Shown one piece after another: positions 1-64,000 of a stretch of DNA of 64,000 nt (the first letter of the stretch is position 1; each line of letters starts with the position of its first letter). Source of the DNA: Chitinophaga pinensis (GTDB lineage Bacteria > Bacteroidota > Bacteroidia > Flavobacteriales_D > Crocinitomicaceae); contig CAMDNE010000005.1 in NCBI GenBank assembly GCA_945902745.1, positions 1-64,000 on the forward strand, given 5' to 3'. The notes beneath the pieces were generated by a model that was not told where the DNA came from, ran no database searches, and worked only from the letters and a program-made list of their open reading frames with translations. The position numbers and the translations under genes were made by a program.

Positions 1-26
1 ACTTTGGTGTGGATTCGGAATGATCG

Positions 27-1202
27 TTATTTTTTTCTCCGACTTTTTTCTTGAGTCAAAAGTTCCAATTCTCTCGAAGTTTGACCTTCAATTGATGAAT
101 TTTCCTCAGCCCTTCTTAATAAATATGGAATTGCTTTTTCTACTTCTCCGTAGGGAACATATTTAGAAGAATTATAATGTCCTTTTGCTAAATTAAAAGT
201 AAGGTTATCGCTCATTCCATACAATTGTGAAAAGAACACTCTCTCATAATGATTGATGATATTATTTTGTTCGATCAGTTTTAATGCCAATTCAACACTT
301 TGTTGATTATGAGTTGCCAGGCAAGTCGCAACGATAGCATATTCTTTTAAACAAATAGTAACTGCTTGATTGAAGGAATAATCCGTTTGAATTTTAGTTT
401 CAAAAACTGGACTTTTAACACCCGCAATTTCAGCATATTTTCTTTCCTTTTCCATGTATGCGCCTCGAACAAGCTTAACCCCAATTAGATATTCTTTTTC
501 TTTAGCATCTTCCACTAAGTATTCTAAATAGGCCACTCGATCTTTCATATACATCTGCAAAGTAGTATAAATCAAACTATTTGTTTTGTTGTATTTGCGC
601 ATCATTTCTTCGACAATCAAATCATAAAAATCTTGGGTGCTTTTCTCTTCAGCATCGAAATAAACTTTCACATTTTTAGATACCGCGAGGGCACAAATTT
701 CATTTACTCGTTCAATAAATTGCTCTTTTCTTCTTTTTTCTTCAGCATCACTGCTTGAATCAGAATAACCAACTGTTTTTATGAAATCAACATCTTCTAA
801 ACCTGAAAGTTTAACACCTACAAATGGCTCTTTATTTTCAAGGCTTACGAATCGGATATTTTCAAGAATTGTTTCCAAATTGATTTTAAAACTTGCCTCC
901 GAATTGTCTCCTTCAGCCACATAATCTAATACAGTATTAACATTATGTTCTTTTAATTTGTTCATCGTAATTTGTGCTTCCTTTCTGTTTTGACCTGCAC
1001 AGAATATTTTGAAAACAGTATTTTTCAGTAAAAACTTTAAGGGTATTTTATATTTCAAAATCCAGCCAGCAACTTTACTTAATATCACCACTAAAAAAGG
1101 ACGTTGAATCAATCTATAAATGAAGATTGTCTTTCTTAACTCCCCGTCATTCTTATGACTAAATGCAACTTTCACATTGTTGAGATCTACAGAATTTTCC
1201 AT
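27..1202 (-). CDS. Proline dehydrogenase
   Basis: This is a 391-residue single-domain proline dehydrogenase of the PutA/PRODH TIM-barrel family. It oxidises L-proline to pyrroline-5-carboxylate with FAD and passes electrons to the quinone pool. The diagnostic stretch GVKLVRGAYMEKER (about residues 243-256) carries the family Lys/Arg signature, and the C-terminal LLRRAEEN segment matches the helix that closes over proline. Length fits the stand-alone Bacteroidota enzyme; there is no P5C dehydrogenase domain. It is the last gene of a six-gene tight operon, 18 bases after the norB-like gene, so proline oxidation is likely co-expressed with tryptophan and tyrosine breakdown. The family call is secure; coupling to the NOR-like complex is inference. 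Confidence 0.93.
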   Translation of the reverse strand: MENSVDLNNVKVAFSHKNDGELRKTIFIYRLIQRPFLVVILSKVAGWILKYKIPLKFLLKNTVFKIFCAGQNRKEAQITMNKLKEHNVNTVLDYVAEGDNSEASFKINLETILENIRFVSLENKEPFVGVKLSGLEDVDFIKTVGYSDSSSDAEEKRRKEQFIERVNEICALAVSKNVKVYFDAEEKSTQDFYDLIVEEMMRKYNKTNSLIYTTLQMYMKDRVAYLEYLVEDAKEKEYLIGVKLVRGAYMEKERKYAEIAGVKSPVFETKIQTDYSFNQAVTICLKEYAIVATCLATHNQQSVELALKLIEQNNIINHYERVFFSQLYGMSDNLTFNLAKGHYNSSKYVPYGEVEKAIPYLLRRAEENSSIEGQTSRELELLTQEKSRRKK

Positions 1203-1220
1203 ACTCCTATTATTAATTTC

Positions 1221-2546
1221 TCATTTAACTGAAAATGCTTTTTTCAATAAATGAATTATAAACACAAAAAAACAAAGCATCAGAATACTGCCAGAAATGC
1301 CTAAAACAATGAACCAAGTTCTTAAGCTTTCCATCATTTCACCGAAGGAACATTGATCAGGATCTAGTTGCCAAATGCCTTTTAATATTCCGGAAACATC
1401 AAGAGAAACGAATAATACTAATAAGCTTAGTTGAACAATCCAAAAGGAATAATTCAATAATTTATTGGGTTGAACAGTTTGTTCATCCTTTGGAATAAGA
1501 AACATAAATGCTGCAGCAAAAAGTATCATACTATTGATCCCAATTGTTGTTCCCATGGCATGGGCAACGGTCACATGAGTTCCATGCGTATAAATATTAA
1601 TTACAGGTATTGACATTAAAAGTGCTTGACCCATATTAATGAATACCCAAAAATCTGTTGCCATCAAAAACCGATATGGAAAATAACTATAGTTCGATTT
1701 CATCTCTACAAGACTCTTCTTCCAATCATAAATAATTTTTACGAAGAAAAACCATTCGGTCATACTGATAAAATATGCGACATAGCGAATATAACTTTCT
1801 GTTGGTAAGGTATATATGTGATGCCCCCAATTGAACATCAAATTAGTTAAACCAAGAAAATACATTCCAAAGGCCAATTTGCTATATCCAATTTTACTTT
1901 CATTTTTATTTATTCGATCCATCAAATAAAATGCTGTACCATAAAGCATTTGGTTTAACGCTCCAACGATAGAACCATTTACTTTCCATTGAATAGTCAT
2001 ATCCGTAACAAAATGCTCTCTGAAATAGGGGAAAATCCACAAGTAATTTTCAATAAATATGAACAAAAAGAAAATAATCCCTGTCAACCACATCCAGACA
2101 TAAACTGGCCATTTTCCTGTTTTTCTAACTGCTAAAACGAAGTTTACTAAAAACAGTATCCATGACACTAGTATCGGTAAAGCCCAAATAGGATTAAATT
2201 CCCAATATTCTCTGCCTCCAAAATCTTCAGTGAAATAAGAATAGAAAACGCCAACTAGCGCAATAATCCACAATATCAATTGAATTTTTGATATAAGGAT
2301 TGAAATAGGTTTTTTTGAAAGCATCCATAATCCTGAGTAGACAGAACCGGTTGCTCCTAATATAATCCAAAACATTACCGAAGAAACGTGTAAAGGTCTC
2401 AATTTGCTTAAACCAAGGCTTTCCTTTAAAAAATCAGGCAAAACATATGTTAAACTAGATAACACACCTGCCAACAATCCACAAAACAATAAAATCAGGG
2501 CTGTTATTAAAAACTGCTTTCCTGGATTTTTTCTATTTTCTTTCAT
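1221..2546 (-). CDS. NorB-like haem-copper oxidoreductase subunit with atypical metal-site residues
   Basis: A 441-residue, roughly 12-helix membrane protein of the haem-copper superfamily, closest in length and layout to the catalytic subunit of cytochrome c-dependent NO reductase. It follows and overlaps a NorC-like gene by 14 nt. Seen: His53 in helix II (RPLH, low-spin haem ligand position), His242-His243 (GHH, FeB pair), Glu264, and His329 (VAHA, active-site haem ligand). Compared from memory with Pseudomonas NorB, three usually invariant positions differ. The helix VI FeB histidine and nearby glutamate appear as Gln186 and Asn190 (IQWKVNG). The second low-spin haem histidine, two residues after His329, is Met331. 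I checked these codons in the nucleotide sequence. It may be a divergent NO reductase, an NO dismutase-like enzyme, or something new. Automated annotation may call it cbb3 oxidase subunit I. Confidence 0.75.
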   Translation of the reverse strand: MKENRKNPGKQFLITALILLFCGLLAGVLSSLTYVLPDFLKESLGLSKLRPLHVSSVMFWIILGATGSVYSGLWMLSKKPISILISKIQLILWIIALVGVFYSYFTEDFGGREYWEFNPIWALPILVSWILFLVNFVLAVRKTGKWPVYVWMWLTGIIFFLFIFIENYLWIFPYFREHFVTDMTIQWKVNGSIVGALNQMLYGTAFYLMDRINKNESKIGYSKLAFGMYFLGLTNLMFNWGHHIYTLPTESYIRYVAYFISMTEWFFFVKIIYDWKKSLVEMKSNYSYFPYRFLMATDFWVFINMGQALLMSIPVINIYTHGTHVTVAHAMGTTIGINSMILFAAAFMFLIPKDEQTVQPNKLLNYSFWIVQLSLLVLFVSLDVSGILKGIWQLDPDQCSFGEMMESLRTWFIVLGISGSILMLCFFVFIIHLLKKAFSVK

Positions 2547-2955
2547 TTTGTTCTATCATTCCATTTTTGTGGATACTATAATTTCGTGGATTCGCATTGC
2601 CACTTGCATCTGTTTGTTTCAAAAATTCAATTAAAAAATTTTCTTCTGTTTTTGATAAATTAAAAGCGGGCATTTGCTTCATTCCCCCTTTAAATAAGGC
2701 TTTTAATATATCTTCATTTCCTTGGAATTTTGAATATTCGTTGGTCAAATCTGGACCGAGATATCCACCAAGACCATATAATTGATGGCAACATTGACAG
2801 TTATATTTTTGCCAAACGAGGCGACCTTCTACAGCAGAAACTTTATTGAATTCTTGTGCTTTCAATTTTTTTAATGGATACACATAGATGCTCAAAGAAA
2901 ACATAAGAAAGGCTAAACATAAAAGGCTAAAAATATGACGTACTTTAATTTTCAT
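2533..2955 (-). CDS. NorC-like membrane-anchored cytochrome c
   Basis: A 140-residue protein with one N-terminal membrane anchor (about residues 7-27) and a single haem c site, Cys53-Gln-Cys-Cys56-His57, followed by HQLYGLGGYLGPDLT. This resembles the NorC pattern of CxxCH, then a Gly-rich turn and PDLT. The MKQMPAF segment probably supplies the distal Met ligand. NorC carries electrons from soluble cytochromes to NorB. The gene overlaps the upstream acyl-CoA synthetase by 4 nt (ATGA) and the downstream norB-like gene by 14 nt, so translational coupling is likely. The extra Cys55 inside the haem motif is unusual but does not break CxxCH. A generic small oxidase cytochrome is possible, but the neighbour favours NorC. 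Confidence 0.8.
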   Translation of the reverse strand: MKIKVRHIFSLLCLAFLMFSLSIYVYPLKKLKAQEFNKVSAVEGRLVWQKYNCQCCHQLYGLGGYLGPDLTNEYSKFQGNEDILKALFKGGMKQMPAFNLSKTEENFLIEFLKQTDASGNANPRNYSIHKNGMIEQNERK

Positions 2956-5012
2956 GCATTTTGTTTTTTAATTTTTACTCGAACATCCACCGCTATCATT
3001 TGATTACCATCAGCTTTAATGGGATTTAAATCTAATTCATTAATTTCTGGTGCAATGTTTACCAAGGCGCCAATACGTGTTACAATATCAATGTATTTAG
3101 CTTCATTAAGAGCCTTTTTGTTTCTATATCCTTTGATAATTGGATAGCTTTTTAGTGTCTCAATCATTGATTTTACTTCAGCACTCGACAATGGAGCAAG
3201 AGCAGCAACTGTATCTTGCAGAAGTTCTAGAAAAATCCCCCCCAAGCCACAGATAACTAAATGTCCAAAATCTCCTTGTTTTACAGCTCCGCAGTATAAT
3301 TCTTCACCAGCAATCATTTCCTGCACTAAAATTCCTTTTGCTTCAGGTATTTGCATTAATTCTTTAAAAGCCACATTAGCTTGAGTAACATCAAGAACAT
3401 TTAATATCACTCCACCAACTTCTGTTTTATGAACAGGTCCAACTACTTTCATTACAATGGGGAAACTCAATTCTTTTTCAATTGTGATTAATTCAGAAAT
3501 CGTTGTAATCACTAATTGTTTTGCTAAATCTATACCAGCCGCTTCCATTAATTCTCTGCATACGTCAGCATTTAAAAAGCCATCAGACGATGAATTGATA
3601 ATCGCTCTAATTGCCACAATGTCCATATCAGGTAATTTTACATTTTCGAAAAGTAATTTTTTTGATGTAAAGACATGCGCAAGTGCCTTTCCTAAATTAA
3701 CTTCATCTGGAAAATTAACTCTGCCGTTTGATAGGAATTGTTTTATTTCATTTTCTGCATTTATTAAAGAAGGAAGTACAGGGAAAATTGGTTTTTGGCA
3801 GGTAATCATTTTTGATTCCAGCACATCATACACGTCCTTCACGTTGAAAAGTCCGGGGCTTCCGAACACAACGACCATTCCATCTACTTTATCAAAAGTA
3901 TCACAGAAATCTATTATTTCTCCGAGTTGAAAAGCAGTTCCCGTTGCAAGAAAATCAATAGGATTAGCAACTGAGGATCCAGAATTTAACTTATCTAAAA
4001 GTATATCTGTTTCAGAGGTTTCAAAAGCTGGAACGGATAATCCATTTGAAGTTAAAGCATCGGTTAGCATTACTGCTGAACCTCCGGCGTGAGTTATAAT
4101 TGCAATATTTTTTCCTTTTAATTCTTTGGACTGAAAAACACCAGCCACAGCAATTAATTCATCTCTACTACTACAATAGACGATTCCACATTTTTTAAAA
4201 AGTGCTCTAATGACAGTGTCAGACGATGCTAAAGCACCAGTGTGAGAAGAAGCAGCTCTGCCTCCTGCTTCAGAATAACCTGATTTTATTGCTGCAATTT
4301 TACATCCTTTTTGAATTAAAGATGTGGCATGTTTCAAAAATTTATGGGGGTTCTTAATTTGCTCAAGATAGAGCAATTTTACTCTTGGACTTTTTTCTGA
4401 GTCAAATGTAAGATCCATGAATTCTAACAACTCTTCAACTCCTGTTTGTGCTGCGTTTCCAATGGAATAGATGTTTGAAAATTTCAAGCCAGTAAGCAAT
4501 GCGGATTCCATTATAAAAACAGCTGTTGCCCCTGAACTTGAAATCATTTCACATCCCAATTTATCATATGAAGGAATAGGTGTTGTGAAGACTCCTTTGT
4601 ACGTTTCATTTATTATTCCTACGCAATTTGGTCCTATTAATGTCCCGTTTGCTTTATTAATTTTAGCTACAAGTTCCTTTTCAAGTTCAATTCCAATATG
4701 TCCCGCTTCGGAAAAGCCTGCAGAATATATTATAAAAGCCTTTGTGCCTTTTTTTATCAGATCGTCGACGGTTTGAATGCATTGATTTGACGGTATTGCA
4801 ATTATCGCCAAATCAACATTTCCAAGTTCTTTAACATCTTTAACCCATTGGACTCCATTAATGGCAATAGGTTTATGATTCACGGCGAATATCGTTCCTT
4901 TAAAATCACCATTTAAAAGATTACGGACAACTTTTCCACCAGGTTTACTTTCATTTTCAGAAGCACCAATGATCGCAATGCTGTTTGGAGCAATTAGTTG
5001 AGAGACTATCAT
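2952..5012 (-). CDS. ADP-forming acyl-CoA synthetase, fused alpha-beta
   Basis: A 686-residue NDP-forming acyl-CoA synthetase (acetate-CoA ligase, ADP-forming), which makes ATP by substrate-level phosphorylation from an acyl-CoA and releases the organic acid. Domains in order: CoA-binding Rossmann domain (about 1-130, AIIGASE near the start), two succinyl-CoA-synthetase-like domains (about 145-440) with the phosphorylated His257 in SSHTGALAS, and a C-terminal ATP-grasp domain (about 465-680, MKVVGPVHKTEVGG). The alpha and beta parts are fused in one chain. It starts directly after tyrosine phenol-lyase, with no intergenic base, and overlaps norC. Acting after amino-acid lyases it could conserve energy from pyruvate-derived acetyl-CoA or aryl-acyl-CoAs; the substrate is not readable here. 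Confidence 0.9.
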   Translation of the reverse strand: MIVSQLIAPNSIAIIGASENESKPGGKVVRNLLNGDFKGTIFAVNHKPIAINGVQWVKDVKELGNVDLAIIAIPSNQCIQTVDDLIKKGTKAFIIYSAGFSEAGHIGIELEKELVAKINKANGTLIGPNCVGIINETYKGVFTTPIPSYDKLGCEMISSSGATAVFIMESALLTGLKFSNIYSIGNAAQTGVEELLEFMDLTFDSEKSPRVKLLYLEQIKNPHKFLKHATSLIQKGCKIAAIKSGYSEAGGRAASSHTGALASSDTVIRALFKKCGIVYCSSRDELIAVAGVFQSKELKGKNIAIITHAGGSAVMLTDALTSNGLSVPAFETSETDILLDKLNSGSSVANPIDFLATGTAFQLGEIIDFCDTFDKVDGMVVVFGSPGLFNVKDVYDVLESKMITCQKPIFPVLPSLINAENEIKQFLSNGRVNFPDEVNLGKALAHVFTSKKLLFENVKLPDMDIVAIRAIINSSSDGFLNADVCRELMEAAGIDLAKQLVITTISELITIEKELSFPIVMKVVGPVHKTEVGGVILNVLDVTQANVAFKELMQIPEAKGILVQEMIAGEELYCGAVKQGDFGHLVICGLGGIFLELLQDTVAALAPLSSAEVKSMIETLKSYPIIKGYRNKKALNEAKYIDIVTRIGALVNIAPEINELDLNPIKADGNQMIAVDVRVKIKKQNA

Positions 5013-6401
5013 TTATTTTATTTTCTCAAAACGTGCTTGGAAGAATCTCAAATATTTCGGTTCATAGATCATTTTCATTCCTTTAATTTTTTTACGTCTA
5101 TCATATACCATAGCTGTTGATTCAGCAACTACATCCATGTGTGCTTGCGTATAGACACGTCTTGGAATTGTAAATCTTACTAATTCTAATTTTGGGTAAT
5201 AATTTTCACCTTTGGAATTTCTGCCTGCCGAAACAATTCCTCGTTCCATTGTTCTAACCCCTGAATCTGCATATATTTCAGCCGCCAAAGTTTGAGCTGG
5301 AAAATCATCTTGAGACAAGTGAGGTAAAAAGGCTTTCGCATCAACAAAAATTCCATGTCCTCCTATAGGTTTTACGATTGGTATTCCATATTCCTGCATC
5401 CTTTTTCCAAGATATTCAACTTGACCAATTCGCGCTTTTTGGTGGTAATCATCCAAACTTTCTTTGATTCCGACGGCAATTGCTTCCATATCTCTTCCGG
5501 CAAGTCCACCATAAGTATGCAACCCTTCATAAACTACTACTAAATTTCTAGCTTCTTCATATACATCCCATTCATTGGTTGCAAGAAAACCGCCAATGTT
5601 TACAAGCGCATCTTTCTTAGCACTCATCGTTGCACCATCAGTTAGTGAACAAATTTCGTGTACTATTTCTTTTATTGTTTTTAATAAATATCCTTTTTCT
5701 CGTTGTTGAATAAAATATGCATTTTCAGCAACTCTGGTCATATCATGGATAATTCTAATACCATGTTGAAGGGTATATTTTCTAAGTTCTTTCAAATTTT
5801 CCATGCTGATCGGTTGCCCACCAGCCATATTAACATTTGTTGCAATGCTCACATAAGGAATTTTATCAGCTCCGTATTTATTTACGATCTTCTCCAATTT
5901 ATTAAGATCAACATTTCCTTTAAAAGGAAATTCATTTAAAGCGTCATGTGCTTCATCAATAATAATATCTTCAAATTTTCCACCAGCAAGCTCTTGATGC
6001 AGTCGCGTAGTTGTGAAATACATATTGCCAGGAATGACATCTCCCTTTTTTATTAAAATTTGAGAAAGAATGTTTTCAGCTCCTCGACCTTGATGGGTTG
6101 GAATTACATATTTATAGCCATAATATGTTTGTATAGCGCGCTCCATGTTGTAATAACTTTTACTTCCAGCGTAAGATTCATCACCAGTCATAAAAGCGGC
6201 CCATTGTCGATCACTCATGGCATTTGTTCCACTATCCGTTAATAGATCAATGTATACATCTTCTGATCTTAATAAAAAAGTATTGTATCCAGCCTCTTTT
6301 AAGGCTTTGTTTCGTTGCGCTTTTGTTGTCATTTTTAACAGCTCAACCATTTTCATTTTATATGGTTCAGCCCACGCTCTTTTTTCAATTTTAAGTGTCA
6401 T
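5013..6401 (-). CDS. tpl: Tyrosine phenol-lyase
   Basis: A 462-residue PLP enzyme of the beta-eliminating lyase family, converting L-tyrosine to phenol, pyruvate and ammonia. Seen: THQGRGAEN (phosphate-binding region), Asp220 in IIHDMTR (pyridine nitrogen partner), Lys263 in TMSAKKD (PLP Schiff-base lysine), and MERGIVSAGRN with Arg387. That arginine corresponds to Arg381 of the Citrobacter enzyme, which marks tyrosine over tryptophan specificity; the neighbouring paralogue has Ile there. NMYFTTTRLHQE also matches the tyrosine enzyme. It lies 2 nt after tnaA and is immediately followed by the acyl-CoA synthetase, all in one operon. Family certain; substrate choice strong but based on a few residues. 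Confidence 0.9.
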   Translation of the reverse strand: MTLKIEKRAWAEPYKMKMVELLKMTTKAQRNKALKEAGYNTFLLRSEDVYIDLLTDSGTNAMSDRQWAAFMTGDESYAGSKSYYNMERAIQTYYGYKYVIPTHQGRGAENILSQILIKKGDVIPGNMYFTTTRLHQELAGGKFEDIIIDEAHDALNEFPFKGNVDLNKLEKIVNKYGADKIPYVSIATNVNMAGGQPISMENLKELRKYTLQHGIRIIHDMTRVAENAYFIQQREKGYLLKTIKEIVHEICSLTDGATMSAKKDALVNIGGFLATNEWDVYEEARNLVVVYEGLHTYGGLAGRDMEAIAVGIKESLDDYHQKARIGQVEYLGKRMQEYGIPIVKPIGGHGIFVDAKAFLPHLSQDDFPAQTLAAEIYADSGVRTMERGIVSAGRNSKGENYYPKLELVRFTIPRRVYTQAHMDVVAESTAMVYDRRKKIKGMKMIYEPKYLRFFQARFEKIK

Positions 6402-6403
6402 AA

Positions 6404-7795
6404 TTATAAATTTATAGGTTCAAAATGTGCAGTAAAATGTCTTAAAAATGGCGGTTCATATGTGATTTTATACCCTTCGGCTTTCTCTGTTAACTCCAAA
6501 ATATCATCAAAAACATCAAGTACAAAATCAATATGACTTTGTGTATATACTCTTCTAGGAATTGCTAAACGAACTAATTCATTTGCTGCAGGAATCAATT
6601 CACCATTTTCGTCATATTTCCCAAACATTACACTTCCAATTTCAACACAACGAATACCTCCTTTTAAGTACAAATCACACACTAAAGCATGCCCAGGATA
6701 TTGATTTACAGGAATATTAGCATATAATTTTTTAGCATCGATGTAGACTGCATGTCCACCAATCGGCCAAACAACAGGGATTCCTTTTGCTCTTAAATGT
6801 TCGCCGAGATAAGCTGTGCTCCTTATTCTGTAATGTAAATAATCTTTATCAAACACTTCCTTTAACCCAATAGCTAATGCTTCCATATCTCTTCCGGAAA
6901 GACCTCCATATGTCGTAAAACCTTCTGAAATGATGAGCATGTTTTTGCATTTAACAGAAAGTGCTTCATCCTTAACCGTAAGAAGACCACCCATATTTAC
7001 AAGTCCATCTTTTTTAGCACTCATGATAAAGGCATCACCAAGATTTAACATTTCTTTTGCTATCTCCTCATATGTCAAATGACTATATTCTTTTTCTCGG
7101 TGATGAACGAAATAACTATTTTCAGCAATTCTACATCCATCAATAACCATTAAGACACCGTGATTATCACAAATTTTTCTAACAGCTTTCATGTTGGCCA
7201 TACTAACTGGTTGACCACCTGAAGAATTATTCGTAACAGTCATAATTACAGCGGCAATAGACACAGAACCATATTGTTGAATCAATTCCTCCAATTTTAA
7301 CAGGTCAATGTTTCCTTTAAAAGGCAAATCTATTTGGTTGTCTTTTGCTTCTTCACAAACAATATCAATAGCCATTGCTCCGGTATATTCAATGTTTGCG
7401 CGCGTAGTATCAAAGTGCGTATTGCTGATAAATACTTTATCCTTGCCACCTAGTATACTGTACAAAATTCTTTCTGCTGCTCTACCTTGATGTGTTGGCA
7501 AGATATAAGGCATTCCAGTTAATTCCTTCACGACACTTTCTAAATGCTCCCAACTTCTCGCTCCAGCATAACTTTCATCACCCATCATAATTCCGCTCCA
7601 CTGTTTATCACTCATAGCGCCTGTTCCACTATCTGTCAAAAGATCAATAAACACATCTTTTGATTTCAGAAGAAACGTATTATAACCAGCTTCTTTAAGG
7701 GTTTTCTCTCGATAATTTTCAGTTGTAACTTTTAAAGGCTCAACCATTTTAATTTTAAATGGCTCTGTCAATGTGCGCAATCTATTTTTATCCAT
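6404..7795 (-). CDS. tnaA: Tryptophanase
   Basis: A 463-residue PLP-dependent tryptophan indole-lyase giving indole, pyruvate and ammonia. It is a paralogue of the adjacent tyrosine phenol-lyase. The PLP lysine lies in IMSAKKDGLVN, the pyridine-N aspartate in MVIDGCRIAEN, and the specificity region reads CVEIGSVMFGK. The Ile takes the place of the Arg that defines tyrosine phenol-lyase, as in Escherichia coli TnaA. The C-terminal FLRHFTAHF matches the conserved tryptophanase tail. It is the first gene of the operon. There is no obvious TnaC-type leader peptide in the 227-base upstream region, which instead holds two palindromic sites and a -7 element. Indole could also act as a signal; that is inference. 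Confidence 0.92.
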   Translation of the reverse strand: MDKNRLRTLTEPFKIKMVEPLKVTTENYREKTLKEAGYNTFLLKSKDVFIDLLTDSGTGAMSDKQWSGIMMGDESYAGARSWEHLESVVKELTGMPYILPTHQGRAAERILYSILGGKDKVFISNTHFDTTRANIEYTGAMAIDIVCEEAKDNQIDLPFKGNIDLLKLEELIQQYGSVSIAAVIMTVTNNSSGGQPVSMANMKAVRKICDNHGVLMVIDGCRIAENSYFVHHREKEYSHLTYEEIAKEMLNLGDAFIMSAKKDGLVNMGGLLTVKDEALSVKCKNMLIISEGFTTYGGLSGRDMEALAIGLKEVFDKDYLHYRIRSTAYLGEHLRAKGIPVVWPIGGHAVYIDAKKLYANIPVNQYPGHALVCDLYLKGGIRCVEIGSVMFGKYDENGELIPAANELVRLAIPRRVYTQSHIDFVLDVFDDILELTEKAEGYKITYEPPFLRHFTAHFEPINL

Positions 7796-7821
7796 GTTTA
7801 TAATTTTTTATTTCTATTAAA

Positions 7822-7837
7822 CGGATTTATATATCCG
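7822..7837. promoter_or_regulatory. Perfect palindrome CGGAT-N6-ATCCG upstream of tnaA
   Basis: CGGAT, TTATAT, ATCCG: both 5-base arms pair perfectly. It lies 27 bases upstream of the tnaA start codon, downstream of the predicted -7 element at 7946-7953. The 5-6-5 layout fits a dimeric regulator of the CRP/FNR kind or an Rrf2 dimer. Similar sites occur at 7970, 12343 and 12904. Confidence 0.6.
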
Positions 7838-7945
7838 ATATAAAGATTTTGATTGAATTATTTTTTACTCTTTATACGTTGTTTTTGTTGATTATCGTTT
7901 GTTTTTTGTCTGTAATTCTAGTTTTTCAATAAAAAACACATTTGT

Positions 7946-7953
7946 CAAAAGTA
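7946..7953 (-). promoter_or_regulatory. Predicted -7 promoter element for the tnaA operon
   Basis: The minus strand reads TACTTTTG, matching the Bacteroidota -7 consensus TAnnTTTG. No TTG -33 element is found at the usual spacing. Instead the palindrome at 7970-7984 starts after exactly 16 intervening bases, which suggests activator-dependent or operator-controlled initiation. The resulting leader would be about 145 bases. Confidence 0.5.
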
Positions 7954-7969
7954 AAAAATAAATCTATCT

Positions 7970-7984
7970 CGGATGTTTTTATCT
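7970..7984. promoter_or_regulatory. Operator-like site, CGGATGTTTTTATCT
   Basis: Shares 14 identical bases with the site at 12343 (CGGATGTTTTTATC). The left arm is CGGAT and the right arm ATCTT is imperfect. It sits 16 bases upstream of the -7 element of the tnaA operon, as the 12343 site does for the 604-residue gene. Probably the main control site of the operon. Confidence 0.6.
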
Positions 7985-8022
7985 TATATAATAATGTGAA
8001 AAATTGAACAAAAAACTAATAA

Positions 8023-9513
8023 TTATCCTAAATTCTTTGCTATTGCATTTGAAATTAAGAGAGCAACATCAAATAGATTAATTATTTCAATCGAGTTGAC
8101 GGATAATTTTCTAGGTTCATAGTTCTTTAAAAACTCGTGTTTCAACAAAATCAATGCACTGTTAGCTAATATAACTTGTTTCTTTTCAGATCCAAACGAA
8201 CATTTATTTGACATTATTTCCTGAATTTTTAATTTATAATTTCGATAAATCGCCTCCTTTTCTTTAACCAAAATTATTACTTGTGTCGTTTCCGAAAAAT
8301 TCAAATTGATCGAATCGATTATTTTTAACGTTTCAATTGCGGCATCATGAGCAAAAACGAGCGCTTCAAGCAGAGAATTAGACGCTAATCTGTTTTTGCC
8401 ATGCAAACCGGTATTTGCACATTCGCCAATTGCGAATAAATTATTTATTGATGTTCGTCCGTTTTCATCTGCCTCTATTCCCCCACATTGATAATGAGCG
8501 GCAGGAATAATTGGCAATAACCTTTCTTTTAGGTTATACCCTTTACTTTCACAATATTCACTGATAAAAGGAAACTGTTTTTTGAAAATATTACTGTCCA
8601 AATGTCTACAATCCAAGAAAACTTCCGATTGATTTGAACCTTTCAATTCCTCAATTATAGCTTTTGAAACAATATCTCGAGTGGCCAATTCTCCCCTACT
8701 ATCACTTTTAAAAATAAACCTTTCGGCTTTTTCATTTATGATAAAAGCACCAAAACCTCTAACTGCTTCCGAAATCAAAAAAAGAGGATTCATCTCACTT
8801 TCCATAAATGCAGTTGGATGAAATTGGAAATAATGCATATTGCTGATTTTCGCACCAACACGATTTGCCATAGCTACACCATCTCCTGTTGCTACTGTTG
8901 GATTGGTAGTGTATTTAAAGACTTGGCCTGATCCTCCAGTTGCTAAAACTGTGATTTTTGACAAAAACACTTTAACGAGCTTATTCTTTAAATCAAGAAC
9001 TTTTGTCCCAACGATAGATTCATGATCATAAATTAAATCTATAGCACAGAAATGCGTATGAATTGTAATGTTTTTATACGTTTTAATTTTTTCGCTCAGG
9101 ACTTCCTCTACTTTACTGCCTGTTTGATCTTTTGCATGAACAATTCTTTTTACTTGATGCCCACCCTCAAGTCCAAGTTCAAGATTTCCAGTTGTATCTT
9201 CACAAAATTCTACCCCATATTCAATTAATTCCTTTAATCTTTTTGGCGCTGATTCCACAACGTGTTTTACAACTTTTAGATCAGACAATCCCCCTCCTGC
9301 ATCCATTGTATCTTCAATATGCTTTTCAAAAGAATCTGTCACTAAGTTTGTAACTGCAGCAATTCCACCTTGCGCTAATTCGGTATTGGAAGATGTAATC
9401 TTTTCCTTTGTCAGTAGCACAATATTCAAATCCTTTCGCTTTTCAGCAACTTTAACAGCATATGAAAGCCCAGCGATTCCAGATCCAATAATTAAAATGT
9501 CACATTTCATCAT
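8023..9513 (-). CDS. nadB: L-aspartate oxidase
   Basis: A 496-residue flavoprotein that oxidises L-aspartate to iminoaspartate, the first step of de novo NAD synthesis. The N-terminal FAD site reads DILIIGSGIAGLSYA, then SSNTELAQGGIA, the flavin-contact motif of the succinate dehydrogenase/fumarate reductase flavoprotein family. HPTAF, TRDIVSKAI and the C-terminal GECANTGLHGKNRLASNSLLEALVF-type segment (about residues 370-394) fit NadB. The start overlaps nothing; nadA ends 1 base before. Two Met codons open the ORF (9513 or 9510). Third gene of the 604-residue protein / nadA / nadB operon. NadC is not in the window. Confidence 0.95.
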   Translation of the reverse strand: MMKCDILIIGSGIAGLSYAVKVAEKRKDLNIVLLTKEKITSSNTELAQGGIAAVTNLVTDSFEKHIEDTMDAGGGLSDLKVVKHVVESAPKRLKELIEYGVEFCEDTTGNLELGLEGGHQVKRIVHAKDQTGSKVEEVLSEKIKTYKNITIHTHFCAIDLIYDHESIVGTKVLDLKNKLVKVFLSKITVLATGGSGQVFKYTTNPTVATGDGVAMANRVGAKISNMHYFQFHPTAFMESEMNPLFLISEAVRGFGAFIINEKAERFIFKSDSRGELATRDIVSKAIIEELKGSNQSEVFLDCRHLDSNIFKKQFPFISEYCESKGYNLKERLLPIIPAAHYQCGGIEADENGRTSINNLFAIGECANTGLHGKNRLASNSLLEALVFAHDAAIETLKIIDSINLNFSETTQVIILVKEKEAIYRNYKLKIQEIMSNKCSFGSEKKQVILANSALILLKHEFLKNYEPRKLSVNSIEIINLFDVALLISNAIAKNLG

Positions 9514-9514
9514 T

Positions 9515-10468
9515 TTAGGCTGATAGATTCAACATTTTTTCGATTGGAATCATTGCTTTAGATAGTATTTCTGGCGAAATATTAACTTCTGGTGATTCTG
9601 TTTCTAAACAGTTCAATATTTTTACTAACGTATTGAGTCGCATAAAACCGCATTCGCTGCATGAGCAAGAATTCGCTTCAACTGTTGGTGCTGGAATAAA
9701 GGTTTTATTTGGCACTTCAATTTTCATACGGTGCAATATTCCAGCTTCAGTGGCTACAATGAATGTTTGTTTTGTGCTATTCTTTACATATTCAATCATT
9801 CCAGAAGTAGAGCCAATAAAATTCGCTAAGGATAGAATATGCTCTTCAGATTCAGGATGTGCAACAATGACTGCTTGAGGGTGTTTTAGTTTTAATTCTA
9901 CTATTTTATCAAATGAAAACGCCTCATGAACAATACAAGCACCATCCCAAAGCACAAATTTTCGCCCAGTTATTTTTTGTAAATACTTTCCTAAATTTTT
10001 GTCAGGAGCAAATATAATTGGCTTATCAAGTGGGATGGATTCGATAACTTTCACAGCATTTGAAGACGTACAAACGATATCACTCATCGCCTTTATTTCA
10101 GCTGAACAATTTATATATGTTACTACTGTATGATCAGGAAAATCTTTTATAAAATTTCTAAATTTAATTGGCGGACAAGATTCTGCCAATGAGCAACTTG
10201 CATTCGAATCTGGAATAACAACTTTTTTTGATGGATTAATTATTTTAGCCGTTTCAGCCATAAAATGTACTCCAGCAAAGACTATTAAATCCGCTTTAGT
10301 TCTAGACGCTTCAACAGACAAGCCATAACTATCTCCCACAAAATCTGCAATATTTTGAATTGCTTCTTCTTGATAATAATGTGCTAAAATAACGGCATTT
10401 TTTTCCGCTTTTAAGTCATTGATTCTCTTTGTTATTTCCTTTATAGTCATAACATTTTCATTTTTCAA
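9515..10468 (-). CDS. nadA: Quinolinate synthase
   Basis: A 317-residue NadA that condenses iminoaspartate with dihydroxyacetone phosphate to quinolinate using an oxygen-sensitive [4Fe-4S] cluster. It has the three-fold NadA layout: ILAHYYQEEAIQ near the N-terminus, VVTYINCSAEIKA in the middle, and SCSCSECGFMRLNT near residue 273. Cysteines in CSLAESCPP, INCSAE and the C-terminal group can supply the three cluster ligands. The start overlaps the upstream 604-residue gene by 4 nt (ATGA), supporting this start and translational coupling. Length is normal for the family. Confidence 0.95.
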   Translation of the reverse strand: MKNENVMTIKEITKRINDLKAEKNAVILAHYYQEEAIQNIADFVGDSYGLSVEASRTKADLIVFAGVHFMAETAKIINPSKKVVIPDSNASCSLAESCPPIKFRNFIKDFPDHTVVTYINCSAEIKAMSDIVCTSSNAVKVIESIPLDKPIIFAPDKNLGKYLQKITGRKFVLWDGACIVHEAFSFDKIVELKLKHPQAVIVAHPESEEHILSLANFIGSTSGMIEYVKNSTKQTFIVATEAGILHRMKIEVPNKTFIPAPTVEANSCSCSECGFMRLNTLVKILNCLETESPEVNISPEILSKAMIPIEKMLNLSA

Positions 10469-12279
10469 ACAACGCTAAATCCTCTAACTTGGATCGCTTG
10501 AAGATTGTTTTTTAATTCTTCTATCTGTTCAAGTGTGTTTTCCAAAGCTTTTTTCGAAGACATTTTCAACGAAGACAGTAATCCAGTATAATAATTTAAT
10601 CCTTTTTCTAAATTTTCTTTAAATACTTGATAATACTGTTGCTGTTTTTCTGACATAACATCTAGTTGAGCATCAAGTTCTTTTTTCAGATAGTCTATAT
10701 ACAACTGAGCCTCGTTGATGAAAATATGTGGACGAGAAATCTTATTTAGCACATTTAATCGACCGTAAATATGATCGACCATTTCGCTCAATTTATAGGT
10801 GCCTTTGAAATAATATGTGTTTGGCCCTGGACAAATACTTACAGCATCTAATTTATGTGACAATTCACCATCATTTGTTAAAATCGCTGAAGCGCCTAAT
10901 CCTTCACATAAACATTCCTTTTCCATAATTTTTTCGACTTCATATGCTTTTCTTAAATCAGAAAGTTCACTGTTTTTCACTTGTTCCATTTTCAACTTTT
11001 GAAATTGTCTAGAAGCTGTGCAGATAGGTTTTTCTGTAAATTCCGTATTAAACGACAAGAATTTCTTGTAGCATGGACTTCCAGCTTTGTGTTTTTCAAT
11101 TCTTTCCATTCGTTGTTCTTCAGAACTTGATCCACGGAAATTATTAAACGGCACTCCAAGAGGTGAAGAATTACTGATATAAAAATCTTTTTTCTTTGCT
11201 GTAATTAAAGCTTTTAACGTTTCTTCATCTACATTTGTTGATTCAGGCACAAGTAAAAACGGACTACCCCAACCCGTACCATCAAGGTTGTAATAATTCA
11301 TCAAAAACTTGTCTTCATCTGAAGTTCCAATTCCTCCTTGAGCAGTAATTTTCAAACTTGGGTTCAATGGCAATATATTTCTATTGGATTCACTCAAAGT
11401 CTTTACACAGATTTCGTATAACTCGTCATAAAGCTCTTGTCTTTTTTCTTTAAATTCTTCTAAAATTGGACCTAATAAAAATCCATGAGTTGCAAAAGCA
11501 TGTCCTCCACAATTTAAACCTGATTCGATTCTAAATTCTGAAACCCATATTCCTTTTTTAGCAAACATTTTACCTTGGATCACTGCAGAGCGATAATCAC
11601 TTACTTTTAGCACTACTTTCTTTTTGATTTCACCATTCGAATCAGGATAGAAATCATCAAAATTTTCACAATAGGTAAATAGTTTTGGATTCATCCCTGC
11701 AGAAAATATGATTGAAGAAGAAAGATTACTTTCAGCATATCCTTTTAAAACACTTTTAGCATCAGAATATTCAGCGGGGAGTAATTCACCATCACCTGAA
11801 TAATTTTGATTATCGAGTTTTGTCATGATATTTACATCGATTGAACCAGCTTTTATAAAAGATTTCAATTTGCTTTCTAACACTTTTTTCACTGTTAAAT
11901 CCTCTGTATTTAACATTTTAAGATAAAGCGATTTTTCAAATGCACTTTCAGGTAACATTGTAAAATACTTAGTTATATCTGAATTAGGAGAGAAATCTTC
12001 ATTTTTCAACGTTGAAATTTGTTCATTCACTACGTCATTCATAAAATTTAAATACGCTTTAATTCGTTTGGAACGACGGTCAATATCTTTAGACGAGATT
12101 GGTTCATATTTATAATTTAATCTTTTAGAATGAACTTTCCTCATTTCTTCTATCAAGTGATCTTCCATTATAGAAACAACAGATGAAATTCCAAATTTTG
12201 CAACTTTCAGTGGAGTATCTATCGTGTATCCAAGCCCCATTACTGGGATATGAAATGTGTGTGGTGTATTATTTGACAT
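10465..12279 (-). CDS. Uncharacterised nitronate-monooxygenase-like TIM-barrel protein
   Basis: A 604-residue soluble protein with no name I recognise. Several segments match the nitronate monooxygenase (2-nitropropane dioxygenase) FMN barrel in order: GLGYTIDTPLKVAKFG (15-30) at the first strand, GLNCGGH (254-260, family GxEAGGH), AQGGIGT (313-319, phosphate loop), and WGSPFLLVPES (337-347, family GTRFLxxPES). After the barrel comes a Cys-rich stretch (Cys403, 420, 456, 458, 483) that could bind an Fe-S cluster, then a helical, coiled-coil-like tail (about 525-600). It leads an operon with nadA (4-nt overlap) and nadB, under the shared palindrome. A PfaD-like enoyl reductase is an alternative within the same fold. 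The fold call is moderate; the function is unknown. Confidence 0.65.
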   Translation of the reverse strand: MSNNTPHTFHIPVMGLGYTIDTPLKVAKFGISSVVSIMEDHLIEEMRKVHSKRLNYKYEPISSKDIDRRSKRIKAYLNFMNDVVNEQISTLKNEDFSPNSDITKYFTMLPESAFEKSLYLKMLNTEDLTVKKVLESKLKSFIKAGSIDVNIMTKLDNQNYSGDGELLPAEYSDAKSVLKGYAESNLSSSIIFSAGMNPKLFTYCENFDDFYPDSNGEIKKKVVLKVSDYRSAVIQGKMFAKKGIWVSEFRIESGLNCGGHAFATHGFLLGPILEEFKEKRQELYDELYEICVKTLSESNRNILPLNPSLKITAQGGIGTSDEDKFLMNYYNLDGTGWGSPFLLVPESTNVDEETLKALITAKKKDFYISNSSPLGVPFNNFRGSSSEEQRMERIEKHKAGSPCYKKFLSFNTEFTEKPICTASRQFQKLKMEQVKNSELSDLRKAYEVEKIMEKECLCEGLGASAILTNDGELSHKLDAVSICPGPNTYYFKGTYKLSEMVDHIYGRLNVLNKISRPHIFINEAQLYIDYLKKELDAQLDVMSEKQQQYYQVFKENLEKGLNYYTGLLSSLKMSSKKALENTLEQIEELKNNLQAIQVRGFSVV

Positions 12280-12318
12280 AACCTAAATTTTAATTACTAT
12301 AACTTAAAGTAATGAGGG

Positions 12319-12326
12319 CAAAGATA
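12319..12326 (-). promoter_or_regulatory. Predicted -7 element for the 604-residue gene / nadAB operon
   Basis: The minus strand reads TATCTTTG (TAnnTTTG), 39 bases before the start codon. No TTG -33 element at normal spacing. The operator-like palindrome at 12343 begins 16 bases upstream, the same spacing as at the tnaA operon. Confidence 0.55.
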
Positions 12327-12342
12327 ACTATTTTTATTAACT

Positions 12343-12358
12343 CGGATGTTTTTATCCT
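12343..12358. promoter_or_regulatory. Operator-like palindrome between the 604-residue gene and the Rrf2 gene
   Basis: CGGAT-GTTTTT-ATCCT, with GGAT/ATCC arms perfectly paired. It lies in the 168-base divergent intergenic region, so it could serve both the minus-strand operon and the rrf2-family gene (start 12448). Part of a set with 7822, 7970 and 12904. Confidence 0.6.
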
Positions 12359-12447
12359 CTTTAAAGGGTCGTTGAAACGTTAATTACTCTTAAAAAATCA
12401 CAACTTTTCATGAAAATTAAAATCGCTAACTTTATAAAAAAGAATAA

Positions 12448-12885
12448 ATGTTTTCAAAAGCCTGCGAATATGCCATACGTGCATGCATCCTGATCGCAAC
12501 AAAATCGATGGATGGTGAACGTGCGAGTCTCAAAGAAATATCAAAGGAGATTGATTCTCCCGAAGCCTATACAGCAAAAATTTTACAACTACTTGTAAAA
12601 GGCAACATAATTTCATCTGTGAAAGGCCCTACTGGTGGGTTTATTATTGAATATTCGCAAATAGAGGTAATCAAATTACAGCAAATAGTTTTTGCAATTG
12701 ACGGTGATAAAATCTACACTAATTGTGGATTAGGAATGAAAGCATGTTCTGAAAAACAACCATGTCCCGTGCACAATCAATTCAAAATTGTACGAAATGG
12801 TTTACGCGAAATGTTGGAAACAACAGATTTAAAACAGCTTTGCTTTGGATTAAAAAACGGGTTGACATTTCTAAAAATAAATTAG
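12448..12885 (+). CDS. Rrf2-family Fe-S transcriptional regulator
   Basis: A 145-residue winged-helix regulator of the Rrf2 family (IscR, NsrR, RsrR group). The N-terminus MFSKACEYAIRACILIA is the typical first helix. The DNA-binding helix region is residues about 28-55, and the wing contains VKGPTGGF. Three cysteines, Cys93, Cys100 and Cys106 (NCGLGMKAC..QPC), form the usual cluster-binding arrangement, so it probably senses Fe-S status, NO or redox state. It is divergent from the NMO-like/nadAB operon with a palindrome between them, and another copy follows the gene before the DUF542-like ORF. NsrR-like NO sensing is my preferred reading given the NorCB-like genes nearby, but this is inference. 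Confidence 0.88.
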   Translation: MFSKACEYAIRACILIATKSMDGERASLKEISKEIDSPEAYTAKILQLLVKGNIISSVKGPTGGFIIEYSQIEVIKLQQIVFAIDGDKIYTNCGLGMKACSEKQPCPVHNQFKIVRNGLREMLETTDLKQLCFGLKNGLTFLKIN

Positions 12886-12903
12886 GAAATATTTATTTTA
12901 ATT

Positions 12904-12917
12904 CGGATGTTTGTGTC
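12904..12917. promoter_or_regulatory. Operator-like half palindrome before the DUF542-like ORF
   Basis: CGGATGTTTGTGTC, matching the 12343 site at 12 of 14 bases, but the right arm is degenerate (GTCGT). It lies 33-46 bases upstream of the 12950 start codon, so it probably controls that small gene separately from the Rrf2 gene. Confidence 0.45.
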
Positions 12918-12949
12918 GTAAATAGAAAAGTAACGAAACACTAAATATC

Positions 12950-13135
12950 ATGTTAATTTATCCTCAACAATCAATTCAAGAAATTATAACACAAGAAGTA
13001 CAATCGCGCATAATCTTTGAAAATTATGGTATTAACATTGAAATTGATACAGAACGATCTTTAATTGAAATCGCGGAAGCACGTTTTTTACAATTAGACG
13101 CTTTTATTGAAGATTTAAATTTGATGCTCAATTAG
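12950..13135 (+). CDS. Small DUF542/DUF1858-like protein without cysteines
   Basis: A 61-residue protein. SIQEIITQEVQSRIIFENYGI followed by a short linker and SLIEIAEARFLQLDAFIEDLN resembles the N-terminal ScdA/RIC domain (DUF542) or DUF1858: a helix ending in xFExxGI, then an LxEAxxxxxLDxxxxxxxL helix. In the RIC family a CC motif follows GI; here it is NIEIDTERS, with no cysteine in the whole protein. RIC proteins repair NO-damaged iron centres and are NsrR targets in enterics. This one lacks the hemerythrin-like domain. It follows the Rrf2 gene by 64 bases with its own operator-like site, which supports a real gene. Function unknown. Confidence 0.65.
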   Translation: MLIYPQQSIQEIITQEVQSRIIFENYGINIEIDTERSLIEIAEARFLQLDAFIEDLNLMLN

Positions 13136-13143
13136 CACAATTT

Positions 13144-14073
13144 CTACTCTAACGAATTAATATTTCGTATTAAACCTGCATATTTGGTCCTTTTAATTGG
13201 ACTTATTTTAAATAATTCGGTGAATATTTCTTGTGTTAAATCTTTCCAATCGGATTGTGATAATTCCAGAATACCTGTCAAAGGATTTAATCTTGGCTCA
13301 TTATGTTGTTTTGAAAACCGATTCCATGGGCAAACATCTTGGCATACATCACAACCAAACATCCAATTATCCAATTTACCTTTAAACTCTTCTGGAATTA
13401 AAGCATCTTTTAACTCAATTGTTAAATAGGAGATACACTTTGAACCATCAACGATATATGGCTCGACAATCGCTTCAGTTGGACAAGCCTCGATGCATCG
13501 CGTGCATGTTCCACAATAATCTTTGATTGGCCCATCATACTCTAAATCAAGATCCAGAATCAACTCAGCAATAAAGAAAAAAGAGCCATTCTTTGGATTA
13601 ATCAGATTGGAATTCTTGCCGACCCACCCTAATCCTGATTTTTTCGCCCATGCTTTATCCATAACTGGAGCTGAATCAACAAATACTCTTCCGTTAACTT
13701 CTCCAATTTCCGTTTGAATGAACAAAAACAATTCTGTGAGTTTATCTTTAATTACAAGGTGATAATCTTCACCAAAAGCATATTTAGATAGTTTGGGCGC
13801 TGTATTGTCGAGTTGTTGTTCTTCAGTGTAATAATTCATTAAAAGAGAAACAACACTTTTTGAATCATCAACCAATAAACGTGGATCCAATCGTTTATCA
13901 AAATGATTTTCCATATAACCCATTTTGCCGTTATATGTGCGTTTTAGCCATGTCTCTAGGCGATTTGCTTCCTCTTCTAAGAATTCAGCTTTTGATATAC
14001 CGCAGAAAAAGAACCCAAGTTCAGCGGCTTTTTGTTTTATTAATGTCGTATTTTTTGATTTGGAAGAATACAT
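13144..14073 (-). CDS. queG: Epoxyqueuosine reductase
   Basis: A 309-residue cobalamin- and Fe-S-dependent reductase that performs the last step of queuosine tRNA modification. The C-terminal half has two ferredoxin-type clusters: [16 protein letters not shown] and then CISYLTIE plus [12 protein letters not shown]. The motif [27 protein letters not shown] (about residues 131-157) is the family signature around the active-site aspartate. Length is usual for the form without a HEAT domain. It starts 10 bases after ruvB, so the two are probably co-transcribed, and converges on the small DUF542-like gene with 8 bases between. Confidence 0.95.
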
Positions 14074-14083
14074 TTATGATTCA

Positions 14084-15106
14084 TCAAAATAATCCACCTT
14101 GCATCCAACCAGCATCTTTCCCTAAATGACGGAATGCTTTTTCTGTTGCTTTTCTTCCACGTGGTGTTCGCATTAAAAATCCCTCTTGAATCAAAAATGG
14201 TTCGTATACTTCTTCTAATGTTCCTGCATTTTCACCAATTGCCGTTGCGATAGTCGTTAATCCGACAGGGCCACCACTGAATTTTTCAATGATCACTTTA
14301 AGAATACGTATATCCATCTCATCAAGACCATTTTCGTCAACATTAAGCGCTTTTAATGCAATTGTCGTGATATCAGTATCGATTGATCCATTTCCTTTTA
14401 TCTGAGCAAAATCTCTTACTCTGCGTAACAAAGCATTTGCAATTCTAGGTGTTCCTCTACTTCTACTTGCAATCTGGTAGGCAGCAGCTTCGTCAATAGC
14501 AATATTTAGTAATCCTGATGAACGTTCAACAATATTCGTTAAGGTTTTAGCATCATAATACTCCAATCGAGAATTTATTCCAAACCTTGCTCGTAAAGGA
14601 GAAGTTAATAGTCCGGATCTTGTAGTAGCACCAATGAGCGTAAAAGGATTCAACGTAATTTGAACACTTCTTGCATTCGGGCCACTATCAATTAAGATAT
14701 CAATGCAATAATCTTCCATTGCAGAGTATAAATATTCTTCTACAACAGAGCTTAGACGATGAATTTCATCGATAAAGAGTACATCTCCTGGATTTAGATT
14801 TGTAAGTAAGCCGGCTAGATCACCTGCTTTATCCAAGACAGGACCACTAGTTACCTTAAAACCAACTCCTAACTCATTGGCAATAATATTCGCTAAAGTC
14901 GTTTTCCCTAATCCTGGAGGCCCATGCAATAAGACATGATCCAAAGGTTCACCGCGCAATGAAGCCGCTTTAACAAAAATTCCTAAATTTTCAATAATGG
15001 ATGGTTGGCCTGTAAAATCGCTAAAACTTTTTGGGCGCAATACTTTATCAAACTCTTGTTCAGAATTTGCACCAGTTTCTTCTCTATAATCGAATGAATC
15101 ATCCAC
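14084..15106 (-). CDS. ruvB: Holliday junction branch migration helicase RuvB
   Basis: A 340-residue AAA+ ATPase that drives branch migration with RuvA at recombination junctions. Seen: Walker [10 protein letters not shown], Walker B DEIHRLS, sensor 1 GATTRSGLL, arginine-finger region SPLRARFG, and the C-terminal winged helix ending in [15 protein letters not shown]. Length is standard. It is the first gene of a ruvB-queG pair and lies just left of the terminator of the respiratory operon. Confidence 0.98.
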
Positions 15107-15127
15107 AGATTACTAAATTACATAAAA

Positions 15128-15157
15128 AAACCCTTTTGTCATTAGACAAAAGGGTTT
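15128..15157 (-). terminator. Rho-independent terminator of the act-cox operon
   Basis: A perfect 13-base inverted repeat (AAACCCTTTTGTC / GACAAAAGGGTTT) with a 4-base loop. On the minus strand it is followed by a T-run, which suits the coxA 3' end 19 bases upstream. Confidence 0.9.
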
Positions 15158-15175
15158 CATAAATTATATTCTATT

Positions 15176-16987
15176 TTAATGTTCTTCTTCGCCTTCAGCT
15201 AAAGGAACAATTTGAGAAATGAAATCTTCTTCAGCACCTGGTTTAGAATAATCATAAGGCCATCTATGCACAGTTGGTAATTCACCTGGCCAGTTACCAT
15301 GAATATGTTCTACTGGTGTTGTCCATTCTAATGTGTTTGCTTTCCAAGGATTTTGAGGTGCCTTAGGTCCACGATAAATACTATAGAAGAAGTTAAATAA
15401 GAAGACTAATTGAGCTAATGAACCTAGAATAGCAAAAATTGTAATTATTACATTTAAATCCATAATGATATTGAATGCATTAGTATCAAATTCACCATAA
15501 ACTGAATAATCATAATATCTTCTTGGAGCTCCAGATAAACCAACAAAATGCATCGGGAAGAACACACCGTATCCTGAAACTATCGTTAACCAAAAGTGAA
15601 CATAACCCAACTTCAAGTTCATCATCTTTCCATACATTTTCGGGAACCAATGATAAACACCGGCAAACATTCCGAAGACAGCAGATAATCCCATTACAAC
15701 GTGGAAGTGAGCAACAACAAACATGGTATCATGTATAGAAATATCTAAAGCAGCATCTGCCAAAATAATTCCCGTCACACCACCAGTAATAAATGTTGAT
15801 ACTAAACCAATAGCAAACATCATTGCAGGCGTGAAAATGATTGACCCTTTCCAAAGAGTTGTGATGTAATTAAACACTTTTACTGCTGATGGAATTGCAA
15901 TCAGTAAGGTTGTAAAAACGAATACACTTCCTAAAAATGGATTCATACCGGTAATAAACATGTGATGGGCCCAAACAATAAATGATAAGAAACCAATAGC
16001 AAGCATAGAACCAATCATTGCACGATATCCAAAAATTGGTTTACGTGAATTTATAGAAATAATCTCTGAAGACAAACCTAAAGCTGGAAGTAATACAATG
16101 TATACTTCAGGATGTCCTAAGAACCAAAATAAGTGCTGAAATAATATTGGTGAACCACCATGATTCGTTAACATTTCTCCTCCAACAATAATATCTGAAA
16201 GATAGAAACTTGTTCCAGCTAATCTATCCATTACTAATAACAAACAAGCTGATAATAAAACTGGGAAAGATAAAACACCAAGTATTGCAGTAATAAAAAA
16301 TGCCCAAATTGTTAATGGCATTCTAGTCATTTTCATACCGATTGTTCTTAAATTAAATACAGTAACGATATAATTCAAAGAACCTAATAAAGATCCAGCG
16401 ATAAAGATTGTCATAGAAAACAACCACAATGTTGTACCTAATCCAGAACCAGATACAGCTTGAGGCAATGCAGATAATGGCGGATAAATTGTCCAACCAG
16501 CCATTGCAGGTCCTGTCTCTACAAACATTGAACAGAGCATTAGAATTGATGACACCAAAAAGAACCAATATGACAACATGTTCAAGAAACCTGAAGCCAT
16601 ATCTCTTGCTCCAAGTTGCAGAGGGATTAGGATATTAGAAAAAGTTCCTGAAAGACCTCCTGTTAAAAGGAAGAATACCATAATAGTTCCATGAATTGTA
16701 ACCAATCCCAAGTACATGTCTTCTTTCAAGACTCCTCCTGGAGCCCATTTTTCACCCAAGAAAAAACTCAAAAAATCAGAGCTTTCACCAGGCCATGCCA
16801 ATTGGATTCGGAATAATACCGATAATAACATTGCAACAATTCCCATGAAAACAGCAGTCATTAAAAACTGCTTTCCAATCATTTTATGATCTTGACTAAA
16901 AATATACTTTGAAACGAAACTTTCCTCATGGTGTCCGTGATCATCGTGTCCGTGTGCATCGTGATGTCCGTGTGCTACTGCCGCCAT
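15176..16987 (-). CDS. Cytochrome c oxidase subunit I
   Basis: A 603-residue catalytic subunit of an aa3/caa3-type haem-copper oxidase. Ligands by position: His99 and His429 (low-spin haem), His427 (active-site haem), and His292, His341 and His342 (CuB). Tyr296 in GHPEVY is the cross-linked tyrosine and Glu294 the D-channel glutamate, so this is an A1-type oxidase. The N-terminus is a His-rich cytoplasmic extension (residues 6-20), possibly metal-binding. It is the last gene of the act-cox operon, so ACIII and the oxidase probably form a supercomplex, as shown for Flavobacterium johnsoniae. No subunit III gene is in this operon. Confidence 0.96.
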   Translation of the reverse strand: MAAVAHGHHDAHGHDDHGHHEESFVSKYIFSQDHKMIGKQFLMTAVFMGIVAMLLSVLFRIQLAWPGESSDFLSFFLGEKWAPGGVLKEDMYLGLVTIHGTIMVFFLLTGGLSGTFSNILIPLQLGARDMASGFLNMLSYWFFLVSSILMLCSMFVETGPAMAGWTIYPPLSALPQAVSGSGLGTTLWLFSMTIFIAGSLLGSLNYIVTVFNLRTIGMKMTRMPLTIWAFFITAILGVLSFPVLLSACLLLVMDRLAGTSFYLSDIIVGGEMLTNHGGSPILFQHLFWFLGHPEVYIVLLPALGLSSEIISINSRKPIFGYRAMIGSMLAIGFLSFIVWAHHMFITGMNPFLGSVFVFTTLLIAIPSAVKVFNYITTLWKGSIIFTPAMMFAIGLVSTFITGGVTGIILADAALDISIHDTMFVVAHFHVVMGLSAVFGMFAGVYHWFPKMYGKMMNLKLGYVHFWLTIVSGYGVFFPMHFVGLSGAPRRYYDYSVYGEFDTNAFNIIMDLNVIITIFAILGSLAQLVFLFNFFYSIYRGPKAPQNPWKANTLEWTTPVEHIHGNWPGELPTVHRWPYDYSKPGAEEDFISQIVPLAEGEEEH

Positions 16988-17013
16988 TCTATCTCTGTTT
17001 ATTGTTATTAATT

Positions 17014-18258
17014 CTATTTAATTACTGCTTCTGCAGTTAATGCTAAGCTATCTGCACCTGCAACCACTGGTTCAGCAGCAGCAGCAAAATATATATCTTT
17101 AAAAGATTGCTTTTGCTTCGTTTTCATCCAAGATTTAAATTCTGTAGGCGATAAAACGACAATTATCATTTTCATTTTATAGTGCGCATTTCCGCAAATC
17201 TTATTGCACATCAAAACGAAATTAAATTTCTCATTATTCATTTTTTTGCGCATCTCAACAGAAGTAATATCAGGAATAAACTTGAAACGAGTTGTCAAAC
17301 CAGGTACCGTATTCATTTGAGCTCTAAAATGAGGGAAATAAGCAGAATGTATTACATCCTTAGATCTAAAATTAAATTCATATTCCTTGTTTAGACATAA
17401 ATACAAAGTATCTTTTTGAATAATATCATCCCAAGCTGAAGCATCTACATTTTTATTGTGACGCGCTTTCATTTGATATAACAAACGAATTAATTGCTGC
17501 TTTCTTGACAAATCACTGACCATTTTTTCGCGATCTTCAGGAACAAGCATAATATTTTTATCATTCAATTTTGAAGCAATAGCTTTAATTCCTGTAACAC
17601 CATTTTCCATGTTAAAAATTGCACTATCAATAGTTTCTGATGTCATTAATGCCAACTCATTATTGTCTGTTGTCAATTTATAATCGAACTTTCCTAGTTT
17701 ATTATCTAATCCAGAATAACGAGCTGTCCAATCAAATTGCTTAGAAAATAATTCTATTCTAGTTGAATCAGTAACTGCAGCACTTGTAGCCTCATTCCAT
17801 TGTTTCAATCCTAAAATGATAATTACTGCCAATACACATGCAGGGACAACTGTCCAAATCATTTCTAATTTATTATCATGAGAAAAATACAATGCTTTAA
17901 CACCTGCTTTTCTCACATATTTCCAAGAGAAAAAGAACAATAAGAAGTTAGTCAGAAAAAAGACCGCAATTATAATTACGTAATTGACATTCAATAACCA
18001 ATCTAGTCCATGGCCATGAACTGAAGCTGCATCACCTCTACCAGACCAACCGTAAGTCAACATGAGCCAAATGAAACCACCGAAGAAAAAGACCATAAAA
18101 GCTAACATTAATTTAGCGTTTAAGTTATTATCTCCAGTACTAACTTCGTGTTCCCCACGATTTCTAAGTTTTGATGAAAGTTCATAAACACGAACCAACT
18201 GAGCAATTGCAATTACTCCTAAAACTATAACGATTAAAGCTATTAATTTACTTCCCAT
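17014..18258 (-). CDS. Cytochrome c oxidase subunit II
   Basis: A 414-residue subunit II with three predicted membrane helices and a periplasmic CuA domain. An N-terminal helix (about 5-25) precedes the two usual helices (about 50-70 and 90-115). An insertion of roughly 100 residues (about 180-290) separates the start of the cupredoxin domain from the CuA ligands. The CuA site reads IHSAYFPHFR, then CNKICGNAHYKM. The canonical CSELCG glutamate is lysine here; to my recollection this is common in Bacteroidota. It lies 26 bases upstream of subunit I and 32 bases after actF. It takes electrons from the ACIII cytochromes. Confidence 0.93.
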   Translation of the reverse strand: MGSKLIALIVIVLGVIAIAQLVRVYELSSKLRNRGEHEVSTGDNNLNAKLMLAFMVFFFGGFIWLMLTYGWSGRGDAASVHGHGLDWLLNVNYVIIIAVFFLTNFLLFFFSWKYVRKAGVKALYFSHDNKLEMIWTVVPACVLAVIIILGLKQWNEATSAAVTDSTRIELFSKQFDWTARYSGLDNKLGKFDYKLTTDNNELALMTSETIDSAIFNMENGVTGIKAIASKLNDKNIMLVPEDREKMVSDLSRKQQLIRLLYQMKARHNKNVDASAWDDIIQKDTLYLCLNKEYEFNFRSKDVIHSAYFPHFRAQMNTVPGLTTRFKFIPDITSVEMRKKMNNEKFNFVLMCNKICGNAHYKMKMIIVVLSPTEFKSWMKTKQKQSFKDIYFAAAAEPVVAGADSLALTAEAVIK

Positions 18259-18290
18259 CTTATTTTAAATCTATAATATTCTACTTTCTT

Positions 18291-19493
18291 TTATATCTCG
18301 TGATGAATACTTTCATCCAAGAATGGATGGTTCACCGGTGTTAATGGAGCTTTTGTCAAGTTGTGTAAAATGATTCTAATAAAGAATCCAGCTACCAACA
18401 AAGCCATTCCAATTTCCAAAAATCCAATTTTCGCTGTAGCCCCTAGAGAACCGGCAGAAACCAAGATATATACATCCAACCAATGTCCAGTTAAAATAAT
18501 CAATCCAACAAAAGTTAATATTCCTGCATGTCTTTTAGCATCTCTTGACATTAAAATTAACATCGGAAAAGCGAAATTAATTAAGAACATCCCAAAGTAT
18601 AATGCTTTAAAATTCTCTATTCTCATCATATAATATGTTACCTCTTCACCAATATTTGCATACCAAATAAGCATAAATTGAGAGAACCATAAATATGACC
18701 ATAAGAAAGAAGTTGCAAATGTCCATTTACCCAAATCATGGATATGACTATCATTCACATTTGGTAAATAACCTAATTTTTTCAAATAAAGCGTTAGTAA
18801 AACCAGAACAACCATTGCAGAGCACCACATACCAGCAAAAGTATACCAACCATACAATGTAGAAAACCAGTGAACATCAATTGACATTAACCAATCCCAT
18901 GATGAAGTTGAACTAAATACAGCAAAGAAAACTAAGAAAACAGCTGCTTTTCTATAATTTTTAAAGTGAATTTCAGTTCCACCAATTTTATCTTCAGCAA
19001 GTGATCTCATTCTAAAACCTCTTAAGAAGATATAGTAAGTACCCATGTAAACTAACGTTCTAATCCAAAAGAAGCCTTTGTTTAGGTATGCCGCTTTACC
19101 AGCAATAATTTCATCATAATGATGAGATTTTGGATTAACACTTTCTGGATCCATCCAACCATAAATGTGCGCTCCATCATTTAACGTAATAATCAACAAG
19201 GTAAGGGCTAACAATCCCATTCCATATGGCAAGAAACCTGCTACTGCTTCAATGATTCTTTTTACAGAAGCATACCACCCTGTTTCAGTAGCATATTGCA
19301 ACGCTAAGAAAAATAATGCGCCAAGTCCAAGTGCGAAAAAGAAAAAGCTATTCACCAAACCATTCGCTAATAAACGAGTAGCAAAATGATGATCACTCAT
19401 GCTTGTAAAAACACCAATCGCTGTAAACAAAACCCCAACTCCCATAAGAGTCATTGTTAGCGTTTTTGCTTTTTTTGATATAGAGAATTCCAT
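18291..19493 (-). CDS. actF: Alternative complex III subunit ActF
   Basis: A 400-residue membrane protein with about ten hydrophobic segments and no cofactor motifs, positioned after actE and before cox genes. ActF is a second large membrane subunit of alternative complex III, related in fold to ActC/NrfD, which may take part in quinol oxidation or proton movement. The call rests mainly on gene order (actABCDEF) and topology. The family resemblance is clear in FLWSYLWFSQFMLIWYANIGEE, a stretch with conserved charged and polar residues in a helix (about residues 255-276). Confidence 0.9.
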   Translation of the reverse strand: MEFSISKKAKTLTMTLMGVGVLFTAIGVFTSMSDHHFATRLLANGLVNSFFFFALGLGALFFLALQYATETGWYASVKRIIEAVAGFLPYGMGLLALTLLIITLNDGAHIYGWMDPESVNPKSHHYDEIIAGKAAYLNKGFFWIRTLVYMGTYYIFLRGFRMRSLAEDKIGGTEIHFKNYRKAAVFLVFFAVFSSTSSWDWLMSIDVHWFSTLYGWYTFAGMWCSAMVVLVLLTLYLKKLGYLPNVNDSHIHDLGKWTFATSFLWSYLWFSQFMLIWYANIGEEVTYYMMRIENFKALYFGMFLINFAFPMLILMSRDAKRHAGILTFVGLIILTGHWLDVYILVSAGSLGATAKIGFLEIGMALLVAGFFIRIILHNLTKAPLTPVNHPFLDESIHHEI

Positions 19494-19513
19494 CTTAAAA
19501 AATATTCAGGTTA

Positions 19514-20257
19514 TTATTTTGTAACTTTTGTTGTATCCGCAGCAACCGCAGTTACAACAGCAAGACCAGTTGCGTCAAACTTACCGTAATCTGCATTTTG
19601 GAATCTTCTAACATAATGAACTAAAGTCCAAATTTGCTTTTTATTCAATATAGATCCATGACCACCCATTGTGTTCAATCCATAATAAATTGAATAAAAA
19701 AGTTGTCCATCTGATTTCATTGCTCGTTCAGTATAATTTGGCACACCAGCATATGCTCCACTAGCAACCATAGGACCTTGACCATCACCTTTCTCTCCGT
19801 GACAATGCTGACACATTGCAGTGTACAATTCTTTGCCTTGCTTGAACATACCTTCAGAATTTTCTGAAGTCAATCTCATCGGATTCTTATCAGCAATCGC
19901 TAAAGCGTATTCATCTACCATAGTCAAATCTTCACCATACATACCATGCGTTTGTTTAAAAGCAATATTTGCCTTTCTGAAATACGGTAACATCAAACTT
20001 ACTGTAGTTGAATCTGTTCCATAATATGGTACAGTTCCCATGGGTGGCACCAAAGCAGACAATCTGTTTTTCATAGCCATATTTTCATAACCACGAACTT
20101 CACCGTAATCAACGTATACTTCAACTGCTGGTGAACGATACATGTCTGGCATATATTCCAAACCTGGACTATCAGCATCTGCAGTACAAGACCCTAAACT
20201 TAGGACCGAAACTGCCACTATTGCTAAACTTGCTAATACCTTAAATTTAATTTTCAT
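19514..20257 (-). CDS. actE: Alternative complex III monohaem cytochrome ActE
   Basis: A 247-residue lipoprotein. The signal peptide ends in LGSC (Cys24), giving a lipid anchor. One haem c motif, CQHCHGEKGDGQGP, lies near residues 149-162, with a likely Met ligand in NTMGGHGS. ActE is the monohaem subunit thought to hand electrons from ACIII to the oxidase. Spacing to actD is 61 bases, the largest gap in the operon, and to actF 20 bases. The N-terminal part (25-130) has the YMPDMYRS segment seen in this family. Confidence 0.93.
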   Translation of the reverse strand: MKIKFKVLASLAIVAVSVLSLGSCTADADSPGLEYMPDMYRSPAVEVYVDYGEVRGYENMAMKNRLSALVPPMGTVPYYGTDSTTVSLMLPYFRKANIAFKQTHGMYGEDLTMVDEYALAIADKNPMRLTSENSEGMFKQGKELYTAMCQHCHGEKGDGQGPMVASGAYAGVPNYTERAMKSDGQLFYSIYYGLNTMGGHGSILNKKQIWTLVHYVRRFQNADYGKFDATGLAVVTAVAADTTKVTK

Positions 20258-20318
20258 CTGTCTCTTCCTTTTATTTTGTCAGAAGGAGTATCCACTATAG
20301 CAGATACTTCATAGCAAA

Positions 20319-20855
20319 CTATTTTATTTCCTTTTGATCTAATTCAATTAAACCAGTTTCTCTCAACAATTTTTCCAATTCCTCAGAATTATATTTTGTA
20401 TTCTCTGACAAACGGATTTCCATTACAAATTTATCGTCAGTAGTACGAGGGTCTGGATTTTGAGCTGGAATTCCTGGCAATGTTTTATTTCTTAACATAT
20501 ATGTTATTGCCATACCGTGAGCTGCACAAAGAACAGTAAACTCAAAAGTAATTGGAACAAAAGCCAACAAGTTATCTAAATAAGTAAAGTTTGGTTTACC
20601 ACCAATATTCATCGGCCAATCTGTTACCATAAAATATCTCATTCCTACAGTAGCTAACATTAAACCAGTTATTCCAAATAGAAATGCAACAATACCTAAA
20701 CGAGTATTTTTAATTCCAATTATCGGATCTATCCCGTGTATTGGGAATGGTGAAAATACTTCAGAAATTTTTACACCTTTAGCAACCAACATCTTTGCGC
20801 CATCTTTAAGCACATCGTCATCGTCGTACATTGCATATATTACTCTCTCTGCCAT
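20319..20855 (-). CDS. actD: Alternative complex III subunit ActD
   Basis: A 178-residue protein with a short cytoplasmic N-terminal domain and two membrane helices (about 52-75 and 98-120). The N-terminus VIYAMYDDDDVLKDGAKML resembles the ActD (DUF3341) domain. It has no cofactor ligands. It lies 10 bases after actC, which it contacts in known ACIII structures. Confidence 0.93.
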   Translation of the reverse strand: MAERVIYAMYDDDDVLKDGAKMLVAKGVKISEVFSPFPIHGIDPIIGIKNTRLGIVAFLFGITGLMLATVGMRYFMVTDWPMNIGGKPNFTYLDNLLAFVPITFEFTVLCAAHGMAITYMLRNKTLPGIPAQNPDPRTTDDKFVMEIRLSENTKYNSEELEKLLRETGLIELDQKEIK

Positions 20856-20865
20856 GTCCTTTTAA

Positions 20866-22275
20866 TTAGTGGTTTGAATGATTATCTTCATTATGACTAT
20901 GCGTATCAGGAGCATTCTTATATGATTCTCCAGAAGATTTAAGAATTGTTTTTACTTCATTTAAAGCCAATACTGGGAAGTATCTAGCAAACAATAAGAA
21001 GAAAACAAAGAATAAACCAATAGTTCCAACATAAACTCCAATATCAATATGACTTGGATAATGCATACTCCAGGCTGATGGTAAATAATCTCTGTGAAGT
21101 GATGTTACAATAATAACATAACGCTCGAACCACATACCAATATTTACGACAATCGAAATAATGAATGTAAAAATTAAACTTCTTCTCAAAGGTCGGAACC
21201 ACATTAATTGAGGTGAAACAACATTACATGTCATCATTGCAAAATATGCCCACCAATATGGTCCAGTTGCACGATTTATAAATGCATATGCTTCATATTC
21301 AACACCAGAATACCAAGAAATAAATAGTTCAGTTATATAAGCAGTTCCAACGATTGAACCCGTTACCATAATTACAATATTCATATATTCCACATGTTTC
21401 GTATGAATATATGCTTCTAATCCCATTGCTTTTCTCATAACTAACATTAAGGTTTGTACCATGGCAAAACCAGAGAATACAGCACCAGCAACGAAGTATG
21501 GAGGGAAAATAGTAGTATGCCATCCCGGAACAATAGATGTAGCAAAGTCAAATGATACAATCGAGTGAACGGAGAATACAAGAGGTGTTGCCAAACCAGC
21601 TAAAACTAAAGAAACCAATTCAAAACGATTCCAATGTTTAGCTCTACCTGACCAACCAAATGCTAAAATAGAATACATTTTCTTAGATACCGGCTTCTTA
21701 GCTCTATCACGTATAGTAGCAAAATCTGGAATTAAACCAATATACCAGAATACTAAAGAAACAGATAAATAAGTCGAGATAGCGAAAACGTCCCAAAGTA
21801 AAGGAGAGTTAAAATTTACCCATAAAGATCCAAATTGATTAGGCAAAGGAAGCGTCCAATATCCAACCCATAAACGACCCATGTGAATAAGAGGAAACAA
21901 ACCAGCCATAAATACAGCGAAAATAGTCATTGCCTCAGCTGAACGGTTAATTGCCATTCTCCACTTCTGACGGAACAGTAACAATACTGCAGAAATCAAA
22001 GTCCCTGCGTGACCAATACCTACCCACCAAACGAAATTGGTAATATCCCAAGCCCATCCAATAGTTTTATTAAGTCCCCAAACACCGATACCTGTTCCAA
22101 GTAAGTAAAATATACAACCTACTCCATAAAGTCCAATAATAAGAGCAATCCCAAAAAGGATATACCACATTTTTGGTGCTTTGTCTTCAATCGGTCTGCA
22201 GACGTCTTCTGTGACGTCATGATAGGTCTTGTGACCTAATATCAGAGGTTCTCTAATTGCTGCTTCCTTATGCAT
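20866..22275 (-). CDS. actC: Alternative complex III subunit ActC (NrfD-like)
   Basis: A 469-residue integral membrane protein of the NrfD/PsrC family with about ten helices. It forms the quinol-oxidising membrane part of alternative complex III next to the Fe-S subunit ActB. Seen: WWVGIGHAGTLISAVLLL (helix 2 with conserved His), FPLIHMGR (helix 3) and RYVIIVTSLHRDYLPS (about residues 385-400). The C-terminal tail is His- and Asn-rich (THSHNEDNHSNH). It follows actB by 19 bases. Confidence 0.95.
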   Translation of the reverse strand: MHKEAAIREPLILGHKTYHDVTEDVCRPIEDKAPKMWYILFGIALIIGLYGVGCIFYLLGTGIGVWGLNKTIGWAWDITNFVWWVGIGHAGTLISAVLLLFRQKWRMAINRSAEAMTIFAVFMAGLFPLIHMGRLWVGYWTLPLPNQFGSLWVNFNSPLLWDVFAISTYLSVSLVFWYIGLIPDFATIRDRAKKPVSKKMYSILAFGWSGRAKHWNRFELVSLVLAGLATPLVFSVHSIVSFDFATSIVPGWHTTIFPPYFVAGAVFSGFAMVQTLMLVMRKAMGLEAYIHTKHVEYMNIVIMVTGSIVGTAYITELFISWYSGVEYEAYAFINRATGPYWWAYFAMMTCNVVSPQLMWFRPLRRSLIFTFIISIVVNIGMWFERYVIIVTSLHRDYLPSAWSMHYPSHIDIGVYVGTIGLFFVFFLLFARYFPVLALNEVKTILKSSGESYKNAPDTHSHNEDNHSNH

Positions 22276-22294
22276 TACAATAGCTTTAGTTCAA

Positions 22295-25200
22295 TTAATG
22301 ATGATTCTTTTTCTCTACATGACTTTCATGCTTCTCTGCTACTTGCAGTTTAGACAATATGTCATTTTTCTCATTTCTTACTTTCACTTTATACCAAACG
22401 TTTGGTTTTACACCAACTTCTTCTAATGCTTGGTATGCAAGTTTATCGTCTGAGCTTGATCTAACCATAGATTTCATGTCATTCCAATCTCCTACGATAA
22501 TTGCGTTTGTTGGACATGCATCCGAACAAGCTGTTGTATAATCTCCATCAACTACTGGACGACTTTCTTTCTTCGCTACTAATTTTCCTGCTTGTATTCT
22601 TTGAACACAGAAAGAACATTTCTCCATTACACCACGTGTACGAACAGTAACATCTGGATTTAAAACCATTCTACCTAAATCATCCTGTGCAGGATTTACT
22701 TCTGTAAATTTCTTATATGATGGATAGTTGAACCAGTTAAAACGACGCACTTTATAAGGACAGTTATTTGCACAATATCTTGTACCAATACATCTATTGT
22801 ATGCCATTTGATTTAAGCCTTCATTACTATGCGTAGTTGCAGCGACTGGACAAACTGTTTCACAAGGTGCGTGATTACAGTGATGACACATCATAGGCAT
22901 GTGAACCACTTTAGGATTCAATGCTGCTACTTCAGCTTTATCGTAACTAAATGTTTCTTTATCTTTTCTTTGACCAGGAACCGCCTCTTCGTCAGAAGAG
23001 AAATAACGGTCAATTCTTAACCAGTGCATTTCACGTCCACGACGAACTTCATCTTTACCAACAACTGGAACATTATTTTCTGCTTGACATGCAACTAAAC
23101 ATGATCCACAACCAATACAAGAAGAAAGATCGACAGTCATACCCCAACGGTGACCAATTTTCTCAACAGGATGAGCATCCCATAAGTCAAATTCAGCCAT
23201 CGGCGCCTTAACGTGATTACCATCTTTATCAAGCTTAGAAAGCATGTAAGGTGGATTGTAAGCTTCGCGATCGTTATTTTTAAATATATCAAGCGTAGTT
23301 TCTCTAACAATTGAATGACGACCCATTACAGTATGATGTATCTGTGTCGCTGCAATTAAATAAGAACCTTCAACTTTTGTCATTGTTGCTGAAGCAGCAT
23401 AAGACATTGTACCATTTTCGCTTTGAACAAATGAGAAAACATTTGCACCAATAGGAGCTGGATTGCCATTTTCCAATGTTACATTTCCACCATATTCTTT
23501 GGTTTGAAATGCAGCTTTACCAATATTTTCACCGTTTGCTCCTCGACCATAACCTAAAGCTATACCGATTGTATTTTCAGCTTGACCTGGCAATGGATAA
23601 ACAGGAAGAGTAACTTCATTGTTTCCAACTTTAACTTTTGCAAGATTCAAACCATGCTCTTGATCATAAGTTGTAACATATCCAGCTTTTACCATTTCAA
23701 CTGGATTCATGGTAATATAGTTATCCCATGTTACTTTAGTCAAAGGATCTGGAAGTTCTTGTAACCACGGATTATTTGCTTGTAACCCAATTCCGATTCC
23801 AGCTTTTTGGTACATTACAACTTCTAAACCTGAAGATTTGGGAAGCTGTCCTGCTAAACCTGCTAAAGCAGCATCATTAAATACCATAGCAATTTCACTT
23901 GCTGGAACAGTCATTTCCACACAGCTATTGTGTATAGCCATATTCCAATAAGTATGGAAATCTAAATATTTAGTTTGTGCTGGGAATCCGTATGTTTCCC
24001 AAGTTTTCATGATATAATCATAAGAAACTTTAGAATCTTTTCCTCCACGATTAACTTTTCCAGCCCAAACTAACATGGACTCTAAAGCAGAAGCAGTATT
24101 AAATAAAGGTCGAATTGTTGGTTGAGCGATGGAATAATGAGCCACTGTTGGATTGAAATCACTCCAGCTTTCTAAAGCATGATGATCAGGACAAATAAAC
24201 TTGCACAATGATGCAGTTTCATCAGAATGAGATGCAAGTGAAACACTTGTTCCAATTTTTCCTAAAGCTTCACCAAATTGTTTTCCATTCGCTAATGTAT
24301 AAACTGGATTCACACCCAAGAAAATAACTGCATCTGGTCCTTTTCCAGCAATTACGTTACTCACAAATTTGTTCATTTTTGCATCTTCCGATTTGAACAA
24401 ATTGATCGTATTATTTAAATCCAACGTTTTTGAATAAGCTCCAAGAACATTGTTTAATTTATTTACAAGGATTTGAACTGCTTTGTTATTTGATCCACAA
24501 ACAACAATTGATTCACCTTTAGTAGCTTTTAATGATTTAATTGCTTCATCAGCAATTGCGATAACACTTTTTGATAATTCTGAAGAAACACCTGAAGCAA
24601 CACCAAAACCTTTTAAAATGTATGATAAAACATTCGCTTGTTCTGAAGGTTTAATCATTCCTCTATAATCCGCATTAGATCCAGAAACAGACATTACAGA
24701 TTCAAAATGAAAATGTTTTGACATCCACTCTCCAGCAGGATTTCTTCGCATTCCGTATTGAGAAGCGAATTGAGTTGGCATTAACCAAGAACTCAAGAAA
24801 TCTGCACCAACACTAACGATTGTTTTTGCTTTTGAGAAATCATGCGTAGGAATAATATTTTTTCCAAAAGTAGCTTCATACGCTAAACGCATACCTGCAT
24901 AAGAAACAGCATCGTATTGGATGTGTTCAAATTTATCTGGATTTTCAGTAGCACCTAAAGACGCTCCTAATTCTCCAATTGCCATTCCCAAAGAAGGACT
25001 AATTACAGTATTAGAAACTAAAACAATCTTTTTAGCACTTTTAATAGCAGTTTTAATTGATCCATCAATATTTGACCAAGAATCTGATTCACCTTTCAAT
25101 GTGGGATTTTGAAGTCTCGCTGAATCATATAATCCTAAAACAGATGCTATAATTTGCGGATTTGATCCACCAAAAGTAATTCCGAAATCTTTATTTCCTT

Positions 25201-25558
25201 TGATATAAATAGGTCGACCTTCACGTGTTTTTACAAGGATGCTTGCATAAGAAACACCATCGTAATAAGTTGAAGCATACCATGTTGGCATACCTGGAGT
25301 TACGTTTTCAGGCTTATTCACATAAGGAATAGCTTTTGTAACAGGCGCCTCACACGCAGCAACTGTAGCAGCTGCAACACTGAAACCTAAAAATTTCAAG
25401 AAATCACGACGCGCAGTCGATGTTTCTTTTAAATTCTCATCTCCTAAGAATTCTTCAACTGACATTTGAGTCGGGAATTCCTGCTCTTTCGATTTAAGGA
25501 ATTCTGGAGTCTCTCTTAATTCTTCAAGACCTTTCCAATATTTTCTTGTCATTCCCAT
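22295..25558 (-). CDS. actB: Alternative complex III Fe-S / molybdopterin-like subunit ActB
   Basis: A 1087-residue periplasmic subunit with an internal twin-arginine motif (ARRDFLKFLGF, about residues 48-58), a molybdopterin-oxidoreductase-like domain (about 80-740) that in this family lacks the cofactor, and a C-terminal four-cluster ferredoxin domain. The cluster motifs are CIGCGSCLVAC, CHHCNHAPCETVC, CIGTRYCANNCP, CSFCVQR and CSDACP. One site has Thr-Arg-Tyr spacing (CIGTRYC), fitting the [3Fe-4S] cluster of ACIII. It lies 30 bases after actA. It moves electrons from the quinol site at ActC to the ActA haems. Confidence 0.95.
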   Translation of the reverse strand: MGMTRKYWKGLEELRETPEFLKSKEQEFPTQMSVEEFLGDENLKETSTARRDFLKFLGFSVAAATVAACEAPVTKAIPYVNKPENVTPGMPTWYASTYYDGVSYASILVKTREGRPIYIKGNKDFGITFGGSNPQIIASVLGLYDSARLQNPTLKGESDSWSNIDGSIKTAIKSAKKIVLVSNTVISPSLGMAIGELGASLGATENPDKFEHIQYDAVSYAGMRLAYEATFGKNIIPTHDFSKAKTIVSVGADFLSSWLMPTQFASQYGMRRNPAGEWMSKHFHFESVMSVSGSNADYRGMIKPSEQANVLSYILKGFGVASGVSSELSKSVIAIADEAIKSLKATKGESIVVCGSNNKAVQILVNKLNNVLGAYSKTLDLNNTINLFKSEDAKMNKFVSNVIAGKGPDAVIFLGVNPVYTLANGKQFGEALGKIGTSVSLASHSDETASLCKFICPDHHALESWSDFNPTVAHYSIAQPTIRPLFNTASALESMLVWAGKVNRGGKDSKVSYDYIMKTWETYGFPAQTKYLDFHTYWNMAIHNSCVEMTVPASEIAMVFNDAALAGLAGQLPKSSGLEVVMYQKAGIGIGLQANNPWLQELPDPLTKVTWDNYITMNPVEMVKAGYVTTYDQEHGLNLAKVKVGNNEVTLPVYPLPGQAENTIGIALGYGRGANGENIGKAAFQTKEYGGNVTLENGNPAPIGANVFSFVQSENGTMSYAASATMTKVEGSYLIAATQIHHTVMGRHSIVRETTLDIFKNNDREAYNPPYMLSKLDKDGNHVKAPMAEFDLWDAHPVEKIGHRWGMTVDLSSCIGCGSCLVACQAENNVPVVGKDEVRRGREMHWLRIDRYFSSDEEAVPGQRKDKETFSYDKAEVAALNPKVVHMPMMCHHCNHAPCETVCPVAATTHSNEGLNQMAYNRCIGTRYCANNCPYKVRRFNWFNYPSYKKFTEVNPAQDDLGRMVLNPDVTVRTRGVMEKCSFCVQRIQAGKLVAKKESRPVVDGDYTTACSDACPTNAIIVGDWNDMKSMVRSSSDDKLAYQALEEVGVKPNVWYKVKVRNEKNDILSKLQVAEKHESHVEKKNHH

Positions 25559-25588
25559 ATGCTTATTTGGACTTCTTCTATTCGTTAA

Positions 25589-26944
25589 TTAATAGTGACA
25601 TTTTGCACATTCCCAACCACCTAACTCATTTACGGTCACTTTACCATCTTTCAAGTAACTACCATATAAAGTTTTGTCGTTGTTCAACAAACGCTTGTGA
25701 ATTTCATTGTAGTAACCATCATTTCTTGTATCAATCGATCCAGTAGAAATTTCTTTCGCACCATGACATTCGATACACCATCCCATTGTCATAGTTGGTC
25801 TAGTTAATGGTATATTACCTTCAATTTTATTCAATTCAGAAACAGGTTGAACTTTAGCAGTTTCTACCATTTTCGTCATATCTCCATGACATTGCTTACA
25901 ATCAATCCCACCAACTACTACGTGTTGAGAGTGATTGAAATAAACGTGATCAGGTAAGACATGCACCTTATTCCAAATAATTGGTGTAGATTTTCCTGTG
26001 TATTTCCCTGCTCCAGCCGGATCCCAACCTGCTGATTTGTATAATTTAGCAATTTGCTCTTGTTGAGCAGGAGTACGACCATTAATTTGTTTGTGACAAT
26101 TCATACATACATTCACAGTAGGCAAACCTGCTGATTTAGACAATGTAACAGAATTGTGACAATATTTACAATCGATACCATTTGTGCCAGTGTGAATAGC
26201 ATGAGGAAAAGCAATCGGTTGTGATGGTTGATATTCTTCAACAACACCAATACTATAACCACTTAAAAATAAAGTAACTATTGCACTTATAACAAGAACC
26301 AACGATGTCAAACCAACATACAAGCGGTATTTCCATGCCCACGTTTTGAATTCTTCAGAATAGGTTAAACTTTCATTTATTGGTTCACCAGCATCATCTG
26401 CAGCAGCAAATTTCAATTGACGACGAACACCACCAACAGCAACAACAATAGTAAAGAAAATAATTCCCAATATTATCCAAATCCATCCCATTGAAGATTC
26501 TTCTTCAGTTGCTAATGGATCTGCAGTTGCTGCGCCGGTTGCACCTGCCGCACCTTCAGCTCCTGGTTCAGGTTGAGAATCAACCCAATCCAAAATCGCA
26601 TCTACATCTTCCTTTTTCAATTCAGGAAAAGCCTGCATAGCAGAAGGCGCCCAAGTTGAAACTGTTTGTGCATAAGGATCGGAAGCGGCAGCATTTTGCC
26701 AATTGTTTACCCATTGATAGATAGAGCCTTCTTTGGCTCCTCCATCAGTCCATTTCTGGCGCACTTGGAATAATTTTGGCCCTGTACCATTTTTATGTGG
26801 TTGGTGACAGCTGGCACATTTCGCTTTGAAAAGTGCATCACCTTGAGCTTGTGCTGTGAATGTTCCCGCTAAAAACACTAGGGTTAAAGCGCTGAAACAC
26901 CAATTTCTTAAGTATATAAACATCTGACTACTAGATATTTTCAT
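25589..26944 (-). CDS. actA: Alternative complex III multihaem cytochrome ActA
   Basis: A 451-residue membrane cytochrome with six CxxCH motifs: one near the N-terminus (CASCHQPHKNG) in a class I-type domain, then CKYCH, CMNCH, CKQCH, CIECH and CAKCH in the C-terminal pentahaem part (about 240-451). A signal sequence (about 12-33) and two later helices (about 150-172 and 208-230) anchor it. The N-terminal monohaem domain is additional to the classical pentahaem ActA, and to my recollection it is found in other Bacteroidota. First gene of the actABCDEF-coxBA operon. Confidence 0.93.
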   Translation of the reverse strand: MKISSSQMFIYLRNWCFSALTLVFLAGTFTAQAQGDALFKAKCASCHQPHKNGTGPKLFQVRQKWTDGGAKEGSIYQWVNNWQNAAASDPYAQTVSTWAPSAMQAFPELKKEDVDAILDWVDSQPEPGAEGAAGATGAATADPLATEEESSMGWIWIILGIIFFTIVVAVGGVRRQLKFAAADDAGEPINESLTYSEEFKTWAWKYRLYVGLTSLVLVISAIVTLFLSGYSIGVVEEYQPSQPIAFPHAIHTGTNGIDCKYCHNSVTLSKSAGLPTVNVCMNCHKQINGRTPAQQEQIAKLYKSAGWDPAGAGKYTGKSTPIIWNKVHVLPDHVYFNHSQHVVVGGIDCKQCHGDMTKMVETAKVQPVSELNKIEGNIPLTRPTMTMGWCIECHGAKEISTGSIDTRNDGYYNEIHKRLLNNDKTLYGSYLKDGKVTVNELGGWECAKCHY

Positions 26945-26963
26945 GTAAAAAACTATAAGTCTA

Positions 26964-26988
26964 CCGTCAAAAAAACACTGTTTGACGG
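26964..26988. promoter_or_regulatory. Inverted repeat in the predicted act operon leader
   Basis: CCGTCAAA and TTTGACGG pair perfectly around a 9-base loop. It lies between the predicted -7 element and the actA start codon, so it would be in the 5' untranslated region. It may be an operator or a small RNA hairpin; there is no T-run suggesting a terminator. Confidence 0.4.
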
Positions 26989-26991
26989 AAG

Positions 26992-26999
26992 CAAATTTA
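26992..26999 (-). promoter_or_regulatory. Predicted -7 element of the act-cox operon
   Basis: The minus strand reads TAAATTTG (TAnnTTTG), 47 bases upstream of actA. No TTG is found at the expected -33 spacing, so the call is moderate. Confidence 0.45.
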
Positions 27000-27178
27000 G
27001 AAGATTCACTCTATTTCATGACAGTTTTATGACAAAATAAATTAGATAAAGCTTAATTTAAATTCATTCTAAATAAGTAATTTTTGGTAATCTCTGATTT
27101 GTACTTCGTTAACGCATTTTTTAACATTTTAAAGCAGTAAAAATTTCCATGGCATATCTATTGCTTTACTAACTTCAT

Positions 27179-27186
27179 TACCTTTG
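27179..27186 (+). promoter_or_regulatory. Predicted -7 element of the SPOR gene
   Basis: TACCTTTG matches TAnnTTTG and lies 20 bases before the start codon at 27207. The -33 element is not clear. Confidence 0.45.
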
Positions 27187-27206
27187 TTGAATAACAACTT
27201 GATTTT

Positions 27207-27611
27207 ATGAAAAAAAATAGTGTGCTCTTCGGATTCATTTTTTTAACATTTGCCGTGCTAAGTCAGAAAGGGAAAGTTGAAATAATCAAGGATGCAAGAA
27301 TCGATGGACTCGTAAAAAAGCAAGGAGCAGTAATTCCACCTGCAACTTCTCCTCAAGTTCCCGGTTATAGAGTTCAATTGTTTTTTGATTCCGACAGAAA
27401 AGCAATTGACGATGCAAGGAGTAAATTCATAGCTGCTTATCCTAAAATTGATTCATATGTTTTGTTTAATGCACCAAACTATGTTTTAAAGGTTGGCGAT
27501 TTTAGAACGTTATTAGAAGCAGAAAGAATCAAAGATAGTTTTGTTCAATTATTCCCTACTTCTTTTATTGTCAAGGAACTAATTAATTTACCTCGAATAG
27601 ATCAAGACTGA
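27207..27611 (+). CDS. SPOR-domain protein
   Basis: A 134-residue exported protein: signal peptide (about 1-20, ending LSQ), then a SPOR domain (about 50-125) recognised by GYRVQLFFDSDRKAIDDARSKF and YVLKVGDFRTLLEAERIKDSF. SPOR domains bind denuded peptidoglycan, often at division sites. It is divergent from the act operon. Its last 10 bases overlap the end of the convergent flavoprotein gene. A role in cell-wall binding is inferred from the domain only. Confidence 0.85.
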   Translation: MKKNSVLFGFIFLTFAVLSQKGKVEIIKDARIDGLVKKQGAVIPPATSPQVPGYRVQLFFDSDRKAIDDARSKFIAAYPKIDSYVLFNAPNYVLKVGDFRTLLEAERIKDSFVQLFPTSFIVKELINLPRIDQD

Positions 27612-28768
27612 GCGATTATTGATTTAGCTGCAACATATCCTGAAGAAACACATCCTTGAATTAAATAACCACCTGTTGGGGCATCCCAATCCAACATTTC
27701 TCCAATACAATAAGATTTTGGAAACATTTTCAATTGAAACGAATCATTTATTGCATTCATTTCAACGCCTCCAATAGTCGAAATAACTTCCTCTATGGGT
27801 CGCAAATTCGAAACATTTAATTGAAAATTTTTAATTATCTCAGCGAGTTTGATTTTATTTTGATAGTCTTCCTTATTCAAGTCATGCTTCAACCAGGCGA
27901 TAACAACTTTAGGTAATTTCAAATCCCTTAAACCTTCACTTATATTTTTTGCTTTTTGTAATTTATCCGCAATTAACGATTCAGTCATCGACGGTTTAAA
28001 GTCAATGTAAATTGTTTTTCCTTCTCTATAATATCCATTCAAAGCATAAATAGGAGGCCCTTCAATACCATATTCCGTTATAACAAGCTCCCCAAATTTT
28101 TCTTCATTCTCAGAAAATACTTTGCAGTTTTTTATTGTTTTTCCAGCAAAATCTCTGAGATAATCATGTCCAAAAAGCTCAAAACCACTATTGCTAGCTT
28201 CAAATTTCTTGCATTGAATTTCTTTTTCTGAAAAGAGTTTAAGCCAATTACCATCAGAGCCTGTAATTGACCAAGAACTGCCACCCAGCGCAAATATAGA
28301 ATGGTCAAACATATGCGTAATTAAATTTCCATTATGTTCAAAAATCAATTCGCATTCAGAAAAATCTTTAAGAACATGTTCCATTTTAAAAATGGCTCCT
28401 AAATGAATGAGGTAATCTTGCCATGCTTTAACAACTTCAATCGGTTTGATCCCTTTCAAAGGAAATATTTTCCCAGAGCTTCCAACAAAAGTTTCTATTC
28501 CTATTTTTGATAAGAAAAATCTAAAATCAGTGTTATTGAATGAACGAACAGAATCTTTAATCTTTTCAGTGTTGTAATGACATACAAACTTTTCAAGTTC
28601 CTCATCATTTGTCAAATTAAAACCTCCATTACCTGCTACTAAAAATTTTCTGGCAACTGCTTTTTTCTGATCAAAAAATACAACTTTACAACCTTTCTCC
28701 AATAAGACAGTGCCAGCCATTAAGGCTGCAGGACCCGTTCCTACAATTCCGACACTTTTCGTTTTCAT
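27602..28768 (-). CDS. HI0933-family FAD-dependent oxidoreductase
   Basis: A 388-residue flavoprotein of the HI0933/BaiN family, probably the TIGR03862 subgroup. Seen: Rossmann FAD motif GIVGTGPAALMAGTVLLEKG, then KFLVAGNGGFNLTN (family G-N-G-x-C/F-N-x-TN signature), GGSSWSITGSDGNW, and at the C-terminus GGVEMNAI and DWDAPTGGYLIQGCVSSGYVAAKS (about 361-384). These proteins are predicted oxidoreductases of unknown substrate. It converges on the SPOR gene with a 10-base overlap. Confidence 0.88.
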   Translation of the reverse strand: MKTKSVGIVGTGPAALMAGTVLLEKGCKVVFFDQKKAVARKFLVAGNGGFNLTNDEELEKFVCHYNTEKIKDSVRSFNNTDFRFFLSKIGIETFVGSSGKIFPLKGIKPIEVVKAWQDYLIHLGAIFKMEHVLKDFSECELIFEHNGNLITHMFDHSIFALGGSSWSITGSDGNWLKLFSEKEIQCKKFEASNSGFELFGHDYLRDFAGKTIKNCKVFSENEEKFGELVITEYGIEGPPIYALNGYYREGKTIYIDFKPSMTESLIADKLQKAKNISEGLRDLKLPKVVIAWLKHDLNKEDYQNKIKLAEIIKNFQLNVSNLRPIEEVISTIGGVEMNAINDSFQLKMFPKSYCIGEMLDWDAPTGGYLIQGCVSSGYVAAKSIIAQS

Positions 28769-28857
28769 CTATCAAAACTACAGATATTACAACTACCATT
28801 TCTTATCTAGACTCAATTTTAAATTAAATTACCTTTCTCTTTAGACATTGGTATTGA

Positions 28858-28865
28858 TATATTTG
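28858..28865 (+). promoter_or_regulatory. Predicted -7 element of rnpA
   Basis: TATATTTG (TAnnTTTG) ends 4 bases before the rnpA ATG, which would make the transcript nearly leaderless. No good -33 element is seen. Confidence 0.35.
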
Positions 28866-28869
28866 CAAC

Positions 28870-29265
28870 ATGAACGAAAAATTCGGTAAGGAATATAAAC
28901 TTTGTAGTCAAAAAGTAATACAATCCATTTTTGATGAAAAGAAGAGTGTTAAAGCGTATCCATTTCTCATTCATTATTCCTTAATACCCTTAACGAGTGA
29001 CGCTTCTTTCCAAATAACCGTTTCCGCTCCGAAAAGAAATTTCAAAAAAGCGCACGATAGAAATCGAATAAAACGTTTGATGCGTGAAGCAATTCGAAAG
29101 AATAAATTAATTTTAGAACCGTTTTTGTTAGAGAACAAGAAACAAGTGGCATTATTTATGATTTATACGGCGCGAGAAGAAATTCCGTATGACATACTTT
29201 TCAAAAAGACAACACTATTATTTACACAGCTTATCAAAGAAATAACCAATGAAACACCTAATTAA
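28870..29265 (+). CDS. rnpA: Ribonuclease P protein component
   Basis: A 131-residue RnpA that assists the catalytic RNA in 5' tRNA maturation. The RNR signature reads KKAHDRNRIKRLMREAIR (about residues 55-72). It is usually next to rpmH and yidC; here there is no rpmH, and the stop overlaps the following protease gene by 17 bases, an arrangement I recall from other Flavobacteriales. The call is secure. Confidence 0.95.
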   Translation: MNEKFGKEYKLCSQKVIQSIFDEKKSVKAYPFLIHYSLIPLTSDASFQITVSAPKRNFKKAHDRNRIKRLMREAIRKNKLILEPFLLENKKQVALFMIYTAREEIPYDILFKKTTLLFTQLIKEITNETPN

Positions 29266-30901
29266 ATCAACCAACTCCGCGATTTTGACAATCGTATTCA
29301 CTTTATTATTTCTTTTTGGCGCTCATAGTCAATCCAATGGATTTGAAGTAATCAAAAATATGGAATTGATGGATCAAATCTATCAACACCTTGAAATGTA
29401 TTATGTTGATGAACCACAAACAGGGAAATTATCCAAAGTTGGGATTGATGCGATGTTAAAGGAGTTAGATCCTTACACTGTTTATTATCACGAATCAAAC
29501 ATTGAAGATTACCGTTTGATGACAACAGGTCAATATGGTGGAATTGGTGCATTAATTCGCAAAATTGGAGAATTCACATTTATCGCTGAGCCCTATGAAG
29601 GGAATCCAGCAGAAAAATCAGGGTTAATGGCTGGGGATAAAATTATCTCAATAGATGGCAAAACGATGGTGAATATTCCTTCGGATGATGTTTCATCTGC
29701 TTTAAAAGGACCAAAAGGAACAACAATTGAGATTGAAGTTGAAAGAGAAAATGTTGGAAAGAAAAAGATTTCAGTTACCAGGGATGAAATTAAGTTACCA
29801 GATGTTCCCTATTCAGGGATGTTAAACGAAACAATTGGATATATCAAATTAAATAGTTTCACTCAAACTGCTTCTTCTGATGTTAAAACAGCATTTTTAG
29901 ATCTTCAAGGTAAAGGGATGAAAGAAATCGTTCTAGATTTAAGAGGAAATGGCGGAGGATTGCTGATTGAAGCAGTTAAAATCGTTAATTTCTTTGTCAA
30001 GAAGGATGAAATTGTTGTTACCACAAAAGGAAGGGTTGCTGAAGAAAATCGCACGTATAAAACAATGGAAGCTCCGTTGGATTTGAACATTCCATTGACA
30101 ATATTAGTGGATGAAGGTTCGGCATCAGCGAGTGAAATTGTTGCTGGTAGTATTCAAGATTTGGATAGAGGTGTTATTATTGGTTCAACTTCTTATGGAA
30201 AAGGCCTTGTTCAAAGAACATATGATTTAAAATACGGATCGAAAGTAAAATTGACAATTGCAAAATATTACACTCCTTCGGGAAGATGTGTTCAACGATT
30301 AGAATATTATGAAAAAGAGGCTGGTGTAAAGCCAAAAGAAATTCCAGATTCATTGATTAAAATTTTTAAAACAAAAAATGGGCGAGATGTTATTGACGGT
30401 CGTGGTATTGAGCCAGATGTTGAGGTAATTTTAAACGATTTTAGTAGATTAACCGCTACAATCTATTCCAGTAATTTACTTTTTAATTATGCTACAAAAT
30501 ATCACTCAACACATCCAACAATTGCAGCTGCTGGGACATTTTCTTTGACTGACCTAGAATATAATGATTTCAAAACTTACGTTTTAAAAGAGGAGTTTAC
30601 CTACTCTACTGCATCAGAAGAAATGTTGAAGAAAATGAAAGAAACGGCAGAAGAAGAAGGATATTATGATGAATCAAAGGTTGAATATGAAGCATTATTG
30701 GCTAAAGTTGTACCATCAAAGGAGCGTGATTTAGAAAAATTTAAAGATGAAATCAAAATAATGCTTGAAAATGAAATCATTTCACGCTACTATTTCCAAA
30801 AAGGCAGAGCAATTGATTCCTTTAGAAATGACGAAAATATTGCCAAAGCACTAGAATTATTAAAAAATAAAGCGCTTTACAATACTATTTTGGGAAAATA
30901 G
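29249..30901 (+). CDS. S41-family C-terminal processing peptidase
   Basis: A 550-residue periplasmic serine protease of the CtpA/Prc family. Signal peptide (about 10-28), a PDZ domain (about 85-165, with GDKIISIDGK), and the S41 catalytic core with the serine in GSASASEIVAG and the lysine in STSYGKGLVQ. A C-terminal helical region (about 420-550) is an extension typical of Bacteroidota members. It starts inside rnpA (17-base overlap), suggesting translational coupling. Substrates are not known. Confidence 0.93.
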   Translation: MKHLIKSTNSAILTIVFTLLFLFGAHSQSNGFEVIKNMELMDQIYQHLEMYYVDEPQTGKLSKVGIDAMLKELDPYTVYYHESNIEDYRLMTTGQYGGIGALIRKIGEFTFIAEPYEGNPAEKSGLMAGDKIISIDGKTMVNIPSDDVSSALKGPKGTTIEIEVERENVGKKKISVTRDEIKLPDVPYSGMLNETIGYIKLNSFTQTASSDVKTAFLDLQGKGMKEIVLDLRGNGGGLLIEAVKIVNFFVKKDEIVVTTKGRVAEENRTYKTMEAPLDLNIPLTILVDEGSASASEIVAGSIQDLDRGVIIGSTSYGKGLVQRTYDLKYGSKVKLTIAKYYTPSGRCVQRLEYYEKEAGVKPKEIPDSLIKIFKTKNGRDVIDGRGIEPDVEVILNDFSRLTATIYSSNLLFNYATKYHSTHPTIAAAGTFSLTDLEYNDFKTYVLKEEFTYSTASEEMLKKMKETAEEEGYYDESKVEYEALLAKVVPSKERDLEKFKDEIKIMLENEIISRYYFQKGRAIDSFRNDENIAKALELLKNKALYNTILGK

Positions 30902-30934
30902 TCGTTCTGAATTTACCCAAAAACAAAACTATTT

Positions 30935-32479
30935 ATGCTAAACCGCTTGTTCGGTAAAAATTTCCACGACTATTTCCATTTGTTTGGATTAAGCTTGTTG
31001 GCTGCTGGCTTGCCTTGGACAAAGATTTTATTGTCTTTAGGTACCATAATTCTTTTTGTAAACATCCTTTTAGAAGCAAATTTCAAGGTGTATTATGAAC
31101 GTGCAAAAACGAATAGACTTTTTCTCTTAATAGCAGTTTTTTGGGCATTACATGTCGTTGCATTAATTTGGACAAGTGATTATTCATATGCATTTAATGA
31201 TTTAAGGATTAAACTTCCATTAATTGTCATTCCAATGGCTTTAGTTTTTAAGCCAATTGAATCTCAAAAAGCACTTAACCTATTATTGAGTCTATTTATA
31301 GTTGCACTTATAGTTACCTCAATTTATAATTACGCATCCTATCAAAATTGGTTTGGCACACGAATTCATGACGATATTCGTTCACTTTCACTTTTTGGCT
31401 CCCACATACGTTATGGAATATTAATTGCAATGGGTGCTGGGATATGTCTATACTTTGTCTCATCATTAAAAACGCCTAAAAGATGGTTGATATTACCGAT
31501 ATTAAGTTGGTTAATTTACTACACTTATTTCAGCCAAATAATTTCAGGATTTATTGCTTTGGTTATGGTAATATTAACATTCACCGTATACTCAGCTTAT
31601 AAAAAATCAAAGAAATTTGGATTAATCACATTGCTCATTTCAGCAACCCTACTATTCAGTCCTTTATTATTATTACTACCTATAATTCAAAAAAAACACA
31701 CTATTAGTGCGCAATCTTTACCCAAACAGACTGCGCAAGGAAATCCTTATAAGCACAATACAGATCTGACAACTTATATCGACGGCAAGCCATCTCTTTT
31801 ATTTATGTGTGAAAAAGAGTTAAGAACGGAATGGAAAAAAACTTCTAAAATTCCTTATGACAGTTTAGACACAAAAGGGCAAGTAATTTCATTCACCTTG
31901 GTAAGATATATGGCTTCATTGCATCTTAGAAAAGACTCACTAGATTTTCAAAAGTTGAGTAAAAAAGATATTGAAAATGTAGAAAATGGGATTGCCAGTA
32001 TTGAAGAGACGAAAACTGGTTTGTTTGCCAGGTTAGATGGAATAAAATTCCAATTATATCATTCGGGCAATCCAAATGGGCACTCCCTTTTACAACGTTT
32101 AGAATTTTGGAAAACAGGAATAAAAATAATTCAACAAAATTGGTTTATTGGCGTTGGAACAGGCGATGTTCAACTTGCATTTAACGCACAATATGCAAAA
32201 GATCAAACAAAATTAAAACCCGAAAACAGGTTACGTGCTCACAATTCCTATCTAACGAGTTGGATTAGTTTTGGCGTTCTAGGAATTTCATCTTTTATAT
32301 TAATGCTTTGGTACTACTTGGCGTACCATTGGAAAAAATGCAATTTTCTGCCTTTGATGTTCATCCTTATTGCTGCCAGTACTTTTCTACTAGAGGATAC
32401 TTTAGAAACACAAACAGGAGTTACCTTTTTTGCATTTTTTTATAGTTTGTTTATGACACCTTTTCCAAAAAATAAGTAA
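30935..32479 (+). CDS. O-antigen ligase-like membrane protein
   Basis: A 514-residue polytopic membrane protein of the Wzy_C/WaaL superfamily. There are about ten hydrophobic segments in total, with a large periplasmic loop (about 250-385). After the loop comes RLEFWKTGIKIIQQNWFIGVGTGD and LRAHNSYLTSWISFG, the typical ligase segment with a conserved His. Such proteins ligate polysaccharide to lipid A core or polymerise glycans. It follows the protease by 33 bases and may be co-transcribed with it. Which glycan it handles cannot be told. Confidence 0.82.
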   Translation: MLNRLFGKNFHDYFHLFGLSLLAAGLPWTKILLSLGTIILFVNILLEANFKVYYERAKTNRLFLLIAVFWALHVVALIWTSDYSYAFNDLRIKLPLIVIPMALVFKPIESQKALNLLLSLFIVALIVTSIYNYASYQNWFGTRIHDDIRSLSLFGSHIRYGILIAMGAGICLYFVSSLKTPKRWLILPILSWLIYYTYFSQIISGFIALVMVILTFTVYSAYKKSKKFGLITLLISATLLFSPLLLLLPIIQKKHTISAQSLPKQTAQGNPYKHNTDLTTYIDGKPSLLFMCEKELRTEWKKTSKIPYDSLDTKGQVISFTLVRYMASLHLRKDSLDFQKLSKKDIENVENGIASIEETKTGLFARLDGIKFQLYHSGNPNGHSLLQRLEFWKTGIKIIQQNWFIGVGTGDVQLAFNAQYAKDQTKLKPENRLRAHNSYLTSWISFGVLGISSFILMLWYYLAYHWKKCNFLPLMFILIAASTFLLEDTLETQTGVTFFAFFYSLFMTPFPKNK

Positions 32480-32514
32480 TTTAACTTCTCAATATTAGAA
32501 CTTAACTCATTGTT

Positions 32515-33294
32515 ATGAAACCACAAATTAACCTTATCATCTTATTTACAATCGCTATAAATCAACTACTTGTAGCCCAATTACCTAATTACACTCCAAA
32601 AAATGATGTAACTATAGTAATCAATGACGAAGCGGGCACAAATGGCTTGGCGGTTGCATATAATTCTAAAAAGAACCTATATTATTCCGTTTTTGCCGGA
32701 AATGAAAGCTACAATATTGAAGTTCATAATGCATCAGGTGAATCACTTAAAACTATCCCAATTGGTGGTGATTTAAGAGGTTTTTGGTATAACGAATCGA
32801 AAAATCAATTACAAGGGATATTGTATGGTAATGCAGGGAGTTTTACTTTCGATTTAGATACTGAAGGTTATCCAATAGAAATAAATATCACAGATTTTTC
32901 ATATGGAATGGACGATCAAAATGTAGCCGTTTATAACAATGGGATTATTTATTTTGCGAACTATGATGGTGTTTCTAGTTTCAAACAAGGAAAAAAGAAA
33001 TTAATTAAACCAAAGAAATTAGAAATTATCGAATCAGGACTTGCAGATGCTATAAACTTCAATGGTTTTATTCACACTGGAGTGAAAGGATATGAATATG
33101 GCTTTTACAATTTTGAAACGAGTGAACTATATTTGATTAATGCTAAAAATGGTAAAACAAGTGCAACGATTCAAATTAATATTGATGAGTATTTTGGTGA
33201 ATTAGATTCTTTTAGAATTTCGTTTTGCAATAACCACTTGTTTTTATACAATGTTGAAGATCGAACATGGAACGGTTTTAAAATAATCATCTAA
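32515..33294 (+). CDS. Secreted protein of unknown function
   Basis: A 259-residue protein with a clear signal peptide (about 1-21, ending LVAQ). The rest is beta-rich with regularly spaced aromatic and Asn/Gly turns (YSVFAGNESYNIEVHN, FDLDTEGYPIEIN, YNNGIIYFANYDG), which looks like a small beta-propeller, though I cannot assign a family. It lies 35 bases after the O-antigen ligase-like gene and converges on the antiporter gene with 28 bases between. No T9SS sorting domain is visible. Confidence 0.6.
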   Translation: MKPQINLIILFTIAINQLLVAQLPNYTPKNDVTIVINDEAGTNGLAVAYNSKKNLYYSVFAGNESYNIEVHNASGESLKTIPIGGDLRGFWYNESKNQLQGILYGNAGSFTFDLDTEGYPIEINITDFSYGMDDQNVAVYNNGIIYFANYDGVSSFKQGKKKLIKPKKLEIIESGLADAINFNGFIHTGVKGYEYGFYNFETSELYLINAKNGKTSATIQINIDEYFGELDSFRISFCNNHLFLYNVEDRTWNGFKIII

Positions 33295-33322
33295 GAAGAG
33301 CACTCTAAATAGAGATTGATTC

Positions 33323-35488
33323 TTAACTACCTTTCTTAAAGATACTTCCTACCTCTTTCCCAATTTTCTGAATTGCTTCAACTCCTTTGGTGATTGCGCT
33401 CACATCTATGTCGTCATAATTCCCATACATATTTTCAACGATGCTTTGAGAAGGATATATAATAATTGTATCATTTTCAGGAAACGCTTTTTCTAATTTA
33501 CCTGGAAAAGAATCTATTCCAGAGGCATACGAAATACCACCATTTCGTGCGGAACAGAATATCAACAAATCAGAATCAGATTTCTTTTGATTGAGTAAGA
33601 AAAAATCATCAATTTCCTCAATTTCAATCGATTTAATGACATTAGCAATTTTATTGGCCTCACTCACCTTTTGCCACCTTTCATAGGTCGCTATCGTTGA
33701 ATATAATTCCATTTTAATATTCAACTCTTTACCTAGACGAATTAATCGCTCAACCCACAATGCAAAACTACTTTCCAGCTCAGCCATTGGTGGCGCAATT
33801 ACGATTATTTTATTGTGAGAAACAAAAGGTTTGTCAAATTGACAGAAGAAGATTGTTTTATCACAAACATCTAATAAATGGTCTCTGTCATCTCCTACAA
33901 TTCGTTTTAATAAATTCGTTTTGCGGTTATCGTTCAATACAACTACATCTGTCACCAATTCTTTTGAAACACGTGAAATTCCTGAAGATAAATTATGGTC
34001 AATTGTGGCAATTGTATTGATTTTAGCTTCATGCCCAGAAAAATGGCGTACAATTTCTTCCAAGGATTTCCGTGATTTACGAATCATTCGTTCAGCGTCT
34101 TCATTATTTGGATAAACGCTCACAACAGAAATTGGATTAATTACTTTGGGATCAGAAACCATCAATGCAAAATCTAGCAAAGATTCATTTCCTTTCAATT
34201 CATTCATATACACCAATAAATGTTTGTTTCGCAAACGTGTTTCAGTCTGATCATCATCCCCTTTCTCTGCTAATTCAATTAACAATCTTTTTCCTGCATT
34301 TTCTGTCACAAAAGAAGCGACCATGCACGTAAATAAAATCAGTAAAACGGTTCCGTTGACAATATTAATATCCAATATTTTGTTTTGAAATCCAACCATG
34401 ATAATCGCCAAAGTTGCTGCAGCATGAGAAGTACTTAATCCAAAGATAATTTGGCGTTCGGTATTCGTCATTTTAAAAATCTTTTGTGTCAAGAAAGCCG
34501 CCAACCATTTACTGAAAATTGCGAACGTTGTTAATACACCTGCAATAATTAACGGCCAAGTCCCCGTAAAAAAGACTTTATAATCAACGACCATTCCAAC
34601 AAAAATCAAAAAGAAAGGAATAAACAGGGAACTTCCAATAAATTCCACTCGATTCATTAAAATTGAATTATGAGGAATCAAGCGATTTAATACCAAACCA
34701 GCGACAAAGGCACCAATAATATGCTCTACACCTGCCACTTCAGCAAGAAAGGCTGAAAAAAACACAATTGACAAAACAAAAATATATTGAGATGATTTTT
34801 CACTGTCCAATTTACTAAAAAACCAACGTGCAACCTTTGGGATAAGGTAGAACATGATTATTGAAAAGATAGATAGGGATGTTATCAAACGCAACCAAAA
34901 TGCAGCATCTAAGTTTCCTTGAGCAGAACTCGTAATAACTGCTAAAATAATAAGTACCGCAGTATCTGTTAAAATTGTTCCACCAATAGTAATAGCTACA
35001 GCCTTGTTCTTGGTCAATCCAAATTTCGAGACAATTGGATAAGCCACTAAGGTATGCGTTGCAAACATACTAGCTGTTAACCAACTTGCCGTTTGAGACA
35101 ATCCTAAACCATAATAACAAAGCGGAAAACCAAGCGTAATCGGAACAAAGAACGTTAATCCACCAAAAGTGATACTTTTCTTGAGGTATTTTTTAAATTC
35201 ATTCATGTCCAGTTCCAAACCAGCCATGAACATGATATACAATAACCCGATAGTTGAAAATAGTTTAATCGAACCTTCGGCCTTCATGTGCTCTGGACCA
35301 ATTAAACCAAATCCATGTGGGCCTATTATTACACCAGATATTATTAACCCAATAATCGCTGGAATTTTAATTTTTCTAAGAATAATTGGAGACAATAAGA
35401 TGATAAACAACAACAAGGAAAATACAAGGACTGGATTTTTTAGTGGTAGATGAAAAGCTTCAAATAAATGCGCAAAAAAATAGTCCAT
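33323..35488 (-). CDS. CPA2-family cation:proton antiporter with UspA-like tail
   Basis: A 721-residue protein: an N-terminal Na+/H+ exchanger domain with about 12 helices (about 15-405) and a long cytoplasmic part with universal-stress-protein-like halves (about 425-700). Seen: IGLIISGVIIGPHGFGLIG and FSTIGLLYIMFMAGLELDM, typical of the KefB/NhaS family, and EHIIGAFVAGLVLNR. There is no TrkA-N Rossmann domain as in KefB/C. It probably exports Na+ or K+ in exchange for protons; the ion is uncertain. Confidence 0.88.
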   Translation of the reverse strand: MDYFFAHLFEAFHLPLKNPVLVFSLLLFIILLSPIILRKIKIPAIIGLIISGVIIGPHGFGLIGPEHMKAEGSIKLFSTIGLLYIMFMAGLELDMNEFKKYLKKSITFGGLTFFVPITLGFPLCYYGLGLSQTASWLTASMFATHTLVAYPIVSKFGLTKNKAVAITIGGTILTDTAVLIILAVITSSAQGNLDAAFWLRLITSLSIFSIIMFYLIPKVARWFFSKLDSEKSSQYIFVLSIVFFSAFLAEVAGVEHIIGAFVAGLVLNRLIPHNSILMNRVEFIGSSLFIPFFLIFVGMVVDYKVFFTGTWPLIIAGVLTTFAIFSKWLAAFLTQKIFKMTNTERQIIFGLSTSHAAATLAIIMVGFQNKILDINIVNGTVLLILFTCMVASFVTENAGKRLLIELAEKGDDDQTETRLRNKHLLVYMNELKGNESLLDFALMVSDPKVINPISVVSVYPNNEDAERMIRKSRKSLEEIVRHFSGHEAKINTIATIDHNLSSGISRVSKELVTDVVVLNDNRKTNLLKRIVGDDRDHLLDVCDKTIFFCQFDKPFVSHNKIIVIAPPMAELESSFALWVERLIRLGKELNIKMELYSTIATYERWQKVSEANKIANVIKSIEIEEIDDFFLLNQKKSDSDLLIFCSARNGGISYASGIDSFPGKLEKAFPENDTIIIYPSQSIVENMYGNYDDIDVSAITKGVEAIQKIGKEVGSIFKKGS

Positions 35489-35514
35489 ATACTTCTCTCT
35501 TTAATTGATGTGGT

Positions 35515-35522
35515 CAAAGATA
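35515..35522 (-). promoter_or_regulatory. Predicted -7 element of the antiporter gene
   Basis: The minus strand reads TATCTTTG (TAnnTTTG), 26 bases before the start codon. No clear -33 TTG. Confidence 0.45.
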
Positions 35523-35679
35523 GTTCTTTAGCGTAATGTTTTAATACACTATTAATATTTCTTAACGGAATAGTAATGTTTCATGAAAAGTGCCGAGTAT
35601 TTGTCGTTTTTCTTCTGCAATTCAGCACATAGAACAACATTTTGAATTGAAATTGAAGTTCTATAAAAAGTAATTAGTC

Positions 35680-35687
35680 TATCTTTG
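35680..35687 (+). promoter_or_regulatory. Predicted -7 element of mgtE
   Basis: TATCTTTG (TAnnTTTG) lies 15 bases before the ATG at 35703 and covers the alternative TTG start at 35685. It therefore favours 35703 as the real start. A TTG at 35653 is 24 bases upstream, slightly long for a -33 element. Confidence 0.5.
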
Positions 35688-35702
35688 AGGAAAATTACTC
35701 AA

Positions 35703-37055
35703 ATGCGTTTTGAATTAACCAAAGACTTTCTTGAAATACTTCGCAAAAAAATAGCGGAGCAGGATGTTCTTTGGATTAAAGAACAGGTTTTTGAGTTACA
35801 CTTCGCAGATATTGCTGAAATCATAGATAAGTTATCAAACGAAGAGGCAAAATACATTTATTTTCAACTTGACGAAGAAGTTCAAGCGGATGTATTAATG
35901 GAATTAGAAGAAGATGTTAGAGATCGCTTTCTTGCCTCTCTTTCGTCAAAAGAAATTGCCGACCAACTTGAAAATTTAGATTCAGATGATGCTGCCGATA
36001 TCCTTGGCGAACTTTCTGACAAACAAATTCAAGAAGTCATCTCTCAAATGGAGGATGATGAAGCAGCGGAAGATATCGTAGACTTATTAAATTACGATGA
36101 GGACACAGCTGGTGGATTAATGCAAAAAGAGTTCATTCAAGCAAAATTAAATTGGCCCGTAAATCGCTGTTTGGTCGAATTGCGCCGACAAGCTGAAGAT
36201 GTTGAAAAAGTTTATACTATTTATGTAGTTGACGATTTCAATAAATTGGTGGGGGTACTTTCTTTAAAACGCTTATTGTTTGCAAGTCCTAAGACTAAAA
36301 TAATTGACCTTTATTCTGATAAAAACATTATTTCTGTAAAAACAAGTGATGACAATGAAGAGGTTGCCAAAGTCATGGAGAAATATGATTTGGTTTCCGT
36401 TCCTGTTGTGGATTTACAAAACAAACTTGTAGGAAGAATTACGCTTGATGATGTTGTAGATGTCATCAAAGAAGAGGCTGATAAAGATTTTCAATTAGCT
36501 TCTGGTATCTCTGAAAGAATTGAATCCAACTTTAGTGTTTGGAGAATGACGCGTGCACGAATTCCTTGGTTATTAATTGCCATGTTGGGAGGAACACTTG
36601 GAGCACAGCTGATCTCAAGTTTTGAGGTTGGAATTTCAAAAGTTCCAGCTTTGGCCTTTTTTATTCCGTTAATTACCGCAATGGGTGGAAATGTTGGTGT
36701 GCAATCATCAGCAATAGTTGTGCAATCTCTGGCTAAAGGAAATGACCAATTTGGAAGTATTTTATCTAAGATTTCCAAAGAGGCACTTGTTGGTTTGGTC
36801 AATGGATTGATATTGGCAAGTTTAATTTATGGAATTGCAACTGTTTTTGAAAACTCAACTTTGGGAATTGTAGTAAGTATTTCCTTATTTGTTGTGATCA
36901 TCTTTGCAGCAATCTTCGGAACACTTATTCCATTGGTGCTCAATCATTACAAAATAGATCCAGCATTGGCAACAGGACCATTTGTCACAACGTTAAATGA
37001 CATTGTTGGGTTATTTATCTACTTTTCTGTGGGGATGCTTTTGTATCATATTTAG
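35703..37055 (+). CDS. mgtE: Magnesium transporter MgtE
   Basis: A 450-residue Mg2+ channel. Domains: an N-terminal superhelical domain of acidic repeats (about 1-125), a CBS pair (about 130-250, with VVDDFNKLVGVLSLKRLL and LVGRITLDDVVDVI) and five membrane helices (about 280-450) with GGNVGVQSSAIVVQSLA and the pore/Mg2+ site PALATGPFVTTLNDIVG. The open frame extends 18 bases upstream to a TTG, but the predicted -7 element overlaps that codon, so I chose the ATG. The N and CBS domains gate the channel by cytosolic Mg2+. Confidence 0.93.
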   Translation: MRFELTKDFLEILRKKIAEQDVLWIKEQVFELHFADIAEIIDKLSNEEAKYIYFQLDEEVQADVLMELEEDVRDRFLASLSSKEIADQLENLDSDDAADILGELSDKQIQEVISQMEDDEAAEDIVDLLNYDEDTAGGLMQKEFIQAKLNWPVNRCLVELRRQAEDVEKVYTIYVVDDFNKLVGVLSLKRLLFASPKTKIIDLYSDKNIISVKTSDDNEEVAKVMEKYDLVSVPVVDLQNKLVGRITLDDVVDVIKEEADKDFQLASGISERIESNFSVWRMTRARIPWLLIAMLGGTLGAQLISSFEVGISKVPALAFFIPLITAMGGNVGVQSSAIVVQSLAKGNDQFGSILSKISKEALVGLVNGLILASLIYGIATVFENSTLGIVVSISLFVVIIFAAIFGTLIPLVLNHYKIDPALATGPFVTTLNDIVGLFIYFSVGMLLYHI

Positions 37056-37456
37056 GGAATTGTCTGAACTGGGATTCGTTTTTTGAAACACATAGCGATG
37101 CACTGAGTTTATCGAAGTGGTGCATAGGTAAAATGATAACTCACAATTTAAAACACATAGACACATAGGACACATAGTTAGGGACAGATTATCTTTTGAA
37201 ACACATAGGCACATAGGACACATAGGTAAACTTATAATTTGTAACTTGTAATTTCAAACACATAGCGATGCACTGAGTTGGACTCCCCTGAGTTTATCGA
37301 AGGGTCGAAGTGGTGCATAGGTAAAATGATAACTCACAATTTCAAACACATAAAGACATAGGAAACATAGTAAGGAAAAGAGATTTTAGTTTTTCCCGCA
37401 GAAAGGGCAGAAAAACGCAGAAGGGGAGTAATGGTTTAAGTTATTTGTTGAAATCA
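37056..37456. repeat. Gene-free interval of short repeats, including REP-like palindromes
   Basis: A 401-base stretch with no gene. Two diverged direct copies, 37086-37177 and 37256-37370, begin with AAACACATAGCGATGCACTG and end in tandem ACACATAGG-type units. Copy 1 contains the palindromic unit CACTGAGTTTATCGAAGTG. Copy 2 contains that unit interrupted by a nested CCCCTGAGTTTATCGAAGGG unit. Extra ACACATAGG units lie at 37200-37226. The right end (about 37395-37425) has GCAGAAA/CGCAGAA units. These look like dispersed chromosomal repeats rather than coding DNA. Confidence 0.8.
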
Positions 37457-38404
37457 TCACTTTTCAATTGCGTATTTTTCTAGGATTTTATCGGCTAAAA
37501 CAGCACTTAATTTATAATAGCTTTCTTCTGTCCAGCCACCAATGTGCGGGGTAAATAAAACAGCATCAGATTTCAATAAATAGGCAAATTCTTCTGGTAA
37601 TTCTTGCTCGAAAAAGGATTCAAAACTTGTTCTTTCATATTCTAAAACATCTAATCCTACTCCAATCACTTTCCCAGATTTTAACGCTTTCACTAAGGCG
37701 GATGTTTCAACAATTTTTCCGCGTGAAAGGTTCAATAAAAAGATGGATTTTTCAATTTTATTAAAAAACTGATCGTTTGCCATGTAAATCGTTTCTTGAT
37801 TCTGAGGGATATGGAAGCTGATTACATCTGCATTCTTCAAGAGCGCATTTAAGGTGCATTCCATGACAAAGTGATCCCCAAAATTCTTTTTGTATTTGTC
37901 GTATGCCATTAATTTAACGTCAAAACCTTGGAGTTTTTTCGCAAATGCCTTCCCATTATTTCCAAAACCAATTATTCCGACCGTTTTACCATCTAATTCC
38001 ACTCCTCTATTTCCTTCGCGGTCCCATTTTCCTGCTCGAACTTCTCGATCTGCGGTGTGCATTTTTCGCATTAAGCTCAATAACATTCCCAACGCATGTT
38101 CACCGACAGCATTTCTGTTTCCTTCAGGCGCATTGAACAAATCAATTTCCCGTTTTTTGCAATAACGTTCATCAATATTTTCCATTCCGGCACCAGAACG
38201 CGCAATGAATTTTAGATTGGGGGCGAATTGCAGAAACTCTTCGTTCATAGTAAACCGCGAACGAATGACAATTCCAACAGCATCATTGATTTCTTCCAGA
38301 CAATTCTCTCTGCTAACTACTGTTGCATCCACACACTTATATCCTTCACTCGTAAGGCGTGTTGCCAAAATTTCGTGTACGGTGTCTAAAAAAACTACTT
38401 TCAT
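37457..38404 (-). CDS. D-isomer 2-hydroxyacid dehydrogenase
   Basis: A 315-residue NAD-dependent dehydrogenase of the SerA/D-lactate family. Seen: the NAD motif VGIIGFGNNGKAFAKKL, catalytic Arg in LNLSRGKIVE, Glu in GVGLDVLEYE, and His in TPHIGGWTEES. The product could be 3-phosphoglycerate dehydrogenase or another 2-hydroxyacid enzyme. There is no C-terminal ACT domain. The frame opens 15 bases earlier (38419), but MKVVFLDT at 38404 is the natural N-terminal strand of the family. Its neighbours give no pathway clue. Confidence 0.87.
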   Translation of the reverse strand: MKVVFLDTVHEILATRLTSEGYKCVDATVVSRENCLEEINDAVGIVIRSRFTMNEEFLQFAPNLKFIARSGAGMENIDERYCKKREIDLFNAPEGNRNAVGEHALGMLLSLMRKMHTADREVRAGKWDREGNRGVELDGKTVGIIGFGNNGKAFAKKLQGFDVKLMAYDKYKKNFGDHFVMECTLNALLKNADVISFHIPQNQETIYMANDQFFNKIEKSIFLLNLSRGKIVETSALVKALKSGKVIGVGLDVLEYERTSFESFFEQELPEEFAYLLKSDAVLFTPHIGGWTEESYYKLSAVLADKILEKYAIEK

Positions 38405-38638
38405 AAATGAGATCAACAATGTGTTGTTTCAAAAATACGCAAAGAAAATGGGAAAAAAATAAGATTTTTCAAGTTATCCAGTTCCTCGCCGTTCCTAGAA
38501 TGGCGTCTCAAACTTCTTAATTCCGTAACCTTTAATTCCCCTTACGTTATCGCTAAAGGAAAAGAAAAAATGGAATAATCACTTTCCACCACTTTTTTTA
38601 TGCTTTCAGCTCCTGCTTCGATTACTAAAAATACGCTT

Positions 38639-39301
38639 ATGAAAACTGGAAAATTAATTACCGCAATCCTATTGGTATCGGGCCATTCATTTGGACAAAT
38701 TTATGAAAGAACAGGTAAAAATCTTGGGATTTATTTTGCAGGACAACCGATTTCTCAGTTAAATGAAAAACCGTTGAATTCAGGTTTAAATAATTTATCG
38801 GGAAGTATTGGATTGGTGCACATGCTAGTGCCTGGTATTTATCCTTCTGTTGGATATACGTTTAACCGGGCTCAAAATATCACAGGTAGAGAAAATGCAC
38901 TTCTTCCATTTCAAAATGCACACATTTTAGACGCATCATTGTTGTTTGATAAGCAATTGTTGAAATTACTCAATGGCAGAAGGGTTTTAGGAGGTTGTCA
39001 TTACCTTTCATTGGGATTAATTGCTGGACCTGAATACCATTACATGCTTGGTACACGTGCTGTCCCAAATGAAAGTTTTGGTGAAATCGCTAGTCAAATT
39101 GGTTTTTCGTTTTATCATTTTCAAAAATCGATGGGAAAACGTGCTAAAAGCAAAACACGGCAATACGATGTTTTTTATCGAAGAGGATTTACGCCGATTT
39201 TTAGTTCGACACAGAATGGAATTGAGACAAATTTATACCGACAAGAAATTGGAATTCGTGTGAGACTGATTCGCCATCAAGTGACAAATTTTTTAAATTA
39301 A
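38639..39301 (+). CDS. Exported outer-membrane-like protein, unknown
   Basis: A 220-residue protein with a signal peptide (MKTGKLITAILLVSGHSFG). The remainder has alternating hydrophobic and polar residues with aromatic ends (SGSIGLVHMLVPGIYPSVGYTF, YLSLGLIAGPEYHYMLG, EIASQIGFSFYHF), fitting a small outer-membrane beta-barrel. The longer frame from 38600 adds 13 residues before the signal peptide, so I chose 38639. The stop overlaps that of convergent cysS in the shared TTAA. No recognised family. Confidence 0.6.
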   Translation: MKTGKLITAILLVSGHSFGQIYERTGKNLGIYFAGQPISQLNEKPLNSGLNNLSGSIGLVHMLVPGIYPSVGYTFNRAQNITGRENALLPFQNAHILDASLLFDKQLLKLLNGRRVLGGCHYLSLGLIAGPEYHYMLGTRAVPNESFGEIASQIGFSFYHFQKSMGKRAKSKTRQYDVFYRRGFTPIFSSTQNGIETNLYRQEIGIRVRLIRHQVTNFLN

Positions 39302-40764
39302 CTCCAGCTTGTACCGTCTTTTGTGTCTTTAATCACGATTCCAGCAGTTGCCAAACCATCACGGATTTTATCAGAGGTTGTCCAATCTTTATTGTCGCGT
39401 GCTTGCTGACGCAAATCAATTACTAAATCCATCACTGGAGCAAGCTTGGAATCACTGTTAGTGACACCTATCTCAATTCCCAAAACGTCTTGGAGAAAAC
39501 GCTTCATTTCAGCAGAAAGCGATGAAAGGTCTTCTTTTGTGATGGTGTCTTTTCCATCGTTGATCAAATTAATACGTTTTGCAGCTTCAAATAAATTTGC
39601 TATCAAGATTGGCGCGTTAAAATCATCGTCCATGGCAGAGTAAAAACTTGTAATTAAGTCTTTTACGTCAAAGGAAGAAGTTGGAGAAACGGTTAATTTA
39701 TCAATTAATTGAAGTGCATCTGATAAGCGAGAAAACCCTTTTTCTGCAGCATTCAACGCATCTTGTGTGAAATCTAAATTACTGCGGTAATGCGCTTGCA
39801 TCATGAAAAAGCGAATCACGTTTGGACTATATGGTTTATCGAATAATGCAGTTGTTCCCTCAACAATTTCTTTTGGTAAGAAAAAATTCCCAAGCGACTT
39901 ACTCATTTTTTGACCATTCACATTGAGCATATTGGCATGCATCCAGTATTTTGCTGGAGTACAACCAAGTGAACCACAATTTTGTGCAATTTCATCTTCG
40001 TGATGTGGAAATTTCAAATCCATTCCACCACCGTGAATGTCAAAATGGTTACCTAAATACTTCGTACTCATCGCAGTGCATTCAATATGCCACCCTGGAT
40101 TTCCATTTCCCCAAGGAGAACGCCAGATTTGCATATCTTCAGGATTCGCTTTTTTCCAAAGTGCAAAATCAGCAAAAAAACGTTTTTCGCCTTGTGCATT
40201 CAAGGTTCTAGTCTCTTCGGCCAATTCATCAACTTTTCTGCCGCTCAAAATCCCATATTCGAATTTCTCACTGTATTTTTTGACATCAAAATAGACAGAA
40301 CCATTTACCACATAAGCAAAACCATTTTCAATAATTTTCTCGATATGCTCGATCTGTTCTTGAATATGTCCGGTTGCAGTTGGTTCTATACTTGGAGGTA
40401 ATAAGTTGTAAATGCGCTGCAATTCTTGAAATTTCACATTGTATTTATACACAATTTCCAAGGATTGCATTTTTTCTGATTTTGCAGCTTTACCGATACT
40501 ATCAACCTCATCACCAGCACTATTTGTAATGTGTCCAGCATCCGTAATATTTCGAACATACTTCACATTGTAATCTAATTGAAGTAAGTAACGAAAGATC
40601 ATATCAAAATTGATGAACGTTCGCATGTTACCCATGTGCGGTTCACTGTATAAGGTCGGTCCACAAACATACATTCCAACGAAACCTGTTTGAATAGGCT
40701 CAAACTTTTCTTTTTGACCTGATAAGCTGTTGTAAATTTTTAAATTTCCTTGATGCGAACTCAT
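39298..40764 (-). CDS. cysS: Cysteinyl-tRNA synthetase
   Basis: A 488-residue class I aminoacyl-tRNA synthetase charging tRNA-Cys. Seen: CGPTLYSEPHMGNMRTF (first zinc cysteine and HxGH-like motif), GGGMDLKFPHHEDEIAQ (zinc and ATP region), and KMSKSLGNF (KMSKS loop). Length is normal. The frame continues 24 bases upstream to 40788; MSSHQGNLKIYNSL at 40764 fits the family start better. Confidence 0.96.
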   Translation of the reverse strand: MSSHQGNLKIYNSLSGQKEKFEPIQTGFVGMYVCGPTLYSEPHMGNMRTFINFDMIFRYLLQLDYNVKYVRNITDAGHITNSAGDEVDSIGKAAKSEKMQSLEIVYKYNVKFQELQRIYNLLPPSIEPTATGHIQEQIEHIEKIIENGFAYVVNGSVYFDVKKYSEKFEYGILSGRKVDELAEETRTLNAQGEKRFFADFALWKKANPEDMQIWRSPWGNGNPGWHIECTAMSTKYLGNHFDIHGGGMDLKFPHHEDEIAQNCGSLGCTPAKYWMHANMLNVNGQKMSKSLGNFFLPKEIVEGTTALFDKPYSPNVIRFFMMQAHYRSNLDFTQDALNAAEKGFSRLSDALQLIDKLTVSPTSSFDVKDLITSFYSAMDDDFNAPILIANLFEAAKRINLINDGKDTITKEDLSSLSAEMKRFLQDVLGIEIGVTNSDSKLAPVMDLVIDLRQQARDNKDWTTSDKIRDGLATAGIVIKDTKDGTSWS

Positions 40765-40970
40765 TTTAAAATCAATTTTGATAAACAAATGTAATTGAAA
40801 TCAATGAAGTTGACGATTCATTTACATTATAAAATATAAAATTACGTTTTGTTTATTCCTGTTTTTCAGACCAAAAGCATATATATTTTTTTATTATTGG
40901 TACAAATAGACTAAATTTACGCACTTGAACTTTTATTTTAGATTAAATAGTCACTAAACCTCACAATTCA

Positions 40971-43900
40971 ATGAAAATTCTTAGGAATATTTTCATCATT
41001 CTATTCACTTCATCCTTGTCTTTTTCAGCTATTTCTCAAATAGATACCCTATTTTGGTTTGCTGCACCTGCAATTTCATCTGGAAGTGGTGATAACCCAG
41101 TTTTTCTGCGTTTTTTATCGTATGACCAAACTGCTACAGTTACTGTTAGTCAACCTGCAAATGGAGCTTTTATTCCAATTTCAATTATGCTTCCAGCAAA
41201 CTCTGTTGACAGTATCAATTTAACTGCTTTTTTAGCACAAATTGAAAGTCCAGCAGGAAATGTAATTTCCAATAATGGATTAAAAATAACCTCTACTGCG
41301 AATATTTCTGCGTATTATGAGCTTCGCGCAACAAGTAATAAAGAAATGTTTTCATTGAAAGGAGCTAAAGCGTTAGGTACAAATTTTTATACTCCATTTC
41401 AAAAAGCCTTAAATACGGCTGTAACTGCTCCTGTTTCTTTTTCATCTATAGAAATAGTTGCAACAATAGATAATACTACAGTGTTGATCACTCCTAGAAC
41501 AGCTATTACAGGGCATGTAATAAATACTACTTTTTCAATTACTTTAAACAAAGGTCAGACATATAGTGCAAGAGACATGAATTCAACTGGTGCTTCATCT
41601 CTTGCTGGTTCTATTATTTCCTCTAATAAGGATGTTGCTGTGACAATTTTCGATGGGGCTTTGAGTAATGGGTTGTGTAACAATGCGGCTGGAGATCAAA
41701 TTACAAATGCCAATGTTATTGGTACAGATTACATTATTCATAAAGGAACTTCTGGAAACGATAAAGTGTATATACTTGCGACTCAAAATGCAACGAATGT
41801 TTCAATTTACAATTCTGGCACCACTTCAACATTAATCAATTGGAGTGAGAGTTATGAATACACATTAACGGAAAATATTAATTATATTAAAACAACAAAA
41901 CCTGTATATGTGCTTCACATGTCAGGATATGGCTGTGAATCAAGTTTAGCGCAAGTTCCAAATTTATTCTGTGCTGGAACCTATTCAACCGCTTTTACAA
42001 GAAGCTCCGCTGATTCTTTGGGTTTAATCCTTTATACGCGTGCAGGATTTGAAAATCAATTCACATTAAATGGAAATCCTGGATTAATTACGGCTGGTCA
42101 ATTTTCTACTGTTCCAGGCACTTCGGGGAATTTTAAAGTAGCAAAAATTCATTTCTCAACGATTGATGTTCCTTTAAACAGTTACAACATTGTTGAAAAT
42201 ACGGGAGATGTATTTGGGATGGGAATCACTGCAGGTAAAGCTGGAAATGGATCTGAATATGCCTATTTATCAGAATTCAATTCTTATCCTTTTGTCGATG
42301 CAGGAATTGATGATACAATTTGTGCTAATGTTGCATTTGGTGTAAATGGGACTGTTGGAGGTGGCTCAGTTACAGGAATATGGAGTAGCACTGGTTATGG
42401 TACTTTTGCAAGTGGCAATACAACTTTGATTAATAATTATGTTCCAAGTCCATTAGATACGTTAATTACACCAATTCAACTTATTTTGAGTTCTACAGGC
42501 CCTTGTCCAGTTCAAAAAGACACGTTAATATTGTATGTTAGCCCTTCACCTATTGCAAATGCGTCAGCAGATCAAACAGCATGTTCTAACAATTCTATCA
42601 TCTCACTTAATGGAACCGTTAGTGGTGGAGCAGCAACAGGAGATTGGGGAACGATGGGTTCTGGTACTTTTGTTCCTAATATTTCAGCGCTTAATGCAAC
42701 TTATCTTCCATCTGCTGCAGATATATCAACAGGTTTTGTGAAACTCTTTTTGACATCGACGAATTTTGGATCTTGTAATACTTCGATTGATACAATGGTT
42801 GTAACATTTACTTCTCAAGCAATTGTAGATGCTGGTCCTGATACATTGATTGTTTGTTCAAACAACCCAATAGTTAATCTAGCTGGTTCAGTAACTGGTT
42901 CAAGTACAACAGGAAAATGGACTACTATTGGAAATGGATTCTTTTTACCAAACAATATTTCATTAATTACAAGTTACCAGCCGAGTGCCAATGATATTGC
43001 CGCTGGACAAGTTTTACTCTATTTAGAATCTACTTCAAACGGGAATTGTTTACCTGTTTTTGATAGTTTACTTGTTCAATTTACTTCTTCACCCATCGTT
43101 GATGCTGGAATAAATCAAATTACTTGTTCAAACGATCCATCAATTAACTTAAATGGAATGGTTAGTGGTGCCACATCATCTGGAATTTGGTCGGGTGGTG
43201 CAGGAATATATTCTGCTAATAACACAACATTAAACGCGATCTATACACCCACTCCTACTGAAATAACAGCAGGAGTAATTGTCTTAACGCTAACCTCAAC
43301 CAATAATGGAACATGTAATGTGGTGAATGACATCGTGCAAATTAACTTTGTTGCAGCTCCTTTTTCTAATTTTAGTGGAACAAATGTATGTTTAAATAAT
43401 ACGACAACATTCCTTGATTTTTCGTTGCCTGGTTATGGTGCGATTACAAACTGGGATTGGGATTTTACAGATGGAAATATTTCTACTGCGCAAAGTCCAT
43501 CACATTTATTCTTGACACCAGGAGTTTTTCCAGTTCAACTAATTACCACATCAAGTGTTGGTTGTAGTGATACAGCAATAATCTCAGTAAATGTTTATGC
43601 CCTTCCAGTTGCAAATTTCACATATGATGCAGGATGTCCAAACAATCAAGTAATTATAGATTTTACAGATAATTCAACCTCTGTTGATGCTGTGGATTAT
43701 TGGTATTATGATTTTGGGGGACAAGGCACTGTTGTCACACAAGACGCAACTCAGTTATTTAATGGGGCAGGAAATTATACGATTACTCATATCATTTCAA
43801 CTGTAAATAATTGCAAAGACACGATTGTTCAAATAATTAACGTTCCTGAAATTCCGATAGCTGGTTTTTATTATAACACTTCAAATGGTATGAATGTCGG

Positions 43901-44390
43901 TGCATTTTTCAATTTTGTTGACACATCGTACTTTGCAAGTTCTTATCAATGGGACTTTGGAAACCTACAAACGAGTATTTTACAAGACCCAAATACGACC
44001 TATTTCCAAAATGGTCAATACGTGGTTACTCAATTTGTCTATGGGGCCTTAGGTTGTTATGATAGTACTTCTACATTAGTAACTATAAACACGGTCACTA
44101 CTGAAATCAGTACGTTAATTCCAAATGCTATTTCACCAAATGGGGATGATAAAAATGACGTTTGGAAACTAGACTTCATTACCATCTTATTTCCAGAAGC
44201 TACAGTTGAAATATATAACCAATGGGGTCAACAAATATTCTTTTCTGAAGGATATTCTGTTCGGTGGGATGGAAAATACAATGATGAATTTGTAGCCGAT
44301 GGGAACTACTATTATGTCATAACACTCAACGCCAACTTAGATGTTGATCAATTTAAAGGAGCATTATTAGTATTAAAAAATGGCAAATAA
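40971..44390 (+). CDS. Large T9SS type B surface protein (IgGFc-binding-like, PKD repeats)
   Basis: An 1139-residue secreted protein. Order: signal peptide (about 1-23), IgGFc-binding-like N-terminal domain (about 24-440; FSLKGAKALGTNFYTPFQ), about four diverged modules of roughly 90 residues (about 440-800) sharing VDAG.D..C, GxWxxxGxGxF, YxPS..D and LTSTNNGxC-type landmarks, three PKD-like domains (about 800-1040, with NWDWDFTDGN), and a CHU_C-type sorting domain (about 1045-1139; IPNAISPNGDDKNDVW ... WDGKYND). The last domain routes it through T9SS. It overlaps the next gene, a PorP/SprF protein, its likely anchoring partner. The exact ligand is unknown. Confidence 0.87.
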   Translation: MKILRNIFIILFTSSLSFSAISQIDTLFWFAAPAISSGSGDNPVFLRFLSYDQTATVTVSQPANGAFIPISIMLPANSVDSINLTAFLAQIESPAGNVISNNGLKITSTANISAYYELRATSNKEMFSLKGAKALGTNFYTPFQKALNTAVTAPVSFSSIEIVATIDNTTVLITPRTAITGHVINTTFSITLNKGQTYSARDMNSTGASSLAGSIISSNKDVAVTIFDGALSNGLCNNAAGDQITNANVIGTDYIIHKGTSGNDKVYILATQNATNVSIYNSGTTSTLINWSESYEYTLTENINYIKTTKPVYVLHMSGYGCESSLAQVPNLFCAGTYSTAFTRSSADSLGLILYTRAGFENQFTLNGNPGLITAGQFSTVPGTSGNFKVAKIHFSTIDVPLNSYNIVENTGDVFGMGITAGKAGNGSEYAYLSEFNSYPFVDAGIDDTICANVAFGVNGTVGGGSVTGIWSSTGYGTFASGNTTLINNYVPSPLDTLITPIQLILSSTGPCPVQKDTLILYVSPSPIANASADQTACSNNSIISLNGTVSGGAATGDWGTMGSGTFVPNISALNATYLPSAADISTGFVKLFLTSTNFGSCNTSIDTMVVTFTSQAIVDAGPDTLIVCSNNPIVNLAGSVTGSSTTGKWTTIGNGFFLPNNISLITSYQPSANDIAAGQVLLYLESTSNGNCLPVFDSLLVQFTSSPIVDAGINQITCSNDPSINLNGMVSGATSSGIWSGGAGIYSANNTTLNAIYTPTPTEITAGVIVLTLTSTNNGTCNVVNDIVQINFVAAPFSNFSGTNVCLNNTTTFLDFSLPGYGAITNWDWDFTDGNISTAQSPSHLFLTPGVFPVQLITTSSVGCSDTAIISVNVYALPVANFTYDAGCPNNQVIIDFTDNSTSVDAVDYWYYDFGGQGTVVTQDATQLFNGAGNYTITHIISTVNNCKDTIVQIINVPEIPIAGFYYNTSNGMNVGAFFNFVDTSYFASSYQWDFGNLQTSILQDPNTTYFQNGQYVVTQFVYGALGCYDSTSTLVTINTVTTEISTLIPNAISPNGDDKNDVWKLDFITILFPEATVEIYNQWGQQIFFSEGYSVRWDGKYNDEFVADGNYYYVITLNANLDVDQFKGALLVLKNGK

Positions 44391-44394
44391 GCAT

Positions 44395-45369
44395 ATGAAA
44401 ACATTATTTAATCTTATCGTATTAATGTTGTTAGTGAACAATCTTCAAGCACAACAGCAAGCAGTTTATTCAAATTTCTTGATGAATGATTATTACTACA
44501 ATCCGGCTATTGCTGGGAGTAAAAATGTACATGTTGCGAACATAAACTATCGCAATCAATGGGTTGGTTTTGAAGATGCTCCAGTAAACATGAATGCAAA
44601 TTTTTATGGATCTTTAAACAATAAAGGAAAAGTAGGTTATGGAGCGTCAATCATTTCAGAAAAATCGGGTTTAACCAATACAACGGGTATTTATCTTAAT
44701 TATGCGCATCATTTCAAACTGTCAAAAACGGTGAAGCTTGGGTTTGGTATACAACCAGGTTTTATTCAATACCGTGTTCGTTTGTATGATGCAATTTTGG
44801 CTGATCCAGGGGATGAGTTATTGACGGGAACTGTTTATTCTGCTAATGCAGTTGATGTTAATGCTGGATTCAATCTGTATTCTAAAAAATTCTTTGTAAT
44901 GGGATCTGTTCAACATTTATTGGGCAAGCAAATTCAATTCACCACATATAATTCAAGTTTAGCTTTTCATTTTAATGGAATTGTTGGGTATAACTACCTT
45001 TTCAAAAAGAAAAAAATTGAATTACAGCCAAGTTTGATGATAAAGTACAACAAACCAGTTCCGGTTCAAATTACAGGTATGTTAAAAGGCACCTTTAATT
45101 CAAAGTATTGGCTTGGTTTAATTTATCGCTCTGACGATGCAATAGGTGTTTCGCTTGGAATGATGATTAAGGAACGCTTCAATATTGGTTATGGATATGA
45201 TTATTCAATGTCCAAAATAAGAAAATATAATTCTGGGTCTCATGAAATTATGTTGTCATTTATTATCACTAAAAAACGTCCTACACTGGATGAACAAGAT
45301 GATAAACTCAACAACTCAATTATGGAGGAGATGAAGAAAACAATGGAAGAAAAGGAAAAATCTAATTGA
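44395..45369 (+). CDS. PorP/SprF-family T9SS membrane protein
   Basis: A 324-residue outer-membrane protein of the PorP/SprF family. Signal peptide (MKTLFNLIVLMLLVNNLQAQ), then SNFLMNDYYYNPAIAGSKN and YRNQWVGFEDAPVNMN, the characteristic N-terminal motif, followed by a predicted barrel. SprF proteins are paired with a specific type B cargo and are needed for its secretion or surface attachment. A frame from 44380 adds MANKH before the signal peptide; I prefer 44395. It sits between two cargo genes. Confidence 0.9.
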   Translation: MKTLFNLIVLMLLVNNLQAQQQAVYSNFLMNDYYYNPAIAGSKNVHVANINYRNQWVGFEDAPVNMNANFYGSLNNKGKVGYGASIISEKSGLTNTTGIYLNYAHHFKLSKTVKLGFGIQPGFIQYRVRLYDAILADPGDELLTGTVYSANAVDVNAGFNLYSKKFFVMGSVQHLLGKQIQFTTYNSSLAFHFNGIVGYNYLFKKKKIELQPSLMIKYNKPVPVQITGMLKGTFNSKYWLGLIYRSDDAIGVSLGMMIKERFNIGYGYDYSMSKIRKYNSGSHEIMLSFIITKKRPTLDEQDDKLNNSIMEEMKKTMEEKEKSN

Positions 45370-45383
45370 TAGAAAAGTATACT

Positions 45384-48300
45384 ATGCGTTATTCAAAAAC
45401 ATTATTTATTTCCCTATTTGTCTTATTTATAAGCGCAAAGGAAGTTAAAGCACAAATCGATACTTCTTTTTGGTTTGCAGCACCTTGGGTGACACCAGAT
45501 CACTGGTGGAGAGATCCGATTGCTTTTCATTTTTCTACATTTGCGAATCCAACATCGGTTCGGTTAAGAATGCCTAGAACAGGTTATGATACCACTATTG
45601 TAATTCCTGCAAACTCCTTGTTTTCAAAAAATGTTGATTTCATGATGGCAGCAATTGAAACCAAACCAGCCAATGTTGTTGCAAATAGCGGGTTTCAAAT
45701 TACATCAGACTTCCCTATTACCGTTGTATATGATGTCATTACACGAGCACCTGGGTACAATAATGCTGAAACATTCTCTTTAAAAGGTCAAAATGGTATT
45801 GGGTTAGAATTTGTGACCCCATTTCAAACAAGGTGGAACAATAAGTTGTTGCCGGGAGATCTCGATGGAAGTGGCACAATAGAACAGCCCTATCAGCAAA
45901 TAAACATTGTTGCAACTGAAGATAATACAATTATATATATTACTCCTAGATGCAATGTTGTTGGTGGGCATCCTGCCAATGTTACATATTCAGTTACATT
46001 GCCTTTTAAAGGGAATACCTACACAGTTCAAAATATGGTTCAAACTACCAGTGTTTTGGGTAACAATTTAGCAGGTTCAATCGTGGTTGCAAATAAACCA
46101 ATTTCTGTAACAGTTGCAGATGATTCTGTTAATCCTTCTGGAGGAGGGGGCTGTTATGATTTAATGGGGGATCAGATTGTACCAACGGATGTCATCGGGA
46201 CTGAATATATTGTTCTTCGTGGGTTTTTAAATGTTGGTTCTGAAGAATCTTTTTTTGTAACTGCAACGGCCAATTTCACAACTGTAACAATCAATGATGG
46301 TGCAATTACAACTGTAATTTTAAATCAGGGCGATACCTATAGATATCAACTCGCTCAGCCTAGGACTCATATTCAAACTGACAAAGCGGTATATGTTTTA
46401 CACATGGCAGGTTATGGCTGTGAATTGGGAGAAGCATTACTTCCTCCTTTGAATTGTGCAGGTTCAGACATTGTTACTTTCCCTAGAACAAATCCACAAC
46501 TTTTTTCAATTAATGTGCTTTGTCCAACAGGTTCTGAAGGCTCTTTTCTTTTGAATGGAAGTCCCGCATTAGTTCCTGCGGCAAGTTTTAATATTGTTCC
46601 AGGAACAGCAGGTTTATGGAAAGCGGCTCAGTTAACATACACAACGGGACAAGTTCCGTCTGGATCTTCGAATGTTTTAACAAATTCAACAAATAATTTC
46701 GCACTGGGAATAATAAATGGAAATACAAATACAGGTTGTTTGTACCATTATATGTCTTCTTTCTTGCGCAGAGTTTATACAGAAGCAGGAAATGACACCA
46801 TTTTATGTAATGGCGAACCTTCAATTAATTTGTTAGGCTCAGTAACTGGTGGAGCAACAACTGGTATTTGGAGCGTTCTAGATGGATCAGGTGCTTTAGC
46901 AACTCCAACAAATCTTTCTACAACTTATACGCCAGTTCCAAGTGATTATTCTCAAGGTTATTTGACTTTCGTATTAAGTTCTACAGGAAATTGTACACCT
47001 GTTAGAGATACAGTTGTAGTTTCATTTATTCAATCTCCTGTTGTTGGAGCTGGCGGTGATAATTCATTTTGTAAGAACAATGTTGGGCCAATACCTATAA
47101 GTGGAAGTGTGAATTTTGCCTCTGCAGCCACTTGGTCTGGAGGAACTGGAGGTTCATTTGGTAATAGTGGTTCATTAACTACTTCTTATTCTCCTTCTCC
47201 AGCAGATTTAGCCGCTGATAGTGTTGCCTTATTTTTAACATCTGCAGGAAGTTTCTTCTCATGCCCGAATGATGCAGACACAATCGTAATCTATTTTACA
47301 GATGCTCCTTTAGTTATTGCTGGAGCAAATTTAGCTTTATGTTCAAGTTCAACGGCTGCAAGTTTAAACGGAAGTATAACGGGCGAATCAACAACAGGTA
47401 TTTGGACTTCTTCAGGAACTGGGTCTTATTCTCCAAGTCAATCGAATCTCGTTACAGATTATTTAATTAGTCCAGATGATACGTTAAGTGGTCTTATTGT
47501 AATGACTTTAACATCTACAAATAATGGTAACTGTTTGGCAGTTCAAGATAGTTTAGAAATATCAATTATTTCTCAGCCTGTTGTAACAATTACCTCAGCA
47601 GATTCAATATGTTCTAATTTTGCTGGACTTGCGTTAACAGGAACTGCAACTGCTGGTTTTGGAACAGTTTGGACAACAAATGGAGTAGGGACAATTACGA
47701 ATCCTAATGTGCTTTCAACTTTTTATACAATCAGTCCTATTGACACTACAGCTGGCTTTATAGATATATATTTAGCTACAACAGGTATTTGTCCAATTGA
47801 AGAAGATTCGTTGAGAATATTTTTTATTGACCCTCCAACAGTAGATGCTGGAATTAATCAAGCTTTTTGTGACAATGAACCAGTACAGTTGAACGGTTCA
47901 ATATCTGGGATTAACCCGACTGTTTCTTGGGCAACAATGGGAGCTGGTTCATTTAGTCCTAATAATGCTACCTTAAATGCACTATATTATCCTTCAGCAT
48001 CAGACATTTTGAATAGTGGGGTGAATTTAATCCTTTCGACAAGTAGTGTTTTTGGATGTGTTCCTTCAAACGATACATTATTTGTAGCTTTTAAACAAGC
48101 GCCAACTGCTGATTTTTCAGTAAATGTTGTTTGTCAAGGTGTAAATTCAGCATTCACTGATTTATCAAGTAATGGTCCAATCAGTAGTTGGGATTGGGAT
48201 TTTGGAGATTTTACAAATTCTATTACCAATAATCCTTTGCATACATATGCTGGAAGTGGCAGTTATGACGCAGTATTAATTGTTGGTTCAAGTAATGGAT

Positions 48301-49100
48301 GTTTTGACACCATAACATATCCTGTGACAATCAATCCTTTGCCAATTGCCTTGTTTAACTATCCAACCGTTTGTGAAAATACGCTTACACCATTTACGGA
48401 CGCCTCTTTCATTTCAACTGGATCTGTTGTATCATGGTTGTACACTTTTGAAGGTTCTAGCACAAGTACATTGCAAGACCCAATCTATAATTTTATAAAT
48501 TCAGGTGTTTATCCAGTTACCTTAACTGCTACTTCAAACTTAGGTTGTGAAGGAACTGTAACAAATAACATTACAGTCAACCCACGACCAGATGCGGCAT
48601 TTACAATTAATCCAAATCCTGCTCTTGTATTAGAGGATGTTAATTTCATTGATATTTCAACAGGAAATCAATTGAATAATTGGTATTGGAATTTTGGTGA
48701 TGGAGAAGGGTCTAATAATCAAAATACAATTCACAATTATGAAAATGGTGGTGACTTTATGATCACGTTAATTGTTACTGATATCAATGGTTGTCAGGAC
48801 ACTACCACATCTTTAATCTCAATTGCTTTGTTGCCTGTTTTACCAACAGGATTTACACCAAATGGAGATACTGAAAATGATCTTTTTATTATTCGTGGCG
48901 GTCCTTTTAAAACGGTTGATTTCAAAGTTTATAATAATTGGGGTCAATTAATTTATGCATCGACGGATGCGAATGAAGGATGGAACGGGATGTATTTAAG
49001 TGAAGAATCTCCATTAGGAGTTTACACTTGGACTTTTGTTGTAGAGATGTTCAACGGACAAATTATTAAGAAATCAGGTGATGTAACCTTAATGCGTTAA
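45384..49100 (+). CDS. Second large T9SS type B surface protein, paralogue of the 40971 gene
   Basis: A 1238-residue protein with the same architecture as the 40971 gene: signal peptide (ends VKAQ), IgGFc-binding-like domain (about 25-475; FSLKGQNGIGLEFVTPFQ), five diverged 85-90-residue modules, three PKD-like domains (SWDWDFGDF, WYWNFGDGEG) and a CHU_C sorting domain (FTPNGDTENDLF ... NGMYLSEE). The frame opens with a TTG at 45366 inside the previous gene; the ATG at 45384 gives a normal signal peptide. It is followed by its own PorP/SprF gene 2 bases later. Probably a tandem duplication of a cargo/partner pair. Confidence 0.87.
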   Translation: MRYSKTLFISLFVLFISAKEVKAQIDTSFWFAAPWVTPDHWWRDPIAFHFSTFANPTSVRLRMPRTGYDTTIVIPANSLFSKNVDFMMAAIETKPANVVANSGFQITSDFPITVVYDVITRAPGYNNAETFSLKGQNGIGLEFVTPFQTRWNNKLLPGDLDGSGTIEQPYQQINIVATEDNTIIYITPRCNVVGGHPANVTYSVTLPFKGNTYTVQNMVQTTSVLGNNLAGSIVVANKPISVTVADDSVNPSGGGGCYDLMGDQIVPTDVIGTEYIVLRGFLNVGSEESFFVTATANFTTVTINDGAITTVILNQGDTYRYQLAQPRTHIQTDKAVYVLHMAGYGCELGEALLPPLNCAGSDIVTFPRTNPQLFSINVLCPTGSEGSFLLNGSPALVPAASFNIVPGTAGLWKAAQLTYTTGQVPSGSSNVLTNSTNNFALGIINGNTNTGCLYHYMSSFLRRVYTEAGNDTILCNGEPSINLLGSVTGGATTGIWSVLDGSGALATPTNLSTTYTPVPSDYSQGYLTFVLSSTGNCTPVRDTVVVSFIQSPVVGAGGDNSFCKNNVGPIPISGSVNFASAATWSGGTGGSFGNSGSLTTSYSPSPADLAADSVALFLTSAGSFFSCPNDADTIVIYFTDAPLVIAGANLALCSSSTAASLNGSITGESTTGIWTSSGTGSYSPSQSNLVTDYLISPDDTLSGLIVMTLTSTNNGNCLAVQDSLEISIISQPVVTITSADSICSNFAGLALTGTATAGFGTVWTTNGVGTITNPNVLSTFYTISPIDTTAGFIDIYLATTGICPIEEDSLRIFFIDPPTVDAGINQAFCDNEPVQLNGSISGINPTVSWATMGAGSFSPNNATLNALYYPSASDILNSGVNLILSTSSVFGCVPSNDTLFVAFKQAPTADFSVNVVCQGVNSAFTDLSSNGPISSWDWDFGDFTNSITNNPLHTYAGSGSYDAVLIVGSSNGCFDTITYPVTINPLPIALFNYPTVCENTLTPFTDASFISTGSVVSWLYTFEGSSTSTLQDPIYNFINSGVYPVTLTATSNLGCEGTVTNNITVNPRPDAAFTINPNPALVLEDVNFIDISTGNQLNNWYWNFGDGEGSNNQNTIHNYENGGDFMITLIVTDINGCQDTTTSLISIALLPVLPTGFTPNGDTENDLFIIRGGPFKTVDFKVYNNWGQLIYASTDANEGWNGMYLSEESPLGVYTWTFVVEMFNGQIIKKSGDVTLMR

Positions 49101-49102
49101 TT

Positions 49103-50092
49103 ATGAAAAAATATTTTTTAATTATTCTCTTATTCTCGTTCACGCAAAAAGCTAAATCACAAGATGCTCACTTGTCTATGTACGATGCTGCTCCAATGTT
49201 TTTGAACTCAGGTTTAACTGGCGTATTTTCTGGAGATTGGAGATTACATGCTCAGTACCGAACACAATGGAAATCTGTTAACTTCAAGCCTTATACATCT
49301 GCATTACTCAGTTTTGATATGCCTATAGGGAAATGGGGTATTGGATTACAAGTGAATAACTTTCGTGCTGGATATGGTAATTTTAATGTTTTACAAGGGT
49401 TAGTGTCTGTAGCATATAACATGTCTTTGGATCGTCGCCGTAGAAATAACATTTCGTTTGGAATTCAAGCAGGCGCAATGCAGAAATCATTGGAATATCA
49501 ATTATTGTCATTCAACAACCAATACACGTTAAATAATGGCGGTGAATTTGATAATTCAATTTCATCAGTTGAAACGTTTGGTGCTCAAAAAATGATTGTA
49601 CCAGTTGTAAACGCAAGTGTTTTATATTACTTCTCAAAGCAACAAAGCAAACTCAATCCTTTTATTGGGTTATCTATATTCAACTTATTAAAGCCTAAGG
49701 AATCATTTTTCAACCAGGACAATCGTTTGCCGATTCGTTATTATTTGCACGTTGGATCAAGAGTAAATATTACAGAATTGTTCTATTTACTTCCAAAAGT
49801 ATTAATCATGCAACAAAGAAAATTTAGTGAGCAAACCTATTCTGTTGAAGCAGGATATTTCCTAAAAGGCAGTGAAACGTATTTGTTGGCTGGGCTAATC
49901 TATCGCAACAAAGATGCGATGATTGCGACGTTTGGAGTTAAAAAAGAAAATATGATTGTAAAATTGGCCTATGATATCAATTTGTCAAGCTTATCAACAG
50001 TTTCTTCTGGCAAAGGTGGTTTTGAATTATCCTTTACTTATATGCATCAAAAGAATAAGCCGAAAGTTGAAAAAATATGTCCTCGTCTTTAA
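49103..50092 (+). CDS. PorP/SprF-family T9SS membrane protein, second copy
   Basis: A 329-residue protein like the 44395 gene: signal peptide (about 1-19), then DAHLSMYDAAPMFLNSGLTGVF and YRTQWKSVNFKPYTS, the PorP/SprF N-terminal motif, and a barrel-like remainder. It starts 2 bases after the second cargo gene, pointing to co-translation as its partner. Sequence similarity to the first copy is modest by eye, so each may be specific for its own adhesin. Confidence 0.9.
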   Translation: MKKYFLIILLFSFTQKAKSQDAHLSMYDAAPMFLNSGLTGVFSGDWRLHAQYRTQWKSVNFKPYTSALLSFDMPIGKWGIGLQVNNFRAGYGNFNVLQGLVSVAYNMSLDRRRRNNISFGIQAGAMQKSLEYQLLSFNNQYTLNNGGEFDNSISSVETFGAQKMIVPVVNASVLYYFSKQQSKLNPFIGLSIFNLLKPKESFFNQDNRLPIRYYLHVGSRVNITELFYLLPKVLIMQQRKFSEQTYSVEAGYFLKGSETYLLAGLIYRNKDAMIATFGVKKENMIVKLAYDINLSSLSTVSSGKGGFELSFTYMHQKNKPKVEKICPRL

Positions 50093-50115
50093 TTTCTGTG
50101 TCAATTAGAATTTCT

Positions 50116-52218
50116 ATGAAAAAATTACTTTTTATTATTCTTTGTTTTGTAAGTCTTCAATCCTTTTCTCAATCCAAAAAGGTGTGGATGTTCAATGCTG
50201 ATAATTTTTACGAGCAAGAAGATTACTTTAATGCTTTGACATATTATAAGAAGGCTATGAATGATTCTATTGGATTAGGGTCAATGGTTTTACCTTATGA
50301 AATTGAAGTTACGAATCAAAAACTTCCAAAGAAAGGAATTCAAGCTGATAGCTCCAAAATGATTCCATTAGGTGACTATATCAATCACCAAATTGCCATG
50401 TGTTATCAAAAAACATTTGACTATTTACATGCTGTTGATTTCTTTGAAAAGACTTCTCAACTGGAATCTTATCCTAATGATCTATTCTTTTATGCAAATG
50501 CATTGATGAATAACAAAAGGTATGATGAGGCCATGACTTCATTTGAGAAATATATTAAATCAGAGAATTATACTGATTCACTTTTACGCAGTGCACAACT
50601 TTCTATAACTGGATGTTTTTATGCCTTAAACTCGGACAACCTTAAACAAGAAGTTGTCATTCAAATGGCTGATACAACAGTATTTAATAAAGGTACATCG
50701 GCTTTTGCTCCAATGTACTTTGGTAGAGAAAATAGGTTGATGTTTTCAAGCGCTCGTCCAGGTGGTGTAATTTTAACTCCTGAGCAACAATCAGAATATT
50801 TATGTGATATCTACTGGACAGAGCAAAAAGAAGATGGCACATGGGAAAAAGCGACGAACTTTGGAAGGCCACTAAACACTGCACAACACGATGCTGCATC
50901 AAGTATCACGAATAACAATGTCGTTTTTTATACGCGTTGGAGTGATGATATTAGAAAAGATCAATCCATTTATTTAGCAAGGATGGTTGACTTCAAATTT
51001 TACGAATCTTTTAAATTAGATGCTGCAGTAAATGTTTCTGGTTTTAAAAGTATTCATCCATTTGTTTCTATGGATGGTCAAACACTCTATTTCTCAAGTA
51101 ATAGACCGGGTGGTCAAGGAGGCATGGACCTTTGGAAAATAAAAATAGATGAATTAGGCAATTTAGTTGGAGAAGCTGAAAATTTAGGATTCCCTATTAA
51201 TTCAGATTTGGATGAAGTGACACCATTTTTTCATGAAACCTCATCTACGCTATTTTTTAGTTCAAATGGACACAATTCTATTGGAGGACTTGATGTCTAC
51301 AAAAGTTCGTACGACAAAGAAAGCTATGCTTATATGACTCCGGTTAATTTAGGATTACCTATTAATTCAAGTAAAGATGACGCCTATCTCATTTGGGATA
51401 AAAAATTATTGAAAGGATTTTTCGCGAGTGACAGAGAGCCTTGTGATAATGGTCATTGTTATGATATATATGAAGTTACCAATGAACCTATACATATCTA
51501 TTTGAGTGGTTATGCTTATGATGCTGCAACAAATGACATACTTCCCAATACTTCCCTCACTTTTAAAGATGTTAAAGGAGAATTCAATTCTTTTGTTTTA
51601 GATACAGATAGCTTAGGATTTTATGATAAAGAACTCACACAAGGCTGGGAATTATTTATCAAAGCACAGAAGGAAGGTTATTTTGCTGATGCCGCAAGTA
51701 TTAATACATCAACAATTACAGAAACAACTTCATTGACACAAGATTTTTACCTTAACCCAATTCCTAGTGGTGAAATTGAAATTGAAGGGATTGAATACGA
51801 TTTTAATTCCGATAAATTACGTCCAATTTCAATGGAAATATTGGATAAAATATATGAATTCCTCATATTGAATAATAACTTAATCGTGGATATTAATTCA
51901 CATACTGACGCGCGTGGAAGTGATAATTATAACCTTGATTTATCAAGAAGACGCGCAAAATCATGTGTTGATTATTTAATTTCAAAGGGAATTGAAACAA
52001 GACGTTTGATACCAGTAGGATACGGCGAAGCGCAACCTAATTTCTTGACTGGTGCTGACAAACAGGCCCTTTACAATGAGAACGGAGAAAAAATTTTATT
52101 AACGGAAGCGTATATCGATACCCAAAAAACGAAAGAGCGGAAAGAAATATTACACCAACGCAATAGAAGAACGTCATTTAAGGTTGTAGGAGAAAAATTT
52201 GATTTAAAATCTAATTGA
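50116..52218 (+). CDS. TPR / PD40 / OmpA-domain outer membrane protein (PorE-like)
   Basis: A 700-residue envelope protein: signal peptide (ends SFSQ), a tetratricopeptide region (about 25-180; YFNALTYYKKAM), PD40/WD40-like blades (about 210-460; SSNRPGGQGGMDLW, FSSNGHNSIGGLDVY), a carboxypeptidase-regulatory-like domain (about 465-560), and a C-terminal OmpA peptidoglycan-binding domain (about 575-680; IDINSHTDARGSDNYNLDLSRRRA-type loop). This is the layout of PorE, a T9SS component. The frame runs back to 50077 inside the previous gene, but the signal peptide starts at 50116. It is the last gene of the cluster and may anchor it to the wall. Confidence 0.88.
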   Translation: MKKLLFIILCFVSLQSFSQSKKVWMFNADNFYEQEDYFNALTYYKKAMNDSIGLGSMVLPYEIEVTNQKLPKKGIQADSSKMIPLGDYINHQIAMCYQKTFDYLHAVDFFEKTSQLESYPNDLFFYANALMNNKRYDEAMTSFEKYIKSENYTDSLLRSAQLSITGCFYALNSDNLKQEVVIQMADTTVFNKGTSAFAPMYFGRENRLMFSSARPGGVILTPEQQSEYLCDIYWTEQKEDGTWEKATNFGRPLNTAQHDAASSITNNNVVFYTRWSDDIRKDQSIYLARMVDFKFYESFKLDAAVNVSGFKSIHPFVSMDGQTLYFSSNRPGGQGGMDLWKIKIDELGNLVGEAENLGFPINSDLDEVTPFFHETSSTLFFSSNGHNSIGGLDVYKSSYDKESYAYMTPVNLGLPINSSKDDAYLIWDKKLLKGFFASDREPCDNGHCYDIYEVTNEPIHIYLSGYAYDAATNDILPNTSLTFKDVKGEFNSFVLDTDSLGFYDKELTQGWELFIKAQKEGYFADAASINTSTITETTSLTQDFYLNPIPSGEIEIEGIEYDFNSDKLRPISMEILDKIYEFLILNNNLIVDINSHTDARGSDNYNLDLSRRRAKSCVDYLISKGIETRRLIPVGYGEAQPNFLTGADKQALYNENGEKILLTEAYIDTQKTKERKEILHQRNRRTSFKVVGEKFDLKSN

Positions 52219-52239
52219 TCTATAACTGTACTGAATTTA

Positions 52240-52461
52240 TTACGCTGATTTTTTGTTTTTGTTGAGGTAATACATGTTGATTAATACGATTGCAGCATTT
52301 GTGATTATAATTGGCTTAGAATCTAGTAAAATGCCATAGAAAATAAAAAAAGCGCACCCTATCGTATTGATAATTCTCAAATAAACTATTTTCCCCATTA
52401 AAAAGGAGATTAAAACAATTGCTGAGGCCAAGTATCCGACGTATTCTGTATATTGAATCAT
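52240..52461 (-). CDS. Small YgjV-like membrane protein
   Basis: A 73-residue hydrophobic protein with three predicted helices (about 5-23, 27-46 and 49-67) and a short Lys-rich tail. The pattern GYLASAIVLISFLMG, LRIINTIGCAFFIFYG and N.AIVLINMYYL resembles the inner-membrane YgjV family. It lies between convergent neighbours and has no partner that indicates function. It is left of the aspS terminator and therefore has its own transcript or weak read-through. Confidence 0.65.
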   Translation of the reverse strand: MIQYTEYVGYLASAIVLISFLMGKIVYLRIINTIGCAFFIFYGILLDSKPIIITNAAIVLINMYYLNKNKKSA

Positions 52462-52473
52462 AAAAATCTTACA

Positions 52474-52503
52474 TATAAAAAAGGGAACTAATTAAGTTCC
52501 CTT
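52474..52503 (-). terminator. Terminator of aspS
   Basis: AAGGGAACT (52481-52489) pairs with AGTTCCCTT (52495-52503). On the minus strand the hairpin is followed by a T-rich run (52474-52480). It lies 14 bases past the aspS stop. Confidence 0.85.
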
Positions 52504-52516
52504 ATTAATTACTATT

Positions 52517-54265
52517 CTATCCTCTCAGCTTAATGCCTAATTCTTTCATTTGGTCTTCGTGCAAAGGAGATGGAGCATCGATCATCGTATCTCGGCCACT
52601 ATTATTTTTTGGAAATGCGATGTAATCTCTTATTGATTCAGAACCACCCATTGTTGCAACTAGTCGATCCAAACCAAAGGCCAATCCACCATGTGGAGGC
52701 GCTCCATATTCAAAAGCACTCATTAAAAATCCAAATTGAGCTTGAGCTTCTTCTTTTGTGAAACCCAATAAATCAAACATTCTAGATTGCAAATCTCTGT
52801 CGTGAATTCGGATAGAACCTCCACCTAATTCAACGCCATTCATTGCTAAATCATATGCATTCGCTCTAACTTTTCCTGGATCAGTATTAATCAAATGCAT
52901 ATCTTCCGGTTTTGGAGAAGTAAACGGATGATGCATTGCATGATAACGTTCACTGTTTTCGTCCCATTCTAATAAAGGGAAATCCATCACCCATAAAGGT
53001 TTAAATACATTTGGGTTTCGCAACCCAAGTTCATTCCCTAAATGGAGCCGCAATTCACTCATTTGTTTGCGCGTTTTTTCAAGATTTCCACTCATTAAGA
53101 AAAGTAAATCCCCTGGCTTTGCGTTTGCTTTTTCTACCCATTTTGCCAAATCTTCTGGTGAATAAAATTTATCCACTGAAGATTTGAATGTTCCATCAGC
53201 ATTACAGCGCAAATAAATCAACCCTTTAGCACCTATTTGAGGGCGTTTTACCCATTCGGTTAACTCATCAATCTGTTTCCTTGTGTATTCAACGCAGTCC
53301 TCTGCATTGATTGCAATAACCGCTTCTGCCTCATCAAAAATTGCAAAACCCTTTCCTTTTGCAACATCATTCATCTCAATGAATTCCATTCCGAAACGGA
53401 TATCAGGTTTATCAGAACCATAACGAGCCATTGCCTCTGCATAATCCATTCTTGGAAATGTTTCTGTAAAATCAACTCCTCGGATCGTTTTGAATAAATG
53501 TTTAATTAACCCTTCGAACATATTTAGGATATCGTCTTGTTCCACAAATGCCATTTCACAATCTATCTGTGTAAACTCAGGTTGACGGTCAGCTCTCAAA
53601 TCTTCATCACGGAAGCATTTTACAATTTGATAATATCTATCAAATCCCGAGACCATCAATAATTGTTTAAATGTTTGAGGAGATTGAGGAAGCGCATAAA
53701 ATTGCCCTTCATTCATGCGGCTTGGCACCACAAAATCCCTTGCCCCTTCTGGGGTTGATTTAATTAAAAATGGAGTCTCAATATCTAAAAATTCCTGAGA
53801 ATCTAAATAAATTCTTGTTTGAAGCGCAACTTTATTTCGCAAACGCAATTTTTCTTGCATTGGATTTCTTCTTAAATCCAAATACCGGTATTGCATGCGT
53901 AATTCATCACCACCATCAGTATCATCTTCAATTGTAAAAGGAGGTAATTTAGCGCTATTTAAAACTGTTAATGTTGATACAACTATTTCAATTTCACCTG
54001 TCGGCATATTTTTATTCTTACTCGAACGCTCAACTACAATTCCTTTGGCTTGTAAAACAAATTCACGTCCTAATTTACTTGCTTGAGCAAATAAGTCAGC
54101 ATTATCCTCTAAATTCAATGCCAATTGTGTAATACCATAACGATCCCGTAAATCAATGAAGGTCATTCCTCCAAGTTCACGCGTTCGTTGCACCCATCCA
54201 GCGAGTGTAACTTCATTTCCAATATGTGAAGGGCGCAATTCGCCGCAAGTGTGACTTCTAAACAT
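52517..54265 (-). CDS. aspS: Aspartyl-tRNA synthetase
   Basis: A 582-residue class IIb synthetase of the bacterial type. An N-terminal OB-fold (about 1-105; [26 protein letters not shown]), then the catalytic core with motif 2 ([20 protein letters not shown]) and motif 3 ([14 protein letters not shown]), plus the GAD insertion domain (about 280-420). Length and domain order fit the normal bacterial enzyme. A strong promoter (54289-54318) and terminator flank it, so it is probably monocistronic. Confidence 0.97.
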
Positions 54266-54288
54266 GTAAAAAATTGTATTATTTAAAA

Positions 54289-54318
54289 CAAAGATAATTA
54301 GAACCTATGATTCGACAA
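54289..54318 (-). promoter_or_regulatory. Promoter of aspS (TTG-N19-TATCTTTG)
   Basis: On the minus strand TTG (54316-54318) and TATCTTTG (54289-54296) are separated by 19 bases, the ideal Bacteroidota promoter spacing. The start codon is 23 bases downstream. Confidence 0.75.
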
Positions 54319-54375
54319 GAGAACTAATTTTTATTCGAGAATATAAAAAATTCAGGTGGTTTCAATCGGTGAAAA

Positions 54376-54783
54376 TTATTTGGTTTCTAATGTGATATTA
54401 TCTGAAAACTTTGTCCTTATAAAGTCCATAGTTAACGGTTTTCCAATGAACCCAGTAATATTTTTATTTGCCTCCACTTTTGCCATATCTCTTTGGTCAA
54501 TCGACGAAGAAAGCATATATATATTTGTTTGTTTCAAATAGTGTAAATCACTATCAGATAATTGCTCTAATAATTCAAACCCATTCATTTTTGGCAAATT
54601 AATATCAAGAAAAATCACATCTGGTGCAAGAATATTAGCTGCCATTTGTTCTTTCAAATAAACCAATGCTTCCATACACGATTTTATCAAAATCACATCA
54701 CTGTCAGGAAATACTTGACGTATGATTGCAGGGTGAACGATTCCTATTATGTCATCATCATCAATTAATAAAAATCGTTTCAT
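54376..54783 (-). CDS. Single-domain response regulator
   Basis: A 135-residue receiver domain with no output domain. Acidic cluster IDDDD near residues 7-11, phospho-acceptor Asp in IFLDINLPKMNG, switch Ser in MLSSS and Lys in GFIGKPL. It starts 5 bases after the histidine kinase gene, so it is very likely its partner. Stand-alone receivers act by protein contact or as phosphate shuttles; the target is unknown. Confidence 0.92.
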   Translation of the reverse strand: MKRFLLIDDDDIIGIVHPAIIRQVFPDSDVILIKSCMEALVYLKEQMAANILAPDVIFLDINLPKMNGFELLEQLSDSDLHYLKQTNIYMLSSSIDQRDMAKVEANKNITGFIGKPLTMDFIRTKFSDNITLETK

Positions 54784-54788
54784 AATCC

Positions 54789-56903
54789 TTATTTCAATTT
54801 TGGCAAAAATAATCTAATAGTTGTCCCAATGCCAAGTTCCGACGATAATTTAATATTACCACCCATTTTTGTACTTATTTCTTTGCAGATATATAGTCCA
54901 ATACCAGTTCCAAAACTACTACTTGATGCACGGTAAAACATATCAAAAACTTTTTCATGATTTTCTTGAGCAATTCCTTCTCCATTATCAGTAATAATAA
55001 TTTCAACACTCTCATTTGTATTAATAACGTGAACATGAACAAAAGGATTAGGAATATTTTTGTTCCGATATTTTATAGCGTTAGAGATGAAGTTTTTTAA
55101 AACAGTAGAAATTCTGAACTTATCTAATAAAATTGTATGAGGTCCTTCAAAATCAATTTTAAAATCAATTTCTATTTCTGAGACATGCAGTAAATCTTCA
55201 TCTATTTCTGAAATTAATGCATAAAGATCCAGTTCATCAAAAACTAAATCAGTTCTAGAATTTTTGGAATAGTCTAAAATTTCAATAATCGTTTCATCTA
55301 ATCGGTTTACACTTGTTCCGATAAGTCCTAAATATTGTTTTACTAAAACTTCATTTTTAAGTGAAATGTCCAATAAAGACAGTAACCCTTTAATCGAAAG
55401 TAATGGAGATCTTAAATCATGTGAAACACTATACACAAATTGATCAAGTTCGCCATTTATCTTTTGCAATTCGGCATTTTTTTCAATCAATTTTTCTTCA
55501 AATAACCAACTTTGAGTAACATCTTTTACAGAGCCCATGATACGAACAACTTTATCAAGTTGATCTCGTTCAGACACAACCATTGCCTGAATGTATCTGA
55601 TTTCCTTCGTCTTGGGCAGAATCAACCTATATTCATGATTAACAATCTCCTTTTCCCCATTCACCACCAAATCTGATTCGCTCATCACACGCTCTTTATC
55701 TAATGGATGAATGGATTCTTTGAAAATCTCATAGCCTCTATTGATCTCTTCATTTGATAATTGGAGCATATCAATTAGAATATTATTGTAAATTGATTCT
55801 CCAGTTTCTGGATTCCATTCCCAAATTCCAATCTCCGAACTTACTGTTATCAATTCAAAACGTGAATTTATTTTTAATAATTCATTTTTGTAGGTTTCCT
55901 CTGCGGTAATATCCTTTTGTATAGCAATGAAATTTGTATGATTTCCATTATCATCAAAAATGGGAGCAATTTCCAAGTGATTATAATATGGTTTTCCGTT
56001 CTTGGCAACGTTTAAGATCGTTACATCAACATTTTCTTTTCGCCTGAGAGAATCAGAAAGCTGTTGTAAAGTATCTCTATTTGTGTATTTATCTGATTGT
56101 AAAAAATCTTTAGGATTTCTTCCTTTTACCTCTTCTAGCGAGTATCCAGTTGTTGTTTGAAAAGCGTCATTTACCCATTCAATCCTTCCGTGATTATCGG
56201 ATATAATAACACCACTTTTCGTTTTTGTAGCAATGAAAGAAAGTTTTTTTAATTCGATTTCTGATTGTTCTATCAAAATCATTTGCTCATTATTCTCTTT
56301 CAGGATTAAAATGTTTGAAAGCAACGCAATTACTTGTTGTGTGAAAACAGAAAATATTGTTCTATGTCGATCCGATAAACCATTATAAATTGGAGATTTG
56401 CTTTTTGATATAACAGCTGAAAAAAGAATTTGTACATCCTCATTAATTTCAATTTTCGAGCTAACTAGGCAAGAATCAATTAGTGAATTTTCTGAAATTT
56501 TTTCAGCATTGAATGTATGGATATTGTTACCTTGAACGAAATCTCCTCGCACTGAAAGGTCATATAATTCGCTTAGAAGTTTTTTATAATCTGATTTTCG
56601 ACCTCCTTCAGTAACCAACTTATCTTCAAAAATTCCACTTTTTGAAGTGTAATGAATTATCCCTATTTCTGTTTCAAAAATATCAATAATAGATTCGACA
56701 ACTTTCTTTAAAAACTCATCTATAGAATTTGTTTTTAATGCATCTGTATTAAACTTACTTAGCTTTTTATAGAGCAAGATCTCTTGGTCGAGCAGATCTT
56801 GCGTATTTATAAGTTCTTGTTCAGTTGATGAAAAACGTGTTACCCTTAACTGTAAATCAGCATATTTGGCATACAAATCATCATAACTCAACTCTTCTTT
56901 CAT
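54789..56903 (-). CDS. GAF-PAS-PAS sensor histidine kinase
   Basis: A 704-residue cytoplasmic kinase with no membrane segment. Order: coiled coil (about 5-50), GAF-like domain (about 55-200), two PAS domains (about 218-335 and 345-465; GVIISDNHGRIEWVNDAFQ), HisKA with phospho-acceptor His495 (SVSHDLRSPLLS), and HATPase_c (N box FISNAIKYRN, ITDNGEGI, GTGIGLYICKE). It lies 9 bases after a FIST-domain gene and 5 before a response regulator. This gene order is like that of NosP/NahK systems, where a FIST protein controls a kinase. The ligand is not deducible. Confidence 0.92.
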   Translation of the reverse strand: MKEELSYDDLYAKYADLQLRVTRFSSTEQELINTQDLLDQEILLYKKLSKFNTDALKTNSIDEFLKKVVESIIDIFETEIGIIHYTSKSGIFEDKLVTEGGRKSDYKKLLSELYDLSVRGDFVQGNNIHTFNAEKISENSLIDSCLVSSKIEINEDVQILFSAVISKSKSPIYNGLSDRHRTIFSVFTQQVIALLSNILILKENNEQMILIEQSEIELKKLSFIATKTKSGVIISDNHGRIEWVNDAFQTTTGYSLEEVKGRNPKDFLQSDKYTNRDTLQQLSDSLRRKENVDVTILNVAKNGKPYYNHLEIAPIFDDNGNHTNFIAIQKDITAEETYKNELLKINSRFELITVSSEIGIWEWNPETGESIYNNILIDMLQLSNEEINRGYEIFKESIHPLDKERVMSESDLVVNGEKEIVNHEYRLILPKTKEIRYIQAMVVSERDQLDKVVRIMGSVKDVTQSWLFEEKLIEKNAELQKINGELDQFVYSVSHDLRSPLLSIKGLLSLLDISLKNEVLVKQYLGLIGTSVNRLDETIIEILDYSKNSRTDLVFDELDLYALISEIDEDLLHVSEIEIDFKIDFEGPHTILLDKFRISTVLKNFISNAIKYRNKNIPNPFVHVHVINTNESVEIIITDNGEGIAQENHEKVFDMFYRASSSSFGTGIGLYICKEISTKMGGNIKLSSELGIGTTIRLFLPKLK

Positions 56904-56912
56904 ACATGCTAA

Positions 56913-58100
56913 TTATCTGTAAATTACATAAAGAGCTGTCGAATAATTGTGATATGTATTTTTACCTCCTAATCGAGCAAATTCACCAAAACCATACATC
57001 CCTAACCACGGTGGACACTCATTCTCCACATAAAAAGGGAACTGCATTTTGCCGACTAATTCTTCTTTAATAATTCGATTGAATAAAAATCTACCTCTTG
57101 CCAAACAGTCTGCGTGAAACACCGCAACGGCTTTTCTGCCATCCATTCTTTTAATAATATCAACAACCAAGCGATCCATTTCGCTAAAGATTAGTTCTTC
57201 ATCCCGCGTAGTTAACCATAATTTTGTGCCTTCAGGACAATGAGCCGTCGCATAATACATATCATTTCCAACATGTTTTGTAACAACCCGTAATAAATGG
57301 TCGTTTCCATATTCGACAGCCAATTCAGCGGATAATTCTTCGCCTAACGCTCCAATCGGAATAGTATCGCCACAATCAGCATTTTCAGTTAAACCTAAAC
57401 GATTTAGGTATTCTGTCCATGCTGGCTTTCCATTGAACTCTTTAATAATATTTCCTTCTGATTTTGTGACAATCAATGGTTCTCCAACTGCAACAAAACC
57501 ATGAGTTGCTTGGGTCTCCACTTTCAACGTAGGATCAGCAAATCCAACAACATATGCACCATGCTCGTAAACCTTTTCATCGACTGCTTGGTAACTGATA
57601 AAACCTTTCATGTTATCAGATGATGTTGCACCAAAGATTGTTGTTTCAGCGCCAAACACCTCTTCAAACGCTTTTATACAAAGGTCGTTTGCAATGTCAA
57701 TTCCAGAAGCCAAGAAATACAACATATTAATTGCTGGGTTTTGAGCTTTCAAATCATGCGCCATTGCTAATGCCTTTTCATAGGAATTGTGACCAAAAAT
57801 TTGATCACAGGAAGCAACTGCGAATTCATTTCCTTCAACAGCCATTAAGGCCATATCTTTCATTGATTCACTAACACCTTCTTTACCGATTACTCCACAG
57901 CAAGAGGCCGCTAGAATACGTGAATTAGGGACTAGAATTTTAGCTTCCTCAACTAATTCTTGAAAATCATGCCCAATTGATGCATGAAAAATCAATAGAT
58001 TGCTTTTTCCGAAATTAGCTCCCATTGCGGATTCTAGGCATTCCTGAACACCTCTTTTAGTATTTATAATCCGTGTGCTTGCAGAATAAAATTTCAACAT
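56913..58100 (-). CDS. FIST-domain sensor protein
   Basis: A 395-residue protein with FIST_N (about 30-220; ILAASCCGVIGKEGVSE) and FIST_C (about 225-375; ATAHCPEGTKLW, VAVFHADCLARGRFLF). FIST domains bind small ligands. In the NosP family they bind haem and NO and regulate an adjacent kinase. The paired AASCCGV and FHADCLARG segments are family hallmarks. It leads the FIST / kinase / receiver operon. Haem binding is not proven by any motif I can name. Confidence 0.87.
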   Translation of the reverse strand: MLKFYSASTRIINTKRGVQECLESAMGANFGKSNLLIFHASIGHDFQELVEEAKILVPNSRILAASCCGVIGKEGVSESMKDMALMAVEGNEFAVASCDQIFGHNSYEKALAMAHDLKAQNPAINMLYFLASGIDIANDLCIKAFEEVFGAETTIFGATSSDNMKGFISYQAVDEKVYEHGAYVVGFADPTLKVETQATHGFVAVGEPLIVTKSEGNIIKEFNGKPAWTEYLNRLGLTENADCGDTIPIGALGEELSAELAVEYGNDHLLRVVTKHVGNDMYYATAHCPEGTKLWLTTRDEELIFSEMDRLVVDIIKRMDGRKAVAVFHADCLARGRFLFNRIIKEELVGKMQFPFYVENECPPWLGMYGFGEFARLGGKNTYHNYSTALYVIYR

Positions 58101-58178
58101 AGTAATAGTTTTATGTAAACAAGGTAAGCGTTATTATGCTAATTAACCGTTATTATGGGATAAAATAATTTCTTTCAA

Positions 58179-59720
58179 TTACAAGGGAATATTCCCATGT
58201 TTTTTAAAGGGCAAAGTTTCGGCCTTATTTTCGAGCATTTTAAAAGCGGCTATCAGTTTTGAGCGTGTTTCTTCAGGTAAAATAACATCATCAATTATTC
58301 CTCTTTCAGCCGCACGGTATGGATTGGCAAAAAGATCAGCATATTCAGCCTCTTTTTCTTTCCATTTCTCCTCTGGATTGGTCGCATCTGCAATTTCACG
58401 CTTAAAAATAATTTCAGCTGCACCTTTTGCACCCATAACAGCGATTTCTGCTGTTGGCCATGCATAATTCATGTCAGCACCAATATTTTTAGAATTCATC
58501 ACATCAAATGCTCCTCCATAAGCTTTTCTTGTGATAACCGTAATTCTTGGAACCGTTGCTTCTGAAAAAGCATATAACAATTTTGCTCCATGTGTAATAA
58601 TTCCTCTCCACTCTTGCTCCGTTCCTGGTAAAAACCCTGGCACATCCTCAAACACCAAAAGTGGAATATTAAATGAATCACAAAAACGAACGAAACGAGC
58701 AGCTTTCCGCGAAGCATCAATATCTAAAACACCTGCCATTGCCGCAGGTTGATTTGCAACTATACCGAGAGTTCTTCCCTCTAAACGTGCAAAACCAACT
58801 ACTATGTTTTTTGCAAAATCTTCTTGTACTTCACGAAAACTAGCATCATCAATTACACAATCAACTACTTTTCTAATATCATAAGGAACATTAATGTTTT
58901 CAGGAATAATGTGCTTTATTGATTCTAATTTAGAAGTATTAAATTCAAATTGCTTTGGTTGAGGAGGTAATTCATTTGCATTTTGAGGAAAATAGGTGAC
59001 TAAATCCCGTACTTTTTTCAAACATTCAACATCATTTGCTGCAATAAAATGATTGACTCCTGATTTCTCAGCATGCGTCTTTGCACCACCCAAATCTTCA
59101 GATGAAACTTCTTCATGGGTAACAGTTTTAACCACATTGGGACCTGTAACGAACATGTATGAGGTTTCTTCCACCATGAAGACAAAATCTGTTAATGCAG
59201 GCGAATAAACTGCTCCGCCAGCACAAGGCCCCATGATTACAGAAATCTGTGGAATTACACCAGAAGCTCTTGTATTGCGATAAAAAATATCAGCATATCC
59301 TGCAAGAGAAACAACTCCTTCTTGAATTCGTGCTCCACCTGAATCATTGATTCCAATAAGAGGAGCACCATTTTTCATTGCCAAATCCATCACGCGACAA
59401 ATTTTTGCTGCATGTGTTTCTGATAATGAACCGCCAAGAACAGTAAAATCTTGAGAAAAAACATATACTAATCGACCATGAATAGTTCCAAAGCCGGTAA
59501 CAACCCCATCACCTGGAAATTGTTGTTTGTCAAGTCCAAAAGTTGTTGCCCTGTGTTCAACAAACTGCCCAATTTCATTGAAAGAGTTTTCATCTAACAA
59601 TATTGTTAAACGCTCTCTGGCGGTTAATTTACCTTGTTGATGCTGTTTATCAATTCGCGTTTTTCCGCCTCCTAGATGAGAGGATTCTCGACGATTTATT
59701 AGATCTTCATTTCTATTCAT
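58179..59720 (-). CDS. Acyl-CoA carboxylase beta subunit (propionyl-CoA carboxylase type)
   Basis: A 513-residue carboxyltransferase of the PccB/MmdA family. Seen: the N-terminal crotonase-like half with [13 protein letters not shown] and [16 protein letters not shown], and the C-terminal half with [16 protein letters not shown] and [14 protein letters not shown]. It transfers a carboxyl from biotin to propionyl-CoA or a similar acyl-CoA, or acts in methylmalonyl-CoA decarboxylase. No biotin carboxylase or carrier gene is adjacent, so the alpha partner lies elsewhere. Confidence 0.92.
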
Positions 59721-59755
59721 AGCAATTCAATTTCGCTCCTTTTGTCAAAGAATAA

Positions 59756-59763
59756 CAAAGATA
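59756..59763 (-). promoter_or_regulatory. Predicted -7 element of the acyl-CoA carboxylase gene
   Basis: The minus strand reads TATCTTTG, 35 bases upstream of the start codon. No -33 TTG at the normal distance. Confidence 0.45.
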
Positions 59764-59852
59764 AATTTATATTTTGAAGGACCTTGTTCATCTTCATAAA
59801 ATAAGTCAGCTAAAACTAATTTGCTTTCATTATAACCTCAAAGTTTTTTACC

Positions 59853-59860
59853 TAAATTTG
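59853..59860 (+). promoter_or_regulatory. Predicted -7 element of the 59885 lipoprotein gene
   Basis: TAAATTTG (TAnnTTTG) lies 24 bases before the ATG at 59885 and inside the longer open frame that starts at 59774, which speaks against the upstream start. Confidence 0.5.
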
Positions 59861-59884
59861 CGTAAACATTTTAATATCTACTTT

Positions 59885-60301
59885 ATGAAAAAATTATCCG
59901 GTTTAGGATTAGTCGCTATAATAGCACTATCAGTTATTTTTAGCTCTTGTAGCAAATACGAAGAAGGTTCAAACTTCACTTTTCTTACTGCAAAGGCAAG
60001 AATAGTAAATACTTGGACAATAAAAAGCTACACAATTAATGACGTTTCACAAACATTAAGCACAACTAATACGTATAAATTTGACCAAGATGGTAAGGCA
60101 ACTCTTACAGTATCACTAGGTGGTTTTCAACTATTAGACATTGGAACTTGGGTATTTAATAGTACTAAAACAGAATTAATTTTGAACGATTCTGCAGGTA
60201 CCGTTTCAACTTATGAAATTGTTCAATTAAAAAATAAAGATTTAAAAGTTCGTAAAACTGCTCCGAATTATATAGAAGTTTGGACATTAACAGGACTTTA
60301 A
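59885..60301 (+). CDS. Lipocalin-like lipoprotein
   Basis: A 138-residue lipoprotein: signal MKKLSGLGLVAIIALSVIF followed by SSC at about residue 21. The rest (NTWTIKSYTINDV, TYKFDQDGKATLTV, GTWVFNSTKTELILN, VWTLTGL) has the repeated strand pattern of Bacteroidota lipocalin-like (DUF4923/lipocalin_4-type) proteins. The frame starting at 59774 adds 37 residues without a signal and is probably not used. It converges on the DUF58 gene with a shared terminator. Ligand unknown. Confidence 0.75.
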   Translation: MKKLSGLGLVAIIALSVIFSSCSKYEEGSNFTFLTAKARIVNTWTIKSYTINDVSQTLSTTNTYKFDQDGKATLTVSLGGFQLLDIGTWVFNSTKTELILNDSAGTVSTYEIVQLKNKDLKVRKTAPNYIEVWTLTGL

Positions 60302-60309
60302 TTTTTCAG

Positions 60310-60341
60310 AAAAGATGGCCGATTTTATTCGGTCATCTTTT
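60310..60341. terminator. Bidirectional terminator
   Basis: AAAAGATGGCCGA pairs with TCGGTCATCTTTT (one G-T pair) around a 6-base loop, with A and T runs on both sides. It lies between the convergent lipoprotein and DUF58 genes and can serve both. Confidence 0.85.
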
Positions 60342-61672
60342 TAAATAGCACCTTTTGCTTTCAGTTCTAAGTATTTATTTATCGTATTTATTGAAAGTTC
60401 TGAAGGCAAAGTCAAAATCGTTTGTATCCCATTTTTTTGCAACTCTTGTGTTATTCTGCCTTTCATTGAAGTCATTCTTTCAGCAACTGTTGATTGATAA
60501 ATTTCTTTGGTGTTTTTAGCTTGTTGATAAGCAAGTTCTTGCAAATCTGTATTTTGAAAGAATACCACGACTAAAACATGCTTTTGGTTTAATCTTCTAA
60601 GCATCGGCAATGCTCTTCTCATAGCGAATTCTGTTTCAAAATTGGTAAATAACACTAAAAGAGAACGTGTCTTGATGGTTCTTCGAACAGATTGATATAA
60701 CAATTCATAATTCGGTTCAAGGTAATGCGTTTTTTGATTGTACAATTCTTCAATAATTCTGCGCATTTGTCCTCCAGATTTATCAGCTGGTAGTTGTGTC
60801 CCAATTTTATCTGAGAAGGTAATTAATCCAGTTTTATCACCTTTCCGTAATGCAATATTTGCAAAAACTAACGTAGAATTGATTGAATAATCCAACATGC
60901 TTAATCCTTCAAATTGAACTTGCATGTTTCTACTTTTGTCAATGATACAATAAATATGTTGCGATTTTTCTTCTTGGTATTGGTTCACCATCAATTCATT
61001 TCGTCGACTTGTAGCTTTCCAATTGATCGTTTTTACTTCATCACCTTGAACATAGTTTTTTATCTGTTCAAACTCACTCGTATTTCCAATTCGTCTAATT
61101 TTCTTAATTCCTGAAGTTGTTTTTTGTTTTTGAAAAACCAATAGCTCAAACTTCTTCATTTGTAGAACTGAAGGATAAACTTTCACACATTCTTCAAGCT
61201 CAATTGTGATTTTTCTACTTATTAGATTGAAAACTGAAGAAATTAAAATAAACACATTCCTAAAAGTATATTCTCCTCTTTCTTTTGGTGTAAATTCATA
61301 GGTAAAAACACGCTTTTCCTTTGGTTTTAGAAATGCTTTAAAAACCTTAGAACGTTCCTGAATTTCGACAGGAAATCCTTCATGCAAATGAAATGAAATT
61401 GGTTGAACAGATTGATTAATGACATTTAATTCTACTTCATTACTATCTCCTAAATTCAATCGATTTTGCACCTTCCTTTTAACAATTAAAGGTTCTTTCG
61501 CAGTAAATGTAAGTAAGGCATCCAAAAAGGTCAGGCCAAACAATCCAAGTAAACAAATTTCTCCAACAACAAATAAGGATTCAATAGCAAAAGATACAGC
61601 AAAAAGCAGTACGATTCCCGCAAGAAGCAGAAAGAAAAATCGCGTTAAGAATATGTCAGAAATAAACCTCAT
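60341..61672 (-). CDS. DUF58-domain protein
   Basis: A 443-residue protein with two N-terminal membrane helices (about 8-30 and 32-52), a beta-rich middle (about 55-190) and the DUF58 motif (RRIGNTSEFEQIKNYVQGDEVKTINWKATSR, about 190-220), followed by a von Willebrand A-like domain (about 235-420; CIIDKSRNMQ). It is the partner of MoxR AAA+ ATPases in a chaperone-like system. It lies 3 bases after the MoxR gene. Cellular target unknown. Confidence 0.9.
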   Translation of the reverse strand: MRFISDIFLTRFFFLLLAGIVLLFAVSFAIESLFVVGEICLLGLFGLTFLDALLTFTAKEPLIVKRKVQNRLNLGDSNEVELNVINQSVQPISFHLHEGFPVEIQERSKVFKAFLKPKEKRVFTYEFTPKERGEYTFRNVFILISSVFNLISRKITIELEECVKVYPSVLQMKKFELLVFQKQKTTSGIKKIRRIGNTSEFEQIKNYVQGDEVKTINWKATSRRNELMVNQYQEEKSQHIYCIIDKSRNMQVQFEGLSMLDYSINSTLVFANIALRKGDKTGLITFSDKIGTQLPADKSGGQMRRIIEELYNQKTHYLEPNYELLYQSVRRTIKTRSLLVLFTNFETEFAMRRALPMLRRLNQKHVLVVVFFQNTDLQELAYQQAKNTKEIYQSTVAERMTSMKGRITQELQKNGIQTILTLPSELSINTINKYLELKAKGAI

Positions 61673-61675
61673 CTA

Positions 61676-62782
61676 TTATCTAGGCACTTCAATTGTTTGA
61701 ATAATTTCGTCTATCACCTGTTCGATTGATATTCCTTCCATTTCAGCTTCTGGAGTTAAAATTAAACGGTGATTTAAAACTGGTTTTGCCACAAATTGAA
61801 TATCTTCTGGTGTTACAAAGTCTCTACCTCTGATTCCAGCAATTGCTTTAGCCGATTTAAGCATTGAAAGTGAAGCACGAGGAGATCCTCCCAAATATAT
61901 TTTACCGTGATTTCGTGTTTTATGCGTGATTGCAGCGATGTACTTCACTAAATTATCCTCAATGATTATTTTCTCAATAATATCTTGAATTTTTTGTATT
62001 TCCTTTGCTGTAAAAACCGGTTTTACTTCATTTAAATCAGGTGCCTTAATATTATTTTTATACCTGTGAAGGATTTCTTCTTCCTGATGTAATTCAGGAT
62101 AATCTAGTTTAATTTTAAAAAGGAAACGATCTAATTGTGCTTCGGGAAGATTATATGTCCCTTCTTGCTCAATCGGATTTTGGGTTGCAACAACCAAGAA
62201 AGGAAAACTCATCGGATACATTGTACCGTCATACGTTATTTGACGTTCTTCCATTACTTCAAACAACGCAGCTTGAGTTTTTGCTGGAGCTCGATTAATT
62301 TCGTCAATCAAAACTATATTTGAAAAAATAGGACCTTTTTTAAAATAGAATGTTGAATCTTTCATGTTGTAAACGCTTGTCCCAAGAACATCTGAAGGCA
62401 TCATATCCGGTGTGAATTGAATTCTTGAGAAGTCAACATCCAGTGCTTTCGACATCACTTTTGAAGACAAGGTTTTTGCAACTCCAGGAACTCCTTCTAA
62501 CAATAGGTGACCATTTGTGAAAATTCCTGCAATCATCAATTCCACCATGTTGTGTTGACCAATAACAAATCGTGCAAGTTCAAGTCGAACATCATTCACT
62601 TTTGATGCTACCCAAACTAAATCAGGATTCTGGCGCTCAAAACCGTAAGAACTAGCTTCAACTTTTTCGGTTTCCGGCAAAATTGCTTCGTTTGCTGCTT
62701 CATTTGCTGGAGATTCATTTGGCATGTATTTAGAAAAATCATTTTCCTCCTGCCCTTCTGGGTTGTTCATTTCATCATTCAT
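61676..62782 (-). CDS. MoxR-family AAA+ ATPase
   Basis: A 368-residue ATPase. An acidic, low-complexity N-terminus (about 1-45) precedes the AAA_3 domain: Walker A GVPGVAKTLSS, Walker B LIDEINRAPAKTQAAL, sensor ATQNPIEQEG, and the C-terminal lid with RDFVTPEDIQFVAKPVLNHR. MoxR proteins work with vWA/DUF58 partners in assembling or activating other proteins. It overlaps the upstream DUF4350 gene by 4 nt and is followed by DUF58 after 3 bases. Confidence 0.94.
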   Translation of the reverse strand: MNDEMNNPEGQEENDFSKYMPNESPANEAANEAILPETEKVEASSYGFERQNPDLVWVASKVNDVRLELARFVIGQHNMVELMIAGIFTNGHLLLEGVPGVAKTLSSKVMSKALDVDFSRIQFTPDMMPSDVLGTSVYNMKDSTFYFKKGPIFSNIVLIDEINRAPAKTQAALFEVMEERQITYDGTMYPMSFPFLVVATQNPIEQEGTYNLPEAQLDRFLFKIKLDYPELHQEEEILHRYKNNIKAPDLNEVKPVFTAKEIQKIQDIIEKIIIEDNLVKYIAAITHKTRNHGKIYLGGSPRASLSMLKSAKAIAGIRGRDFVTPEDIQFVAKPVLNHRLILTPEAEMEGISIEQVIDEIIQTIEVPR

Positions 62783-64000
62783 CCTATTTCTAATTGATGG
62801 TGTTTGGCAATAAATTTATCGAGCTGTGTTCTATCAAAGCTACTCAATTCAAAATTTGTAATTGTTATAATTCTATTTTCTGTGAATTGCAATTGGATTC
62901 CGTTACTTATGCGAGAAACATGCAACAATTCTTTTATTAAAAGTTCTTTTTTCCTTCCAAAAACAGGATGGTAAATAACTGATTCCATTTCAAAACTAAC
63001 CAGTGGAATTGTAAGTCTTCTTATTCCAAGGGCAAGAATTAATGCTCCTAATGGCCATAATATAATTCCAATGCCAATAGCTGATACCAAGTAATAAAAT
63101 CCAAGTAAGACAACAAAAATTCCACTGAGTACAAACAAATAAGAAAGCCACAAATTACGCTGAATAGTGAACGCTTGGTTTTCAATTCTTTCTAACATTT
63201 TAAAAGAAATCATTCCTGTTTGCAGATAAAATGCACGTTGTTTTTTTGCTACTTCAACAATATAGTGATCGTTAATTATTGATTTCGCAGTTGGTTCAAA
63301 TAAATTTAATAAATCTCTAACGTCTGACTCAGATAAGGTTGACTTCTCGGCTAAAATGCGAATTTCTCTTTCTCTGTCTTCCACTCTGCGGGAAATGTCG
63401 ACGAAGAAATGCTTGTTTACAGCATCATAAAAATTCTTGCGTTGCACTTGAAGAATCCCAAGTGGGTGCTGTTTTGCCAAATAAATAGATGTGATTGTTT
63501 CAGCAAACGCCAAAGACATGTTTTTCTTTTTTGGAAGATACGGAACAATTGGTTGCATTCTTTTTGCCCTGAAAAGCATAAATAAGATTAAACCTAAAAA
63601 GGTTAATCCCAGTGCTACCATGAAAGCTGGACTTTTAAGAATAAACTTTAAATAACTGCTGTCGGCCCGCTCAGCATCACCTTCTGCGTTGTCCATTGCA
63701 GAATCGTCCATAATTTCTTCATCCAAAAGCCTTCCTAATTCTAATAAATAAACAGCCTTTTCTTTTGACAAATTGTTGAGCACAAAAGAAGTATAGCGAT
63801 AACCTTCGGTTCGTTTAAGTTGATAGTTAAAAAATATTTCCGGATTTGTATGGAGAAGAATCGACCCTTTTCCTAGTTTGATGCGAATAAAATTACTCAT
63901 CTCCATAAAAGAAGACAACGATTGATAATTTGAATCTATCGGTTGAATTGCTGAAAATGCCTTCCACTCATGTGCCAACGTATCATTTTGATAGAGGTAA
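62779..64000 (-). CDS. DUF4350-type membrane protein, 5' end beyond the window
   Basis: At least 406 residues are visible. The frame stays open to the last base of the window (YLYQNDTLAHEWKAF at the visible start), so the N-terminus is missing; the TTG at 63978 is not a credible start. Seen: a soluble N-terminal part (LGKGSILLHTNPEIFFNYQL) typical of DUF4350, a membrane helix (about 120-140 of the visible part), a cytoplasmic region, then two more helices (about 275-320). In Bacteroidota this gene accompanies moxR and DUF58, as here (4-nt overlap). Function unknown. Confidence 0.75.
   Translation of the reverse strand, partial: YLYQNDTLAHEWKAFSAIQPIDSNYQSLSSFMEMSNFIRIKLGKGSILLHTNPEIFFNYQLKRTEGYRYTSFVLNNLSKEKAVYLLELGRLLDEEIMDDSAMDNAEGDAERADSSYLKFILKSPAFMVALGLTFLGLILFMLFRAKRMQPIVPYLPKKKNMSLAFAETITSIYLAKQHPLGILQVQRKNFYDAVNKHFFVDISRRVEDREREIRILAEKSTLSESDVRDLLNLFEPTAKSIINDHYIVEVAKKQRAFYLQTGMISFKMLERIENQAFTIQRNLWLSYLFVLSGIFVVLLGFYYLVSAIGIGIILWPLGALILALGIRRLTIPLVSFEMESVIYHPVFGRKKELLIKELLHVSRISNGIQLQFTENRIITITNFELSSFDRTQLDKFIAKHHQLEIG

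Follow-up and report, generated by a model that had tools for sequence, protein, structure and literature searches.

The question raised by this locus is what reaction, if any, is catalysed by a NorB-like protein in which canonical haem- and metal-binding residues have been replaced. In the window, by which is meant the whole 64,000-nucleotide stretch of DNA that was analysed, this protein (hereafter X, as is its family) and its partner are encoded as follows.

1221..2546, minus strand: X, NorB-like haem-copper-superfamily subunit of 441 amino acids (open reading frame, Pfam COX1, AF2, Foldseek and family comparison)
2533..2955, minus strand: NorC-like cytochrome c of 140 amino acids, with CxxCH (C53, C56, H57) and Met95

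The gene pair and its predicted fold

The open reading frame of X (1221-2546, minus strand) is intact and has 14 nucleotides in common with that of the cytochrome c (2533-2955), bearing out the view of an earlier note, made from the letters of the sequence, that the gene is whole and coupled to a cytochrome c gene. COX1 (PF00115; 119.4 bits, E 2.3e-34, cut-off 34.8) is the sole Pfam domain of X, which also matches TIGR00780 (CcoN; E 1.9e-14) under the curated cut-off. Among solved structures, sequence comparison relates X to NorB subunits of cNOR, to CcoN and to a single qNOR. A structural model, as the earlier note had proposed, was built by AF2 from a 79-row alignment (pLDDT 88.4, pTM 0.91), and in Foldseek its best matches were CcoN and cNOR chains (TM (query) 0.84-0.86). 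X is thus a member of the haem-copper oxidase superfamily by fold and by its COX1 sequence family, and the COX1 match and the cNOR/CcoN-like predicted fold agree with its description in that note as NorB-like.

In similarity clustering the cytochrome c falls with NorC proteins from canonical norCB operons, and its score against Pfam PF22085 is under the cut-off. C53, C56, H57 and M95 are kept in at least 97% of 77 partners, and in 76 of the 78 mapped loci the gene immediately upstream of X is NorC-like.

Metal- and haem-site residues

Residues were compared in a 101-row alignment comprising the window, 12 homologues from the bacterial family of the window and 88 loci; it contains 94 distinct sequences (86 clusters at 95% identity), and partial rows are gapped. 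The codons of the positions discussed below, with the composition of the alignment at each, are:

2388..2390, minus strand: His53, at the position of the first ligand to the low-spin haem (H in all 100 non-gap rows)
2001..2003, minus strand: Asp182, nine residues before the FeB-His position (D in 99 and E in 1 of 100 non-gap rows)
1989..1991, minus strand: Gln186, the FeB-His position of the earlier note, matching instead the Gln of CcoN QWWYGH
1974..1976, minus strand: Gly191, most likely the helix VI FeB/CuB His position (G in 100 of 100 non-gap rows)
1962..1964, minus strand: Gly195, which coincides with or adjoins the position of the catalytic Glu (G in all 100 non-gap rows)
1818..1823, minus strand: His242-His243, the metal-site pair of helix VII, which is kept (both H in all 100 non-gap rows)
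1755..1757, minus strand: Glu264, at the position of the second active-site Glu, which is Gln in NOD (E in all 101 rows)
1560..1562, minus strand: His329, where the high-spin haem has its proximal ligand (H in all 99 non-gap rows)
1554..1556, minus strand: Met331, in place of the second His of H-x-H, a low-spin haem ligand (M in all 99 non-gap rows)

The earlier note had claimed that His53, His242/243, Glu264 and His329 remain, which is the case, and that Met331 stands at the second low-spin haem position. The latter assignment is secure in an ungapped block (THGT...AH-x-M) in which X aligns with cNOR and Met331 falls on the second H of H-x-H. Four residues of the histidine sextet, given as the signature of the haem-copper oxidase superfamily in PMC3413370, are present in X, the other two positions being Gly191 in helix VI and Met331 at the second low-spin site. 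The cNOR motifs HLWVEG (helix VI) and H-x-H (helix X) are both absent from the X alignment.

In helix VI the earlier note had paired HLWVEG with QWKVNG of X, making Gln186 and Asn190 the equivalents of the FeB His and catalytic Glu. The loss of both residues stands; the proposed equivalents probably do not, the likelier ones being Gly191, and Gly195 or a gap. When the X family profile is aligned with 4xyd, 3o0r and 9g6b, Gly191 stands opposite the FeB/CuB His, and for 4xyd and 3o0r the Glu lies in a gap adjoining Gly195. When the single X protein was used in phmmer, the His and Glu paired with Gly191 and Gly195 against 3o0r and with Asn190 and Val194 against 4xyd; similarly, hhalign returned Gly191/Gly195 against an alignment of cNOR plus NOD and Asn190/Val194 against cNOR alone. 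The Gly191 register is favoured because of its spacing to an upstream Asp and to the helix VII pair. An Asp lies nine residues before this position in all 6 CcoN rows, 8 of 9 cNOR rows and 20 of 21 X rows, the remaining X row having Glu, compared with 0 of 9 qNOR/NOD rows, and the distance to the helix VII pair is 51 residues both from Gly191 in the window protein (50-52 across X) and from the helix VI His in 9 of 9 cNORs. Gln186-Trp187 of X corresponds to the Gln-Trp of CcoN QWWYGH. The Gln186/Asn190 register was rejected on the basis of the profile, of hhalign against cNOR plus NOD and of spacing; the missing FeB His position is most likely Gly191, while that of the first Glu would be Gly195 or a gap (Val194 in the Asn190 register). 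The concern that a different His and Glu might occupy these positions is not borne out, as every register obtained by profile, phmmer or hhalign leaves X without a helix VI His or Glu.

Gln186, Trp187, Lys188, Gly191, Gly195, Asn198, His53, His242 and His243 are invariant in 100 of 100 non-gap rows, while Asn190 is variable (N 84, Y 11, A 3, G 1, S 1 in 100 rows), and 57 columns are invariant across 79 X rows. Comparison with relatives, another check proposed in the earlier note, thus shows the same replacements in every non-gap row (Gly191 and Gly195 in 100 of 100, Met331 in 99 of 99), consistent with its statement that this is not a decaying gene. X is a real, conserved and divergent family. 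Its relatives are encoded by 483 of 555 pattern-matched stretches, of which the best 80 were retained for analysis; the titles of these best 80 are Bacteroidota except for L071, an unclassified MAG, and L104. The L104 contig carries a Thermoanaerobaculia label and is perhaps misbinned or transferred. The distribution of X is patchy, with homologues at ≥43% identity in 13 of 100 genomes of the window's family and X in 8 of 395 genomes of a phylum sample. A second, more divergent copy (436 bits) is present in G539, the genome of L109, at C27:10242-11540.

Known relatives and genomic context

The tree proposed in the earlier note, here of 46 rows with cNOR, qNOR, NOD and CcoN as references and without eNOR, sNOR, gNOR, nNOR or bNOR, places X outside the reference clades. 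All X rows group together in a single clade (100/100), separately from cNOR, from qNOR plus NOD and from CcoN; the separate cNOR clade has a support of 81/94, and the attachment of X is uncertain as a result of long branches. Like X, cNOR (NorBC) comprises a NorC-like cytochrome c and a NorB-like subunit encoded by two genes, and the two share the fold, the helix VII His pair, the second Glu, the proximal His and the first low-spin His. X differs from cNOR in lacking the helix VI FeB His and the first Glu, in having Met for the second low-spin His, in its separate clade, and in that NorQ was found only where a canonical cNOR co-occurs.

NOD resembles X in the loss of one FeB His and one active-site Glu, and adjoins X in some genomes. 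However, NOD is a single-chain qNOR-like protein that keeps the helix VI His and H-x-H, and it loses His560, replaced with Asn (PMC10286720), and the other Glu, positions that X keeps as His243 and Glu264. The His-Asn and Glu-Gln replacements are described as the NOD signature in PMC10286720 and PMC3413370. The assignment of X as a NOD was rejected, given the retention of His243 and Glu264, the loss of the helix VI His and the separation in the tree; the NO dismutation suggested in the earlier note therefore has no support from homology. CcoN (cbb3 oxidase subunit I) has in common with X the fold, the D-x-x-(V/I/L)-Q-W segment of helix VI and low sequence similarity, but in the CcoN rows compared the helix VI His and H-x-H are kept. 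Changed active sites are also found in eNOR, sNOR, gNOR, nNOR and bNOR, proposed or shown NO reductases that are assigned to the B family in PMC11388526; Asn is given as an active-site residue of sNOR and CuANOR (bNOR), and a cupredoxin as the second subunit of sNOR, gNOR and eNOR, in PMC8756737. Compared with these enzymes by description, X has a cytochrome c partner and is nearest to cNOR and CcoN among the sequences compared. A plasmid search with X yielded 64 records, the 30 listed at 24-26% identity being annotated as cbb3-type or NOR subunits. Family X was not recognised in a search of the open-access literature, and the NOR survey of Murali et al. 2024 (PNAS) may contain it.

Neighbouring genes were mapped in 78 of the best 80 loci (L085 and L104 were left out), and are counted as similarity clusters within seven genes of X, named from one or a few scanned members. 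Tryptophanase/tyrosine phenol-lyase genes are near X in 44 of these loci, Rrf2 regulators in 39, NadA and NadB in 37 each, proline dehydrogenase in 22, RIC/ScdA-type repair proteins in 21 and anaerobic ribonucleotide reductase in 19. The scanned Rrf2 regulators score far under the NsrR cut-off, and the NadB of the window just under its curated cut-off. In L034, which is near-identical to the window locus, an Rrf2 regulator and a RIC protein (over cut-off) are near X.

Two adjoining tryptophanase/tyrosine phenol-lyase-like genes occupy 5013-7795 (minus strand) of the window, the first over the curated tyrosine phenol-lyase cut-off and the second over the general tryptophanase cut-off. A 604-residue protein encoded at 10465-12279 (minus strand) has no Pfam, NCBIfam or PDB sequence match, and such a 604-residue protein with no Pfam match is near X in 30 of the 78 mapped loci. 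A 407-residue protein encoded at L089:14149-15369 (plus strand) contains an HTHSH motif and matches nothing in Pfam or NCBIfam; its cluster occurs close to X in 15 loci.

Canonical cNOR genes preceded by norQ-norD are found at L047 (where the fetched stretch ends within norB), L050, L054 and L060. At L058, L084, L109 and L111 a qNOR-like gene with the His-Asn and Glu-Gln replacements is beside X; these NOD-type genes, on Bacteroidota contigs, lie at L058:475-2886, L084:1090-3429, L109:1861-4200 and L111:5175-7478. In L103 (Flavobacterium orientale) genes for Rrf2, NadA, NadB, cytochrome c, X, cytochrome c, NosZ, NosL and NosD follow one another on one strand, succeeded on the same strand by an ABC ATPase and then an ABC-2 permease, probably NosF and NosY. 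The order in L105 is cytochrome c, X, a NirK with a C-terminal cytochrome c domain (338.9 bits, cut-off 296.3), an FGE-type protein and SCO1, the first three genes being contiguous; NosZ is 11.5 kb away, and C-family NOR and NorQ were undetected in the genome (G536).

N-oxide genes were then counted in 50 X genomes, G000 and those of 49 of 79 loci. These were hand-picked and take in seven of eight loci already seen beside NOR or NOD and four of five beside NosZ, so that counts may be inflated; they are mostly metagenome assemblies of uncertain completeness, which makes absences weak, and at least six also occur in the family or phylum sample (matching coordinates). NosZ is present in 43 of the 50, on one contig with X and with starts ≤20 kb apart in 24 of the 43. 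A C-family NOR or NOD was found in 20 (11 cNOR and 9 qNOR-length genes); all nine qNOR-length genes carry the NOD residues, and five of these start <8 kb from X. NirK occurs in 15 genomes (13 over cut-off), NosZ without detected cNOR, qNOR or NOD in 26, and NirK over cut-off without detected C-family NOR in four, three of them with NosZ. The 11 genomes in which NorQ was detected are precisely those that have canonical cNOR, and it was found in none of the other 39; X is therefore not loaded via the NorQ route of cNOR.

In the phylum sample NosZ is present in 7 of 8 X-positive and 121 of 387 X-negative genomes (Fisher p 0.002). The family sample gave 4 of 13 versus 3 of 87 for NosZ (p 0.005) and 3 of 13 (two cNOR, one canonical qNOR) versus 1 of 87 for NOR, while NirK over cut-off, at 2 of 13 versus 3 of 87, was not significant (p 0.12); both of these NirK-containing X genomes also have cNOR. 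As 20 of the 50 X genomes already possess cNOR or NOD, X is not simply the missing NOR, and its role as merely the sole NOR of nirK strains was rejected on this count and on the cNOR of the family-sample NirK genomes. NosZ, NirK, C-family NOR and NorQ were undetected in the window's own genome (99.85% complete), as were NirK, C-family NOR/NOD and NosZ in two near relatives that carry X (G493 and G495). The N-oxide link is well supported for family X; that of the window's genome rests on homologues and on L034.

Possible functions of X

We tentatively favour the view that X works together with its cytochrome c as a membrane enzyme of two subunits that consumes NO in Bacteroidota. It would most likely be an NO reductase whose active site has been rebuilt, and would serve in NO detoxification or in NO reduction feeding NosZ. 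The cytochrome c haem would donate electrons to a low-spin haem b ligated by His53 and Met331, from which they would move on to the high-spin haem bound by His329. The metal beside the latter would have His242, His243 and perhaps Glu264 as ligands, giving a two-His-one-carboxylate site in place of three His plus Glu. What the analysis shows is the predicted fold, the gene pair, the residues with their conservation, the separate clade and the NosZ association, whereas haem ligation, the metal, the electron path, NO as substrate and N2O as product are what we infer. An NO-consuming enzyme is consistent with the cNOR/CcoN-like model and near-constant NorC-like partner (76 of 78 mapped loci), and with the presence without exception of His53, Met331, His242/243, Glu264 and His329. 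It is also in keeping with the association with NosZ in the 50 X genomes and in the phylum and family samples, often on shared contigs, with the NosZ run of L103, the cytochrome c-X-nirK order of L105 and the four genomes with NirK and no NOR, and with the Rrf2 (39 loci) and RIC/ScdA-type (21 loci) neighbours. Against this, loss of the FeB His and the Glu would be expected to harm canonical NO reduction; NadA/NadB, the tryptophanase-like proteins and proline dehydrogenase do not point to NO, and the Rrf2 scores are far under the NsrR cut-off. Furthermore, the window's genome, G493 and G495 contain X with no detected NirK, C-family NOR/NOD or NosZ, the family-sample NirK association is not significant, and most NosZ genomes of the phylum sample (121 of 128) are without X.

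It is somewhat unlikely that X is not an enzyme at all, functioning as a haem-based NO sensor or a membrane electron conduit. Such a role would fit the lack of a His at the helix VI metal position in any row, the 39 of 50 genomes in which NorQ was undetected and the Rrf2 regulators nearby. The NorQ pattern does not, however, show X to be metal-free, and qNOR is not known to use NorQ; the retention of His242/243 and Glu264 without exception would be unexpected if no metal were bound, Pfam shows COX1 alone, and the cytochrome c partner is kept.

Other N-oxide chemistry, which the earlier note plausibly raised, is an unlikely explanation: X would oxidise NO to nitrite with the cytochrome c as acceptor, or carry out a step complementing NOD or NosZ. 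The NOD residues in nine of nine qNOR-length genes, five of these <8 kb from X, point in this direction, as does the occurrence of X alongside cNOR in 11 of 50 genomes, where it may do something else; a His/Met haem b would, in addition, be expected to have a high potential. Nevertheless, NOD was undetected in 41 of the 50 genomes, a hand-picked set that includes loci already seen beside NOD, and G071 (family sample, L123) has a canonical qNOR instead of NOD. We know of no haem-copper protein with an activity of the NO-oxidation type. A slimmer prospect is the fuller form of this proposal, a Bacteroidota haem-copper-type enzyme with a His/Met haem b and a two-His-one-Glu metal whose N-oxide reaction would be other than N2O formation (for example, oxidation of NO, or a step linked to NO dismutase and NosZ).

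It is improbable that X serves as a microaerobic oxygen reductase with its origin in the C family. The D-x-x-(V/I/L)-Q-W segment common to X and CcoN and the anaerobic ribonucleotide reductase genes in 19 loci are compatible with the idea, but the helix VI His of CcoN carries the cross-linked Tyr and is Gly in X, X is associated with NosZ, and a full CcoN/CcoO fusion is encoded elsewhere in the window's genome. That X is a paralogue in decay or without function, as the loss of canonical residues might suggest, is so improbable that we reject it, since the same replacements occur in all rows, 57 columns are invariant in 79 rows and the gene pair is kept.

X is probably an uncharacterised nitric-oxide enzyme, as judged from residues, relatives and gene neighbourhoods. 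Genomes with nir and nosZ but without nor are given in PMC12569097 as including 9% of Bacteroidota, and X is a concrete candidate for an NO step in such strains, one that could be set aside by screens requiring the canonical ligands. As a conserved member with four of the six signature histidines and a probable His/Met haem b, X tests what haem-copper chemistry needs.
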